Below, one piece after another: positions 1 through 64,000 of a stretch of 64,000 nt of DNA. The stretch comes from Gammaproteobacteria bacterium (lineage in GTDB: Bacteria; Pseudomonadota; Gammaproteobacteria; VBWC01): the NCBI GenBank assembly GCA_006218035.1, contig VBWC01000008.1, positions 44,323 through 108,322 on the forward strand. The letters are read 5' to 3'. A program made the position numbers and the translations under genes. Positions within the stretch are counted from its first letter, which is position 1; every line of letters begins with the position of its first letter. The notes under the pieces were generated by a model. The model was given only the letters and a program-made list of their open reading frames with translations, was not told where the DNA came from and did not search any database.

Positions 1-314
1 AGGATAACGTCAAAACGCGTGTCCGCCCGGTAAGGCAGCAGCGTTTCATAGACGGGACAAAATGTGCGCTCGTCTCCGGTGAATAACGGACCGACGGAGG
101 CCAGCGTCTGGTAAAGATCCTCGATACATATCTTCGAGGAATATTGCGACAGGAATTCCACGTTGGCGCCAAAGGCCGGTCCCAACTCGAGCACACGACA
201 CGGGCGTTTGCTCGCGATCTTGTCGACGAGCATCCCCAGCGCCAGCGAACTGAACGCTGTCTCGATATGTTGTACAGACCCTCCGCGCCATGCGGCGCCA
301 ACGGAATTCCCCAT
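1..314 (-). CDS. SAM-dependent methyltransferase-like protein (3' end outside window)
   Basis: Manual reverse-strand translation from ATG at 314: MGNSVGAAWRGGSVQHIETAFSSLALGMLVDKIASKRPCRVLELGPAFGANVEFLSQ...; VLELGPAFGANVEFL resembles class I methyltransferase motif I; runs off window start. Confidence 0.55.
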   Translation of the reverse strand, partial: MGNSVGAAWRGGSVQHIETAFSSLALGMLVDKIASKRPCRVLELGPAFGANVEFLSQYSSKICIEDLYQTLASVGPLFTGDERTFCPVYETLLPYRADTRFDVI

Positions 315-316
315 GC

Positions 317-838
317 CTAGCCTGATCTCGCCGCAGCGACCTCCATTTTCTTGTCAGCCCCGCTATGCCGGCCCGAGTCACCGCCGCCAATAACGGACGT
401 GACGTTGCGCGGTTCCGAAACGACCTTCTTGTCGGCAAGCTTGGTTTCCATATCGATGCTGCCTTTGAACGTGCAGCCGTCTTCCATCGTGACGCGCGGG
501 GCGACAATGTTGCCGCGCACAATACCGCTCTGACGCACCAGCACCTGCTCTTCGGCGTACAGATTGCCCTCCACGTGGCCCTCAATGCGAATGACCTTGG
601 CGTAGGCATCGGCATTCAACCGGCCATTCTTGCCGATATGCAGGCTGTGCTGCTTGAGCGTTACCGTCCCCTCAATTGTCCCGTCGATGGTCAGGTTCTC
701 ATCACCGGACACATCGCCCTTGATACGTATTGTGGAGCCTATCGTTGCCTGGGCACGCGGCTGTTGCGGTTCTTGTGCCGCGATGGCACCCGCCGGTGGT
801 GCGGACTGCTGGACTGCGGGTTCTGATCTCTTAAACAT
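317..838 (-). CDS. Bactofilin (polymer-forming cytoskeletal protein)
   Basis: Repetitive beta-helix core: IGSTIRIKGDVSGDENLTIDGTIEGTVTL...VIRIEGHVEGNLYAEEQVLVRQSGIVRGNIVAPRVTMEDGCTFKGSIDM. Confidence 0.88.
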   Translation of the reverse strand: MFKRSEPAVQQSAPPAGAIAAQEPQQPRAQATIGSTIRIKGDVSGDENLTIDGTIEGTVTLKQHSLHIGKNGRLNADAYAKVIRIEGHVEGNLYAEEQVLVRQSGIVRGNIVAPRVTMEDGCTFKGSIDMETKLADKKVVSEPRNVTSVIGGGDSGRHSGADKKMEVAAARSG

Positions 839-990
839 GGAATTCTCCTTCCAGTGTCAACGTTTCCACGCCGTCTGCCAGTGGAACCGGTATTTTTAAC
901 ACAAGTACGATGTGACGCGATAATCTTTTGTCTCGATTTCCGTCATTTCGCAGAAGTGCAAGCTGCGTGCCATGACGGATTCCCGACGGG

Positions 991-3903
991 CTAACCGGCG
1001 ATCAGAAATTCACCCCATATGCGGCGCACTTCCGCCCGGTAATCGGCAAATTCGCCGGCGCCGGCGACGGCCGGCTGCTCCTGCAACGTCAGCCGATGGA
1101 CCTCGGCACGGTAGGCGCGATAGGCGTCGGCCAGCACACGGGTGTCCGCGGACGCCATGACGCCCGCATCGCGCAGCGTGTCCAGCAGGCGGATATTGTC
1201 GGTCCAGCGCAGCAACGCGGGAAACTGGCGGGCGTAGCGCAATACGCCGAACTGCACCATGAATTCAATATCGGCGATGCCGCCATCATCCTGCTTCAGA
1301 TCAAACTGCGCAGCATCACCGCTGCCGTGTTCGGCGGACATCCGGGCGCGCATGTCGATCACTTCCTGCCGCAGCTTTTCGACATCGCGCGGCGCCGACA
1401 ACACCTCGTCGCGTATCGCGCCAAACCGCCTGGCCAGTCCCTCGTCGCCGGCGACAACGCGTGCGCGTACCAGCGCCTGGTGCTCCCATGTCCATGCCTG
1501 CTGCCGCTGATAGTCCACGAATCCGTTAATGCCTGTCACCAGCAGGCCCGATGCCCCGGACGGCCTCAGCCGCATGTCGAGCTCATACAACACACCGGTA
1601 GCAGTCGCCGTGTTCATGATATGAATAATACGTTGGCCGAGGCGGATGAAAAACGTGGCATTGTCGACGGTCAATGCACCGTCGGTCTGTTGCGCTTCCC
1701 CGGCGTCATCGTGAATGAATACCAGATCCAGATCCGAGCCGTAACCCAGCTCGATACCGCCCAGCTTGCCGTAGGCGACAACGATAAAGCCGGCCGCTCG
1801 CTCCGCGCCATCGACCCGGAGGCGGGGGTTGCCGAACTTCGCGGCGACATGGCGCCACGCAAGCCCGAGTACCTGCTGTAGCGATACGGTGGCAATTTCC
1901 GTCAGATGATCGCTGACGACCATCAGCGGGTAAACCCCGGCGACATCAGCGGCAGCGACGCGCAACACGTTGGTTTGCCTGAACAGGCGCAGCGCTTCCA
2001 TCTGCGCTTCGAGATCATTCCCGGGCACACGCTCCAGCGTCTGGACGATCTCGGCCTCGAGCGACTGCCGATCGAGCGGAGCATACAGTGTGCGCGGGTC
2101 CAGCAACTCGTCGAGCAGTATCGGACTGCGCAACAATAATTGACTGATCCACGGGCTTGCCGCGGCCAGTTTGACGAGCTGCGACAACGCCATCGGATGC
2201 TCCACCAGCAAGGTCAGATACGTGGTGCGCCTGGCAATTGTCTCGATCAGGCGGAGCAATCGCTGCAACGTAACGGCCGGATGACGGGTGTTGGCGACCG
2301 CGGCAAGCAGCAACGGCATCAGCTGGTCAAGACGTGCGTGACCTTGCGGGGTCAACGCACGAAACGCACTGCCCTTGCGCAACTGCGTCAGCAGACGCAT
2401 GACCTCGGCAACGTCGTCGTAGCCCGCCTGCGCCAGCGCGGCCTGCGATTTCTCAACGTCGAACCGGCCATGCCATACCGCCGCCAGTGGAGAGTCCTCG
2501 CCGGTACCCACGTCGGCCTGCGGAATGGCAATCAGTTGTTCGAAATGCCCGTGAACCCGCCGCATATGGAGCGCCAGTTCTGTTGCAAAATCGGCGGCAC
2601 CGGCATGGCCCATCGACAACGCCAGCCGTTCATGATCGTCGGCACTCGCAGGAAGCGTATGCGTCTGCTCGTCGTTGTATTCCTGCAGCCGGTTCTCGAC
2701 GCGGCGCAAAAACCGGTAGGCGGCGATCAACTCATCAACGACCTGCCGCGGCAGGTAGCCGCTGTCCGCGAGCCGCGTCAGTACCCGCTGGATCGGCCGC
2801 TCCTGCAACTCGATTTCGCGTCCACCGCGAATCAGCTGAAATGCCTGACCGATGAACTCGACCTCGCGGATGCCGCCGGCGCCGAGCTTGATGTTGTGTT
2901 CCATGCCCTTGCGCCGGACCTCGCTTTCGATACGCTGCTTCATCGCGCGCAGCTCGTCGAAACTGCTGAAATCCAGATAGCGGCGATAGACAAACGGCCG
3001 CAGGATCTTCATCAGACCGTCGCCGGCGGCGGTATCACCGGCGACCACCCGGGCCTTGATCATCGCATAGCGCTCCCACTGCCGGCCGTGCGCCTGATAG
3101 TAGGCTTCCAGCCCCTCGAAACTCATCGCCAGAGGCCCGGTACTGCCGAACGGTCGCAGCCGCATGTCGACACGATAGACACGGCCGTGCTCGTTCGATT
3201 GCTCAAGGGTATTGACCAGCGAGCGGCCGAGGCGAACGAAAAATTCCTCGTTGCTCAGCACCGCACGACCGCCAGCGGTTTCACCGTCCTCCGGGAAGGC
3301 GAATATCAGATCGATATCGGACGAAAAATTCAGTTCGCCGGCGCCGAGCTTGCCCATGCCGAGCACAACCATATGTTGCTCGTGACCGGTATGCCGGCCG
3401 AGCGGCCGGCCGATCTCCTCGCATTGCCACTGATGCAGTCTGCCCAATGTCTGATCAACGATCGCACAGGCCAGGCTCGACAGATCCGCCAGGGTCTCGT
3501 CCAGCGCCGCCCAACCGGCGAGGTCACGCCAGGCGATGCGCACCATCTCCCACCGGCGCAGCGACCGCAGGCGGTTGCCCAGTTCGCCAACCGTGCTCGC
3601 GGGCACAATCGCCGCGCGCGTCATTTCGATATAGTCCGCTTCGGCATGAACGTGCTGCAAACCGCCGGAACGCAGCAACGCGTCAAACTGTCCCGGATAA
3701 CGAATGCACGACTGCGCGACGAAGCGGCTGTAAGCCCACACGCGCGGCAGCGCGTCGGCGACATCCGCCGGCAGGTGCGGCGCAACGCCCTGGTCCTGCG
3801 CAGCCTGGCGGAAGGATGCAAGGTCGGCGGCGACACGCTCGCGCATCTCGCGCGGAAAAGTTTCAGGGGGTGCGGCAACGTCCGCGAGCGTCGGCATGGT
3901 CAT
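991..3903 (-). CDS. glnE: Bifunctional glutamine synthetase adenylyltransferase/adenylyl-removing enzyme
   Basis: 970 aa; two nucleotidyltransferase cores (MVVLGMGKLGAGELNFSSDIDLIF and VVAYGKLGGIELGYGSDLDLVFIHD). Confidence 0.95.
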   Translation of the reverse strand: MTMPTLADVAAPPETFPREMRERVAADLASFRQAAQDQGVAPHLPADVADALPRVWAYSRFVAQSCIRYPGQFDALLRSGGLQHVHAEADYIEMTRAAIVPASTVGELGNRLRSLRRWEMVRIAWRDLAGWAALDETLADLSSLACAIVDQTLGRLHQWQCEEIGRPLGRHTGHEQHMVVLGMGKLGAGELNFSSDIDLIFAFPEDGETAGGRAVLSNEEFFVRLGRSLVNTLEQSNEHGRVYRVDMRLRPFGSTGPLAMSFEGLEAYYQAHGRQWERYAMIKARVVAGDTAAGDGLMKILRPFVYRRYLDFSSFDELRAMKQRIESEVRRKGMEHNIKLGAGGIREVEFIGQAFQLIRGGREIELQERPIQRVLTRLADSGYLPRQVVDELIAAYRFLRRVENRLQEYNDEQTHTLPASADDHERLALSMGHAGAADFATELALHMRRVHGHFEQLIAIPQADVGTGEDSPLAAVWHGRFDVEKSQAALAQAGYDDVAEVMRLLTQLRKGSAFRALTPQGHARLDQLMPLLLAAVANTRHPAVTLQRLLRLIETIARRTTYLTLLVEHPMALSQLVKLAAASPWISQLLLRSPILLDELLDPRTLYAPLDRQSLEAEIVQTLERVPGNDLEAQMEALRLFRQTNVLRVAAADVAGVYPLMVVSDHLTEIATVSLQQVLGLAWRHVAAKFGNPRLRVDGAERAAGFIVVAYGKLGGIELGYGSDLDLVFIHDDAGEAQQTDGALTVDNATFFIRLGQRIIHIMNTATATGVLYELDMRLRPSGASGLLVTGINGFVDYQRQQAWTWEHQALVRARVVAGDEGLARRFGAIRDEVLSAPRDVEKLRQEVIDMRARMSAEHGSGDAAQFDLKQDDGGIADIEFMVQFGVLRYARQFPALLRWTDNIRLLDTLRDAGVMASADTRVLADAYRAYRAEVHRLTLQEQPAVAGAGEFADYRAEVRRIWGEFLIAG

Positions 3904-4102
3904 CCGCGGAGCTTACGGACCGGAGCGGCGGCTGACAATAGCGGGTACGCGGTACACACGACTTGCGTCGTTTCAAGCAGAGCACCAATGCTTCGTCATT
4001 CCGGGCGGAGCAAAGCGCAGACCCGGAATCCAGTCCGTATCGGAGCCGCTGTACTCCGGCTTGCGTGAGCCGGTGATGATTGAAAGAAACCAAGGCGAAA
4101 AA

Positions 4103-4135
4103 AAACCGCATGCCGCGCTCGGCGGCATGCGGTTT
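4103..4135 (-). terminator. Rho-independent terminator downstream of nirK
   Basis: 14-bp perfect stem (4103-4116 / 4122-4135), 5-nt loop, flanked by an A-run that is a T-run on the minus strand. Confidence 0.85.
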
Positions 4136-4147
4136 GATCGGGTCGGA

Positions 4148-5095
4148 TTACCGGCCGACGATCAGGTTACCCTTGCCGGCTTTCGGGTCGGCGTCGGGTT
4201 TGTTCATCAGCACCGTGATCGCGCCGCGCATCGCCGCGCCCATGGTGTGATCGACGATCGCATTGTTGGTCGGACGATCCGCGGGTGACACGATGTCGAG
4301 CGTGGCCGCTTCCGAGACGCCGAGCTGATACGTGGCCATGCCATAGACCACATTCTTCGGGTTGCCGTTCGCATAGACACGGTCCCAGACGCCGGCAATC
4401 GGGTGGATCGCGGCGGGCAGGTTCACGTTCGCGTTGACGTAGAAGATGCGCACGCGCTCGCCCGGCTTGGCCTCGAGCACCTGGCTGGCGTTCGGATCAT
4501 GCACCGGATCGTAGTGGAACATCTTGCCGTTGATCAGCGTGCCGCCCCAACCCTGATTTTCCATGATCGCGTGATGATCATCGGCGTTCGGGAAGAACTG
4601 ACCCTGCACCAGGACGTATTCACGATCGGGCTTGGGATAGCGATCGCTGTAACCTTCCTTCGGATCGACGATGACGATGCCGTACATGCCGCGCGCGATA
4701 TGCTGGTGCATCGGCATCGAACCGCAGTGGTACATGAACACGCCGGGATACTTGGCGTCGAACTTGAACTTCTTGGTCTCGCCCGGCTTGACCGGTGCGA
4801 ACTCGTTCAGCACGTCGACGATCGCCGCGTGAAAGTCCATCGAGTGGCTTTCCTTGTTGGTCCCGTCATTGACCAGTTCGAACTCGACGACGTCGCCTTC
4901 CGTAACCCGCACGACCGGACCGGGGATACCGCCGTCGAACGTCCACGCCGGGTACTTCGTGCCCTTGTTGTCGATCGCCACGGAATTCTCGTTGGCGTGC
5001 ATTGTGACCTTGACCGTCTTGGCCAGCGCCGCGCCGGTATAACCGGTCAGTATCGCCGCCACGGCCATTGCCAGTGCGCTTTTCATGATTGTCAT
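4148..5095 (-). CDS. nirK: Copper-containing nitrite reductase
   Basis: 315 aa, signal peptide, two cupredoxin domains; HSMDFHAA, MYHCGSMPMHQHIARGMYGIVIVDP (type 1/2 Cu ligands), IHPIAGVWDRVYANGNP. Confidence 0.88.
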   Translation of the reverse strand: MTIMKSALAMAVAAILTGYTGAALAKTVKVTMHANENSVAIDNKGTKYPAWTFDGGIPGPVVRVTEGDVVEFELVNDGTNKESHSMDFHAAIVDVLNEFAPVKPGETKKFKFDAKYPGVFMYHCGSMPMHQHIARGMYGIVIVDPKEGYSDRYPKPDREYVLVQGQFFPNADDHHAIMENQGWGGTLINGKMFHYDPVHDPNASQVLEAKPGERVRIFYVNANVNLPAAIHPIAGVWDRVYANGNPKNVVYGMATYQLGVSEAATLDIVSPADRPTNNAIVDHTMGAAMRGAITVLMNKPDADPKAGKGNLIVGR

Positions 5096-5148
5096 AACAT
5101 GCTCCTCTGTTGGATGAATATTCGACTGCCCATGATTACTCCGGTTGC

Positions 5149-5514
5149 TTACTTACCGTGCGTGCATTGACACAGTTCACGCAGGTACGCGACCAGACCC
5201 CGGATCTCCTCGTCGCTCAACACATCGGCCCAGCCTGGCATCAACATCGATTTGTTGATCGCCACACCGCCTTCCTTGATTGCCTTGAAAAGATCCTCGT
5301 CGGAGCGCGCCGCCATTTCCTTCGCGTCGGTGTGGTCGCGCGGCTGCACTGACATGTCTCGGACGTTGATGCCTTTGCCGTCGCCCTGCAGGCCGTGACA
5401 CTGGACGCAATAGGTGCGGTAGTTGTCCTCGGGTTTTTCCGTTGCGGAGGCGGCCGCAGCCCACAGCAACGCCGCGCAGCCAATGCCAGCACCCAGCAAT
5501 CGATATGCGTTCAT
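5149..5514 (-). CDS. ncgC: Monoheme class I c-type cytochrome (NcgC-like)
   Basis: From internal ATG 5514: MNAYRLLGAGIGCAALLWAAAASATEKPEDNYRTYCVQCHGLQGDGKG; start overlaps upstream stop. Confidence 0.75.
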   Translation of the reverse strand: MNAYRLLGAGIGCAALLWAAAASATEKPEDNYRTYCVQCHGLQGDGKGINVRDMSVQPRDHTDAKEMAARSDEDLFKAIKEGGVAINKSMLMPGWADVLSDEEIRGLVAYLRELCQCTHGK

Positions 5515-6227
5515 GGCTGGCCCTCCTCGCTCAACAACCGCATGTAGTGCACAAACTTCTGCAGGTCGGCGCCGCTGAGATGCTTGTTCGGCATGAAGGT
5601 CTTCGGGTCCCATGCCTGCGGACTGCGCAGGTAGCTGATCAGATAGTCCTCCTGCAGACGCGCGCCGGCCGTGTAGACCTCGGGGCCGGACCGGCCGCCG
5701 TAGCCCGGCTCAATCTCGTGACAGGCGAGACAGCCGCGGAACTTGTCGAACATCATCTCGCCGGTGCTGAGCGAGATCGTGCCGGGCGTGTACGCGCCGG
5801 GCGCGATCAGCTCGCTGCCGGCCTTGCGCTGCATCAGTGCCGCAGTCACGGCCTGCGCTTCATCCGCCTTCAACGCCGGATGTTGCGTCAACGTCGCCGC
5901 GTCGATTTCGTCGCCCTTCGGCCCGGGCTTGATGTGCGCGCCGTAAAACATGCCCGCCGGGCGGATGCTCTGCGGCTTCTGCAACCACTGCTCGACCCAT
6001 GCCGCCTTGTACTTGTTGCCGGCATAAAACAGGTCGGGTCCCTTACGATCCCGCAGCGCCTGCAACGTCGCCGGCGCGGGTCCGGTCAGGTTGTGGCAAC
6101 CGGCGCACTGTGACGTCAGCAATTGCTCACCGTCGGCCGCGATTGCGACACTACCCCCCAACACGATGCCGAACAGCGCCGCGCCGGCAACAGACCTAAT
6201 CGTCAGCTTCAGGCGTTTCATGTCCAC
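5511..6227 (-). CDS. ncgB: Diheme c-type cytochrome (NcgB-like)
   Basis: 238 aa, signal peptide, CAGCH and CLACH motifs, FMPNKHLSGADLQKFVHYM. Confidence 0.75.
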   Translation of the reverse strand: MDMKRLKLTIRSVAGAALFGIVLGGSVAIAADGEQLLTSQCAGCHNLTGPAPATLQALRDRKGPDLFYAGNKYKAAWVEQWLQKPQSIRPAGMFYGAHIKPGPKGDEIDAATLTQHPALKADEAQAVTAALMQRKAGSELIAPGAYTPGTISLSTGEMMFDKFRGCLACHEIEPGYGGRSGPEVYTAGARLQEDYLISYLRSPQAWDPKTFMPNKHLSGADLQKFVHYMRLLSEEGQP

Positions 6228-7326
6228 CTCTTCTGCGCTCCGCGCGGCCTTTTGTCTCCAGCGGCACGCCCGCGAAGTGCGCGTTGTTATGCAGGCCGTA
6301 CGGCTTTTTCATCGATTCGCTGAAATAGAAGTCCGGATCGTTGTCCGGCAGCGCGCCGTGCGGATCGCCTTCGACCACCGGCTCGATGCCGTCATAGACG
6401 AACATCGTCATGACGCCGCCGCCGTGTTTGCCGTTGTTCGTGACCTGCGGATCCACGTGATCGTGCACCATGAACAGTCCGGGGTTGTCCATTTCCATGA
6501 TGGCGTCATAGCGCTCGCCGGGGCCGATCAGCAGCGTGTCGACGTAATACGGCGCCGGCAACGCACGGCCGTCCTTGTGCGTGACGAGCATGTCGTGGCC
6601 GTGGGTGTGTATCGAGTGGATCTCGGCGCCCGCGCCGAACAGACGCAGCCGCACCACGTCACCCTCCTTCACGTGGATAGGCTGGGTAAGCGGAAACGCG
6701 CGGCCGTTGATCGAAAAATAGTTCGGCAGATCGCGCGGGCCGCCGCCGTAACCGAGTTTCTCTGCGTAATCCGAGTCCCACGAGCTGAGCATCATGATCA
6801 CGTCCTTCGTGACCTTCTTTTCAAGCTTCGTCGGCTTCGCCGGATCGACGATCAGCGGACCCCACATGCCGCGGATGCCGACATGCTCGCTGACGTTGAC
6901 GTGGCAGTGATACCAGAGGCTGCCGGTTTTCTCGGCCTTCCAGTGGTAGGTGAAGGTATCGCCCGGTTCGATCGCCTTCTGCGTCACGCCGGGAACGCCG
7001 TCGTTCTTCCAGTTGTTGCGCTGGTAGAGACCGTGCCAGTGGATGGTGTGCGGCAACGTGGTGTTGTTGACGACATTGATCGTGACGTCGTCGCCTTCGC
7101 GCACGCGAATCAGCGGACCCGGCACCTGGCCGTTGAACGCGAAAACCTGATAATGGAGTCCGGGCGCAACCTCGATGACGCGCTCCTCGATGGTGAGTTC
7201 GAATTCGCGCGATTCGGCCCAGGCGTTGCCGGAAATCAGGCCCAGGCAAACGAGCAGTGCAATGAATGAATGGCGAATGACGTATGAATCCGCTTGCCGA
7301 TGCGGTGTCGCGTGCTGCTTCATCAT
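6196..7326 (-). CDS. ncgA: Multicopper oxidase, two-domain type (NcgA-like)
   Basis: PHTIHWHGLYQRNNWKNDGVPGVTQ, SLWYHCHVNVSEHVGIRGMWGPLIVDP, HSIHTHGHDMLVTHKDG; RBS caaaggagaa upstream of ATG 7326. Confidence 0.8.
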   Translation of the reverse strand: MMKQHATPHRQADSYVIRHSFIALLVCLGLISGNAWAESREFELTIEERVIEVAPGLHYQVFAFNGQVPGPLIRVREGDDVTINVVNNTTLPHTIHWHGLYQRNNWKNDGVPGVTQKAIEPGDTFTYHWKAEKTGSLWYHCHVNVSEHVGIRGMWGPLIVDPAKPTKLEKKVTKDVIMMLSSWDSDYAEKLGYGGGPRDLPNYFSINGRAFPLTQPIHVKEGDVVRLRLFGAGAEIHSIHTHGHDMLVTHKDGRALPAPYYVDTLLIGPGERYDAIMEMDNPGLFMVHDHVDPQVTNNGKHGGGVMTMFVYDGIEPVVEGDPHGALPDNDPDFYFSESMKKPYGLHNNAHFAGVPLETKGRAERRRGGHETPEADD

Positions 7327-7448
7327 CAGTTCTCCTTTGCCCTCGCCCCGCGTATGCACGGGACGGAAGAGTCGGACATCACCCGGTAACTCAACGAATT
7401 ACTTGCGCTTTCCCGCCACAACGGCACGGTGTGCCGGGGCGATGCTTT

Positions 7449-7471
7449 AACATATATCACAAATATATCTT
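7449..7471. promoter_or_regulatory. Putative NsrR operator (23-bp 11-1-11 palindrome)
   Basis: Minus strand AAGATATATTTGTGATATATGTT matches the layout of the NsrR consensus AAGATGYATTTNAAATGCATCTT; lies between ncgA and nsrR. Confidence 0.6.
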
Positions 7472-7558
7472 ATTGCGTATACTGAGGATACTCGTGAGCA
7501 AAGTCAAGACCGCGCAGCGGGGATTCTGGCAGAATTCAACCAGGGAGTTTTTGATTGG

Positions 7559-7674
7559 TGTCAATTCGAGCCTATCCCCAGTGAAATGGGGGAGATTGCG
7601 AGAAATCCATGGACATTAAAAAGGCGCGTCGCTTAAATGCGGTAATGGATTTCTCCCTTTCGGTCGAAATGACA
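7559..7674. repeat. Imperfect inverted-repeat intergenic element
   Basis: Ends tgtcaattcgag / tcgaaatgaca with internal agaaatcc / ggatttct arms; related to the element at 8429-8562. Confidence 0.55.
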
Positions 7675-7734
7675 AGTTTGCAATGATCAGAAATTCAATC
7701 AACCTAATCATGAGTGTTTTACTGGGGTAATGCC

Positions 7735-8202
7735 GTGCAATTGACGCTATATACGGACTATTCGCTGAGAGTACTGATCTTTCTGGGCGCGCACCCGGAT
7801 CAACTGGTCACGATCACCGAAATCGCCGACAGCTACGGCATCTCCCGTAACCATCTCGTCAAGGTCGTGCACAACCTGGCGACGCAAGGCTTCGTTCAGA
7901 CCACGCGCGGCAAGGGCGGCGGCATGCGGTTGGGCAAGGCGCCCGAGGACATCAATCTCGGTGAACTCGTGCGCCTTACCGAGGGTGGATTCCATCTGGT
8001 CGAATGCCTGAACAAGACAAAAAACACCTGCCCGATCACGCCGGCGTGCGCGTTGAAAGGTTTCGTCAGCGAGGCGCTCGATGCGTTCATTGCCGTGCTC
8101 GACAAGTACACGCTCGCCGATGTGGTGCGCAATCGCCACCAGCTCAGCAGCATCCTGCGCCTGCATCCTGTCAGGCCGACGCGTCCCGCGCGGCGGTCGT
8201 AG
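7735..8202 (+). CDS. nsrR: Rrf2-family nitric-oxide-sensing repressor NsrR
   Basis: GTG start 7735: MQLTLYTDYSLRVLIFLGAHPDQLVTITEIADSYGISRNHLVKVVHNLATQGFVQTTRGKGGGMRL; VECLNKTKNTCPITPAC cysteine cluster. Confidence 0.88.
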   Translation: MQLTLYTDYSLRVLIFLGAHPDQLVTITEIADSYGISRNHLVKVVHNLATQGFVQTTRGKGGGMRLGKAPEDINLGELVRLTEGGFHLVECLNKTKNTCPITPACALKGFVSEALDAFIAVLDKYTLADVVRNRHQLSSILRLHPVRPTRPARRS

Positions 8203-8236
8203 CCAACGGTGCACAGAATGCGATTTACAACGGAGG

Positions 8237-8287
8237 TCACGAAGGACACGAAGGGATTTGAGTATTTTTTCTTCGTGTCCTTCGTGA
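8237..8287. repeat. 17-bp perfect inverted repeat
   Basis: tcacgaaggacacgaag (8237-8253) and its exact reverse complement (8271-8287), followed by a 9-bp ttcgtgatc tandem. Confidence 0.8.
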
Positions 8288-8358
8288 TCTTCGTGATCTT
8301 CGTGGCGCAATAACTTCGTCACATGGATCGCGATCGGCATTCCGGCGAGCTGCGCAGC

Positions 8359-8424
8359 ATGCGGTGAACACAGTGAACCGCATCGGTCGCGATCGATGCG
8401 GTTCGTTCCTCACCGCATGCCACC
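8359..8424. repeat. Dispersed atgcggtgaac...ccgcat intergenic repeat, copy 1
   Basis: Shares atgcggtgaac / gatgcggttcgt / ctcaccgcat blocks with 57715-57780 and 60290-60320. Confidence 0.55.
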
Positions 8425-8428
8425 GTTA

Positions 8429-8562
8429 GGGAAGCTCTGATTAAGTGTCATTTCGAGCGACGCGAGAAATCCCGGTGGAAAAAACCTCAATGCGGTTCCA
8501 TCACATCAGGATTTCTCCCTGCGGTCGAAATGACAAGAAGCCACTTGATCAGAGCTTCCTTA
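8429..8562. mobile_element. MITE-like element with terminal inverted repeats
   Basis: Ends gggaagctctgattaagtg / cacttgatcagagcttcc are inverted repeats; inner arms gtcatttcgag / tcgaaatgac and gagaaatcc / ggatttctc. Confidence 0.6.
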
Positions 8563-10569
8563 GCGATACAGATAGCAGTGTGTCGTATGCGTGTCGCTGA
8601 GCGTGGTACGCTCCGGGTAATTCCCCCGGCAGACCTCCATCGCCATCGGGCAGCGCGGATGGAAGTGACAGCCGCGCGGCGGGTTCGACGGCGACGGAAG
8701 GTCACCTTCGAGCTTGATGATCTCGCGGCCCGTCGCGGTATCGATCTTCGGGATCGCGGACAACAACGCCTGCGTATAGGGATGACACGGATTCTGCATG
8801 ACGTCCGCCACCGTGCCGCGTTCGACGATCCGTCCGAGATACATCACGGCGACCTCGTCGGCGAGATATTCGACCACGGCCAGGTTGTGTGTGATGAACA
8901 GATACGACAGCCCAAGCTCCGCCTGCAGGCGCTTCAGCAGGTTTAATATCTGCGCCTGCACCGATACATCGAGCGCGCTGGTCGGCTCGTCGCAGACGAT
9001 CAGCTTCGGGTTCACCGCCAGCGCGCGTGCGATGCAGATGCGCTGGCGCTGACCACCCGAGAACTCGTGCGGATAGCGTCGCTTGGCCTCCGGTGACAGG
9101 CCCACCTGCGTCAGCAATTCATCGATGCGCGCCTGCCGTTCGACATCCGTGCGGCCGATGCGCTGCGCGAGCATGCCCTCCTCGATGATGTCGGCGACCA
9201 TCATGCGCGGATTCATTGAGGAGTACGGGTCCTGGAAGATAATCTGCAGATCAGCGCGGTACGGGCGCATGCGCCGCGCGCCGATTTGCGTCAGATCGTT
9301 GCCCCGGTAATGCACGGTGCCGGCAGTGGGTCGGATCAGTTGCAACAACCCCTTGCCGGCCGTCGTCTTGCCGCAGCCGGACTCGCCGACCAGGGCGAGC
9401 GTGCGCCCGACGCGCAGTTGCAGCGATACGCCATCGACCGCGCGCACATGTCCGGCCGTGCGCTTGAACAGTCCCTTGTGAATCGGGAAAAACACCTGAA
9501 GATCGTTTATGTCCACCAGTACATCACCGGCCGTGGCGCGCGGCGCTTGCTGAATTGCCGGCGCGGGCGCCGCCGCGCGCGGCGCGGGTTTGGCGATATC
9601 GGGATCGTTCAGGTGACAGCGCGCATGATGCTCCGGCCCGACGGCCAGCCAGCGCGGCGCCGTATCGCGGCAGGTTTGCCACGCAAAATCGCAACGATCC
9701 TCGAAGCGGCACGCGCGGAATTCTCGCGCGAGCGACGGCACCGAGCCCTTGATGACCGCGAGCTGCCGGTCACGCTTGCCCATCGTCGGCAGTGACTCGA
9801 ACAGCTTGCGTGAATAGGGATGTTTCGGATCGGCGAAGAACGCCGCGCGGTCCGCCTGCTCAACGATATGGCCCGCATACATGACGGCAACGCGATCCGC
9901 GATGCCGGCGACGACGCCGAGGTCATGCGTGATCAGCAGCATGGCCATGCCGCGCTCCCGCTGCAACTTGCGCAGCAGATCGAGGATCTGCGCCTGGATC
10001 GTGACATCCAGCGCCGTGGTCGGCTCGTCGGCGATCAGCAGTTGCGGCTCGCCGGCCAGCGCGATCGCGATCATCACGCGCTGTTTCATGCCGCCGGAGA
10101 GCTGGTGCGGATATTCGCCGTAACGCTGCGCCGGGTCCGGTATGCCGACATCATCGAGCAGTGCGATCACGCGATCGCGCAATGCCTTGCCGCGCAGCCC
10201 GAGATGGCGCTCGACGGTCTCGCCGATCTGCATGCCAATCGTCAGCACCGGATTCAGACTGGTCATCGGCTCCTGAAAGATCATCGCGATACGTTTGCCG
10301 CGCACGTCGCGCATTGCGTGCTCCGGTAACGCCAGCAAATCCTGGCCGTCGAGCAGCACCTTGCCGGCCGTAATGCGACCCGCCGGTTGCGGCACCAGTC
10401 GCAGGATCGACAGGGCGGTCATCGACTTGCCGCAGCCGGACTCGCCGAGCAGCGCGAAGGTCTCGCCGGAATGGATATCGAAATCCACGCCGTCGACCGC
10501 GCGCACGGTGCCGCCGCCGGTCTGAAAACAGGTCTGCAGCCCCTGTACCGATAACAATTTGTCACTCAT
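8560..10569 (-). CDS. yejF: Peptide ABC transporter, fused double ATPase (YejF type)
   Basis: Two Walker A ([16 protein letters not shown]), two signature motifs ([16 protein letters not shown]), oligopeptide-type C-terminal [14 protein letters not shown] / [14 protein letters not shown]. Confidence 0.92.
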
Positions 10570-10581
10570 CGTGTTTGCTCA

Positions 10582-12090
10582 TCAATTCGCCCGCAGGCGT
10601 GGATCAAACGCGTCACGCACCGCATCGGAGAAAACATTCGCCGCCAGCACCAGAATAAACATGAACACGAACGCCGCCGCCAGCGACCACCAGACGATCG
10701 GCTCGCGCGCCATTTCCAGACGCGCGCTGTTGATCATATTGCCCCAGCTGATCATCGACGGGTCGACCCCGACGCCGACATAGGAAAGTACCGCTTCCGC
10801 GAGCACCAGTCCACTGAAATCCAGCACGACGATGATCAGCACGATGTGCATGACGTTGGGCAGAATGTGGCGACTCAGTATGCGCGCGTGACTCACGCCG
10901 AACGCCGCTGCGGCCTGCAGATAATCGAGCTCGCGAAGCTTGAGACTCTCGCCACGCAGCAAGCGGCATAACCCGGTCCAGCTCGTGATTCCGAGTATCA
11001 TGCACAAAAACAGCAGCCGCGCGTCGGCGCGATCGGCCACCGTTTCGAACGCTTCCGGGTGATTCGCCATATAGACCTGCAGCGCCAGTATCGACGCGGC
11101 GATCAGCAGCACGCCCGGTATCGAATTCAGCGTGGTGTAGATATATTGAATGACGTCGTCGATCCAGCCCCGAAAATAACCGGCCATCACCCCGAGACTG
11201 ATTGCGAACGGCAGCATGATCAACGTCGTCAATGTGCCGATCACCAGACCGGTGCGTATGCTTTTCAGGGTCTGATACAGCACGTCCTGTCCGACCTTGT
11301 CGGTACCAAATACGTGATATTTCCCGCTGAGTTCGATCAACACCATGGTGCCGACCAGTATGATTGCCAACGTCAGCAGTACCACGTGCCACGCCATGGC
11401 AGTTTGAGCGCGCATAATTCTGCCAAGCGCCGACGCTGGCGTCGTACGGTAATGCCGGGCCAGCAGCATCACGATTGCCAGCGACACCAGCACGGCGATG
11501 CCGAGGCCCTTCATCAAGCCAGCCGATGCCGTAACAACGATGTCGGCACTTCGCTCCGTCTCCGGATCGTTCAAATGGGCGCCGCCATACTGCAGGCGCG
11601 GGTAGACGCGCTGTTGCGTGCCGTCCGGAAGTTCCTGCATTTCCCTGGCATACAATTGCGCTGCCAGCGGCGCCGAGTAGGTCTTTTCAACGCGCAGGCG
11701 TAACGGTTCCGCCAGTTTGTCGAAAACGCTCAGTACCTCAACCGAATGTCCGCTCGATTCGCTACGGTCGACCGGCGGCAGCGGCTCACGGAAATGTATC
11801 GAGTCCAGCAGGCCGACCAGCACATAAGCGCCCAGCACCACCAATGCGGCCATGCCGGCACGGCTGCGCCATACGCGGCGCCATGGCGCGCGCAGATGTT
11901 CATGCTGGCGCGAATAGATCACCACGCCGGCGATCACCAGCACCAGCAGATAGATCAGCACGTCGGTCCACAGAAACACCGGCTTGACGCCGCGCAGCGC
12001 AATCATTCCCACAACCGCCACTCCCGCCAAGGCAATCAGCGCGAGCATCAGAAGCACAGGTCGTTTTTGATATCGAGGCATGGTGTTCAT
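10582..12090 (-). CDS. yejE: Peptide ABC transporter permease (YejE type)
   Basis: BPD_transp_1 permease: TLTTLIMLPFAISLGVMAGYFRGWIDDVIQYIYTTLNSIPGVLL...; C-term DAVRDAFDPRLRAN. Confidence 0.9.
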   Translation of the reverse strand: MNTMPRYQKRPVLLMLALIALAGVAVVGMIALRGVKPVFLWTDVLIYLLVLVIAGVVIYSRQHEHLRAPWRRVWRSRAGMAALVVLGAYVLVGLLDSIHFREPLPPVDRSESSGHSVEVLSVFDKLAEPLRLRVEKTYSAPLAAQLYAREMQELPDGTQQRVYPRLQYGGAHLNDPETERSADIVVTASAGLMKGLGIAVLVSLAIVMLLARHYRTTPASALGRIMRAQTAMAWHVVLLTLAIILVGTMVLIELSGKYHVFGTDKVGQDVLYQTLKSIRTGLVIGTLTTLIMLPFAISLGVMAGYFRGWIDDVIQYIYTTLNSIPGVLLIAASILALQVYMANHPEAFETVADRADARLLFLCMILGITSWTGLCRLLRGESLKLRELDYLQAAAAFGVSHARILSRHILPNVMHIVLIIVVLDFSGLVLAEAVLSYVGVGVDPSMISWGNMINSARLEMAREPIVWWSLAAAFVFMFILVLAANVFSDAVRDAFDPRLRAN

Positions 12091-12091
12091 G

Positions 12092-13069
12092 TCAGGCCAG
12101 CCGTATGCGCGGGTCGACCAGCGTGTAGGAAATGTCGGTCAGTATCAGCCCGACGATGTACAGCGCGGAACCGAGAAACACCATGGCGCGGACGATGGCA
12201 AAGTCCTGCGAGCTGATCGCATCGATCGTGTAGCTGCCGAGCCCCGGAATGCCGAAGAACGACTCGAGTATCAGGCTGCCCATGAATAGCAACGGCAGAA
12301 TCGCGACCGCCCCGGTCATTATCGGAATCAAGGCGTTCCGTAGCACGTGGCCAAACATCACCTGTGGTTCCGACAAACCTTTCGCACGCGCGGTGCGCAC
12401 ATAGTCCCGGCCGATCTCTTCGAGAAAAATAGTGCGGTACCAGCGCGTTCCGGCGCCGATACCGCCTATGATGCCGACGATCACCGGCAGGATCACGAAA
12501 CTGACCGCATCGAAACCGTCGTCGTAACCCGAGATTGGCACCAGATGCAGCAGTTTTCCGACCAGATACTGGCCACCGATGATATAGAACAGGCTGGATA
12601 TCGACATCAGCACGACGCACAGGAACACACCCCAGTAATCGATATACGTCGCGCGAAAGAACGCGATCAACAAGGCGAAGGTGATGTTCACGAGGATACC
12701 GACAATAAATACCGGGATCGCAATCGCCAGGCTCGGCCACATGCGTTGACTGATGTCGTAACCGATGTCGCGCCCGGCATCGGAACTGCCAAACCGGAAG
12801 GCGAACAGGCTGACCGACTTCTCGAAGAAAATCGTATTGGTGACAGACCTGGCGCCGTCTTCCGCGCGGTTTAGCAGCAGCGGTTTGTCATAGCCCCGCT
12901 CCTGTTTCCACTTGTCTACCGCTTCCGGGGTCACGCGCTTCATGCCGAGATGCATGCGCGCCATATCGTCCGGCGAGTTGACGACGAAAAACAGAAAGAA
13001 GGTGATCAGATTGACGCCAATCAGGATCGGTACCGCATAGAAAACGCGCCGGAGTATATAGGCTAGCAT
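12092..13069 (-). CDS. yejB: Peptide ABC transporter permease (YejB type)
   Basis: MLAYILRRVFYAVPILIGVNLITFFLFFVVNSPDDMARMHLG...; C-term DISYTLVDPRIRLA. Confidence 0.9.
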   Translation of the reverse strand: MLAYILRRVFYAVPILIGVNLITFFLFFVVNSPDDMARMHLGMKRVTPEAVDKWKQERGYDKPLLLNRAEDGARSVTNTIFFEKSVSLFAFRFGSSDAGRDIGYDISQRMWPSLAIAIPVFIVGILVNITFALLIAFFRATYIDYWGVFLCVVLMSISSLFYIIGGQYLVGKLLHLVPISGYDDGFDAVSFVILPVIVGIIGGIGAGTRWYRTIFLEEIGRDYVRTARAKGLSEPQVMFGHVLRNALIPIMTGAVAILPLLFMGSLILESFFGIPGLGSYTIDAISSQDFAIVRAMVFLGSALYIVGLILTDISYTLVDPRIRLA

Positions 13070-13085
13070 CGGCTGGCGCCCCGTT

Positions 13086-15290
13086 TCATGCGGTGGCCGC
13101 CGCCTGCTGGCGACGCCGGTAGACACGGATCGCCGGCAGCGTTCCGACGACCAGTAGCGCTACGACCAGGATCACGGGCCACACCACCGGCTTGTTCCAC
13201 TCGGTTCGTTTTTCGGCCCGCTGCACCGGATCGATCCGCGTGAATTTCAGCGCATTGTTGGCCATCAGATTCGGCTTCGTGTTGTAGTACCACGTATGAT
13301 ACAGACCGAACTGCTTCGGGTGAAAACCCCATATCCATGGCGCGTCGCGCCGCGCAATGGCCATCATGTCATCGATGACACGTTGGCGTTCCGGTCCGTT
13401 CTCCATGTTCTTCATCCGCTCGAACAGCCGGTCGAATTCCGCGCTGGCGTAATTGGCGGCATTTTCACCGTTGTGCCTGACCTTGCCGTTCGGCCCGTAG
13501 AGCAGAAACAGAAAGTTCTCCGGATCAGGGTAATCGGCATTCCAGCCCCATTGAAAGAGCTGCGCCGCGCCCGTGCGCATCTTGTCCTGGAAGCGGTTGT
13601 AATCGGTGTTGCGGATATCCAGTTCGATGTTGAGCTTGCGGAACTGCTTGCGCATCCAGTCCAGACGCGCCTTGTCGTCCGGTCCGGACGACGCGGGCAC
13701 ATCGTAATGCAGCACCAGCGCATTGCCGGTCGCGGCATCGCGACCGTCGGGGTAACCGGCCTCCGCAAGCAGGCGCCGGGCAATTTCCAGAGCCTTGCGC
13801 TGCGGTGCGTTGCCAACCCAGTCATAGACGAACGGATTGATGCCGGTCGCACTGTCAACATAGCCGAAGATGCCCGGCGGAATCGGGCCCTGCGCCGGAA
13901 TACCGCGGCCGTTCAGGAAAATCGAAATGTATTCCTCGTAATCGAGCGCGATCGATACCGCCTGACGCAGCTTGCGCGCACGCTCGCTGTCGCCGCCCAC
14001 CACCGGGTCCAGCATGTTGAAACCAAAGTAATACGTCGAGGCGCCCACGGCGGTCTGCAAGCGCATGCCCTTGCTCTGCATCTCATCGGTCAAGGTCGCC
14101 TCGCCCCCGGCGCCGAAGCGTATCGCCTGATCGAAACTGTCCGAACTGATGCCGGACGAGTCGTAATATCCCTGCTGAAACTTGTTCCAGTACGGAATGG
14201 ACTCTTTCTCGAGACTGAACACCACCCGTTCAATAAACGGGAGCGGCTTGCCGGCATCCGCCAGCAATCCCGCTGCCGCATCGCCAGCCTCGCCGGCCGC
14301 CGGATAGACCTCACCGTGAAAATTCGGGTTGCGATCCATGACCATTTGCCGATTCGGATTGTTCTCGACCAGCATGTAGGGCCCGGTGCCAACCGGCCAC
14401 CAGTCCAGCGACAGATTTTTCTCGGCAAATCCGGGCTGCGCATAGAACCGGTCGGCCTCGGGCGGCACCGGCGCGAAGAACGGCATCGCCAGCCAGTACA
14501 ACATCTGCGGATACTTGCCGCGTACCTTGAGGCGATACGTGTACCGGTCAACCACCTGCGCCCCTTCCAGCGGGTACTCCGCCAGATCGAGGAATTCTCG
14601 ATCGCCCTGCGCTTTCGCCGCCGCCAATGTTTCGCCGTACTCTTTCAGGCCGACGATATATTCCGTCATCAAGCCGAATATCGGCGATTGCAGTTTCGGA
14701 TGCGCGAGCCGCTTGATCTGATAGACATAGTCGGCGGCCACCAGCTCGCGACTGCCGGTCTGTGCGAAGTCGCGCAGCGTGCGGATTTTCGCGACAGCGT
14801 CTGCGGACAAGGCATGGTAAAGAAAGCCGCCACGCGCGTCGGTGGCCAACGCGGGATGCGGCTGATAACGGACGCCCGCCCGGATGCGGATATCATAAAT
14901 ACTGAATGCGATCTGATCCGGCGCGGCATCGTCCGGCAAGGTCTGTCCGTTCCGGTCGACGAATACCGGCTGAGGAAGCGCGACTGCGGTCAATGGAACC
15001 AGCTCGTACGGGCGTTTCAGGTAATCATATTGCAGCGGTGGCTCGTAGATCTGACCGGTGAATACCACTTCATTCGAACTGTAGGATTGGGCGGGATCCA
15101 GATGTTTCGGTTTTTCCGAAAACGACGAATAGAGAATATTCCTGTGGTCGTCGGAGGCCGGATAGGGATTATTCCACGGCCGGTCGCCGCATGCGCCCAG
15201 CGACACGGCGACGAGGAATGCCAGCGCCGTCCGGCATGCGTTGCTTTTTCCCACGTCGCCTCCGGCAGACCGTATAAAAGTTCGCATCAT
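13086..15290 (-). CDS. Extracellular peptide-binding lipoprotein of ABC transporter (SBP_bac_5)
   Basis: Lipobox VAVSLGACGD; SBP5 features DPAQSYSSNEVVFTGQIYEPPLQYDYL, FDQAIRFGAGGEATL; adjacent to yejB. Confidence 0.88.
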   Translation of the reverse strand: MMRTFIRSAGGDVGKSNACRTALAFLVAVSLGACGDRPWNNPYPASDDHRNILYSSFSEKPKHLDPAQSYSSNEVVFTGQIYEPPLQYDYLKRPYELVPLTAVALPQPVFVDRNGQTLPDDAAPDQIAFSIYDIRIRAGVRYQPHPALATDARGGFLYHALSADAVAKIRTLRDFAQTGSRELVAADYVYQIKRLAHPKLQSPIFGLMTEYIVGLKEYGETLAAAKAQGDREFLDLAEYPLEGAQVVDRYTYRLKVRGKYPQMLYWLAMPFFAPVPPEADRFYAQPGFAEKNLSLDWWPVGTGPYMLVENNPNRQMVMDRNPNFHGEVYPAAGEAGDAAAGLLADAGKPLPFIERVVFSLEKESIPYWNKFQQGYYDSSGISSDSFDQAIRFGAGGEATLTDEMQSKGMRLQTAVGASTYYFGFNMLDPVVGGDSERARKLRQAVSIALDYEEYISIFLNGRGIPAQGPIPPGIFGYVDSATGINPFVYDWVGNAPQRKALEIARRLLAEAGYPDGRDAATGNALVLHYDVPASSGPDDKARLDWMRKQFRKLNIELDIRNTDYNRFQDKMRTGAAQLFQWGWNADYPDPENFLFLLYGPNGKVRHNGENAANYASAEFDRLFERMKNMENGPERQRVIDDMMAIARRDAPWIWGFHPKQFGLYHTWYYNTKPNLMANNALKFTRIDPVQRAEKRTEWNKPVVWPVILVVALLVVGTLPAIRVYRRRQQAAATA

Positions 15291-15433
15291 TATAGAAACT
15301 GACCGGCCCTGTTTCACGTCATACCGCGCCCGGTAAACCACCGCTCCGCCCGGTCGGTGGCCCATGGTATCATTGCGCTATCCAACTATGTGTCTTGCAA
15401 CAACAATTGACTAACCGAAGACGGGGTAGGTAT

Positions 15434-16231
15434 ATGGGATTTCTTAGCGGCAAACGGGCGTTGATCGTCGGCCTGGCAAGCAACCGGTCCATCGCATGGG
15501 GAATCGCGGACGCCATGCGGCGCGAGGGCGCGGAACTCGCGTTCACGTTCCAGAACGAGAAGCTGCAGTCGCGTGTCGAGAAAATGGCCGCGGAATGCGG
15601 CTCGACTCTGACGTTTCCGTGCGATGTCGCCAGCGACGAGCAGATCGCCGCCGTGTTCAGCGAGCTGGCGAAGACCTGGGACGGCCTGGATATTATCGTA
15701 CACTCAGTCGCGTTCGCGCCGCGCGAGGAACTGGAAGGCTCGTATCTGGAAAAGGTGACGCGCCAGGGTTTCCAGATGGCGCACGACATCAGCTCCTACA
15801 GCTTCGTGGCGCTCGCCAAGGCGGGACACAGCATGATGAAAGGCCGTAACGGTGCGCTGGTGACGTTGAGTTACCTCGGCGCGGAGCGCGTTATTCCGAA
15901 CTACAACGTGATGGGTCTGGCCAAGGCCAGCCTCGAGGCGAACGTGCGTTATATGGCACAGTCGCTCGGGCCGGAAGGCATACGTGTCAACGCGATCTCG
16001 GCTGGCCCGATCCGGACGCTGGCGGCATCCGGTATCGCCAATTTCAGGAAACTGCTCGATGCGTTCGCCAAGGTGGCGCCACTGCGGCGCAACGTGACGA
16101 TCGAGGAAGTCGGCAATACCGCGGCTTTTCTGTGTTCCGATCTGGCATCCGGCATCACCGGGGAAATTACCTACGTCGACTGCGGCTACAACATCACCGG
16201 CATGGGACCGCTCGAGAGTCAGACGGACTGA
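15434..16231 (+). CDS. fabI: Enoyl-[acyl-carrier-protein] reductase (NADH)
   Basis: [44 protein letters not shown]..., [29 protein letters not shown]. Confidence 0.95.
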
Positions 16232-17502
16232 CGTTCGGCCAGCACGTCCTTTTCCCCTTCAAGGCGGGCGATAATCACGGCGCCGCAGGCGTCGCTGAAC
16301 ACGTTGACCGCCGTGCGGCACATATCCAGAATCCGGTCGACGGCCAGAATCAGCCCGATACCCTCGGCCGGCAGGCCGATCGTCGTCAGGATAATCGCAA
16401 TCGCGACCAGACTCGCGGCCGGAATCCCGGCCACGCCGATCGACGTCACCAATGCAAGCAGCACGACCACAAACTGCTCGGCGAAACCGAGGTGGATTCC
16501 ATAAGCCTGCGCAATGAACATCGCGGCAACGCACTCGTACAGCGCGGTGCCGTCCATATTCACCGTCGCGCCCAGCGGAACCACAAAACTCGCGGTGCGG
16601 TTCGATACGCCGGCATTCTTTTCGACGCATTCCATGGTCACCGGCAGCGTCGCGGATGACGACGCCGTCGAGAACGCCGTCAGCAGCGCCGGCGCCATCG
16701 CGCGGTAGAGCCGCACCGGACTGACACGGCCGATATACCGCACCAGCAACGGCAACATCATAAAAAAGTGAATCAGCAGACCGCCGAGCACCGTGATAAA
16801 GAATACCGCCAGCGGTCTGAATGCCGCGAAACCGGTGCTCGCGACAACCTTGGCGACGAGGCCGAACACCCCCAGCGGGGCAAATTTCATCACCAGTTCG
16901 GTGATCAACATCATCACTTCGTAGACACCCCGCCAGAACCGGTGCAGCGTGCCGCCGCCCGATGATTCGGGAACTTTCGTCATGAAGTAGCCGAACAGCA
17001 GGCTGAAGAAGATCAGGCCAAGCATCTGGCCATCCGCCGCGGCCGCGACGATGTTGGTGGGGATCATGCGCAGAAAGATATCGACGACATCGCCGGCGCC
17101 GCGTTCGGCGACTTTCTCCGTTACCGATGCGGTGTCTTCGCTGAAGCCGATGATATCCCGCGCCGGCTCGCCGTTCACGATGCCAGGCTGGGTCAGGTTG
17201 ACCAGGAAAAGGCCTATCAGGATCGCGAACAGGCTGGTCGAAAGATAATACAGCAGCGTCTTGCCACCGAGCCGCCCGAAAGCACCGGTGTTACCGGCGC
17301 CGGCGATGCCAGTAATGATCGAAGCGACTATCAGCGGGACGATGATCATTTTCAGCGCATTGAGAAACAATGTGCCGATGAAATCGTAGACTTCGAAGCA
17401 GGTGACACCGAATATGCCGGCCGTGGTACCGGACAGGCTGCCCGCCACAAGCGCGAGCAACAGCGCGATCAATATCTGCCAGTGGAGTTTACGCGGCCAC
17501 AT
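16219..17502 (-). CDS. Dicarboxylate/amino acid:cation symporter (DAACS family)
   Basis: [49 protein letters not shown]. Confidence 0.93.
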
Positions 17503-17676
17503 GACGGCCGATTATAACAGCGGTATCGCCTGACGCGATCAATTCGGCACAGAAGCCGGATGCAACGGGTAGCAAGCCGATGGGCACACCGCTTCCGCCA
17601 CGCGAGATGAAGCCAATGGATACTCCGCCACGTGCCGCATAAACGACAACATCGCCCGAATTCCGGGCTGGACCCG

Positions 17677-19575
17677 TTATATCTGCGACTCGTACCGGGT
17701 GATATCGGCGCGTTTCACGAGGCCGCTGACCACCGACCGCTGCTCCGCAGTACCCCGCGTGCGCGCCTCTGTCTCACGCAGACTGGTGCGCGCCGCGTCG
17801 TCGAGCGCGGCAAGGTCGCCGTCCTTCACCACGGTAAGCCTCAATATCGCGTAATCGCCGTTGGCCAGAGCAATGCCACGGTACAGGGCCTGGTTTGCGG
17901 CGGGCCGGCCAACGCTGAACGCGGCAGTGACAATCGCCGCATCCATCGCCGGATCGTTGTGCTTGATGAATTTGGCCTCGTTCCAGACCGCCTTATGTGC
18001 TTGCGCGACCGCCACATGATCGCTGTCATCCTGCAATTTCGCCAACAGATCGGCCCCAAACGTTCTGATTTTTCCCCGCGCCTGTTCGTTACGCAGCTGA
18101 TTGATGATCTCGTCCCTGACCTCCGCCAATGGCCGCGTTGCGGACGCCTTGCGCTCGTTTACCCGGATGACAACCACGTGATCCGGCCCTATCTCGATCG
18201 GAACGCTGTTGTTACCTTCCCGGTAGACCTCATCACTGAAGGCCGCTTCGCGCACCGTCGCATTCGAGGCAATGCCGCCACCCGTCGCATGATCGAAGAA
18301 ATTACTGGTGTTCACCTCAAGTGCGAGCGCCTGTGCCGCAACGCTCAGCGTGTCCGGATGTTCAAAGGCGGTGTTCGCGAGTATTTCTGCGCGATCAGAA
18401 AACAGCTCTTCGGCGGTGCGTCGCCGTAAATCGCTTTCAATCTGGTCACGTACCTCGTCGAAACTTCGACCACTACCGGTTTGTATGCCCGTCAGCTTGA
18501 TGATGTGAAAACCGAACGCACTCTTGACAACGTCGCTGATATCACCGGTTTTTTCGAGTGCGAAGGTCGCTTTCTCGAACGCCTTGTCCATAATACCGGC
18601 GCCGAAGAAGCCGAGATCGCCACCGTTGCCGCTCGAGCCTTTGTCCTCGGAATATTCCTCGGCCAGCTTTTCAAACGACTCGCCCGCGATCGCCCGCTGA
18701 CGCAACTTCTCGGCTTTTTGACGGGCGGCCTCGACGTCATCGCCGAATTCGATCAGCACGTGGCTGGCGCGCCGTTGCTCTTCCGCCGCGAACTCGCTGC
18801 GTCTGGTCTCGTAGGACTCGCGAACGCGATCTTCATCCACCTGAACGGATTTCATCAAATCGTCAACCGAAAGGTCTACGTAATCGACACGCGCCTGCTC
18901 AGGGACTGCATACCGCTCGTGATTGCTCGCGTAGTAACTATTGACGGCCTCCTCATCAACGGCCACGTCACCGGAAAAACGGCTTAACGGCACGGTCAGA
19001 TAACTGACTTCGCGCTGCTGATCACGCAATTGCACGACGCGGTTCAGATCCGCACCGGTAACAAACGTGGTGTCCGCGATACCGCTCATAAATTGATCGA
19101 GCAGCATCATGCGTCCGACGCGCCCTTCGAACGAAGCCGGTGTTTCTCCCTGGCTGCGCAACAATCGCTCGTACCGGGCGGGGTCAAAATTACCGTCGGT
19201 CTGCAGGTCGGGAAGACCGCGAACCTCGGCAGCGATCTGCTGGTCATTGATCCGGTAGCCGGCTTTCGTCGCCGCCTGGACCGTCACTTCCTCTTCGATC
19301 ATATTATCAAGCACTCGGCGTTTCAGCCCGAGGCTTTCAAGCATGGCCGGATCGAAGCCCGCACCCAGCGACTGTTGCAGTCTGGCGCGGGTAAGTTGAA
19401 AGGCCTGCTGATATTGCCGCACCGGTATCTGCACATCATTGACCTTGGCGACATACTGTTCGGCGTTTGGACTGATGTATTCGTTGATACCCCACAACGC
19501 GAACGGAATAACCAGCAAAATAACTATTGTCCACGCCACCCAGCCTTGTGCTTTTGTTCGAATCAGCTCAAGCAT
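17677..19575 (-). CDS. ppiD: Periplasmic chaperone / peptidyl-prolyl isomerase PpiD
   Basis: N-terminal TM anchor MLELIRTKAQGWVAWTIVILLVIPFALWGINEY, SurA_N and parvulin domain (ASHVLIEFGDDVEAARQKAEKL...GDLGFFGAGIMDKAFEKATFAL). Confidence 0.92.
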   Translation of the reverse strand: MLELIRTKAQGWVAWTIVILLVIPFALWGINEYISPNAEQYVAKVNDVQIPVRQYQQAFQLTRARLQQSLGAGFDPAMLESLGLKRRVLDNMIEEEVTVQAATKAGYRINDQQIAAEVRGLPDLQTDGNFDPARYERLLRSQGETPASFEGRVGRMMLLDQFMSGIADTTFVTGADLNRVVQLRDQQREVSYLTVPLSRFSGDVAVDEEAVNSYYASNHERYAVPEQARVDYVDLSVDDLMKSVQVDEDRVRESYETRRSEFAAEEQRRASHVLIEFGDDVEAARQKAEKLRQRAIAGESFEKLAEEYSEDKGSSGNGGDLGFFGAGIMDKAFEKATFALEKTGDISDVVKSAFGFHIIKLTGIQTGSGRSFDEVRDQIESDLRRRTAEELFSDRAEILANTAFEHPDTLSVAAQALALEVNTSNFFDHATGGGIASNATVREAAFSDEVYREGNNSVPIEIGPDHVVVIRVNERKASATRPLAEVRDEIINQLRNEQARGKIRTFGADLLAKLQDDSDHVAVAQAHKAVWNEAKFIKHNDPAMDAAIVTAAFSVGRPAANQALYRGIALANGDYAILRLTVVKDGDLAALDDAARTSLRETEARTRGTAEQRSVVSGLVKRADITRYESQI

Positions 19576-19657
19576 CGTCTCTTTTCCGTTTTGTCGGTTT
19601 ACAACGAGTGATTACTACTGTAGCCAGCGATTGACGAGCGCTTGGCCCGAAAATTAA

Positions 19658-19688
19658 AAAAGGCGCACCGCTACCAGGTGCGCCTTTT
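19658..19688 (-). terminator. Terminator of tRNA-Val/tRNA-Asp transcript
   Basis: 12-bp perfect stem aaaaggcgcacc / ggtgcgcctttt, downstream of the minus-strand tRNAs. Confidence 0.8.
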
Positions 19689-19697
19689 GTCTTAGAT

Positions 19698-19774
19698 TGG
19701 CGGAGTGGACGGGACTCGAACCCGCGACCACCGGCTTGACAGGCCGGGATTCTAACCAGCTGAACTACCACTCC
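19698..19774 (-). tRNA. tRNA-Asp(GTC)
   Basis: Full cloverleaf; anticodon arm CCGGC CTGTCAA GCCGG; encoded CCA. Confidence 0.95.
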
Positions 19775-19783
19775 TGCATTGAC

Positions 19784-19859
19784 TGGTGGGTGCTGAGGGG
19801 ATCGAACCCCCGACATTCGCCTTGTAAGGGCGACGCTCTCCCAGCTGAGCTAAGCACCC
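19784..19859 (-). tRNA. tRNA-Val(TAC)
   Basis: GGGTGCTTAGCTCAGCTGGGAGAGC...CTTACAA...GCACCCACCA. Confidence 0.95.
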
Positions 19860-19870
19860 CAAGGAGGCCG

Positions 19871-20143
19871 TTATTTTATGGCATCCTTGAAGGCCTTACC
19901 AGCCCTAAATGCAGGCGTTTTCGATGCCCGGATCCTGATTTCTTCCCCCGTCTGCGGATTCCGCCCCTTGCGCGCGGCGCGCTTGCGGACGGTAAACGTG
20001 CCAAATCCAACCAGCGTTACCTGATCCCCTTTCTTGAGGGCCTTGGTCACTGAAGTCGTCATCGCGTCTATGGCACGCCCGGCGGCCGCCTTCGACATAT
20101 CAGTCGAGTTCGCAATCGCATCCACTAAGTCTGATTTATTCAC
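19871..20143 (-). CDS. hupB: DNA-binding protein HU-beta
   Basis: [90 protein letters not shown]. Confidence 0.96.
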
Positions 20144-20243
20144 GGGTGTTTACTCCTTACGTTGAACAACGGGGAAAGAGCAACATTTTACGGGCAGCCT
20201 TAAGGCTGAAATTGTTATACCAACTGCCCGAAAGCCGTGTCAA

Positions 20244-20279
20244 GCAATACTTTCCGGCATTATCGCCGGAAAGTATTGC
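20244..20279. terminator. Strong 15-bp perfect hairpin between lon and hupB
   Basis: gcaatactttccggc-attatc-gccggaaagtattgc; no T-run, so terminator, attenuator or processing role is unproven. Confidence 0.5.
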
Positions 20280-20306
20280 GCAAAAAAACTGCGGGGGTGA
20301 TGTGTG

Positions 20307-22748
20307 TCAATGCGCGCGGATATGCGTGCGCTTCTTACGCTTGGTGGATTTTTCCTGTCCGACAACCGGCGCCGATCCTGCCTCGATCCAGGGCTCCGGC
20401 AGGCGTTGCAACGCTACCTCAAGGACTTCATCGATCCATTTAACCGGCCGAAGATCGAGGTGTTGCTTGATGTTCTTCGGAATCTCCGCGAGGTCACGCC
20501 GGTTTTCTTCGGGTATCAATACCGTATGAATACCGCCGCGATGCGCAGCAAGCAACTTCTCCTTGAGGCCACCAATAGGCAAGACCTCTCCACGCAAGGT
20601 AATTTCGCCGGTCATCGCGACGTCCGCGCGTACCGGAATACCGGTCAACGCCGACACCAGCGTGGTGCACATGCCTATGCCGGCGCTGGGGCCGTCCTTG
20701 GGTATCGCACCTTCCGGAACGTGTATGTGCACGTCACGTTTCTGGTAGAAGTCCGGCTCGATACCGAGCGAAGCGGCCCGGCTGCGTACGACGGTCATCG
20801 CCGCCTGCGCGGACTCCTGCATGACATCGCCCACCTGGCCGGTAATCATCAGCTTGCCCTTGCCGGGCAACACCGCACTTTCAATCGTCAGCAGATCGCC
20901 GCCCACTTCGGTCCAGGCGAGGCCGGTCACCTGGCCGATCTGGTCACGCTCTTCGGCGCGACCGAAGCGGAAGCGTTTGACGCCAAGATACTTCTCCAGA
21001 TTCCGGCAGGTCACGGTGACCATCTTCGTCGTCGGCACGAGCAACACACGCTTCACAACCTTGCGGCAGATCTTGGAAATCTCGCGTTCAAGATTCCGCA
21101 CACCAGCTTCGCGCGTGTAGTAACGGATGATGCCGCGCAGGGCGCCCTCGGTCACACTGATTTCCGATTCCTTCAACCCGTTGGTGGTTATCTGCTTCGG
21201 CACCAGGTAGCGCGCCGCGATATTCATTTTTTCGTCCTCGGTGTAACCGGGGATGCGGATCACTTCCATACGATCGAGCAACGGCGCCGGAATACCGCTC
21301 AACGTATTCGCAGTACAAACGAACATGACGTCCGAGAGATCATAATCGACCTCAAGATAGTGATCGGCGAAGGTATTGTTCTGCTCGGGATCCAGCACTT
21401 CCAGCAACGCGGACGACGGATCGCCGCGGAAATCCATCGACATCTTGTCGACTTCATCGAGCAGGAACAGCGGGTTCCTCACTTTTATCTTGGCCAGGTT
21501 CTGCACGATCTTGCCGGGCATCGAACCGATATAGGTGCGGCGGTGACCGCGTATCTCGGCCTCGTCACGCACACCGCCCAGCGACATGCGCACAAATTTC
21601 CGGTTGGTCGAGCGCGCAATCGAGCGCCCCAGCGAGGTCTTGCCGACACCGGGAGGTCCGACCAGGCAAAGCACCGGGCCCTTCAACTTGCTGACACGCT
21701 GCTGCACGGCAAGAAACTCAAGTATCCGTTCCTTAACCTTCTCCAGGCCGTAGTGATCAGCCTCGAGTATCTCTTCCGCTTCGCCCAGATCGCGGAAAAT
21801 CTTGGTGCGCGCCTTCCACGGCACGGTAACCATCCAGTCGATGTAGTTGCGCACGACCGTCGCTTCGGCTGACATCGGCGACATCATCTTCAGCTTGTTC
21901 AGCTCGGCCGTCGCTTTTTCCTTGGCCTCCTTGGGCATACCGGCCTTTTCGATCTTGCGCGCCAGCTCCTCGGTTTCATTGGGCACTTCGTCCATTTCAC
22001 CGAGTTCTTTCTGAATGGCTTTCATCTGCTCATTCAGGAAGTATTCGCGCTGGCTCTTCTCCATCTGGCGCTTGACGCGGCCGCGAATGCGCTTTTCAAC
22101 CTGCAACAGGTCTATTTCGGATTCGATGATCGCCATCAGCCGTTCGAGACGCGCCCGCGCGTCTTCCATCTCAAGCAACGCCTGCTTTTCATCGATCTTC
22201 AGCGACATATGCGCCGCCACAGTATCGGCCAGGCGGCCTGGGTCATCGATACTGGCGAGCGACGACAGAATTTCTGGCGGGACTTTGTTGTTGAGTTTTA
22301 CGTATTGATCGAACTGATTGAGTATCGAACGTGCCAGCACCTCGGCCTCACGCTCGGACAGTTCGGTGGACTTCAGAGGCTCCACTTCCGCCGAGAAATA
22401 TCCCGAGTCCTCCGTAATGAAAGTCTTGATGCGACCGCGCTCGGTACCCTCCACCAGTACCTTGACGGTACCGTCGGGAAGTTTCAGAAGCTGCAGGATG
22501 CTGGAAACCGTGCCCACACGGTAGAGATCGCTTTCGCCCGGATCATCAATCGCCGCATCCTTCTGCGCGATCAGAAAGATCTGCTTCTTGGCTTCCATCG
22601 CCGCCTCGAGCGCACGAATCGACTTTTCACGCCCGACAAAAAGCGGTATCACCATATGGGGATAGACGACGACGTCGCGCAGCGGCAGGACCGGTATGTT
22701 CGCGAGCTGTTCTTCCGGAGTTTGGGCTGTGTCCTTCGCTTTGGCCAT
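20307..22748 (-). CDS. lon: ATP-dependent Lon protease
   Basis: [15 protein letters not shown], catalytic [20 protein letters not shown]-term [33 protein letters not shown]. Confidence 0.96.
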
Positions 22749-22967
22749 ATGCTGTTTACCTCTGGTTAAATGCCCGTGCGGCTCACTTTCGTGCCTCACC
22801 GACGCCAATGCTCGTTGAGTCATGACGACTGCGGCGCAGTGGCCGGTGTCAAGATCCCTACATGGAGTCACCTTTCCGGTATTTCAAGCAGGTTTTGTGC
22901 CAGCCTCCCCTGCTACCGAGCCTGGCTGTCGCCGGGCAGTGACCCGCGGCGGGACATGGGCTCTCGC

Positions 22968-24251
22968 TCAGTCAGTATGCGCGACCAGCAGCTGATTTTC
23001 GCTGCTTTCAAAAATCAGCAGCGGCTTGGAATCCTCTGCGATAACCGATTCGTCGATGACAACCTTGGAAACGTCGTCCATCGATGGCAGATCGTACATG
23101 GTGTCGAGCAAAACGTGCTCGAGTATGGAGCGCAAACCACGCGCACCTGTTTTGCGCTCCATCGCCTTGAGGGCGACCGCACGCAAGGCGTCGTCGCGAA
23201 ATTCGAGCTCGCACCCTTCCATCTCGAACAGTCGCGTGTACTGTTTCGTGATGGCGTTCTTCGGCTCGGTGAGAATCTGCATCAATGCCTCTTCATCCAG
23301 CTCCTCCAGCGTCGCCACTACCGGGAGCCGCCCGACAAATTCCGGAATAAGACCGTATTTGATCAAGTCCTCGGGCTCGACCGAGTGGATAACTTCGCTG
23401 AGGCTGCGTTTGTCATCCTTGCTGCGTACCTCGGCCGCAAAACCGATGCCGCCCTTTTCGGTACGCGCGCTGATAATTTTTTCGAGGCCCGCGAACGCGC
23501 CGCCGCAGATAAACAGGATATTCGAGGTATTGACCTGCAGAAATTCCTGCTGCGGATGCTTGCGACCGCCCTGTGGCGGAACCGAGGCGATAGTGCCCTC
23601 GATCAGCTTGAGCAGCGCCTGCTGCACACCCTCGCCCGAGACATCGCGCGTAATCGACGGGTTGTCCGATTTGCGCGAAATCTTATCGATTTCGTCGATG
23701 TAAACAATGCCCGTCTGGGCCTTCTCGACATCGTAGTCACATTTCTGCAACAGCTTCTGGATAATGTTTTCGACATCCTCACCGACATAGCCGGCCTCGG
23801 TCAACGTCGTAGCGTCGGCAATCGTGAACGGCACGTTCAACAAGCGCGCGAGCGTCTCGGCCAATAAAGTTTTACCGCAACCGGTAGGACCGATCAGCAG
23901 AATGTTGCTTTTCGCGAGCTCGACATCATCTTTCTTGTTGCTGGCGTCAAGCCGCTTATAGTGATTGTACACCGCTACCGACAGCACCTTTTTGGCATGC
24001 GACTGGCCGACTACGTACTCATTAAGAATGTTATATATCTCATGCGGAGTTGGCAGCTTGCCTTTTCCGGTAACGCCTTTCTCCTGCACTTCTTCACGGA
24101 TGATGTCATTACAGAGTTCCACGCACTCATCGCACACGAACACTGACGGCCCGGCAATGAGTTTACGAACCTCATGCTGGCTTTTGCCGCAAAACGAGCA
24201 ATACAACAGCTTGTCGCCGTCATCGCCTTTGTTGTGTTTGTCGTCGCTCAT
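22968..24251 (-). CDS. clpX: ATP-dependent Clp protease ATP-binding subunit ClpX
   Basis: Zinc finger [49 protein letters not shown]. Confidence 0.97.
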
Positions 24252-24334
24252 AACCGGTCCCGCTCTGCTAGTGTAGACACTGATACTTTAAACGAGTTCG
24301 CCAGGCTGTAAACACGTCAATCGCGTTGTCGGCT

Positions 24335-25027
24335 TCAATCTTTCTCGACCCCGGCCTCGACACTGGCCACTTTACGCCGTTCCAGCACCGAATCGACAAG
24401 CCCGTATTCCACTCCTTCCTCGGCGCTCATGAAGCGGTCACGATCGGTATCCACCCTTACCTTCTTTAGCGGCTGACCCGTGTGTTTCGTGAGAACCTCA
24501 TTGAGGCGGTCACGCACACGCAGAATTTCCTTCGCATGGATATCGATATCCGTCGCCTGGCCCTGGAATCCCCCCAGTGGCTGGTGAATCATGAGGCGGG
24601 AATGCGGCAGACAATAGCGCTTTCCGGCAGCGCCGCCCGCCAGCAACAACGCCCCCATGCTCGCGGCCTGCCCGATACACATCGTGCTAACGTCGGGCTG
24701 AATAAACTGCATCGTATCGTATATCGCCATACCGGCCGTCACGGCGCCGCCCGGTGAGTTGATATACAAATGAACGTCCTTGTCTGGATTCTCGGACTCC
24801 AGAAACAGCAGCTGTGCGACAACCAGATTTGCCATATGGTCTTCAACAGGTCCAACCAGAAAAATGACCCGCTCTTTAAGCAGACGGGAATATATGTCAT
24901 ATGCCCGTTCGCCCCGGGCGGACTGCTCGACGACCATCGGCACCAGATTAAGGCCGATAGGCCGGGGTACCGAACCACTCAATATCGTTTTAGTCACGCG
25001 TATACCTTCCGTAGTTGTATCCAGCAA
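24335..25027 (-). CDS. clpP: ATP-dependent Clp protease proteolytic subunit ClpP
   Basis: [47 protein letters not shown]. Confidence 0.97.
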
Positions 25028-25318
25028 ATTTTAAGCCATCGGCGGCCATCGTGTAAGACATGCGGATTTTCAACTAACCGTAAACCGTGTTCACCCGCCG
25101 CCGCGGCCTACTGGCCGCGGGACCGCCGTCAAGCGCCCGAATGCGCCCACGCTGGTATTTCCGCGCCACCATACCATAACACCCTGAAATTTGTCAGAAG
25201 TTCCGGAAATCCAAACACGTCGAGACCGCCCGGTGGTAAAAAGCGAAGGCACGACAGCGAGATGCTCCGCCGTCACATTGTTGACGATGCCAGCCGCGCG
25301 GCCGGCACGCGACGAGTT

Positions 25319-26647
25319 TTAAGACGCCTGCTCGTTGAGGATCGACTGACGTCGCTTGATCAACCCGGCAAACGTCGTGGGCTGATCGTTGACCGTCACA
25401 CGCGCCAGAATCCAGTCCACAAGCTGCTGTTCTAGTGTGACAGCCTCCATATCGGCCAGACGCTTGCGATCGGCGTAATACCATTTAACGACTTCTTCCG
25501 GATTGTCGTAACTTTGCGCGAACGACTCGACGGCGGCTCGCAACGCCTCCGGCGTCACCTTGATGTTGTTCTGGCGCATGGTTTCCGCGAGGATCAGGCG
25601 CAATCCCACGGTCCGTCTGGCACGGACCTCGACTGTCTCGCGCGGGATATTGAGTTTGGCCGCCCTGGCCGGATCAATGCCCATCCGCCCGAAGAAACGT
25701 GCCAGTATCTCGTTGGTCTCCTGATCGACGAGCGCCTGCGGGACTTCCACCGCGTTCGCCTTCGCCAGGGCATCCATAACTTGCGCGCGCACGGCGGTCT
25801 TGATCGCGTCCCGCTGCTCATGCGCCATACTCTTTTTCATCTCCTCGCGCATCGTGTCCACATTGCCATCGGCGACGCCAAACGTTTTCGCGAACTCCTC
25901 GTCGATCTCGGGCAAGCGCGCGGCTTCCACCGTCCTGACGGTCACTTTGAACTGCACCGGCTGACCCGCCAGCGCAACGACGTGATAATCCGCCGGAAAC
26001 GTCAGATCGAGCGTTAACGCATCGCCCGCCGCGGCTCCGGTCAACCGATCCTCAAACCCGGGGATCATGGCGCCGGACCCCAGCACCAACTGATAATTCT
26101 CGGCAGTGTTGCCGGCAAACGGCTCGCCCGACATATTGCCGACGAAATCGATGGTGACACGGTCGGCATCGGCGGCGGTACGATCCACCGCAGCCCAGGT
26201 CGCGCGCTGGCGGCGCATCTTCTCGAGCATCTCGTCGACATCCTGCTCGGTGATATCCGCCGTCGGGCGGGAAATCGTTATCCCTTCCAGTGACACGCTG
26301 TTAATCGTCGGGTAGACCTCGAACGTCGCCGTATACGCCAACGGCTTGCCCGGCTCGATCTTCACCTCACCGATCTTCGGCGTGCCGGCGGGACGCAGGC
26401 TTTCCTGGACCACGGCCTCGGAGAAACTGGATTGCACCACATCGCTGACGACGTCGTCGCGCACCTGGGGGCCATATTTGCGTTCAATCACTTTCAGCGG
26501 CGTCTTGCCGGGCCGGAAGCCCGCCACGCGCGCGGTACGCACCATGGATTTCAATCGGGCCTGGATCTCGCTTTCGATACGCTCCGCCGGAATCTCCACC
26601 GTCATGCGGCGCTCGAGGCCTTGCGTGGTAGTCACAGACACTTGCAT
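25319..26647 (-). CDS. tig: Trigger factor
   Basis: MQVSVTTTQGLERRMTVEIPAERIESEIQARLKSMVRTARVAGFRPGKTPLKVIERKYG; FKBP-like domain. Confidence 0.95.
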   Translation of the reverse strand: MQVSVTTTQGLERRMTVEIPAERIESEIQARLKSMVRTARVAGFRPGKTPLKVIERKYGPQVRDDVVSDVVQSSFSEAVVQESLRPAGTPKIGEVKIEPGKPLAYTATFEVYPTINSVSLEGITISRPTADITEQDVDEMLEKMRRQRATWAAVDRTAADADRVTIDFVGNMSGEPFAGNTAENYQLVLGSGAMIPGFEDRLTGAAAGDALTLDLTFPADYHVVALAGQPVQFKVTVRTVEAARLPEIDEEFAKTFGVADGNVDTMREEMKKSMAHEQRDAIKTAVRAQVMDALAKANAVEVPQALVDQETNEILARFFGRMGIDPARAAKLNIPRETVEVRARRTVGLRLILAETMRQNNIKVTPEALRAAVESFAQSYDNPEEVVKWYYADRKRLADMEAVTLEQQLVDWILARVTVNDQPTTFAGLIKRRQSILNEQAS

Positions 26648-26730
26648 TTCAGTTCCTCTGAGGCATGTCATGCATGCCACGATATTGTTAAGCAATAACT
26701 ATCTGGCTCACGTCGATGTTCCTGCCAAGC

Positions 26731-26815
26731 TGGTGCGAAAGGAGAGACTCGAACTCTCACGGGTTTCCCCACTGGCACCTAAAGCCAGCGCGTCTACCAA
26801 TTTCGCCACTTTCGC
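26731..26815 (-). tRNA. tRNA-Leu(TAG)
   Basis: 85-nt class II tRNA; anticodon arm CTGGC TTTAGGT GCCAG; encoded CCA. Confidence 0.93.
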
Positions 26816-26965
26816 TGCTATCAACCGCCAATTATACCGGACCCGGCCGGACGCACCCGTCCTTTACACCGACATCCGGAAGTGGCGCACGCACTGGGGC
26901 TATTCACACGATCCGTCATGCGTCGCTGAGAAATCCATGGCAGGATTTTTCAACGTTTCCCAAAC

Positions 26966-26996
26966 AAAAAAAAGGGCCAATGCGCGCGCAGGCCCT
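26966..26996 (-). terminator. Probable terminator downstream of tRNA-Lys
   Basis: agggcc/ggccct stem with 8-A run on plus strand (T-run on minus strand). Confidence 0.6.
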
Positions 26997-27004
26997 GATG
27001 ATTG

Positions 27005-27080
<76 letters not shown>

Positions 27081-27137
27081 GTTCTTAACTTATATAGTGA
27101 CCCGCATCCTTACGGACGGGCTCACCCACCTGCAAAA

Positions 27138-27214
27138 TGGGGTGGACGACGGGGCTTGAACCCGCGACAACCGGAATCACAATCCGGGACTCTACCGACT
27201 GAGCTACGTCCACC
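27138..27214 (-). tRNA. tRNA-His(GTG)
   Basis: GGTGGACGTAGCTCAGTCGGTAGAGTCCCGGATTGTGATTCCGG...; G-1 residue; encoded CCA. Confidence 0.93.
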
Positions 27215-27258
27215 GTTGACAAATCGTTGTTCCGACTCCCCTACCCCGGGTGGCAGAT

Positions 27259-27336
27259 TGGCGCGCCCGGCAGGACTCGAACCTGCTACCCTCGGCTTAG
27301 AAGGCCGATGCTCTATCTCGACCTCGCCTCCGGTGC
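27259..27336 (-). pseudogene. tRNA-Arg(TCT), 3' two-thirds intact, 5' third degenerate (possible pseudo-tRNA)
   Basis: Anticodon arm TCGGC CTTCTAA GCCGA, T-arm and CGGGCGCGCCA intact; first ~18 nt do not form normal acceptor or D stems. Confidence 0.6.
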
Positions 27337-27338
27337 GT

Positions 27339-27415
27339 TGGTCGGGGTAGAGGGATTCGAACCCCCGACATCCAGCTCCCAAAGCTGGCGCGCTACCAGA
27401 CTGCGCTATACCCCG
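27339..27415 (-). tRNA. tRNA-Pro(TGG)
   Basis: CGGGGTATAGCGCAGTCTGGTAGCGCGCCAGCTTTGGGAGCTGG...TACCCCGACCA. Confidence 0.94.
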
Positions 27416-27570
27416 ACGATGCAAAATCACCAGCACCACAGGCACTTGTCTCGCACGCTGCTGTCCCGCGCGTCGCGGCTGATGCCCCGAGGAACGAGGC
27501 TGGCGATGATACGCGGCGCCTCATCCCCGCGTCAAATCCGGACGACACCAATTAGAAGGGAGGCCACGCT

Positions 27571-28698
27571 TCAGCCCCGCACCCGAATCCAGGCGACCAG
27601 AAATGCCGCGGCGCTGATGCACGCCGCGACCATGAACGTCAGCGTCGCGCCCCCGGACTCCCACAAATAGCCGCTGTAGAGCGCGCCGACCGCACCACCG
27701 GCGCCGAAGCTCAGGCTGCTATACAACGCCTGGCCGCGCCCCTGATGGCGCCCGACGAAATTGCGGTGAATCAGCTGGATGGCCGTCGCGTGAAAAAGAC
27801 CGAAACTGGCTGCGTGCAGCAGCTGCGCGGCGATAAGCAGCGGCATCGCATCGACATACCAGCCGACCAGCACCCAACGCAGTGAGGCGAGCACCAGACC
27901 GCTCAGCAGTAGCCCGCGCAAGCCAAACCAGGGCAGCAGCCGTGGCATGACCAGAAATACGCCGACCTCGGCGATCACGCCGAGCGCCCAGAGCTGGCCG
28001 ATGACGCTGCGGGAGTAACCGTGCTCCTGCAGATAAATCGAATAGAACGTGTAGTACGGACCGTGGCTGGCCTGCATCAGAAAGCAGACCACCAGCAGGG
28101 CGATCACATCGGGCCGTTTCAGCACGTTGAGGATAGGCTCGTGGTGGCCGTCGAACGGCGGCGCGTCACGTTCCGGCACGGCCAGGCTGGCCAGCCAGAT
28201 CCCGGCGAACAGCACCAGCAGCACCGGCGGCAGCAGCGTCACGCCATGCCGGTCGAGCAGCGGCCCCAGGCCGGCGACCGTGCAGATAAAGCCGATCGAG
28301 CCCCATAGGCGTATGCGGCTGTAGCGATGCGCATGGGCGCCGAGGTAATTCAGCGTGGTCGCCTCGAATTGCGGCAACGACGCGTTCCAGAAAAAGCTGA
28401 AACCCATCATGACCAGCGCCAGCCACCAGTAACTGCTGCCAAAGAACACGCCGGCAAAAGCCACGGTGGCGCAGAACGAAGCAATACGAACAATCGCGAT
28501 GCGCCGGCCGGTATGGTCGGCGATCCAACCCCATACGTTCGGCGCGACGATCTTGGTGGCCATGATCAGCGCCATCAACTCGCCGATATCAGCGGCGCTG
28601 AAGCCGAGCGCGTCCAGGTACAGCGCCCAGTACGGCAACAACGCGCCGAGCGAAGCGAAGAAGAACAGATAGAATGTCGACAGGCGCCAGTAAGGCAT
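27571..28698 (-). CDS. MFS transporter (MFS_1-like / HcaT-like)
   Basis: 12-TM pattern; MPYWRLSTFYLFFFASLGALLPYWALYLDALGFSAADIGELMALIMATKIVAPNVWGWIADHTG. Confidence 0.82.
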   Translation of the reverse strand: MPYWRLSTFYLFFFASLGALLPYWALYLDALGFSAADIGELMALIMATKIVAPNVWGWIADHTGRRIAIVRIASFCATVAFAGVFFGSSYWWLALVMMGFSFFWNASLPQFEATTLNYLGAHAHRYSRIRLWGSIGFICTVAGLGPLLDRHGVTLLPPVLLVLFAGIWLASLAVPERDAPPFDGHHEPILNVLKRPDVIALLVVCFLMQASHGPYYTFYSIYLQEHGYSRSVIGQLWALGVIAEVGVFLVMPRLLPWFGLRGLLLSGLVLASLRWVLVGWYVDAMPLLIAAQLLHAASFGLFHATAIQLIHRNFVGRHQGRGQALYSSLSFGAGGAVGALYSGYLWESGGATLTFMVAACISAAAFLVAWIRVRG

Positions 28699-28766
28699 GG
28701 GTTAGGCAATATTCAACGACACGGGCCAAAAGCGGCGCCAGGCCGGTAGCAGCGCGCCGTGGCGCA

Positions 28767-29885
28767 TCAATCGACCGGCGGGAAATTTCCCGAGCCGGCG
28801 GGAATAATCGGCGTCACGGAAACCACGTCCGGGTTCTGCGCGCGATGGCGCAGCACATGGTCCATCAGCACCAGCGCCACCATCGCCTCGGCGATCGGCG
28901 TCGCGCGTATGCCAACGCATGGGTCATGGCGGCCGGTCGTCACAACCTCCGCCGCCGCACCGGTGATGTCGACGGTCTGCCCCGGGATGCGGATGCTCGA
29001 GGTCGGTTTCAGCGCCATGCTCGCGACGATATCCTGTCCCGAAGAGATGCCGCCGAGTACGCCGCCGGCGTTGTTGCTCAAGAATCCGTCCGGGGTGATC
29101 TCGTCGCGATGCTCGGTGCCGCGCTGCTCGACGCAGGCAAAGCCCGCACCCAGTTCCACCGCCTTGACGGCGTTGATGCTCATCAGTGCATGGGCAATAT
29201 CCGCATCGAGGCGATCAAAAATCGGCTCGCCGAGTCCGGGCGGCACACCGGTCGCCACCACGGTAAGACGCGCGCCGATGGAATTGCCGTCCTTGCGCAG
29301 CGCATCCATGAACGCCTCCATCTCCGGCACTTTCGCGGCGTCCGGGCAAAAGAACGGGTTGCGCTCAACCTCGGCCCAGTCGAAACGCTCGGCCCGTATC
29401 GGGCCGAGTTGCGCGAGAAAGCCGCGGATGCGGATGCCGTAACGGCTCGCCAGATATTTTTTTGCAATTGCGCCGGCCGCGACACGCATCGCGGTCTCGC
29501 GCGCCGACGAACGCCCGCCGCCGCGGTAGTCGCGCACGCCGTATTTCTGCTGATAGGTGTAATCGGCATGACCCGGACGAAAACGGTCCATGATTTTGGC
29601 GTAATCCCGGGACCGCTGGTCGGTGTTCTCGATCAGCAGACCGATCGGCGTGCCCGTGGTCTTGCCTTCAAACACACCCGAGAGAATCCGGACCTCGTCG
29701 TCCTCGCGACGCTGCGTGGTATGACGCGACTGGCCGGGCTTACGCCGGTCCAGATCGCGCTGCAGATCGGCCTCGGCAAGCTCGAGACCGGGAGGACAGC
29801 CGTCGACGATGCAGCCGAGCGCCGGCCCATGACTCTCGCCGAAACTCGTAACGGCAAACAGTTTTCCGAAGGTATTGCCTGACAT
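28767..29885 (-). CDS. aroC: Chorismate synthase
   Basis: [60 protein letters not shown]. Confidence 0.96.
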
Positions 29886-30056
29886 GGCCGGTATTGTAAC
29901 GGGTTATATGTTTTTCGTCCTGTTTCCAGTCAGTTAGAAAATCTTGTCGGACACGCGCGGCGCCATCCACGACACGTTAATGCGCCGGTCAGCGTCATTC
30001 AATCAGCAATATGCCCGATTACTACGTAGACTACGGCGCCGCGCCGTCTTGTCCTT

Positions 30057-31388
30057 GTGGACACGGGGGTTTTGCTTTACATTCGACGGGCATATACGCC
30101 ATTGGCATTCGTCAACCTTATGTCGCTGCCAATGTACGCGGTGTCCGCTACCCGCCACCCGGCTCTATCAACGCTAGTGTCAGGGAAGAGGACCGCGTCA
30201 TTGGCTGAATCGGCCCATCATACCCACGGTCCTGACCGCGCCTCGCCGGAGTCGCGTTCCCCGCTGCCCGGAACCGACGTCGGCGAAACCAGGTTCCGCA
30301 AGCTGCTGGAGTCCGCGCCCGATGCGATTGTCATCGTCGATGACGCCGGCATCATCGAAATCATCAACCAGAAAACCGAAGAGCTATTCGGTTACCCGCG
30401 CGACGAATTGATCGGCAAATCCGTCGACGGTCTGTTGCCCGCGCGCTTCCGTGGCCATCACGCCCAATCGCGCGCTGGCTATACCGCCGACCCGTACCGC
30501 CGCCCGATGGGTGCCGGTATGGACCTGTTCGGATTGCGCAAGGACGGCAGCGAATTTCCGGCGGAGATCAGCCTCAGTCCGATGGAATCCGAAGGTAAAC
30601 GCCACGTAACAGCGATCATCCGCGACATCTCCGACCGCAAGGCCGCTGAAGCAGCGCTGAAGGAGCATGCCGCCGCGCTGGCGCGCTCGAACAATGCGCT
30701 GGAACAATTCGCTTACGTCGCGTCCCACGACCTGCAGGAGCCGTTACGCATGGTCACGAGCTACCTGCAACTGCTGTCGCGACGTTACACGGGGCGGCTC
30801 GACGCCGACGCTGACGAATTCATCGGCTATGCCGTCGACGGCGCGACACGGATGCGCAACCTGATCGAGGATCTTCTGACATACTCGCGCGTCACGCGCA
30901 AGGCGAAGGAGTTTGTCCCGACCGATTGCACGACCGTGCTGAAACAGGCGGCCAGGAACCTTGAACTCGCAGTCGAGGAATCCGGCGCGGTGATCACGCA
31001 CGACGAGTTGCCGACCGTCATGGCGGACGACATTCAGCTGGTGCAACTGTTCCAGAACCTGATCTCGAATGCGATCAAGTACCGCAGCGCGGCGTCGCCG
31101 GAGATTCACATCAGCGCCGCGCGGCAGAACAACGACTGGCTGTTCCGCTTCCGCGACAACGGCATCGGGATCGATCCGCGATTCAACGAGCGCATCTTCG
31201 AAATCTTCAAAACCTTGCATCCCAAACACCAGTTCGTCGGCACAGGCATCGGGCTTGCTATCTGCCAGCGCATTGTTGAACGCCACGGCGGACGTATCTG
31301 GGTGGACTCCATTCCCGGTCACGGATCGACGTTCTGTTTCACGCTGCCGCGCGGCGACGCGGAGAATTTTTCCGAGCAACACCGTTGA
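30057..31388 (+). CDS. PAS-domain sensor histidine kinase (start uncertain)
   Basis: [48 protein letters not shown]; His[33 protein letters not shown]; HATPase [23 protein letters not shown]. Confidence 0.9.
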
Positions 31389-31404
31389 TATCCGGAGGCA
31401 ATCG

Positions 31405-31857
31405 ATGACACACGGGCTGGACATATTGCTTGTTGAGGACAATCCCGGGGACGTCCGCCTGACCCGGGAGGCGTTTCGCGACGCCAAGGTACGAAACCGC
31501 CTGCAGGTCGTCTGTGACGGCCTCGAGGCGCTCGATTACCTGTACCGCAGGCGCAAGTTCGCCGATGCCCGCCGGCCGGATCTGATCCTGCTGGATCTGA
31601 ATCTTCCCGGCAAGGACGGGCGGGAAGTGCTCGCGGACATCAAACAGGATCCCGAGCTGAGGACGATTCCGGTGGTGGTGCTGACCACCTCGCAGGCCGA
31701 GGAAGACATCCTCCGTTCCTACAACCTGCATGCCAATTGCTACATCACGAAACCGGTCGATTTCGACCAATTCATGAAGGTGGTCCGTGCCATCGAGAAT
31801 TTCTGGCTCACGGTGGTGAAGTTGCCGGCCGGCGATGACGCAACCAACACCGAATAG
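31405..31857 (+). CDS. Response regulator, stand-alone receiver (Rcp1-like)
   Basis: [20 protein letters not shown]...[39 protein letters not shown]. Confidence 0.92.
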
Positions 31858-31894
31858 CTACTGCTGATTCTTCCGGAGACACACGGGGTTACCG

Positions 31895-33604
31895 ATGACG
31901 CCGCCGAAGATGTTCAGAATACTACTGGTGGAAGACAATCCGGGTGACGTCCGGCTGGTCCGTGAGATGCTCGCGGAAGTAAACCCGGGCAGTTTCGACA
32001 TTACGCACGTCAGCTGCCTGTCCGACGTATCGCGGACCATGGGCAACCAGGAGTTCGACGTGGCGCTGGTGGACCTGTCATTGCCGGACGCCAGCGGTCT
32101 GTGCACGGTCACGCACCTGCATACCGTCAACGCGAATCTGCCAGTTGTGGTGCTCAGCAGCCTGACCGACGAAGATACCGCGCTGCTCGCGCTGCAGAAC
32201 GGTGCGCAGGATTATCTCGTCAAGGGCCGTGGCGACGCGCATACCCTGGTACGCGCGTTGCGGTACGCCGTCGAACGCAAACAGTCCGAGGATAAACTGA
32301 CGTACCTCGCTCAGTACGACCACCTGACCGGCCTGCCGAACCGGGCCCTGTTCCGCGACCGGCTCAACCGCGCGATGACGCAGGTGACGCGTTACCAGGG
32401 CACGATAGGGCTGATGTTTCTGGATCTGGATCATTTCAAGGAGATCAACGATACGCTCGGCCACGATGTCGGCGACCTGTTGCTGAAGGCCATGGCGGCG
32501 CGATTGAAGAAATGCGTCCGGGAAGGCGATACGCTGGCACGGCTCGGGGGCGATGAGTTCACCGTCATTCTCGACAACCTCGGCGGTGCCGACGATGCCA
32601 CGGCGGTTGCCGAAAAGATCATCGCGGCGATGCAGCCGCCATTCGAACTCGGGGAACACGAGATCTTTGTCACTTCAAGCGTCGGCATTGCATTGTATCC
32701 GAACGGCGGGAAGACCGCCGAGGATCTGATCAAGCACGCCGACGCGGCGATGTATCACGCAAAAAGCCTCGGCCGCAACAACTACCAGTTCTACACCACG
32801 ACACTCGATTCACAGGGCTTGCAGCGTATGACACTCGAAAACCGGCTGCGCCATGCGCTGGAACGTGAGGAATTCCTGGTCTATTACCAGCCACTGATCG
32901 ATCCTCATTCGAAGCGGATTACCGGCGCCGAAGCGTTGCTGCGCTGGCAACCGGCCGGCGAAGAACCGATCCTGCCGGGCGAATTCATCTATCTGCTGGA
33001 ACAGACAGGATTGATAATCGCCGTCGGGGAGTGGGTTCTGCAGACCGCCTGCACGCGGAACCGGGCCTGGCAGAACGACGGTCTGGCGCCGATCCCCATC
33101 GCGGTCAACCTGTCGGCCCGGCAGTTCCGGCAGAAGGAGCTGGCGGCCACCGTGGAGCGGGCGCTCCTTGCCACCGGCCTTGAGTCGCGGTACCTGCAGC
33201 TGGAGCTTACCGAGGGTCTGCTGATGGAGAACACCGGGTTAACGGACAGGACACTGACCACACTCAAGGAAATGGGCGTGAGGTTATCGGTCGATGATTT
33301 CGGTACCGGCTATTCTTCGCTCAGTTACCTGAAACGGTTTCCGCTCGATACACTCAAGATCGACCAGTCGTTCGTCCACGACCTGGCAACCGGCCCCCAT
33401 GATCCGGCGCTGGTGAACGCCATCATCGCGCTGGGACACAGCCTGCGTCTGACGGTCGTCGCCGAAGGCGTGGAAACGGCCGAACAACTGGCCTTTCTGA
33501 GCAAACGCGGCTGCGATGAAGTGCAGGGCTACTATTTCAGCTATCCGTTACCAACCGCGGAATTCACCGCGCTGCTTGCCGGCAGACAACCGTCGGCGCC
33601 GTAG
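31895..33604 (+). CDS. Response regulator with GGDEF and EAL domains
   Basis: [34 protein letters not shown] (GGDEF intact); GAEALLRW (EALLRW form) and DDFGTGYSSLSYLKRFPLDTLKIDQSFV. Confidence 0.94.
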   Translation: MTPPKMFRILLVEDNPGDVRLVREMLAEVNPGSFDITHVSCLSDVSRTMGNQEFDVALVDLSLPDASGLCTVTHLHTVNANLPVVVLSSLTDEDTALLALQNGAQDYLVKGRGDAHTLVRALRYAVERKQSEDKLTYLAQYDHLTGLPNRALFRDRLNRAMTQVTRYQGTIGLMFLDLDHFKEINDTLGHDVGDLLLKAMAARLKKCVREGDTLARLGGDEFTVILDNLGGADDATAVAEKIIAAMQPPFELGEHEIFVTSSVGIALYPNGGKTAEDLIKHADAAMYHAKSLGRNNYQFYTTTLDSQGLQRMTLENRLRHALEREEFLVYYQPLIDPHSKRITGAEALLRWQPAGEEPILPGEFIYLLEQTGLIIAVGEWVLQTACTRNRAWQNDGLAPIPIAVNLSARQFRQKELAATVERALLATGLESRYLQLELTEGLLMENTGLTDRTLTTLKEMGVRLSVDDFGTGYSSLSYLKRFPLDTLKIDQSFVHDLATGPHDPALVNAIIALGHSLRLTVVAEGVETAEQLAFLSKRGCDEVQGYYFSYPLPTAEFTALLAGRQPSAP

Positions 33605-33615
33605 ACCGGCGCTCT

Positions 33616-34353
33616 TCAGGAACCCTCGCGCGGCGGCGGCGTTTTCGCCAGCCACATCTGGTACATCGACACCGTCCATTGCACCGCGAACGAAATCCCC
33701 ATCAGACCACCGCCGACGACTACCACATAGGCGAACGGCGTCGACACCTTGGTCAACCACCACGACGCAATGTCCAGGATGATCGCGACAAACGGCATGG
33801 CGATAATGACGTTCTTCAGCACGTGGGAGCGCATATGGGCGTGGCAGAACACCAGCCCCATGAAGCCGAAAATAAACGTGATGCCGAACAGATGAATATG
33901 TGAAACCCGCACCAGCGTACCGACACTGACACCGGTATCGAGCACCACCATCTTGCTCAGTTCGTCGTAACTGATGAGCGACGGTATATGCGGGTTGGCC
34001 CCGTTATGGCAGGCCTTGCAGCGTGTCTCGACGATCGGCTTGATGTCCGCCTGATAGGCGGATTCGGATGCCCTGTCCTTGCGCACCCAGTCAAAAATGC
34101 GCTGACGCTCGGCGCCGGGCAACATGCCGGCCATCGGGCCTTTCAACGCAATCTCCAGACGCGTATCCGCCTTGCTGCCGCTATAGGCAATGCGGATGTC
34201 CTCGACCGACAAGCCAGGCCGGCCGTCCCTGCCGGCCTGCACTTCGTAGATCTGGATCAAGGCAAAAACATAGCCTATGCCGAGCACGATCAGAATCATC
34301 GTGTAGAGGGTCTTCAGGCTGGTCGGCACCTGGTTGAACAGCGGGTAACTCAT
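33616..34353 (-). CDS. Membrane-bound protein with single c-heme motif, unknown function
   Basis: Several TM segments and one CKACH motif in ADIKPIVETRCKACHNGANPHIPSLISYDEL. Confidence 0.7.
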   Translation of the reverse strand: MSYPLFNQVPTSLKTLYTMILIVLGIGYVFALIQIYEVQAGRDGRPGLSVEDIRIAYSGSKADTRLEIALKGPMAGMLPGAERQRIFDWVRKDRASESAYQADIKPIVETRCKACHNGANPHIPSLISYDELSKMVVLDTGVSVGTLVRVSHIHLFGITFIFGFMGLVFCHAHMRSHVLKNVIIAMPFVAIILDIASWWLTKVSTPFAYVVVVGGGLMGISFAVQWTVSMYQMWLAKTPPPREGS

Positions 34354-34477
34354 CGCAGCGGACTTCTATCGGTTAATAAAGCAGGGAAGATCGGTAAAGG
34401 GCGCGCAGTCTACGTCAGCCAACTTCCCGGTTCAACCACAACAGACGGCGGTCGAACCGGAGACTGTGATAATTCCG

Positions 34478-34801
34478 TTATTTCGCTCGTTGTGCGGCAA
34501 AAAACGCGGCGAGATCGGCAATGTCGGCGTCACTGAGTTTCGCCGCCATCATGTTCATCATACCGCTGCTGCGCGCGCCGGAACGGAAGTCCTTCAGCTG
34601 CTGAGCCAGATATCCGGCATCCTTGCCAGCCAGTGGCGTTGTTCCGTTGCCATCGACACCGTGGCAGGATACGCAGGCACTGGATTTCTGCTGACCTGCC
34701 GTTGCATCGCCCGCAGCCAACGCACTGCGCGACATCGCTGTTGTTACCACCAATAACAATATTCCCAATTCTCTTCTCATTGCACAGGCCTTCCTTTTCA
34801 A
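34478..34801 (-). CDS. Class I cytochrome c (c553-like)
   Basis: Signal peptide, CVSCHGVDGNGTTPLAGKDAGYLAQQLKDFRSGAR...MMAAKLSDADIADLAAFFAAQ. Confidence 0.9.
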   Translation of the reverse strand: MKRKACAMRRELGILLLVVTTAMSRSALAAGDATAGQQKSSACVSCHGVDGNGTTPLAGKDAGYLAQQLKDFRSGARSSGMMNMMAAKLSDADIADLAAFFAAQRAK

Positions 34802-34826
34802 TCATGCGGAAACCGAGACTCCGCTA

Positions 34827-36215
34827 TTAGATCACCTTCGAAAATCGTTGCTCCGTCTTATCGCGCAGATATCGGTCGAACACCATGCAGATGTTCCGGA
34901 TAAGCAGCCGTCCAGCAGGCAACACGCGTATCGTCCGGCCATCAAGCACAATCAAGCCATCCTTCTGCATCGTGCCGAGCTCGGCCAGCTCGGGCGCGAA
35001 ATACTCCGCGAAATCGATCGCGTGCTTGTGCTCCATTAACCGCATATCCAACTCGAACTGGCAAATCAGCTGTGTGATGACATCGCGCCGCAGCTTATCG
35101 TCGGTGTCGAGTTGAATACCGCGCCAGACCGGCAGGCGGTCGGCGTCGATCGCCGCATAGTACTCATCCAGCGTTTTCAGGTTCTGGCTGTAACTATCAC
35201 CGACCATGCCGATGGACGTCACACCCATCGCAACCAGATCGCAACCCGAATGCGTCGAGTAGCCCTGAAAATTGCGGTACAGCGTACCGCTGCGTTGCGC
35301 AACCGCCAGCTCGTCATCCGGTTTGGCGAAATGGTCCATACCAATATAGACGTAACCCGCCTGCGTCAGGCGATCGATGACGACCTGCAATATCGCCAGT
35401 TTTTCCGCGGGGCTCGGCAGATCGGCGGCGATGATGCGGCGTTGCGGCTTGAACAGTTCCGGCATGTGCGCATAGTTGAACACCGACAGCCTGTCGGGCC
35501 CCGCGGCGATCACCTTGTCGAGCGTGCGCGTGAAACTCGCTACACTCTGAAACGGCAGGCCATAGATAAGATCGACGCTCACCGACCGGAAACCGCCGGC
35601 CCGCGCACTGTTCATGACGGCCCAGGTCTCTGCCTCGGTCTGGATCCGGTTGACGGCCTGTTGCACCGCCGGATCGAAATCCTGCACGCCCATGCTGAGC
35701 CGGTTGAAGCCCAGCCCACGCAGTAAATCAATCGTCTCCACGGAAACCTCGCGCGGATCGATCTCGATCGAATACTCGCCGCTGTCATCGTCGCGCAACG
35801 TGAAATGCCGCGCCGTTTTCTGCATCAGCGCGCGCATCTCGTCATGGCTGATGAATGTCGGCGTGCCGCCACCCCAGTGCAACTGATCCACCGGGCGTGA
35901 GCGGTCGAACAATGCCCCCTGCATCTCGATCTCGCGGGACAGATGCTCGAGATACGGCGCGGCTCGGGTCCGGTTCTTCGTCACCACCTTGTTGCAGGCG
36001 CAATAGAAACAGACCGTGTCGCAGAACGGCAGATGGAAATACAGCGACAACGGCCGTGCCGGCGTTTCGCTATTGGTGGCCATGGCACAGGCGCGATAGT
36101 CCGCATCCGTGAATCGCTGGCGAAACTCGACGGCGGTCGGATACGAGGTATAGCGCGGCCCGGCCGTGTCGTAGCGGCGTATCAGATCGGGATCGAATTG
36201 TATGGACTGGTCCAC
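34827..36215 (-). CDS. hemN: Oxygen-independent coproporphyrinogen III oxidase
   Basis: YHLPFCDTVCFYCACNKVVTKN radical-SAM motif; WGGGTPTFISHDEM; YSIEIDPREVS. Confidence 0.95.
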   Translation of the reverse strand: MDQSIQFDPDLIRRYDTAGPRYTSYPTAVEFRQRFTDADYRACAMATNSETPARPLSLYFHLPFCDTVCFYCACNKVVTKNRTRAAPYLEHLSREIEMQGALFDRSRPVDQLHWGGGTPTFISHDEMRALMQKTARHFTLRDDDSGEYSIEIDPREVSVETIDLLRGLGFNRLSMGVQDFDPAVQQAVNRIQTEAETWAVMNSARAGGFRSVSVDLIYGLPFQSVASFTRTLDKVIAAGPDRLSVFNYAHMPELFKPQRRIIAADLPSPAEKLAILQVVIDRLTQAGYVYIGMDHFAKPDDELAVAQRSGTLYRNFQGYSTHSGCDLVAMGVTSIGMVGDSYSQNLKTLDEYYAAIDADRLPVWRGIQLDTDDKLRRDVITQLICQFELDMRLMEHKHAIDFAEYFAPELAELGTMQKDGLIVLDGRTIRVLPAGRLLIRNICMVFDRYLRDKTEQRFSKVI

Positions 36216-36461
36216 AACTGCTCCAATAATGACGTACTGCGGTTACTCGGAACGGATTTACTGAGAATTACCTGTACGGCGGTGACGCCAAAAACCGTCA
36301 TTCCCGCGAAAGCGCGACTGCATGGATGCAGGAGGGCGGCGTCGGGAACAGTCGCCGAGGAATCCAGTTACTCTAACGATCGCTGGATTCCAGGTCTCCG
36401 CTACGCGCAGCCTGCCCCTGCGAAGGCAGGGGCCCGGAATGACGGTCACCATGTTTGTCAG

Positions 36462-37439
36462 TTAATCCGGTAATTCCCGATAATCACGCCTGTTGAGTGT
36501 GTTTCCGCGAATGTCCTTACTATACGCGCGCAGCTGTGCGGCGGTCAGCAAAAACACACCACCACCGCCGCGCTCGAACTCCAGCCAGACAAACGGCAAA
36601 GCCGGCAATCGCATCTCCAACGCGGTCTCGCTATTCCCGACTTCGACGATCAGAATTCCGTCCGGCGCAAGATAGTCCGCCGCCTGATCGAGCATGCGCA
36701 ACACGATGTCCAGCCCGTGTTCGCCCGCCGCCAGGCCCAGTGACGGCTCGTGACGAAACTCATCGGTCAGCGCGGCCATCTCGGCGGCATCGACATACGG
36801 TGGATTGCTGACGATCAGGTCGTAACGTTGCGCCTCAATACCATCGAACACATCGGCTTCAATCAGGCGCACGCGCTCGTCCAGGCCGTAACGCTCGACG
36901 TTGATGCGCGCGACAGCGAGTGCGTCGGGCGAAATATCCGCGGCATCGACCAGCGCGTCCGGAAACACGTGCGCGCAGGCGATCGCGATACAACCGCTGC
37001 CGGTGCAGAGATCCAGTATCCGGCTGATCTGCCGACGCGCCAGCCACGGCTCGAAGCCCTGCTCGATCAGCTCGGCGAGCGGCGAGCGCGGCACCAGTAC
37101 GCGTTCGTCGACATAGAACGGCAGACCGGCGAACCAGGCCTCGCGCGTCAGATAGGCAGCCGGAATGCGTTCGGTAATGCGCCGGATCAGCAGTGCGATG
37201 ACCCTGTCCTTGTCACTCGCGTTGAGACGCGCGTCAAACAGCTCGACCGGCAGCGGCTGCGGCAGATGCAATGCGTGCAGGACCAGGCCGGTCGCTTCAT
37301 CAATCGCATTGTCGGTGCCATGACCGAACATCAGCCCGGCCTCATTGAAGCGGCTGGCGCCCCAGCGGATAAAATCCCGCACCGTGTCGAGCGACTCACG
37401 GGCTTCGGTGGCTTGTTTGTTTAACTTATCGGTGGACAT
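36462..37439 (-). CDS. prmB: 50S ribosomal protein L3 N5-glutamine methyltransferase
   Basis: [36 protein letters not shown] (NPPY motif). Confidence 0.93.
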
Positions 37440-37529
37440 AGGCGGGTCATTCTAAACCATTCCGGGTCCGGTGATAAAACCGCGCGGTTTCGTATAAACT
37501 AGGTCGCGATTTCACTCTTCCCGTGGTGC

Positions 37530-39023
37530 GTGGTGAGCAGCGAAATTTCTGCAAGACTCGAAAATACGGCAGACCGGGCGACGCTTGTCGCCCTGTGTCG
37601 CACCCTGCTGCCCGCTACCGCGATACTCCATGAAGACGACGAGCTGCGGCCCTACGAGTGCGACGGCCTATCGGCCTATCGCGAAAAGCCGCTGATCGTC
37701 TGCCTGCCGGAGAATCTCGATCAACTGTGCTCGCTGGTCAAGCTGTGCTACGACCGCCAGGTACCGGTGGTCGCGCGCGGCGCCGGCACCGGTCTGTCCG
37801 GCGGCGCGTTGCCACTGCGCGACGGCATGTTGATCAGCCTGGCACGCTTCAACAACATAGTCGATATCGATGTAGCCAATCGCGTCGCACGGGTTGAACC
37901 GGGCGTACGTAATCTGGCGATCTCCGAGGCCGTTGCGCCACATGGACTTTACTACGCGCCGGACCCGTCATCACAGATCGCCTGTTCGATCGGCGGCAAC
38001 GTCGCCGAGAACGCCGGCGGCGTGCATTGCCTGAAGTACGGGTTAACGGTGCACAACGTGCTCGGGCTGAAACTGCTGACGATGGAAGGCGAACTGCTGA
38101 CGATCGGCGGCGCGCGGCTCGACAACCCCGGCTATGACCTGCTCGCGCTGCTGAATGGCTCCGAAGGACTGCTCGGTATCATTGTCGAGGTCACCGTCAA
38201 ACTGCTGCCGATACCGGAGCGCGCCCAGGTGGTGCTGGCCGCCTTCGACGATGTCGAAAAGGCCGGCGCCGCGGTCAGCCGGATCATTGCGGCGGGTATT
38301 GTCCCCGCCGGGCTGGAGATGATGGACCGGCTCGCGATCCGTGCCGCTGAAGACCATGTGCATGCCGGTTATCCGACCGATGCGGCGGCGATACTGCTGT
38401 GCGAACTCGATGGTGATAACGCCGAGGTGTCCGAATATATCCTGCGTGTTCACGCCTTGCTGGAGGAGTGCGGCGCGGTCGAAATCCGCACGGCGGTCGA
38501 TGAGGCCGAGCGCAAACGCTTGTGGGCGGGCCGCAAGGCGGCGTTCGCCGCGATCGGCCGGCTGGCGCCGGATTATTACTGCATGGACGGCACGATCCCG
38601 CGGCACCGCCTGCCGGAGGTGCTGAAACAGATATCGCAGTGGTCAGAGGAGTACGGCCTGCCAGTCGCGAATGTATTTCATGCCGGCGATGGCAATCTCC
38701 ATCCGCTGATTCTTTACGACGCCAACCGGCCCGGCGAACTGGCGCGCACCGAGGAATTCGGCGGCCGTGTCCTGGAACTCTGCATCGCGGCGGGCGGCAC
38801 CATCACCGGCGAGCACGGCGTCGGCATGGAGAAGATCAATCAGATGTGCCTGCAGTTCACCACCGCCGAGCTGGAACAGTTTCATGCGATCAAATACGCG
38901 TTCGATCCGCACGGCCTGCTGAATCCCGGCAAGGCGGTACCGACGCTCGCGCGCTGCGCGGAGTTCGGTGCGATGCACGTACACCGCGGTCAACTGCCGT
39001 TCCCCGATATCGAGCGCTTCTGA
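37530..39023 (+). CDS. glcD: Glycolate oxidase subunit GlcD (FAD-linked)
   Basis: PVVARGAGTGLSGGALPLRDGMLISLARFNNIVDID; FHAGDGNLHPLILYD; GGTITGEHGVGMEKI. Confidence 0.95.
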   Translation: MVSSEISARLENTADRATLVALCRTLLPATAILHEDDELRPYECDGLSAYREKPLIVCLPENLDQLCSLVKLCYDRQVPVVARGAGTGLSGGALPLRDGMLISLARFNNIVDIDVANRVARVEPGVRNLAISEAVAPHGLYYAPDPSSQIACSIGGNVAENAGGVHCLKYGLTVHNVLGLKLLTMEGELLTIGGARLDNPGYDLLALLNGSEGLLGIIVEVTVKLLPIPERAQVVLAAFDDVEKAGAAVSRIIAAGIVPAGLEMMDRLAIRAAEDHVHAGYPTDAAAILLCELDGDNAEVSEYILRVHALLEECGAVEIRTAVDEAERKRLWAGRKAAFAAIGRLAPDYYCMDGTIPRHRLPEVLKQISQWSEEYGLPVANVFHAGDGNLHPLILYDANRPGELARTEEFGGRVLELCIAAGGTITGEHGVGMEKINQMCLQFTTAELEQFHAIKYAFDPHGLLNPGKAVPTLARCAEFGAMHVHRGQLPFPDIERF

Positions 39024-39025
39024 TC

Positions 39026-39111
39026 CGGAGAGGCTCTGATTAATTTCTTGCCCGTCATTCCCGCGCATGCCCGGGTGAAAACAGGGGAATGACGACACAT
39101 CGAAAGCTTCC
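39026..39111. mobile_element. Short MITE-like inverted-repeat element, related to 8429-8562
   Basis: aggctctgattaa at left, gaaagcttcct at right, inner gtcattcccgcg / ggggaatgac arms. Confidence 0.45.
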
Positions 39112-41165
39112 TAACGCAACAGCGTAAAAATTCCGTCGGCTGCCTTGCGGGAATCGATCAGCTGGACGAGATCATCGCGTCGCAGGCGTTGCGCTACACG
39201 GCGCGCGTACTCGCCCTTGGCATTCTTGATATCCGGTTTTGCCCCGGCGGCCAGCAACTTTTCTGTAACCGCGGCATGACCACCGCTGACCGCAAGCAAC
39301 AGCGCTGTATCGCCATGGCGGTTTTGTTGATCGACTCCGGCACTGGCGACGATCAACTCCTGCGCTATTTCCGCGCTGCCGCCGCTGGCGGCCATCATCA
39401 GCGGCGTGTTGCCATCGCGGCTCGGGGCGTTGGCCGATGCGCCGGCGCGCAACAATGCGTCGACCATGTCGCCCGACCCGGACTGCACCGCGCGCAGCAG
39501 AGGCGTACGCCCTTCGTTGTCGGCGACATCCGGCAGCGCCCCGGCATTCAATAGCGCCGCAACGATATCCGCGCGGCCATGATCAACGGCGAACCATAAC
39601 GCGCTACGGCCATGCTGATCGACGGCATTCACGGCGGCACCGCGCGCGACCAGCCGGGCGACCATGTCAGTCGTCGCATACCGGGCGCCCAGCATCAGCA
39701 TGGTCGAGCCCTCGCGGTCGGCCGTATTGACATCTGCTCCGGCTTGCACCAACGCAATCGCCGCCGCGTCATGTCCGTTCGTCATGGCCAGTGCCAACGC
39801 CGTCGCACCGTCGGCCACCGCACCGGTGGCAGCACCGCCACTGATGAGTCGCTCGACGGCTTTTGCATGCCCGTGCTCCGCGGCCAGCATCAGCGCGGTC
39901 TTGCCATCCGCCAGCGCAGCGTCCGCCAGCGCAGCGTCCGCCTGCGCACCGGCCCGCAACAGCATATCGACGATGACGTCATGACCACGCATCGCCGTGC
40001 GAGCCAGTGCCGTGTAGCCCTCGTTATCGCGAACATCCACCGCGACATTTCTTTCTTTCAGAAGGCCAGCCACGATTTCCTGCTGTCCCAGCCATGCCGC
40101 AACCATCAACGGCGTCCAGCCAGCGTACGGGTTACGCGCGTCATCCGGCTCGGGACCCGCGTTTCCGGTCATCGCGGCCCGTGGTCGCTGCGCCGCCTCC
40201 GGCCGCTGCGCACCGGCTGCCAGCAGCAATCGCGTTACCGTTTCGTGATTCCGGATGCTCGCAATTTCCAGCGCCGTCCAGCCCGTGTTGTTCGTGGCAT
40301 CAATGGTCGCTTTACGGTCAAGCAGTATTTGGGTCAGCGCGGCGTCGCCGCGTGCGGCCACGAGCAGCAGCGGCGTATTGCCATTCTCGTCACGTTCGTT
40401 GACGTCGGTCCCGGCAGCGAGTAACGCCTGGACGATCTCGACATGTGCGTCCTTGACCGCCAGCAACAGCGCCGTATCGCCGATGCCATCGCGCAGACCG
40501 GTTCGCGCGCTGTGTTCCAGAAGCAACCGCGCAATCGGCAGGTAACCGGCCGCCACCGCCTCCATCAGTGCCGTCCGGCCATACTTGTCCTGCGCGTCGA
40601 CATTGACACTGCCACGAAGCAACTCGCTGACGCCTGCGGCATCGTTGTCACGCACGGCCCAGCGCAGCTTTTCTTCTGCCGGCGCGTCACCGGCCACCGC
40701 CCAACGGCTCGGTGGCGCCTGCGCAGTTCCAGCTGCTTCGTCCGAGGCTGTTTTCGCGAGCGCCAGCGCATGCCCCTGTATCGCAGCCAGGCGATACCAG
40801 CGCAACGCCTGCACGGCGTCGACTGGCGTCCCCCAGCCATTCTCATACATCGTCCCCAGGTTGTACTGCGCCTTGGCATGTCCTTGCGCTGCCGCCTTCG
40901 TCAGCAGTGCGAAAGCGGCATCATGATTCTTGGCAACGCCCTGCCCGGCACGATAAAGCGCGGCCAGCTGATATTGCGCCTCGGCATCGCCCCGCTCCGC
41001 CAGCGGCTGCAACAACCGCGCGACGTTGTCATAGTCGCGAACGCGCGCGGATGCGCGAACCTCATTCATCACATCGTCAATCGAATCGGCACGGATTTCG
41101 GACGAGGCCATAGTTATGGCAAGCACCACGATCGCCAACGCACTGCAACTCTTACGCGGTGCCAT
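39111..41165 (-). CDS. Exported Sel1-repeat plus multi-ankyrin-repeat protein
   Basis: Signal peptide MAPRKSCSALAIVVLAITMASSEIRA; Sel1 (AAAQGHAKAQYNLGTMYENGWGTPVDAVQALRWYRLAA); more than ten ankyrin units. Confidence 0.88.
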   Translation of the reverse strand: MAPRKSCSALAIVVLAITMASSEIRADSIDDVMNEVRASARVRDYDNVARLLQPLAERGDAEAQYQLAALYRAGQGVAKNHDAAFALLTKAAAQGHAKAQYNLGTMYENGWGTPVDAVQALRWYRLAAIQGHALALAKTASDEAAGTAQAPPSRWAVAGDAPAEEKLRWAVRDNDAAGVSELLRGSVNVDAQDKYGRTALMEAVAAGYLPIARLLLEHSARTGLRDGIGDTALLLAVKDAHVEIVQALLAAGTDVNERDENGNTPLLLVAARGDAALTQILLDRKATIDATNNTGWTALEIASIRNHETVTRLLLAAGAQRPEAAQRPRAAMTGNAGPEPDDARNPYAGWTPLMVAAWLGQQEIVAGLLKERNVAVDVRDNEGYTALARTAMRGHDVIVDMLLRAGAQADAALADAALADGKTALMLAAEHGHAKAVERLISGGAATGAVADGATALALAMTNGHDAAAIALVQAGADVNTADREGSTMLMLGARYATTDMVARLVARGAAVNAVDQHGRSALWFAVDHGRADIVAALLNAGALPDVADNEGRTPLLRAVQSGSGDMVDALLRAGASANAPSRDGNTPLMMAASGGSAEIAQELIVASAGVDQQNRHGDTALLLAVSGGHAAVTEKLLAAGAKPDIKNAKGEYARRVAQRLRRDDLVQLIDSRKAADGIFTLLR

Positions 41166-42462
41166 ATTTCGTCTCGACCTGAATACCAAGCTTCTGTAAA
41201 AAAGATGTCGGCAGAATTCCGCCGGCGCAAATAATAACGGCGTCGTTGGGTAGTGCGAACACGCGCCCGTCGTGCTCGATACGCACGTCTGCGGGATTGA
41301 TCTGCTGGATTGTTGATTGCAGCAGGACAGTCATACGCCCTTCCTGCGCTGCCTGCTCGATACGCTGCCGGTTCTTCTCTTTTGCGCGGGAAAACGCCGC
41401 CGATCGATACGACAGCGTGACCGTTGTCCCCGGCTGGCCGGCAAGACTCAGTGCGGCTTCCAGCGCGCTGTCCCCGCCACCGACGACGAGCACGTGCAGG
41501 CCACGGTACTGTTCGGGATCAATCAGCCGGTACACCACCTTCGGCAACTGCTCGCCAGCCACCTCCAAGGGGCGCGGCGTGCCTCGCCTGCCGATCGCGA
41601 GCAGGACCGCCCGGGTGTGATAAGAATCCTTCGTTGTCCTGACGACAAACCCGTCACCGGACGCCTCGACGCCGTCGACGCGCTCGTGATAACGAATCTT
41701 CAACCCGGTCTGCCGCTCGATGCCCTGCCAAAAAGCGAGCAAGGCCTCTTTGCTGGTCTCGATCAGTTTCACCTTGCCGATTATCGGTAGCTCGACCGGC
41801 GCAGTCATGACGATCTTGCCGCGCGGATAATGCGCCACGGTACCGCCCAGCGAGCCCTGCTCGAGGTTCGCATAACGCAGGCCCAATTGCATCGCCGCGA
41901 GCGACGCCGCAATGCCCGCCGGTCCGGCGCCGACGATGACGACGTCCAGCCGATCGCCTTTACCGATACCGGCGAGTTTTGCTATCGACGTTATCGCCTG
42001 ACGACCCTGCTCGATCGCGTTGCGAATCAACCCCATGCCGCCCAGCTCACCGGCGATGAAGATTCCCGGCACATTGGTCTCGAAATTATGCTTGACCAAG
42101 GGAATATCGACACCGCGCGCCTCGCTACCGAATACCAGCGTGATGGCCCCCTCGGGACAGGCCTCGCGGCAGGCGCCGTGCCCGATGCACGAGGCCGGAT
42201 TGATCAACTCTGCCTTGCGGCTAATGACACCTAGCACACGGTCCTCCGGGCAGGCGCTCACGCAGGACCCGCAACCGATGCACAGCAACGGATCGACCAC
42301 CGGATGTAGCGATGCGGGTTCCATGAGCCCGGCAATGCGCGCGTTGTCACGCGCAGCAATATTCTTTCGCTGCCGGCGGGTCCGCACGTAAAAATACGCG
42401 GCCCATATAAGCAGCAACGGGACAAAGTAGACGAGATATTCAAGATCCTGTAACGCCGACAT
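41152..42462 (-). CDS. Membrane-anchored 2x[4Fe-4S] ferredoxin / FAD-NAD(P) disulfide-oxidoreductase-like protein
   Basis: N-term TM LEYLVYFVPLLLIWAAYFYV; CIGCGSCVSACPEDRV and CIGHGACREACPEGAI; FAD VVIVGAGPAGIAASLAA; NAD(P) VLVVGGGDSALEAALSLA. Confidence 0.88.
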   Translation of the reverse strand: MSALQDLEYLVYFVPLLLIWAAYFYVRTRRQRKNIAARDNARIAGLMEPASLHPVVDPLLCIGCGSCVSACPEDRVLGVISRKAELINPASCIGHGACREACPEGAITLVFGSEARGVDIPLVKHNFETNVPGIFIAGELGGMGLIRNAIEQGRQAITSIAKLAGIGKGDRLDVVIVGAGPAGIAASLAAMQLGLRYANLEQGSLGGTVAHYPRGKIVMTAPVELPIIGKVKLIETSKEALLAFWQGIERQTGLKIRYHERVDGVEASGDGFVVRTTKDSYHTRAVLLAIGRRGTPRPLEVAGEQLPKVVYRLIDPEQYRGLHVLVVGGGDSALEAALSLAGQPGTTVTLSYRSAAFSRAKEKNRQRIEQAAQEGRMTVLLQSTIQQINPADVRIEHDGRVFALPNDAVIICAGGILPTSFLQKLGIQVETKYGTA

Positions 42463-42704
42463 ACAATGTTGTGTATATCAATTCTCTTTGTAAACGGTTG
42501 CGACTTCGGTCACAATACCCGGCCTTTTATGTTTGGGCCTCACGCAAAAATCAAACTGCGAACAAAATCACACGGCCAGTGTCGAATCAGTTCGCTACCT
42601 TAGGACAAGAAACCTTCGGCGCTGGTTCAATCCGGTCATCATGCTGACCAGAAGAGTATCAGAGCGGTCAACCCGGGTTTTGAGATGTCGATTTATCACC
42701 TGAA

Positions 42705-43658
42705 GTGAGTAGTTCGCATCGTCGTGTTGTACAAAATAGCGAATTATCTGTCGGAATGGCAACGTCGTCCGGGACCATAGTCGGGGAAGAGGCTGGCCAT
42801 GCCTCGTCGACCCGACCCCCGATCGCTTCGCGCCTTGGTGTGTTGCTGTTCTCTATCGGCGTAATGCTGGCGATTTACACCGGCTGGCAGAACCGGACCA
42901 CCAGCCTGATGACCGCCGAGTCCGGCGCCGGATATGCGCTGGGTATTCTGGGCTCGGTATTGATGCTGGTATTACTGCTGTATCCGCTGCGCAAGCGCGC
43001 GCGGTTCATGCGCAACCTCGGGCCGATCAAGTACTGGTTCCGCACCCATATGATCCTCGGTGTCGTCGGGCCCGTGTGCGTGCTGTTTCATGCCAGCTTC
43101 CAGTGGGGATCACTGAACAGCAACGTCGCCCTGGTCTGCATGCTGCTCGTTGCCGGTAGCGGACTTATCGGACGCTATATATACACGCGTATTCATTTTG
43201 GACTGTACGGCAGCAAGGCATCACTGCCCGTGCTGACGCAGCATGCCATGGAGACATGGGAACGGTTGGCTGCCAGCACGGATCTGCCGCCAGAACTCAC
43301 GCAGCGGCTGCAACGTCTTGAACAGGCCGCGCTGATCCCGCTGCGCGGCCTGCTACACGGCGCTGCCCGCGCAGCCGGATTCGGCATCGCCGTACCGTGG
43401 CATGAACTTCGCGCGCGTCTTGCCCTGCGACGGCATCTGCAACATGGCGCTGCCGCCGTACTCGACCGGCAACGAAAGAAACAACTGTACCGGCACACCG
43501 GACGCTATGTATCGGACTATATCGCCACTATTCGCAAGATAGCGGTCCTGGGTTTCTACGAACGCCTGTTTGCGCTGTGGCACGTGCTGCATATGCCACT
43601 GTTCCTGATGATGCTGATCACCGGTATCGTTCACGTTGTCTTTGTCCACATGTACTGA
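42705..43658 (+). CDS. Multi-TM membrane protein, b-type cytochrome / ferric-reductase-like
   Basis: About 6 TM helices with spaced His (FRTHMILGVVGPVCVLFHASF; LWHVLHMPLFLMMLITGIVHVVFVHMY). Confidence 0.65.
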   Translation: MSSSHRRVVQNSELSVGMATSSGTIVGEEAGHASSTRPPIASRLGVLLFSIGVMLAIYTGWQNRTTSLMTAESGAGYALGILGSVLMLVLLLYPLRKRARFMRNLGPIKYWFRTHMILGVVGPVCVLFHASFQWGSLNSNVALVCMLLVAGSGLIGRYIYTRIHFGLYGSKASLPVLTQHAMETWERLAASTDLPPELTQRLQRLEQAALIPLRGLLHGAARAAGFGIAVPWHELRARLALRRHLQHGAAAVLDRQRKKQLYRHTGRYVSDYIATIRKIAVLGFYERLFALWHVLHMPLFLMMLITGIVHVVFVHMY

Positions 43659-43675
43659 CCGGAGCCAGAGACGGC

Positions 43676-45241
43676 ATGATCAGAACTCTGGCCAGATTAC
43701 TTGTTTGCGTGTACGCGATGCTGCCGGGTACCGGCAGTCCTGTGCTGGCCGCCAATATCGAAACACTGATGATGCCGGGCCCGCTGATCACGGGGCATGC
43801 GAAATACGAAAACGAGTGTCAGAAATGCCACAAGCCGTTCAGCAAGGCACGTCAGAATGATCTCTGCCTGGATTGTCATGACAAGGTTGCGGCCGACATC
43901 AAGAAGCTCGCCGGCCACCACGGCCGGATCAAGGACATCGGCGAGCTTGAGTGCAAGCAGTGCCATACGGACCACAAAGGCCGGGACCACGACATCGTCC
44001 AGTTCAACCGCGAGACGTTCGACCATGACATGACGGACCTCGCGCTGACCGGCGGTCATCGCACCGTCCGCTGCGCGGCCTGTCATAAGAGCGACACACG
44101 GTATCGCGACGCGCCGACGGATTGTTACAGCTGCCATAAAGACAACGACCCGCATCGGGGAAAACTTGGCAAGGATTGCAAATCCTGTCATGACACCACC
44201 CGCTGGGCAAAGGTCGCATTCGATCACGACAAGACCGATTTTCCGTTGAAGGGCGAGCACAAGCGAACGGCGTGCCAGGGCTGTCACCTGAACGAGCGTT
44301 ACAAGGATGTGGCAACGGCCTGCGTCGCCTGTCATCGTCTGGCAGACGTCCACGGCGGACGATACGGCGAGAAATGCGGCGACTGCCACACAGCGGCGGA
44401 CTGGAAAAAATTCGCCTTCGACCACGACACAACCGACTTTGTGCTGCGCGGCCGGCACGGGAAGATTGCCTGCAGCGTCTGTCATATCAAAACACTCTAC
44501 AAAGACAAGCTCGGCGAGACCTGCATTGACTGTCACAAAAACGATGACGACCACAAGGGTACCTACGGCAAGAAATGCCAGAGCTGCCACCGCGAGGACA
44601 CCTGGACCCGCATCGCGTTCGATCACGACAAGGACACCGACTTTCGCCTGACCGGAAAACATCGCAAGGTCGCCTGCCGCGACTGCCACATGGGCGATAT
44701 CTATGACGAGAAAACCGCGACGCAGTGCATCGCCTGTCACAAAAAGAATGACGTGCACAACGGCCAGCAGGGCAAGCAGTGCGGCCGTTGCCATAACGAC
44801 GAAGGCTGGGGCAGGAAAATCGTGTTCGATCACGACCTGACCGGAATGCCGCTGATCGGCCTGCACGCGCTGGCACCCTGCGAAGAATGCCACCTGACCG
44901 CCGGTTTCAAGGACACCAAATCCGACTGCATCGCCTGTCATCGCGCCGACGACAAACACAAACTGCGACTCGGACCCGGCTGCGGCCTGTGCCATAACCC
45001 GAATGGCTGGGCGCTGTGGCGTTTTGATCACGACACGCAAACCGACTACAAGCTCGACGGCGCGCACAAGGGCCTCGATTGCCATGTGTGCCACGCCACA
45101 CCCGCCGTCAAGGACGTGCGCGTAACGCAGTCATGCGGCATCTGCCACCGGCCGGACGACGTCCATGACGGACGTTTCGGTCAGTACTGCGAGCGCTGTC
45201 ACGTCACGGAATCGTTCAAAAAAATAAAATCATTACGATGA
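43676..45241 (+). CDS. 21-heme c-type cytochrome
   Basis: Signal peptide; 21 CXXCH motifs counted; six repeats of FDHD..TDF.L.G.H each followed by three CXXCH. Confidence 0.93.
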   Translation: MIRTLARLLVCVYAMLPGTGSPVLAANIETLMMPGPLITGHAKYENECQKCHKPFSKARQNDLCLDCHDKVAADIKKLAGHHGRIKDIGELECKQCHTDHKGRDHDIVQFNRETFDHDMTDLALTGGHRTVRCAACHKSDTRYRDAPTDCYSCHKDNDPHRGKLGKDCKSCHDTTRWAKVAFDHDKTDFPLKGEHKRTACQGCHLNERYKDVATACVACHRLADVHGGRYGEKCGDCHTAADWKKFAFDHDTTDFVLRGRHGKIACSVCHIKTLYKDKLGETCIDCHKNDDDHKGTYGKKCQSCHREDTWTRIAFDHDKDTDFRLTGKHRKVACRDCHMGDIYDEKTATQCIACHKKNDVHNGQQGKQCGRCHNDEGWGRKIVFDHDLTGMPLIGLHALAPCEECHLTAGFKDTKSDCIACHRADDKHKLRLGPGCGLCHNPNGWALWRFDHDTQTDYKLDGAHKGLDCHVCHATPAVKDVRVTQSCGICHRPDDVHDGRFGQYCERCHVTESFKKIKSLR

Positions 45242-46887
45242 TGACCAAACGGAATCGCTGCCCTATGAGCCCTACAAACCCGCCATCACACCCTGTCCTC
45301 TGCAGGATCGCCGCATGCGTCATGGCCGTACTCGCAATGACGCTGGCGACGCCCGCGCAGGCGGCACCGGACTCCGGCAGGGAATTCGATCACTTTGCGA
45401 CCGGTTTTCCGCTCAGCGGCGGCCACGCCCGCGTCGACTGCGAAAGCTGCCATGTGCGCGGCGTATTCAAGGGCACGCCGCTGCGCTGTAGCGCCTGCCA
45501 CGTGCAGTCCGGTTACGTCAACGCATCGATCAAGCCCCGCAACCATATTCCAAGCACCGATGACTGCGAGGACTGCCACAGCGAAGCGAACTGGCGCTTC
45601 GTCAGCCGGGTCGATCACCTTGCCGTACGCGGCAGCTGCGCCAGTTGTCACAATGGCTCGGTCGCCTCAGGAAAACCCCCGCAGCATATCGCCAGCGGCA
45701 ACAACTGTGACGATTGCCATACGACGGGCTCATGGGCGTCGGCGGTGTTCGATCATGCGACAGTGACCGCCGCGTGCGTCAGCTGTCATAACGGTGGAAC
45801 CGCAACAGGCAAGTCGCCAACCCATATACAGACCACCAATGTCTGCGGGGACTGTCACGCAACCCGCGGCTGGACGCCGGTCTTGCGTGTCGATCACCTG
45901 GCGGTCACCGGCGCCTGCTTCAGCTGTCACAACGGCGTCGCCGCTACCGGTAAACACAGCCGCCATATCACGAGCAGTAATAACTGCGGCGATTGCCACA
46001 CGACCCGCAGCTGGGACGCAGCCGTATATGACCACAGCAACATCGCCGGCAACTGTGCGAGCTGCCATAACGGCTCTACCGCGACCGGTAAATCATCCGG
46101 CCACATCCAGAGCACCAATGTCTGCGAAGACTGCCATTCCACAGGCCGGTGGACACCGGCGCTGCGTGTCGACCACCTTGCGGTCATCGGCACCTGCTAC
46201 AGCTGCCACAACGGCGTTATTGCCACCGGCAAACACCCCGGACATCTGACCAGCAGCAACAGTTGTGGCGACTGCCACTCGACCAACGCGTGGACACCGG
46301 CGGTGTTCGACCACATCGGCGTCACCGGCAACTGTGCCAGCTGCCATAATGGCAGCACGGCGACCGGAAAATCTGCCAGCCATATTGCGACCTCGGGCGG
46401 CTGCGAGCTCTGCCATACCACGGTGGCATGGACACCGACGCATTTCGATCACAACGCGGTCAGCGGGTCATGCTCCAGCTGCCACAACGGCAGCGCCGCA
46501 ACCGGCAAGGGTGCCGGCCACTTCGTCACGAGCCTGCAGTGCGATACCTGTCACTCGACAAGCAACTGGACGACACTGAGATTCACGCACAGCTCACCGG
46601 ATTATCCGGGCGATCACCGCGGCAACCTGGCGTGCACCGCATGCCATACCGCTAATTCCCCGGTCGTTAACTGGACCAGCGCCGCGTACAAGCCGAATTG
46701 CGCCGGATGCCATGCAAACCGCTACATCAGCGACCCGCACAAGAAACACGAGAATCCCGACGTAAAGTATACGGTCTCGGAACTGCGCGACTGTTCGGGC
46801 AGCTGCCATATCTATTCGAACAGTTCCCTGACCACGATCACGACGACACGCAACAGCAGACACAGGGTCAACGATGGAGGCTTCTAA
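45238..46887 (+). CDS. Multiheme c-type cytochrome with 19 CXXCH plus one CX3CH
   Basis: Signal peptide; repeats C.SCHNG..ATGK..HI...N.C.DCH.T..W......DH; terminal CSGSCH; ATGA overlap with upstream gene. Confidence 0.92.
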   Translation: MMTKRNRCPMSPTNPPSHPVLCRIAACVMAVLAMTLATPAQAAPDSGREFDHFATGFPLSGGHARVDCESCHVRGVFKGTPLRCSACHVQSGYVNASIKPRNHIPSTDDCEDCHSEANWRFVSRVDHLAVRGSCASCHNGSVASGKPPQHIASGNNCDDCHTTGSWASAVFDHATVTAACVSCHNGGTATGKSPTHIQTTNVCGDCHATRGWTPVLRVDHLAVTGACFSCHNGVAATGKHSRHITSSNNCGDCHTTRSWDAAVYDHSNIAGNCASCHNGSTATGKSSGHIQSTNVCEDCHSTGRWTPALRVDHLAVIGTCYSCHNGVIATGKHPGHLTSSNSCGDCHSTNAWTPAVFDHIGVTGNCASCHNGSTATGKSASHIATSGGCELCHTTVAWTPTHFDHNAVSGSCSSCHNGSAATGKGAGHFVTSLQCDTCHSTSNWTTLRFTHSSPDYPGDHRGNLACTACHTANSPVVNWTSAAYKPNCAGCHANRYISDPHKKHENPDVKYTVSELRDCSGSCHIYSNSSLTTITTTRNSRHRVNDGGF

Positions 46888-46918
46888 CAACGTGATCGCA
46901 AACATACGACGTTCTTCG

Positions 46919-47419
46919 ATGAAGGCGTTGGCGTTGGTCGCTGCGATGGCCGGGCCGTGGTCCGTAGCGCACGCCGCACCATTGGCAACCCGCATGATCG
47001 ACGGCATGACCCTGACAACCGAAGGTCACTGCAACGTGATTACGCTGGCCTTTCTGTTGCCGCTGCAATATATCCGGCATTTCCCCGACAGTTACGGCGA
47101 CGAACTACTGGTACGTGTCGAGCCACTCGAGACGGGCCGCGTGGACAACGATGCACTATCCGCCCGCGAGGCGGTCCGTCCGCAACCGCCAGTCGATACG
47201 CCGCTGGTAATGGCGATCTACGAAGGCGATATCGCCGACGGTCCCTACGTACGTTTTCAGTTCGAACACGCGGTGAATTTCAGCGTATCCCAAGGCACTG
47301 ACTTTCGCAGCCTGATCGTGACCGTCGCCGACACCGGTCAGGACGGCGGTGCACCGGCCTGCGGCAGCGAGCCGCCTCCGTTACCACAACCGCTATCCGT
47401 CTTATATGAGGAGCAATAA
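46919..47419 (+). CDS. Small exported protein of unknown function
   Basis: MKALALVAAMAGPWSVAHAAPLATRMIDGM... signal peptide; open frame continuous with ORF 46874..47419; sits between MHC and barrel genes. Confidence 0.65.
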   Translation: MKALALVAAMAGPWSVAHAAPLATRMIDGMTLTTEGHCNVITLAFLLPLQYIRHFPDSYGDELLVRVEPLETGRVDNDALSAREAVRPQPPVDTPLVMAIYEGDIADGPYVRFQFEHAVNFSVSQGTDFRSLIVTVADTGQDGGAPACGSEPPPLPQPLSVLYEEQ

Positions 47420-47480
47420 TGCGGCTCTCCCGACCCATTTACCGACCACGCCGGCGAACTCAACCGGCGGCCGCAACAAG

Positions 47481-49214
47481 ATGACTTCTCCTGGCGTTTG
47501 CCGTTTGGCCACCCGCTGGCTGCTGGCCCTGCTGGTGTTGTGCATGCTGCACGCAACGCCCGTTCAGGCAGCGGACGAGGCGCAACCACTGCCGGCGCTT
47601 ACCGCGGAGCGCCAGGCCGAACTGATGGAACAGGCACGCCAGGCGATGGCGACACAAAAGTATGATGATGCGATTCGCCTCTATACCCGGCTGACCGAGG
47701 AACCCGCACCGGAGATTCGCCAGCAGGCGCTGGAGTTTCTCGGCGTCGCCCGCGAGCGTAACGGGCAGGTCGCGCACGCCAAGGCACTGTACGAGGACTA
47801 TCTGCAACGTTACCCAAAAGGCGACGGTGCAAAACGCGTCAGCCAGCGCCTCGCCGGTCTCACGACCGCGCGTGAAGAACCGCCGGATGAGTTGCGGCGC
47901 GGCAAATCCCGGGACGCGCTCGCCCATTGGGACTCCCACGCGGGTATCTCGCAGTACTACCGGCGCGATGTCAGCTCCACAGACGCCGGCGGCGATACCG
48001 TTGACCGCTCGTCACTCGATACCGGCATCGATGTCACCTCGCGTCTGCGCGGCGCGGACTTCGATCTCGGCGCGCGCTTCTCGGGCAGCAACGAATACGA
48101 TTTTCTCACCACCGGCGACCATCAGACACGCATCAGCTCGCTGTATATCGACGGTGCGACGCCCGAACGCTGGCTATCTGCCCGGCTGGGACGCCAGACC
48201 AGTACCCGCGGCGGCGTACTCGGTCGCTTCGACGGCCTGTTCGCGGGCTATCAACTGACCCCGGCCAGCCGGCTCAACATCGTCACGGGATTTCCGGTCG
48301 AATCCTCAACGGCGACGTCGGTCGATACCGCGCGGCCGTTTTACGGCCTGAATGTCGATCTGGGCGCGCCGGGCAGCGCATGGGAGTTCAATGTATACAC
48401 AATTGAGCAACGCGTCGGCGCGATCACCGACCGCCAGGCCGTCGGCGGGGAGATGCGTTACTTTCAGGCCAACCGCTCAATGTTCGCCATGCTCGACTAC
48501 GACACGTTGTTCAACGATGTCGATCTCGCGCTGCTGACCGGCAACTGGCTGCTGCCGGGCAACAGCAATCTCAGCATCGTTGCCGACCATCGTCGGAGCC
48601 CGCTGCTAATGACCAGCAACGCGTTAATCGGCCAGACGGCCACATCCATCGATGAACTGCGACTGAGCAACACCGACGACGCGATTCAGCAACTGGCACA
48701 GGACCGGACCGCCACCAGCGACTCGCTGATGCTCGGCCTGTCACGCCCCGTCAGCGCACGCCTGCAGCTCAGCGGCGATGTCACCGTATCCAGCCTGTCA
48801 GGCACGCCGGCCTCCGGCGGCGTCGCGGCCAACGATGATACCGGCAACGACTATTACTATTCCGTGCAGCTGGTCGGCAACGATCTGCTGAAACAGGGCG
48901 ACACCGCAATCGTCGGCCTGCGTTTTGCCGACACCGACAGCGCCGCGACAACATCGTTGATGCTGAACACGCGCTACCCGCTCGGCAATGCCTGGCGCGT
49001 CAATCCCCGTTTACGCGTCGACTACCGCGAGTTTTCCCTGGCCGCTGGCGACCAGTGGACGGCCGCGCCGTCGATCCGCGTCAACTACCGCTGGCGCAAA
49101 CGTTACTTCTTCGAGATCGAATCCGGCGGCGAGTGGTCGTCCCGGCGCCTGAGCGACACCACCGACAGAACCACGAGCTCCTATCTCAGCCTCGGCTACC
49201 GGGCCGACTTCTAG
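47481..49214 (+). CDS. TPR-domain outer-membrane beta-barrel protein (start uncertain, alternative 47406)
   Basis: Signal peptide LLALLVLCMLHATPVQAAD; TPR-like YDDAIRLYTRLTEEPAPEIRQQALEFLGVARERNGQVAHAKALYEDYLQRYP; alternating beta-strand pattern ending YLSLGYRADF. Confidence 0.75.
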   Translation: MTSPGVCRLATRWLLALLVLCMLHATPVQAADEAQPLPALTAERQAELMEQARQAMATQKYDDAIRLYTRLTEEPAPEIRQQALEFLGVARERNGQVAHAKALYEDYLQRYPKGDGAKRVSQRLAGLTTAREEPPDELRRGKSRDALAHWDSHAGISQYYRRDVSSTDAGGDTVDRSSLDTGIDVTSRLRGADFDLGARFSGSNEYDFLTTGDHQTRISSLYIDGATPERWLSARLGRQTSTRGGVLGRFDGLFAGYQLTPASRLNIVTGFPVESSTATSVDTARPFYGLNVDLGAPGSAWEFNVYTIEQRVGAITDRQAVGGEMRYFQANRSMFAMLDYDTLFNDVDLALLTGNWLLPGNSNLSIVADHRRSPLLMTSNALIGQTATSIDELRLSNTDDAIQQLAQDRTATSDSLMLGLSRPVSARLQLSGDVTVSSLSGTPASGGVAANDDTGNDYYYSVQLVGNDLLKQGDTAIVGLRFADTDSAATTSLMLNTRYPLGNAWRVNPRLRVDYREFSLAAGDQWTAAPSIRVNYRWRKRYFFEIESGGEWSSRRLSDTTDRTTSSYLSLGYRADF

Positions 49215-49320
49215 CCGTATCCACAGGCCTGCAAACCTGCCGCGACGCGTTGTCTTCGCCGCCCCGAATCTCTATAGTGGCGGCAGTCTGGATACTGGCT
49301 GTGACGACCACCGACCGCAG

Positions 49321-50385
49321 ATGAATGCCGATAAAAGTAACGAACTCCGCGACACCGTCCTAGAGGCCGCTAATGCCAAGACTCCGTTGCGCATTCAGGG
49401 CAGCGGCAGCAAGGACTTCATCGGTCAGGCGCCGTCCGGCGAACGCCTGTCGCTGCGCGAACACCGCGGCATCGTCAATTACCAGCCGAACGAACTGGTG
49501 CTGACGGCGCGCGCCGGCACGCGGCTGGCGGACATCGAATCACAAATCGCGCAACACCGGCAGATGCTGCCGTTCGAACCGCCGCACTTTGGTCCCGATG
49601 CGACACTCGGCGGCACCATCGCCTGCGGCCTGTCAGGGCCACGCCGGCCGTACGCCGGCAGTGCCCGCGACTTCGTGCTCGGCGTGCGGATGATCAACGG
49701 CAAGGGCGAGATACTGCGCTTCGGCGGCGAGGTCATGAAAAACGTCGCCGGTTTCGACGCGTCACGACTGATGGTCGGCGCGATGGGCACGCTCGGCGTA
49801 CTGCTGGATATCTCGATGAAGGTCCTGCCACGACCCGAGACCGAGGCAACACTGGTATTCGAACTGGGCGCAGCGGCGGCGATCGACCGGATGACGCAGT
49901 GGTCGGGTAAACCGCTGCCGATCAGCGCCGCATGCCACGACGGACAACGACTGCATCTGCGGCTATCGGGCGCGGCGTCCGGCGTCAATGCCGCGCGACA
50001 GCGCCTTGGCGGCGAAACGCTGAACAGCGCCGACGCGTTCTGGCGCAGCGTGCGCGAGCTGAGCCATCCGTTCTTCGACGATGACGCACCGTTGTGGCGT
50101 TACTCGCTGCCGCCGGCCACGGCGGCGCTGACCTTCAGCAAGCACTGGTTTATCGACTGGGGTGGTGCGCAGCGCTGGGTGAAAACCGTATTGCCCGCCA
50201 ACATCGTGCGCGAAACCGCCGCGCGCGCCGGCGGTCACGCCACGCTGTTTTACAGCGTCAGGCGCGAAAGCACGTTCTTCCACCCGCTGACGCCAGCGGC
50301 ATTGACACTGCACAAGCGCCTCAAGGCGGCGTTCGATCCGCACGGTATACTCAATCCCGGCAGGCTTTACCGTGATATCGGATAA
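49321..50385 (+). CDS. glcE: Glycolate oxidase subunit GlcE (FAD-binding)
   Basis: PLRIQGSGSKDFIG; FGPDATLGGTIACGLSGPRRPYAGSARDFVLGVRMINGKGE; C-term FDPHGILNPGRLY. Confidence 0.93.
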   Translation: MNADKSNELRDTVLEAANAKTPLRIQGSGSKDFIGQAPSGERLSLREHRGIVNYQPNELVLTARAGTRLADIESQIAQHRQMLPFEPPHFGPDATLGGTIACGLSGPRRPYAGSARDFVLGVRMINGKGEILRFGGEVMKNVAGFDASRLMVGAMGTLGVLLDISMKVLPRPETEATLVFELGAAAAIDRMTQWSGKPLPISAACHDGQRLHLRLSGAASGVNAARQRLGGETLNSADAFWRSVRELSHPFFDDDAPLWRYSLPPATAALTFSKHWFIDWGGAQRWVKTVLPANIVRETAARAGGHATLFYSVRRESTFFHPLTPAALTLHKRLKAAFDPHGILNPGRLYRDIG

Positions 50386-50414
50386 CGATACCGGCATCGA
50401 TATCAGACGACCCA

Positions 50415-50930
50415 ATGACCTTGAGAAAGAGCTTCGATTACAGCGCCCGCGCCGACGCGCAGGTGTTGATACTCGGCTCAATGCCGGGCGAGGAATCGCT
50501 GCGCCGGCAGCAGTACTATGCCCATCCACGCAACTGCTTCTGGGACATCATGTCGGCATTGTTCGGCATCAACCGCGAGCTGCCTTACCCTCAACGTCTG
50601 GCGAAACTGCAGCAACAGCGGATCGCGTTATGGGACGTCGCCCGCTCGTGCCGGCGCCGCGGCAGCCTGGATGCGAGCATCGCCATGCCATCCGTGCAGG
50701 CGAACGACTTCGCGGCGCTGTTCAAGCACTGTCCCGGTATCACGCACGTGTTCTTCAATGGGCGCAAGGCCGCCGAGCTGTTCAACAAACTGGTGAAGCA
50801 TTCTGTTGCGGACCTGGCGCACGCGGTGGTATTTACCGCGTTACCCTCGACCAGTCCGGCCAACGCATCGATATCGAACGCCGAAAAACTTGCGCAATGG
50901 CGGGCGGTAAAAAAGGCGCTGATACGATGA
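50415..50930 (+). CDS. DNA-deoxyinosine/uracil glycosylase (UDG family 6-like)
   Basis: LILGSMPGEESLRRQQYYAHPRNCFWDIMSALFG; VFTALPSTSPANAS. Confidence 0.88.
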   Translation: MTLRKSFDYSARADAQVLILGSMPGEESLRRQQYYAHPRNCFWDIMSALFGINRELPYPQRLAKLQQQRIALWDVARSCRRRGSLDASIAMPSVQANDFAALFKHCPGITHVFFNGRKAAELFNKLVKHSVADLAHAVVFTALPSTSPANASISNAEKLAQWRAVKKALIR

Positions 50931-51940
50931 CCATGCGTGGCCGTATGTCACGCGCGCTGACCGCCGCGTTGCTCGCGCTCGGATTGATCGTTCCGGCGCA
51001 TGCGCGCGCCGAGGTCGCGCCATTCTATACGCGCAACCTGAGTCCGTTCATCCAGATCTTCGGCCTGCCGGCGATGGAAAGCGGCGCGCTGGCACCGGCC
51101 GGCAGTATCGATACGAAACTGGCGCTGGATATTGCCAACAATTCGATACAGGGCGGCAACGACCTTGAACAGGTGGTAATCGATGGTGAAACGTATCGCG
51201 CGGCGCTGACATTGCGCTACCGCGTGAGTCCGGCGATCGAGCTCGGCCTCGATGTGCCGCTGGTGCATCACAGCGGCGGGATATTCGATAGTTTCATCGA
51301 TGGCTGGCACGATACCTTCGGCCTGTCCAACAACGCCAGACGCCAGTTCGAAAACAGCACGCTGAATTACCGTTACACCCGCGACGGTATCCAGCGCGTC
51401 GCGATCACGCAGGCCGACAACGGCATCGGTGACCTGCGGCTGTCGACCGGCTACCGGATACTCCAGGACAATGGTCCGCTGCCGCGCGCGATCGCGCTGC
51501 GTGCCGGACTGAAACTGCCAACCGGCGACCCGGACCTGCTGCTCGGCAGCGGCGGTACCGATCTGTCGCTCAGCATCAACTTCAGCGACAGCCAGCTGCT
51601 CGGCTCTGCGGACTGGACCTTGTTCGGCGCGGCCGGGATTGTCGCACTCGGCAACGGCGACGTGCTGCCGGAACTGCATCGTAACGCCGCCGGTTTCGGC
51701 GTGCTCGGTGTCGGCTGGCACGCCTGGCGCATGGTCAATCTGAAGACGCAGCTCAATACCCATACCGCGATGTATCGCAGCGATCTCGCCGAACTCGGTT
51801 CGGATGCCATTGAGTTGATCGTCGGCGGCGATATTGCATTGCCGCACCGCATGACCCTCGACATCGGCGTGACCGAAAACCTGTTCTCGGGTCCAACCCC
51901 GGACGTGGCGCTGCATTTGCTGCTGAGGCGCGCGTACTAG
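50927..51940 (+). CDS. DUF3187-like outer membrane protein
   Basis: Signal peptide; APFYTRNLSPFIQIFGLPAMESGALAPAGSIDTKLALDIANNS...FDSFIDGWHDTFGLSNNAR; ATGA overlap with upstream gene. Confidence 0.75.
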   Translation: MTMRGRMSRALTAALLALGLIVPAHARAEVAPFYTRNLSPFIQIFGLPAMESGALAPAGSIDTKLALDIANNSIQGGNDLEQVVIDGETYRAALTLRYRVSPAIELGLDVPLVHHSGGIFDSFIDGWHDTFGLSNNARRQFENSTLNYRYTRDGIQRVAITQADNGIGDLRLSTGYRILQDNGPLPRAIALRAGLKLPTGDPDLLLGSGGTDLSLSINFSDSQLLGSADWTLFGAAGIVALGNGDVLPELHRNAAGFGVLGVGWHAWRMVNLKTQLNTHTAMYRSDLAELGSDAIELIVGGDIALPHRMTLDIGVTENLFSGPTPDVALHLLLRRAY

Positions 51941-52011
51941 CCGTGCAGACGCGCGTCGCCCGACCGGTCCGAACAAGTAAATCCGCATCGACCTGTGTAA
52001 ACTACGCGCCC

Positions 52012-52893
52012 ATGTTATGGTTGACGATCCTCCTGTCCCTGGCGATACTCCCTGCGATCGTGTCAGCGGCGATACCCGGTCCCGGCGCCACAGGGACAAC
52101 GGCCACGGTAACGACGCTCGCGAGCGCGGCCGACGATGCGCCGTCCGCTGCCGGACAGTCACCCCTGGCTACGGACTTCCGCCCCGCCAGCGCGGTGCTC
52201 GGCCTGACCGGACAGCAACAACCCGACCAGCGCGACTGGGCCGGCATGCGCAAGGACACCGCTTATTTCGCGGCCTACCAGTTCATCGTCATCGGCGTGC
52301 TGTACGTCGTACCGGAAAGCATCTCCGGCTGGACCCCGCAGCAGAAGGAAAACTTCAGCATCGGCAAATGGAAGGATCATATCCGTCACGTGGTCTGGGA
52401 TCACGACGAGTGGTACATCAATTACATCCTGCATCCGTACTGGGGCGCCGCGTATTACGTGCGCGCACAGCAGCGCGGCTTCGGCCCGGCCGGCTCGTTC
52501 TGGTATTCGGCCATGCTGTCGACGATCTATGAATTCGGCGCCGAAGCGATATTCGAGAGGCCGTCGATCCAGGACATGATCTTCACGCCGGTCGGCGGAG
52601 CGTTTGTCGGCGATTACTTCATGACACTGCGCGGCGAGATCCAGGCACGCACGCAGGCGAGCGGCAAGACCAGCGGCATGGACAGTTTCCTGCTGGTCGC
52701 CACCGACCCGCTCGGCGCGTTGAACAACAATGTCGACCGCCTGTTCGGCAAGAACGCCAGCGTCACCGTGCTGCCGGTGTTCGGCCCGACGATCGTGCCG
52801 ACGACGACGCACAACCCGGCGCTCGGTGATAGCGCCCAGTCGTTTTCACTCAGCGCGCCGATGCTCGGCGTGAAAACCACGATCCGCTGGTAA
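52012..52893 (+). CDS. DUF3943-like protein
   Basis: WDHDEWYINYILHPYWGAAYYVRAQQRGFGPAGSFWYSAMLSTIYEFGAEAIFERPSIQDMIFTPVGGAFVGDYF. Confidence 0.75.
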   Translation: MLWLTILLSLAILPAIVSAAIPGPGATGTTATVTTLASAADDAPSAAGQSPLATDFRPASAVLGLTGQQQPDQRDWAGMRKDTAYFAAYQFIVIGVLYVVPESISGWTPQQKENFSIGKWKDHIRHVVWDHDEWYINYILHPYWGAAYYVRAQQRGFGPAGSFWYSAMLSTIYEFGAEAIFERPSIQDMIFTPVGGAFVGDYFMTLRGEIQARTQASGKTSGMDSFLLVATDPLGALNNNVDRLFGKNASVTVLPVFGPTIVPTTTHNPALGDSAQSFSLSAPMLGVKTTIRW

Positions 52894-53196
52894 GCCCTGC
52901 CGCGCCGTCACGTCGATACGGCAGTCCGGTGTCGGATTCAGCGGACAGGAAAACAGATGGCTTTCTTCCTTCCGTTCGATTGCGTAGTCCTGCGTCACAC
53001 CGGGGGCTAGCCCGCCGCGCACCTTCGCGGGAATGGCGGACTTGACACGGATTCCCAAGGTCGCGTCACAGCGCAGGACCGGAACACCCGGCCCCGGTCT
53101 GATCAGCGGTCGCCGCAACAGGTGATTACGTTACCCGCCGCCGGGTATGCTATCGTTGCGTTTGTCAGTTCCGGACACCGATCATTACATCGAACC

Positions 53197-54411
53197 ATGC
53201 AAACCGCGCTCGCTGAACCGTACAAATCCACCCCGGCAGGACAGGAAGCAGACGCGATACTACGCAGTTGCGTGCATTGTGGCTTCTGCAACGCCACCTG
53301 TCCGACCTACCAGTTGCTCGGCGACGAACTCGACGGCCCGCGCGGTCGTATCTACCAGATCAAACAACTGGTCGAGGGTGCGCCGGCGACGGAGCGCATA
53401 CGGCTGCATCTCGACCGCTGCCTGACCTGCCGCAATTGCGAAACCACCTGCCCGTCGGGCGTGCAGTACGGAAATTTGCTCGATATCGGCCGCGACATCG
53501 TCGAGGCCCAGGTGCCGCGTCCATGGCGCGAGCGCACCTTCCGGCGACTGCTTCGGTTCGTGCTGCCGTATCCGCGCCGGCTGCGCCCGGTACTGTGGTT
53601 CGCCGGGATGTTCCGCGCGCTGCTGCCCGCGACGCTACGCGAACAACTGCCGCAGCGGCGCAAGCCGGTGCCATGGCCCGTGTCGGCACAGCAACGCAAG
53701 GTCATCATGCTGGACGGCTGCGTACAGTCGGTATCCGAACCGGGCATCAACGCCGCCGCCGCCCGCGTGTTCGACCGCCTTGGTTACGCCGCGCAGCGCG
53801 CCACCGGCGCGAATTGCTGCGGCGCGGTCAGCTTTCATCTGTCGGCCGCCGACGAGGCGCGCACCTTCATGCGCGCCAACATCGACGCGTGGTGGCCGCT
53901 GATTGCACAAGGCGCGGAGGCTATTATCGTTACGTCGAGCGCCTGCAGCCTGATGGTCAAGGATTACGGCCGGCTGCTTAAGGATGACGCCGCCTATGCA
54001 GGGAAGGCCGCGCGCGTATCCGAACTGTGCTGCGATATCGCCGAGTTCATTGCCCGCGCCGACCTCTCCCGGCTAAACGCGGTCCAGCCGCAGCAGATCG
54101 CGTTTCACGCGCCGTGCACGTTGCAGCACGGCAGCAAATTGCCGGGCATCGTCGAACAGATACTCGGCTCGCTGGGCTTTACGCTGACACCGGTCAAGGA
54201 TGCCCATCTGTGCTGCGGCGCTGCCGGCACCTACAGCATCCTGCAACCGGCGCTGTCAAAGCAGTTGCTCGTCAACAAGGTCGCCGCGCTCGAAAACGGC
54301 GCGCCCGCGCTTATCGCGACCGCGAACATCGGTTGCCTGCTGCATCTGCAAGGCGGCAGCCGCCGGCCGGTGAAGCACTGGATAGAGCTGCTGGATAACG
54401 CGCACCACTAA
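53197..54411 (+). CDS. glcF: Glycolate oxidase iron-sulfur subunit GlcF
   Basis: CVHCGFCNATCPTYQLLGDELDGPRGRIYQIKQL; CLTCRNCETTCPSGVQYG; two CCG (cysteine-rich) domains. Confidence 0.95.
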   Translation: MQTALAEPYKSTPAGQEADAILRSCVHCGFCNATCPTYQLLGDELDGPRGRIYQIKQLVEGAPATERIRLHLDRCLTCRNCETTCPSGVQYGNLLDIGRDIVEAQVPRPWRERTFRRLLRFVLPYPRRLRPVLWFAGMFRALLPATLREQLPQRRKPVPWPVSAQQRKVIMLDGCVQSVSEPGINAAAARVFDRLGYAAQRATGANCCGAVSFHLSAADEARTFMRANIDAWWPLIAQGAEAIIVTSSACSLMVKDYGRLLKDDAAYAGKAARVSELCCDIAEFIARADLSRLNAVQPQQIAFHAPCTLQHGSKLPGIVEQILGSLGFTLTPVKDAHLCCGAAGTYSILQPALSKQLLVNKVAALENGAPALIATANIGCLLHLQGGSRRPVKHWIELLDNAHH

Positions 54412-54647
54412 CGTTATCCCCCACGCGCCGCGGGGTGACAGCGAGGCGAATATTTTTTATGCTTGGCGGCCGTTTGTGCGGGTGAGCCAAGCGCGGAACC
54501 TTCGCCATCATCGTCGTTCCGGCCTTGAGCCGGAATCCAGTCATATGAAAATGATTTCTGGATTCTCGCCTGCGCGGGAATGACAATAGCGAACCGAATC
54601 TATAAGACCGTTGTACCATCACCGATCAATCGCAACCGAGGTTTACC

Positions 54648-55826
54648 ATGCCGATACGTTCGTTTCATCCGCCGCAGCGCACGCTGATGGGGCCGGGCCC
54701 TTCCGATGTCAGTCCGCGCGTGCTTGAGGCCATGTCACGACCGACCATCGGCCACCTCGATCCGCGCTTCATCGAGATGATGGATGAGATCAAACAGCTG
54801 TTGCAGTACACGTTCCAGACCAAAAACGAACTGACGATGCCGGTCTCCGGCCCCGGTTCCGCCGGCATGGAAACCTGCTTCGTCAATCTGGTGCAGCCCG
54901 GCGACACCGTCGTCGTCTGCCAGAACGGCGTGTTCGGCGGCCGCATGAAAGAAAACGTCGAGCGCTGCGGCGCAACCGCAATCATGGTCGAAAACGCCTG
55001 GGGCGAGGCCGTCGATCCGGGCAGACTCGAAGACGCGCTGAAAAAGAATGGCGCGGCGAAGCTGGTGGCGTTCGTGCATGCCGAGACGTCGACCGGCGCG
55101 CAGTCGGATGCGAAAGCGCTGGTCGACATCGCGCACCGGCATGATTGTCTGACGATAGTGGACGCGGTCACATCGCTCGGCGGCACGCCATTGAAGGTCG
55201 ACGACTGGGGCATCGACGCGGTCTACTCCGGCAGCCAGAAGTGCCTGTCGTGCACGCCCGGCCTGTCGCCGGTCAGCTTCGGCACACGCGCGCTGGACGT
55301 GATCAAAAACCGCAAGCACAAGGTGCAGAGCTGGTTCATGGACCTGAATCTGGTGATGGCCTACTGGGGCAGCGGCGCCAAGCGGGCCTACCATCACACC
55401 GCGCCGATCAATGCACTGTACGGTTTGCACGAGGCACTGGTGATCCTGCAGGATGAGGGCCTGGAAAGCGCGTGGCACCGCCATCAGAGAAACCACGAGG
55501 CGTTGCGCGCCGGTATCGAGGCGATGGGCCTGTCGTTCGTCGTCAAGCCCGAGGCACGTCTGCCACAACTGAACAGCATCAATATACCGGCCGGTATCGA
55601 CGACGCCGCGGTACGCAAGGAACTGCTGACCAGTTATCAGCTGGAAATCGGCGCCGGCCTCGGCGCGATGGCCGGCAAGGTGTGGCGCATCGGCCTGATG
55701 GGCCACACCAGCAACCCGCGCAACGTTTTGCTATGCTTGGGCGCGCTGGACGACGTGTTGAGCCGCGCGGGAGCGCGCATCAACAAGGGCGTGGCAGTCG
55801 CCGCGGCGAGCAAGGTATTGTCATGA
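54648..55826 (+). CDS. Alanine-glyoxylate / serine-glyoxylate aminotransferase (class V)
   Basis: LMGPGPSDVSPRVLEAMSRPTIGHLDPRFIEMMDEIK; VYSGSQKCLSCTPGLSPVSF (PLP Lys). Confidence 0.92.
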   Translation: MPIRSFHPPQRTLMGPGPSDVSPRVLEAMSRPTIGHLDPRFIEMMDEIKQLLQYTFQTKNELTMPVSGPGSAGMETCFVNLVQPGDTVVVCQNGVFGGRMKENVERCGATAIMVENAWGEAVDPGRLEDALKKNGAAKLVAFVHAETSTGAQSDAKALVDIAHRHDCLTIVDAVTSLGGTPLKVDDWGIDAVYSGSQKCLSCTPGLSPVSFGTRALDVIKNRKHKVQSWFMDLNLVMAYWGSGAKRAYHHTAPINALYGLHEALVILQDEGLESAWHRHQRNHEALRAGIEAMGLSFVVKPEARLPQLNSINIPAGIDDAAVRKELLTSYQLEIGAGLGAMAGKVWRIGLMGHTSNPRNVLLCLGALDDVLSRAGARINKGVAVAAASKVLS

Positions 55827-55849
55827 ATTTGGGGAAACCCTGAATAGTT

Positions 55850-55976
55850 CGTCATTCCGGGCGAAGCGAAGCGTAGACCCGGAATCCAGTGCCTACCGGA
55901 GCCGCTGCATTCCCATTTACATGGGCCACTCATAACCGGATGGACTGGATTCCCGCTTGCGCGGGAATGACAAGTT
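55850..55976. repeat. Dispersed gtcattccggg...cccggaatccag intergenic repeat
   Basis: Shares gtcattccgggcg.agc.aagcg.agacccggaatccagt..... cggagccgctg with 3996-4065; ends in gattcccgcttgcgcgggaatgac. Confidence 0.65.
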
Positions 55977-56036
55977 TTGGTCCCGTCATGCTTACAGGTA
56001 ATGTTTAATAAACCGTAATCAACAGGCAGATACCCA

Positions 56037-57707
56037 ATGGCGCAATACATATTCACGATGAACCGCGTTTCGAAGGTCGTCCCTCCGAAGCGCCAGATCC
56101 TTAAAGACATCTCGCTGTCGTTCTTTCCCGGCGCGAAGATCGGCGTGCTCGGCCTGAACGGCTCCGGCAAGTCGACCGTGCTGCGCATCATGGCGGGTGT
56201 CGACACCGACATCATCGGCGAGGCGCGCCCGCAGGCGGGCATCAAGATCGGCTACCTGCCGCAGGAACCGCAGCTCGATGAAACCAAGGACGTGCGCGGC
56301 AACGTCGAAGAGGCGATCAGTGAGACCAAGGCGCTGGTCGATCGCTTCAACGAGATCAGCATGAAGTTCGCCGAGCCGATGAGCGACGACGAGATGAACG
56401 CGCTGCTGGAAGAGCAGGCGAAGATGCAGGATGCGATCGATGCCGCCGGCGCGTGGGAGCTCGATCGCAAGCTTGAGGTCGCCGCCGAGGCGCTGCGCCT
56501 GCCGCCGTGGGAAGCGGACGTTGCCAAACTGTCCGGCGGCGAGCGCCGCCGCGTCGCGCTGTGCAAATTATTGTTATCGGCCCCCGACATGCTGCTGCTC
56601 GATGAGCCGACCAACCATCTGGATGCCGAATCGGTCGCATGGCTCGAACGCTTTCTGCACGACTTCGCCGGTACCGTCGTCGCCGTCACGCATGATCGTT
56701 ATTTTCTCGACAACGTCGCCGGCTGGATACTGGAGCTGGATCGCGGCCATGGCATACCGTGGGAAGGCAATTATTCGTCATGGCTGGAACAGAAGGACAA
56801 GCGTTTAGGGCAGGAGGAAAAATCGGAGGCCGCGCGCCAGCGTGCGATCAAGGCCGAACTGGAATGGGTGCGCTCGAATCCCAAGGGTCGTCACGCCAAA
56901 AGCAAGGCGCGCCTGGCACGCTTCGATGAATTGATCTCGCAGGAAAGCCAGAAGCGCGCCGAAACCAAGGAGCTGTATATTCCGCCGGGCCCGCGCCTCG
57001 GCGATCTGGTGGTCGAAGCGAAGAATCTGCGTAAAGGATTCGGCGATCGCCTGCTGATCGACGGCCTGAGTTTCAATCTGCCGCCGGGCGGCATCGTCGG
57101 CATCATCGGTCCGAACGGCGCCGGCAAGACCACGCTGTTTCGCATGCTCACCGGTCAGGAAAAACCGGACGGCGGCGAACTGCGCATCGGCGAGACCGTG
57201 CAACTGGCCTACGTCGACCAAAGCCGCGACTCGCTCGACGGCAACAAGACCGTCTGGCAGGAGATCTCCGACGGCGCCGACATCATCACCGTCGGCAAAC
57301 ACGAGATGGCGTCGCGCGGCTACGTCAGCCGCTTCAACTTCCGGGGCTCCGACCAGCAAAAGTTCGTCAAGGATTTATCCGGCGGCGAACGCAACCGCGT
57401 GCATCTCGCCAAGCTGCTAAAGAGCGGCGGCAACGTGTTGCTGCTCGACGAACCGACCAACGACCTCGACATCGAAACGCTGCGCGCGCTCGAAGAAGCG
57501 CTGCTCGACTTCCCGGGTTGCGCCGTTGTCATCTCGCATGACCGCTGGTTTCTCGATCGCATCGCCACGCACATGCTCGCGTTCGAAGGCGACAGCCAGG
57601 TGGTCTGGTTCGAAGGGAACTACGCCGACTACGAGGCCGACAAACACCGCCGCCTCGGCACGGATGCGGATCAACCGCATAGGATTAAATACAGAAAACT
57701 GGCTTGA
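56037..57707 (+). CDS. ettA: Energy-dependent translational throttle protein EttA (ABC-F ATPase)
   Basis: [47 protein letters not shown]; two ABC domains, no TM. Confidence 0.95.
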
Positions 57708-57714
57708 CAGGTAG

Positions 57715-57870
57715 GATGCGGTGAACGCAGTCAACCGCATCATTCGCGACCGATGCGGTTCGTCCCTCACCGCATCCTACGCTCGATAATACGACGCAAC
57801 ACTATCATTCGATGTAGGGTGGGTGAGCGATGCGCAAGCATCGCGTAACCCGCCAAGCGTTGCGCAGCAA
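57715..57870. repeat. Dispersed intergenic repeat, copy 2
   Basis: Contains cgataatacgacgcaacactatcattcgatg (57784-57814), identical to 60324-60354. Confidence 0.8.
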
Positions 57871-57956
57871 CACAGGTTATGCAAGAAACCATAACGTCAA
57901 CACCTTGTAGAGCAGCATGTTTCCGTTTTGCGCACAGTGGCATAGAAAATAGGGTA

Positions 57957-58673
57957 TTAGTCGCTGGAATTGCCACGAGAGTAGGGAGCAAACGCAAACG
58001 ACGGCCCCTCACGCTCGATTCGCGCGTGGTCCGCGAAATCTTCGTAACGCAACGCTAATAACACAGGGTTCAAGATATTTACCACGTAGCAGAATCTTAA
58101 CTGATGGCGACGGTCTTTAATCAGAAAGTTATTGTAATCACATCCTCCCCATACATAATAACGATGCGTACCGGCCAGCATTTTTCCGATATCGGCGCGC
58201 GGAAGACCCAAGAGCAAGAATATCTCAGTCCCGGGTAATATTTGTCCTTGTTCTTTCGGACTCTCCATCTGAGGAAAATCAAAGTCGGCCGGAATATCAC
58301 CTGCGAAACATTTCGCTTGTAGCCAAGTGGAAACGTTTACTGCCGGTGTAGCCCCGCTGTTTTTTATGTACGTGTATATCAAAGCGTTAACTGTACGATC
58401 CTCGTCATGAGGACTCAAGATAGAATTCACTTGGTTAATTCCAATATAGGGGCGTTTTCCTATCACCATTTCTTCTCTTGCAATCGAAACAGCATCTTCT
58501 GCAGAGATTGCGGCACGCATCGCAGCATTAGCTGAATGGCGTGTTGTGTACCATAGCAACGATGTAGCTACAGCAAGAACTATCGTAAATAGCCCTATTA
58601 ACCAGGTACCAAGAACATTAAAGAAAACGTTATGAAGCTCGACAAATTGAATGAGAGGGGCTAGCGATTCCAT
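57957..58673 (-). CDS. Hypothetical protein with N-terminal transmembrane segment
   Basis: 238 aa; FNVLGTWLIGLFTIVLAVATSLLWY TM; no recognised family; visibly AT-richer than neighbours. Confidence 0.6.
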   Translation of the reverse strand: MESLAPLIQFVELHNVFFNVLGTWLIGLFTIVLAVATSLLWYTTRHSANAAMRAAISAEDAVSIAREEMVIGKRPYIGINQVNSILSPHDEDRTVNALIYTYIKNSGATPAVNVSTWLQAKCFAGDIPADFDFPQMESPKEQGQILPGTEIFLLLGLPRADIGKMLAGTHRYYVWGGCDYNNFLIKDRRHQLRFCYVVNILNPVLLALRYEDFADHARIEREGPSFAFAPYSRGNSSD

Positions 58674-58778
58674 GATTCCCTTTCTCTTCGTGATCGTTAT
58701 TTACACCGAACCCGTCGGGCGGGATAAGCTTCGGTAGGACTCGTAGGACGCAATAAGCGCAGCGCATTGCGCCGGATG

Positions 58779-59120
58779 TCAGTCCGCATACGCCAACGCC
58801 ATCTCATCACCACCGGTCCAATCCACCGGATAAACACCCTTCTCCACCAATCGTTGAAACGTCGAATACGGGCATTGTGCCACACTCATTACCAACCTAT
58901 GTTTCACCGGATTGATATGAATGTAATCCATGTGGGCCTGCAAATTCGCATCGTCGCGAATCAAATGCTCCCAATACCGCCGTCGCCAGATGCCGCGTTC
59001 GGCGCGGCGCGCGTTGAAATTTAAAGGTACGCGCCACCTGGAAGACGCATGGCGTTCCTTCTCCCTCGGGGAAGAGGTTAGGATGAGGGGATATAACGTA
59101 GGAGAAAATAGCTTATTCAA
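58779..59120 (-). pseudogene. C-terminal fragment of REP-associated tyrosine transposase
   Basis: RRAERGIWRRRYWEHLIRDDANLQAHMDYIHINPVKHRLVMSVAQCPYSTFQRLVEKGVYPVDW; N-terminal HUH domain absent, replaced by repeat-derived sequence. Confidence 0.75.
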
Positions 59121-59163
59121 CTGGCCCCCCTCACCCCGACCCTCTCCCGGAGGGAGAGGGTGA
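59057..59163. repeat. Inverted ctccctcggggaagagg / ccctctcccggagggagaggg repeat
   Basis: Read directly; interrupts the 5' part of the RAYT fragment. Confidence 0.55.
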
Positions 59164-59469
59164 CAATGGAGAGGCCAGTTATTGGCTGTTCACGCTTTGG
59201 TCTTTGCTTACGAGCCTGCTCTCGGGACACGGCGGTCGTGCGGCATCAAAGGATGGTCGCGCGGTTTTCCTTACGGCGCAATATCCTTTCGTTATTGAGC
59301 ACGACACCCTTGATCAATCGCGGTATATCCGGCGCAATGCGCTTTGCTTATCGCGCCCTACCGGGCTGCCCCACTTGTCCTTGATCTTGCCGGAGAGCTG
59401 CTTCCAATAGTCTTTGGCAAACTCTTCGCTCATCGGTTGTTCCCTGAAAGCGATGCTCATCGGCGCCGA

Positions 59470-60084
59470 TTACTTGCCCGCGACGGTGAGGGCGGATGTA
59501 TCCACGCTCTTCACGCCATCCACTTTTTGAGCGATAACTTTTACGTGATTGATGGCATCCAGGTTTTTCAGCATACCGGTCAGAACGACCACGCCTTGAG
59601 TCGTCTCTACGCTCACCTCGAAGCCCTTGCTGAAGCTGTCGGCGAGAAGCTCGGATTTTACCTTAGTGGTAATCCAGCTATCGGATACGGCCTTCTTCGT
59701 TTCCGCGACGACCGTGCTACCGGAGGGCGTTGTCAGGTTATTATCAACACTCTTGACACCGGCAATAGACATTACCGCTGCCTCGGCCCCGGACTTTGCG
59801 TCCGCACTGCTCGCCGAGCCATCGAGCGTGACGATGCCGTTGGTGGTGGTTACGTTAATGTTGGATTTCTTGAGACTGTCCTCGCCCATTAGCGTGGACT
59901 TTATCTTGGCGGTGATAGCGGTGTCGGTGATCGTTGCACCAAGGCCATCGCTATGCGCTTTCGGCGCCGTGGCATCACCACTGGGTGGAGCGGCGCCCGC
60001 TGTGCCGATGCCAAACCCTGCGGCCAAACCAGCAGCAATCAGTGTGGTGCGAAACGGGGTTTTACGAAATAGGGTCATGTTCAT
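59470..60084 (-). CDS. Exported protein with two BON domains
   Basis: DTAITAKIKSTLMGEDSLKKSNINVTTTNGIVTLDGSASSADAKSGAEAAVMSIAGVKSVDNNL and second copy ITTKVKSELLADSF...VVVLTGML. Confidence 0.9.
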   Translation of the reverse strand: MNMTLFRKTPFRTTLIAAGLAAGFGIGTAGAAPPSGDATAPKAHSDGLGATITDTAITAKIKSTLMGEDSLKKSNINVTTTNGIVTLDGSASSADAKSGAEAAVMSIAGVKSVDNNLTTPSGSTVVAETKKAVSDSWITTKVKSELLADSFSKGFEVSVETTQGVVVLTGMLKNLDAINHVKVIAQKVDGVKSVDTSALTVAGK

Positions 60085-60289
60085 GGGAGTTCTCCGGTCT
60101 GTCGTAGGCACGACTTGCTTTACGAATTTTTCGTAGGAACATCCTGATCGTGCGCGTCGACCGTGTCGGTGCGGTACCACACATAGAAACGCCCCCATGC
60201 GCACGATTTTCTGCGGAGGAATACTGGTATCCCGGCACGGGTGCCGATCAGCCACACCGGATCAAATATCGGAAACTTGCTTGATGTGG

Positions 60290-60418
60290 GATGCGGTGAA
60301 CACCGTGAACCGCATCCTACGCGCGATAATACGACGCAACACTATCATTCGATGAAGGGTTGATTAGCGATGCATCCGCATCGTGTAACCCACCAACCGT
60401 TGCGCAGCAACAAAATAT
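60290..60418. repeat. Dispersed intergenic repeat, copy 3
   Basis: 31 bp identical to copy 2 plus degenerate flanks (gttgcgcagcaaca). Confidence 0.8.
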
Positions 60419-60542
60419 TGGCAAATTTAAATCGATACACTCACGGTCCATTGCAGACACTGACAGCGCCCAACCGCTGAGGGCGGACCTGACGACGGGA
60501 AGGCAACTGCGTGATGGCGGCACATCCATCCGATCGATAGTG

Positions 60543-60764
60543 CTAACTTCTCTTGATCTGAAAAAGCAGCAGCACAGCGCCAATCGCGATCGCTCCTGCG
60601 CCGGCCCAAACCGGTACGTTGACCGTTTGCTGATCCTTTACTGACAACTCTATCGCACCAAGCTTCGCCTCATGGGTATCCTTGGTATAGGTGAACTTGC
60701 CATACATCAGCCCGAGCGCGCCGGCCACTATCAGCGCGATTGCCGCAACCTTTCCTGCATTCAT
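60543..60764 (-). CDS. Small two-TM membrane protein (DUF3185-like)
   Basis: MNAGKVAAIALIVAGALGLMYGKFTYTKDTHEAKLGAIELSVKDQQTVNVPVWAGAGAIAIGAVLLLFQIKRS. Confidence 0.75.
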   Translation of the reverse strand: MNAGKVAAIALIVAGALGLMYGKFTYTKDTHEAKLGAIELSVKDQQTVNVPVWAGAGAIAIGAVLLLFQIKRS

Positions 60765-60886
60765 CTCATCTCCTCCTGTTGAAAACCCTGATGCTCCGCA
60801 CCGCGACGTAACTACCACCTGGCGCAAGCAATGCCGCGTGCGGCCGAACCGCGCGGCCCGGCTGGTCAGGCATAAATCCGTTACCG

Positions 60887-61036
60887 CTACAGGACTCGTC
60901 GACCCTGAATGAGACGAATCAAAATCACCACGATAGCGATAACCAAAAGAATGTGAATGAATCCGCCCATCGTGTACGAGGAAACCAACCCCAGCACCCA
61001 GAGAGCGACCAGAACGATTGCGATAGTTTCAAGCAT
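60887..61036 (-). CDS. Small membrane protein, lmo0937-family-like (49 aa)
   Basis: Manual translation: MLETIAIVLVALWVLGLVSSYTMGGFIHILLVIAIVVILIRLIQGRRVL; below ORF-track length cutoff. Confidence 0.8.
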   Translation of the reverse strand: MLETIAIVLVALWVLGLVSSYTMGGFIHILLVIAIVVILIRLIQGRRVL

Positions 61037-61038
61037 GG

Positions 61039-61656
61039 CTATTTCCCTCTTGTCGTAAGTCTGTGGCGATCGATCATGTACTTGGAACTGGCATCACCGG
61101 TTGCTTCTATATTCTGCCTGCCAGGCAAGCCTTGCAACAGGTCCGCCAACTCGTCGGCATGTTGCTCTTCTACGGCCAGTATTCCTTCCAGCATCCGGCC
61201 TGTCGTGGAGTCGTGTTCGCCCAGGTACTGAATAATGTCACGATAGCTGTCGATCGCGATGCGTTCCGCCACCAGATCCTCTTTGATCATATCGATCAGC
61301 GAATCACCCGCCACGTATTCCGCGTGGCTGCGGCTTACCAGACTCTCAGGTGAAAAATCGGGTTCGCCGCCCAACTGTACGATACGTTCTGCGATCTGGT
61401 CGGCATGGCCCTGTTCCTCGTTGGAATGCACCAGGAACTCATCGGCAATGCTTTTGGACTGCAACCCTTTCGCCATGAAGTAATGGCGCCGATAGCGCAG
61501 GACACACACAAGTTCAGTGGCGAGCGCGCCATCAAGCAGTGTCAGCACCGTCGCCCGGTCAGCACCATAACCGGCTGTTACGGCGCCGTCCTCGATATGC
61601 TGTCGAGCCTGCTTGCGTAAGGTCTGGACGTCGGTCAGGACAGATTTCCTGGTCAT
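61039..61656 (-). CDS. Ferritin-like / bacterioferritin-related protein
   Basis: LLDGALATELVCVLRYRRHYFMAKGLQSKSIADEFLVHSNEEQGHADQIAERIVQLGGEPDF; EEQHADELADLL. Confidence 0.85.
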   Translation of the reverse strand: MTRKSVLTDVQTLRKQARQHIEDGAVTAGYGADRATVLTLLDGALATELVCVLRYRRHYFMAKGLQSKSIADEFLVHSNEEQGHADQIAERIVQLGGEPDFSPESLVSRSHAEYVAGDSLIDMIKEDLVAERIAIDSYRDIIQYLGEHDSTTGRMLEGILAVEEQHADELADLLQGLPGRQNIEATGDASSKYMIDRHRLTTRGK

Positions 61657-61851
61657 AGCGGTTTCCTCTCTCTTTTAATTCAAAACATTCACTGCGGGTA
61701 CACGGACAAGATATGAGTGCGAGTTTCGCCGCATCCGGCGAGGCCCCGTTCATTTACACATCTCGCGATCACTCACCCTCCAACAGACCCTGCACCCGCC
61801 GCCAAACCTTATATCCGGCAACCGCGCGCTCGTCGCCTGACTATCCGCCGC

Positions 61852-62163
61852 TCATTTTCGCAGGATGTCGTCCTTGACGGATTTTACGCCCTTGACGCTG
61901 CGCGCAATGTCCACCGCCTTGCGCTTGTCCTCCGCATCGTGCACAAAGCCACTCAATTGAACCACGCCCTTGAAGGTTTCAACATTGATCTCCGCCGATT
62001 TTAACGAAGGTTCACCGATAATTGCCGCTTTCACTTTTGTGGTAATGACGGTGTCATCAACAAATTCGCCTGTCCCTTCGTGCTTCGCCGATGAAGCACA
62101 ACCCAGGGCGGATACCAGCATAACGGCGAGGAATAACACGGTCATGTATTTCAGATTTTTCAT
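61852..62163 (-). CDS. BON-domain lipoprotein
   Basis: Lipobox VSALGCASS; DDTVITTKVKAAIIGEPSLKSAEINVETFKGVVQLSGFVHDAEDKRKAVDIARSVKGVKSVKDDI. Confidence 0.9.
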   Translation of the reverse strand: MKNLKYMTVLFLAVMLVSALGCASSAKHEGTGEFVDDTVITTKVKAAIIGEPSLKSAEINVETFKGVVQLSGFVHDAEDKRKAVDIARSVKGVKSVKDDILRK

Positions 62164-62282
62164 GGCTATACTCTCCAGATGACAATGAAACAAAGCTTCT
62201 AATATTCACTCGATTTTATAAGGGGCCACTCCTGCCGCCGATGCCGCCGATGATTCGATGTCAGAATAGCCAATCAATTCCT

Positions 62283-62438
62283 TTATAATCTTCCTGTAAG
62301 CAGAAGCACGATCACGATTATCAATACCAGCCCTAGCGTTCCACTCGGCGCGTAACCCCATCCCCTGCTGTGGGGCCACGCGGGGATTGCGCCAGCCAGC
62401 ATCAGTATCAGAATGACCAACAACACCGTTCCCAACAT
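62283..62438 (-). CDS. Small membrane protein, DUF3309-like (51 aa)
   Basis: Manual translation: MLGTVLLVILILMLAGAIPAWPHSRGWGYAPSGTLGLVLIIVIVLLLTGRL; below ORF-track cutoff. Confidence 0.85.
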   Translation of the reverse strand: MLGTVLLVILILMLAGAIPAWPHSRGWGYAPSGTLGLVLIIVIVLLLTGRL

Positions 62439-62530
62439 CCTGTTCCTCCTAATGACGCAATCTGAAATTCACATCTGTTTTCGTTCGATTACCATTGCCT
62501 TGTGAGGCACAATCCTGTTTTCCCAACCTC

Positions 62531-63448
62531 TCAACGCGCCACAATCTCGCTATCTTTATCAACAATCACAATTATTACGCGCCTGTTCTGTTGCCGCCCG
62601 GCCGGAGTCTCGTTGTTGCCAACAGGATTCGCCTCGCCATAACCACGGGCGCTTACTCGGAGGCCGCTGACGCCCATGCGCATCAAGGCATCGCGCACGG
62701 CATTGGCACGACGATGAGAAAGATCCCGGTTGTAGCGACTACTGCCCGTACTGTCCGTGAACCCCTCTATCAACAGCTTGCGTTCCGGGTATGTTCTGGA
62801 ATACTCGGCAAGTTTCTGCACGCTGTCGATACCTTCCACGCTAAGCTCGTCCTTGTTGGTATCGAACGACAAGTCGCCAAGAGTGATCACGATGCGGCGC
62901 TCTGTTGCCCGGACATTCGAGTTGTCAAGTTCTGCCTCTATCTGGCCGACCCTGGATTCGACGGCAGCCAACTCCGGGGCTTCCTGATTTGTGTTTTCCT
63001 GCGTGATCACCATCGGCTGCATGGCCAGCAGTCGGGAGCGACGATCAACCGAATCGCGGCCAGCGCGCATGCTCTGGGCTTCGATGTTCCTGTCCGACCA
63101 CTGCTGCGCCCGGGCTAATCCGGTCTTTGTTTCAGCAAGCGTGGCGTCACGCTGTGCTTGTTCCGCCAATCGACCGGCAAGCACGTAATCATTTGCAGTC
63201 ATTGCCCGCTCGGCGCCTTCCATGTTCTCCACTGCGGCCTTGAGTTCCAGCTGTGCATACTCTTCGCCGCCGTTTCTGACTGCGCTCGTTATCGCCGCCC
63301 TGGACACTGCGAGCTGTTCCGTAGGGGCTGGCGTACTTGCACATCCAGAGGCCAATATCGCATTAACAGCGATAATGACTGACACGCTGAACCAGTTCAT
63401 CATATGATTCGATCCGAGGCTAGTTGGTATCTTCATGATCATCTCCAT
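62531..63448 (-). CDS. OmpA-family lipoprotein with DUF4398-like N-terminal region
   Basis: Lipobox AILASGCAS; helical ALKAAVENMEGAERAMTANDYVLAGRLAEQAQRDATLAE; OmpA YPERKLLIEGFTDSTGSSRYNRDLSHRRANAVRDALMRMGVSGLRVSARGYGEANPVGNNETPAGRQQNRRVII. Confidence 0.92.
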   Translation of the reverse strand: MEMIMKIPTSLGSNHMMNWFSVSVIIAVNAILASGCASTPAPTEQLAVSRAAITSAVRNGGEEYAQLELKAAVENMEGAERAMTANDYVLAGRLAEQAQRDATLAETKTGLARAQQWSDRNIEAQSMRAGRDSVDRRSRLLAMQPMVITQENTNQEAPELAAVESRVGQIEAELDNSNVRATERRIVITLGDLSFDTNKDELSVEGIDSVQKLAEYSRTYPERKLLIEGFTDSTGSSRYNRDLSHRRANAVRDALMRMGVSGLRVSARGYGEANPVGNNETPAGRQQNRRVIIVIVDKDSEIVAR

Positions 63449-63944
63449 ACATCAACGCGAAATATCGAATAATCGCCAGCAACGTATCGCCAACAATACC
63501 AAGGCCGCTGGCTGCGCCGTCCCTGACCCGATCGATACGCGTTTTTCGGGTTTGATTGGTTTCATGTGATCCACATCAGCGATTACCGGGATTGAATACG
63601 CTGCTTAGGCATACGGTTTCCCTGCGGTAGAGGCGGCCTCCCATGACTATCATCATGAGATCGCTGCGACAGAAAACCATGATGCGCAGCGGGTGTTCGT
63701 ACACAACTCTGAAACTATGGGGGCAGCATAGTCTCGATACTGATCGCGGTCGGTGCGGTGACACACATTAGACGACAGCTTCCTGGTCGTCGGAGTAACA
63801 ATCCTAAGGCGACCGGACTAGCGTCAACCGCACCGTACCCCTGAATCAGGGCCGCGGCAGATATTTGAGTGAACATCCGATCAGGCTGCGCGCCATTAGC
63901 AGGCTGTTGAGAAACAGCCTGCGTGCGGTGCATGGATGCATTGC

Positions 63945-63980
63945 CATTTTTCAAACAGGTTTTCAACTGTTTGAAAAATG
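63945..63980. repeat. 13-bp perfect inverted repeat (catttttcaaaca / tgtttgaaaaatg)
   Basis: Arms 63945-63957 and 63968-63980, 10-nt loop; preceded by aggctgtt-gaga-aacagcct hairpin at 63901-63920. Confidence 0.8.
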
Positions 63981-64000
63981 AAGCAAAGCAAAAATCACAT

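What the first reader, a model, noticed from the sequence alone, without database searches (positions are those of the whole stretch)
43676..45241. 21-heme cytochrome built from six tri-heme modules plus an N-terminal tri-heme set
I count 21 CXXCH. The motif FDHD(x)TDFxLxGxH recurs six times (FDHDMTDLALTGGH, FDHDKTDFPLKGEH, FDHDTTDFVLRGRH, FDHDKDTDFRLTGKH, FDHDLTGMPLIGLH, FDHDTQTDYKLDGAH), each followed by three CXXCH: 3 + 6x3 = 21. This suggests growth by tandem module duplication into a heme wire.
Basis: seen in the sequence. Interest (0 to 1): 0.62.

Follow-up and report, generated by a model that had tools for sequence, protein, structure and literature searches.

The report
PCC3 periplasmic heme wire, triheme modules
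The gene encodes a 21-heme protein wire, made of one end piece plus six three-heme repeats, that belongs to a known family (PCC3) thought to carry electrons across the space between a bacterium's two membranes; its heme number changes only in steps of three, and its gene cluster travels with a redox enzyme that the PCC3 papers I read do not list.

Summary
ORF 43676-45241 (521 aa) has 21 CXXCH: three N-terminal plus six ordered modules of 66-72 aa, three each. Each module also carries three extra histidines, enough for bis-His ligation of every heme (231 of 232 modules in 38 proteins). The neighbours identify it as the periplasmic subunit of PCC3, a predicted porin-cytochrome conduit described in 2017: cytochrome b-like inner-membrane protein, 19-heme extracellular cytochrome, 22-strand barrel. 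The kind is therefore known. The N-terminal triheme set is not detectably a seventh copy. Conduction, wire length and direction are inferred, not shown.

The parts
43676..45241 (+). PCC3 periplasmic multiheme cytochrome (pMHC), 521 aa, 21 CXXCH
   Evidence: homologues 43-98% identical
43676..43750 (+). predicted Sec signal peptide (residues 1-25)
   Evidence: sequence MIRTLARLLVCVYAMLPGTGSPVLA; inference
43751..44017 (+). N-terminal triheme cap (residues 26-114), invariant non-motif His 41, 82, 100; not demonstrably homologous to the modules
44018..44218 (+). triheme module 1 (FDHDMTDLALTGGH...)
44219..44416 (+). triheme module 2 (FDHDKTDFPLKGEH...)
44417..44617 (+). triheme module 3 (FDHDTTDFVLRGRH...)
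44618..44824 (+). triheme module 4 (FDHDKDTDFRLTGKH...)
44825..45022 (+). triheme module 5 (FDHDLTGMPLIGLHALAPCEECH...), the most position-specific module in the family
45023..45238 (+). triheme module 6 (FDHDTQTDYKLDGAH...), C-terminal
42705..43658 (+). PCC3 inner-membrane protein: two WX3HX13H motifs (residues 111 and 292) and SGLIG (152); predicted di-heme b
   Evidence: motif definition from PMC5566968
45238..46887 (+). PCC3 extracellular multiheme cytochrome (eMHC), 19 CXXCH at about 23 aa per heme
45385..45594 (+). pMHC-type triheme module at the start of the eMHC (FDHFATGFPLSGGH...CESCH...CSACH...H...CEDCH)
   Evidence: found in 107 of 109 eMHC gene starts; His/heme order
46874..47419 (+). 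conserved small protein (181-aa ORF, real start perhaps 46919), probably exported, no family match; relatives in 46 loci, two tandem copies in several
47481..49214 (+). PCC3 outer-membrane porin: N-terminal TPR-like helices plus 22 predicted beta-strands
   Evidence: (pLDDT 88)
41152..42462 (-). 4Fe-4S / FAD / NAD(P) flavoprotein with a hydrophobic N-terminus, divergently transcribed; co-inherited with PCC3

Best explanation
The 21-heme protein is the periplasmic subunit (pMHC) of a PCC3 porin-cytochrome electron conduit. Shown: seven triheme units (a distinct N-terminal cap plus six homologous, ordered modules), each heme with a potential second histidine ligand, and a heme number that changes only by whole triheme units; genes for a di-heme-b-like inner-membrane protein, an extracellular multiheme cytochrome, a 22-strand barrel and a co-inherited Fe-S flavoprotein next to it. 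Inferred: the modules form a chain of low-spin bis-His hemes bridging the periplasm; the N-terminal cap docks on the inner-membrane cytochrome b; the conserved last two modules dock at the porin and meet the matching triheme module that starts the eMHC; module number sets wire length, and 21 hemes fit the usual periplasm. In this host (two RuBisCOs, a Uet-like uptake cluster, no MtrB/PioB) electrons probably flow inward from an extracellular donor. The flavoprotein probably exchanges electrons between the inner-membrane heme b and NAD(P) or a cytoplasmic carrier.
For: 21 CXXCH and module boundaries. Three extra His in 231 of 232 modules of 38 proteins; His invariant in the alignment. All PCC3 genes in order with the diagnostic inner-membrane motifs; published periplasmic subunits have 21 (median), 24 and 27 hemes (PMC5566968, PMC10734462). 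Multiples of three in all complete homologues after resolving the miscounts, at least 10 independent changes on an inner-membrane-protein tree. eMHC starts with the same module. Barrel predicted with high confidence. Flavoprotein co-occurrence. Host RuBisCOs, no MtrB/PioB, Uet-like cluster.
Against: No heme has been shown to be attached or bis-His ligated. The AlphaFold model lacks hemes and a confident overall arrangement (pTM 0.32) and matched no solved structure, so linearity and length are not shown here. PCC3 function is untested in the literature read (PMC12442390). Direction of flow is inferred from genome context only.
Confidence: 0.8

Rival explanations
1. It is a c7-type nanowire like Geobacter GSU1996, that is, tandem cytochrome c7 domains.
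For: Pfam Cytochrome_C7 matches (E 1.3e-24); best solved sequence match is 3ov0 (GSU1996 by my own knowledge of the entry), E 5.6e-10; both are tandem triheme arrays.
Against: The best C7 stretch (159-221) runs across a module boundary. The His/heme order differs: here H-H-C-C-H-C per module; in 3ov0 the two His before heme 1 sit three residues apart and no His precedes heme 3 (alignment; c7 order from my own knowledge). NCBIfam's nanowire triheme model does not match this protein.
Confidence: 0.12
2. Electron-storage capacitor: the many hemes hold charge in the periplasm rather than conduct along a fixed path.
For: High heme density, 25 aa per heme; proposed as an option for PCC3 (PMC10734462).
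Against: Heme number is nearly fixed at 21 while the outer partner ranges from 5 to 133; a storage role does not predict a near-fixed length or position-specific end modules. It does not exclude conduction.
Confidence: 0.15
3. Recent or ongoing tandem duplication generated this protein in this lineage.
For: Tandem homologous modules; L063 modules 3 and 4 are 80% identical in protein.
Against: Window modules are only 38-50% identical and position-orthologous across families; the sister genome has the same six modules at 98% identity.
Confidence: 0.04
4. A multiheme enzyme (reductase) with a catalytic heme rather than a conduit.
For: Multiheme cytochromes include nitrite, tetrathionate and sulfite reductases (general knowledge).
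Against: 231 of 232 modules carry the full set of extra His, so there is no obvious open heme site; no enzyme family model over its cut-off.
Confidence: 0.03

Closest known systems
PCC3 periplasmic MHC (He et al. 2017, PMC5566968; Sideroxydans lithotrophicus ES-1 21 hemes; Amphritea atlantica 21)
   Same: Heme number, cluster gene content, inner-membrane protein with WX3HX13H x2 and SGXXG, porin, extracellular MHC. Amphritea homologues recovered directly, L097 and L102
   Different: Papers read describe repeats and heme counts but not the triheme unit, its His complement, the step-of-three rule, the shared starter module or the flavoprotein; supplements were not readable
Geobacter GSU1996 tandem c7 nanowire (PDB 3ov0)
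   Same: Tandem triheme domains; weak sequence match
   Different: Different order of extra His and hemes; no porin-cytochrome cluster known to me
MtrA/MtoA decaheme (PDB 6r2q)
   Same: Periplasmic partner of a porin in an outer-membrane conduit; weak match E 1.1e-5
   Different: 10 versus 21 hemes; DmsE-family score 29 versus cut-off 192; no MtrB/PioB porin in this genome
PCC4 conduit (He et al. 2017)
   Same: Five-helix di-heme-b-like inner-membrane protein and, in one subgroup, an associated Fe-S gene
   Different: PCC4 has 4, 5 and 10-heme periplasmic proteins and no extracellular MHC

Membership tests
PCC3 | Periplasmic MHC with about 21 hemes and low aa/heme ratio (22-39) | tested here: met
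   21 hemes in 521 aa, ratio 25
PCC3 | Extracellular MHC gene in the cluster | tested here: met
   19-heme ORF 45238-46887; extracellular location itself not tested
PCC3 | Outer-membrane beta-barrel porin gene in the cluster | tested here: met
   22 strands, pLDDT 88; porin-like structural matches
PCC3 | Inner-membrane protein of about 300 aa with two WX3HX13H and one SGXXG | tested here: met
   residues 111, 292, 152
PCC3 | Extracellular electron transfer activity | not testable with these tools
   untested for PCC3 in the literature read
Cytochrome c7 nanowire (GSU1996 type) | c7 His/heme order with module-phase match | tested here: not met
   H-H-C-C-H-C order; Pfam C7 best stretch straddles modules
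MtrA/MtoA (DmsE family decaheme) | DmsE-family model over cut-off, ten hemes | tested here: not met
   29.1 bits versus 192.2 cut-off, 21 hemes
MtrAB/MtoAB/PioAB conduit | MtrB/PioB porin | tested here: not met
   No PF11854 match in the genome

The most novel reading that the evidence does not exclude
PCC3 is not only a quinone-linked conduit but a split NOX/ferric-reductase-like machine: an Fe-S/FAD/NAD(P) flavoprotein on the cytoplasmic face, a di-heme b inner-membrane protein, and a periplasm-spanning heme ruler whose length is set in triheme steps, connecting NAD(P) redox chemistry directly to extracellular donors or acceptors.
Probability: 0.35. Interest if true: 0.75.

Novelty: new member of a known kind. 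Interest (0 to 1): 0.45.

Why it matters
PCC3 is common in the Gammaproteobacteria sampled here (about 41 of 369 genomes) yet functionally untested. The step-of-three rule and near-fixed 21 hemes make 'module number is a ruler for the periplasm' testable, and a strictly co-inherited flavoprotein gives a concrete candidate for where the electrons enter or leave cytoplasmic metabolism, a gap in current PCC3 models.

Tried and rejected
N-terminal triheme set as a seventh homologous module: not supported. Foldseek of the pMHC model against PDB: no match. Alignment A1 was too diverse for the genome scan; A2 was used instead. Non-multiples of three were traced to errors: L080 (22) counts a CXXCH upstream of the gene; L068 (23) and L139 (47) were the eMHC picked by mistake, their pMHCs have 21; L058 (18) is a frameshifted 21. 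DsrA: no match over the cut-off in the host. PHROGs: no match.

Full report
OBSERVATION. The ORF at 43676-45241 on the plus strand encodes 521 aa with 21 CXXCH and no other heme motif; shuffling its residues gives on average 0.28 and at most 3. FDHD stands at residues 115, 182, 248, 315, 384 and 450, each followed by three CXXCH spaced 16-18 and 18 residues, and three CXXCH precede the first FDHD. The six modules align to one another at 38-50% identity.

HISTIDINES. Beyond the CXXCH histidines every module has three more in fixed places: in FDHD, in GxH before heme 1, and in DxH between hemes 2 and 3; module 6 has one further His inside its first CXXCH. The order along the chain is H-H-C-C-H-C. 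In 38 proteins, 231 of 232 modules keep all three; the one miss (L053) is a module my segmentation could not delimit. His 41, 82 and 100 of the N-terminal set are also invariant. This predicts bis-His ligation of all 21 hemes; ligation itself is not shown.

NEIGHBOURS AND IDENTITY. Upstream is a 317-aa inner-membrane protein with two WX3HX13H motifs and SGLIG, the signature given for PCC3 inner-membrane proteins in PMC5566968. Downstream are a 19-heme cytochrome, a small protein of no known family, and a protein predicted as TPR-like helices followed by 22 beta-strands at pLDDT 88, with porin-like structural matches. That paper gives 21 as the median heme number of PCC3 periplasmic cytochromes; Gallionellaceae have 21, 24 and 27 (PMC10734462). 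The protein is therefore a PCC3 periplasmic subunit. The nearest named genome is Gammaproteobacteria MAG nzgw581 (98%).

MODULE NUMBER. I collected the window's gene and 117 loci from two searches (a few contigs were found by both), plus four loci from a phylum-wide sample. The automatic count of 118 complete ORFs gave 21 (106), 24 (6), 18 (2), and one each of 22, 23, 27 and 47. The three non-multiples were errors of counting or picking, and one of the 18s is a frameshifted 21. The four extra loci have 24. So every complete pMHC examined is a multiple of three. On a tree of the inner-membrane protein the heme number changes at least 10 times, always between multiples of three; if changes were free, that has a probability of about (1/3)^10. 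L113 also has a second, 12-heme copy.

AGE AND ORDER. Between 27 proteins with 21 hemes, the best match of a module is the same-numbered module in 3151 of 4212 comparisons (702 expected), most strictly for module 5 (694 of 702) and module 6 (600 of 702). In 24-heme forms the ends keep their identity and the extra module lies in the middle. L063 has a middle pair 80% identical in protein and 77% in DNA, a fairly recent whole-module duplication. L096 (27 hemes) appears by eye to have the module 5-6 pair twice (sequence). Growth by module duplication is thus real in the family but old in this protein.

THE EXTRACELLULAR PARTNER. eMHC heme number varies from 5 to 67 among genes complete at both ends (the smallest may be fragments) and reaches 133 in one relative, with no preference modulo three. 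Of 109 eMHC starts, 107 begin with a pMHC-type triheme module. The rest mostly alternates His and heme, at about 23 aa per heme in the window. Counts are odd in 59 of 67 non-redundant cases (p 1e-10, ignoring relatedness); on the tree there are at least 53 count changes but only 9 parity changes, so it grows mostly by twos. The shared starter module suggests the place where the two wires meet; that is inference.

A CO-INHERITED FLAVOPROTEIN. The divergent gene 41152-42462 encodes a hydrophobic N-terminal stretch (weak, peak hydropathy 1.59), two ferredoxin-like motifs (CxxCxxCxxxC, the second with His in place of one Cys), an FAD motif and a GGGDSAxE NAD(P) motif. Among 369 genomes of the class it occurs (E at most 1e-80) in 40 of 41 with a strong match to the PCC3 inner-membrane protein and in 2 without one, of which one is 72% complete (Fisher p 5e-50, ignoring relatedness); the five genomes with two strong inner-membrane proteins have two flavoproteins. 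In 399 genomes of the phylum the two sets are identical, 6 of 6, four of them new. It is sometimes on another contig (G086, G001, G269), so adjacency alone does not explain it. PMC5566968 likens the inner-membrane protein to the ferric reductase/NADPH oxidase domain and proposes a quinone link, without naming this flavoprotein for PCC3. I propose that the two together are a split NOX/ferric-reductase-like unit. It is untested, and I could not read the supplements.

MECHANISM. Shown: architecture, ligand supply, step-of-three rule, cluster, co-inheritance. Inferred: chain of hemes across the periplasm, cap to cytochrome b, last modules to porin, inward direction. The host has two RuBisCO genes, a cluster matching the Uet uptake pathway in gene content (11-heme, two NHL-type proteins, three triheme, a likely porin, isomerase-like and tetraheme genes, read by eye) and no MtrB/PioB, consistent with an autotroph taking up electrons. 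AlphaFold gave locally fair (pLDDT 75) but globally uncertain results (pTM 0.32), and no heme, so I claim no length from it.

VERDICT. A well-observed, typical member of a known but uncharacterised system. What lifts it above routine is the quantised module number and the co-inherited flavoprotein.

Noticed in passing
L072/L073 (G212:C17, about 42976-55236): A relative's PCC3 extracellular cytochrome is one ORF of about 4086 codons with 133 CXXCH; papers read report maxima of 85 (PMC5566968) and 86 (PMC9012536). No runs of N; assembly error in repeats not excluded.
   Followed up: partly
window 41152-42462: Fe-S/FAD/NAD(P) flavoprotein co-inherited with PCC3; the second cluster motif reads CxxHxxCxxxC with the His in a highly conserved CIGHGAC.
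   Followed up: yes
window 46874-47419: Conserved small, probably exported protein between eMHC and porin, no Pfam or NCBIfam match, often two tandem copies in relatives.
   Followed up: partly
L168 (G000:C47:36000-55000): Cluster in the same genome resembling the Uet electron-uptake pathway: 11-heme, NHL-type pair, three triheme, likely porin, isomerase-like, tetraheme genes.
   Followed up: partly
window 37530-39023, 49321-50385, 53122-54411: Probable glycolate oxidase subunits D, E and F (F by NCBIfam, D and E by eye) flank the PCC3 cluster, as if it had been inserted within that locus; a probable aminotransferase follows at 54648.
   Followed up: no
window 39111-41189: Protein with Sel1 and many ankyrin repeats next to the PCC3 cluster.
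   Followed up: no
L113: Second pMHC-like gene with only 12 hemes (also a multiple of three) between a 21-heme pMHC and a 49-heme eMHC.
   Followed up: partly
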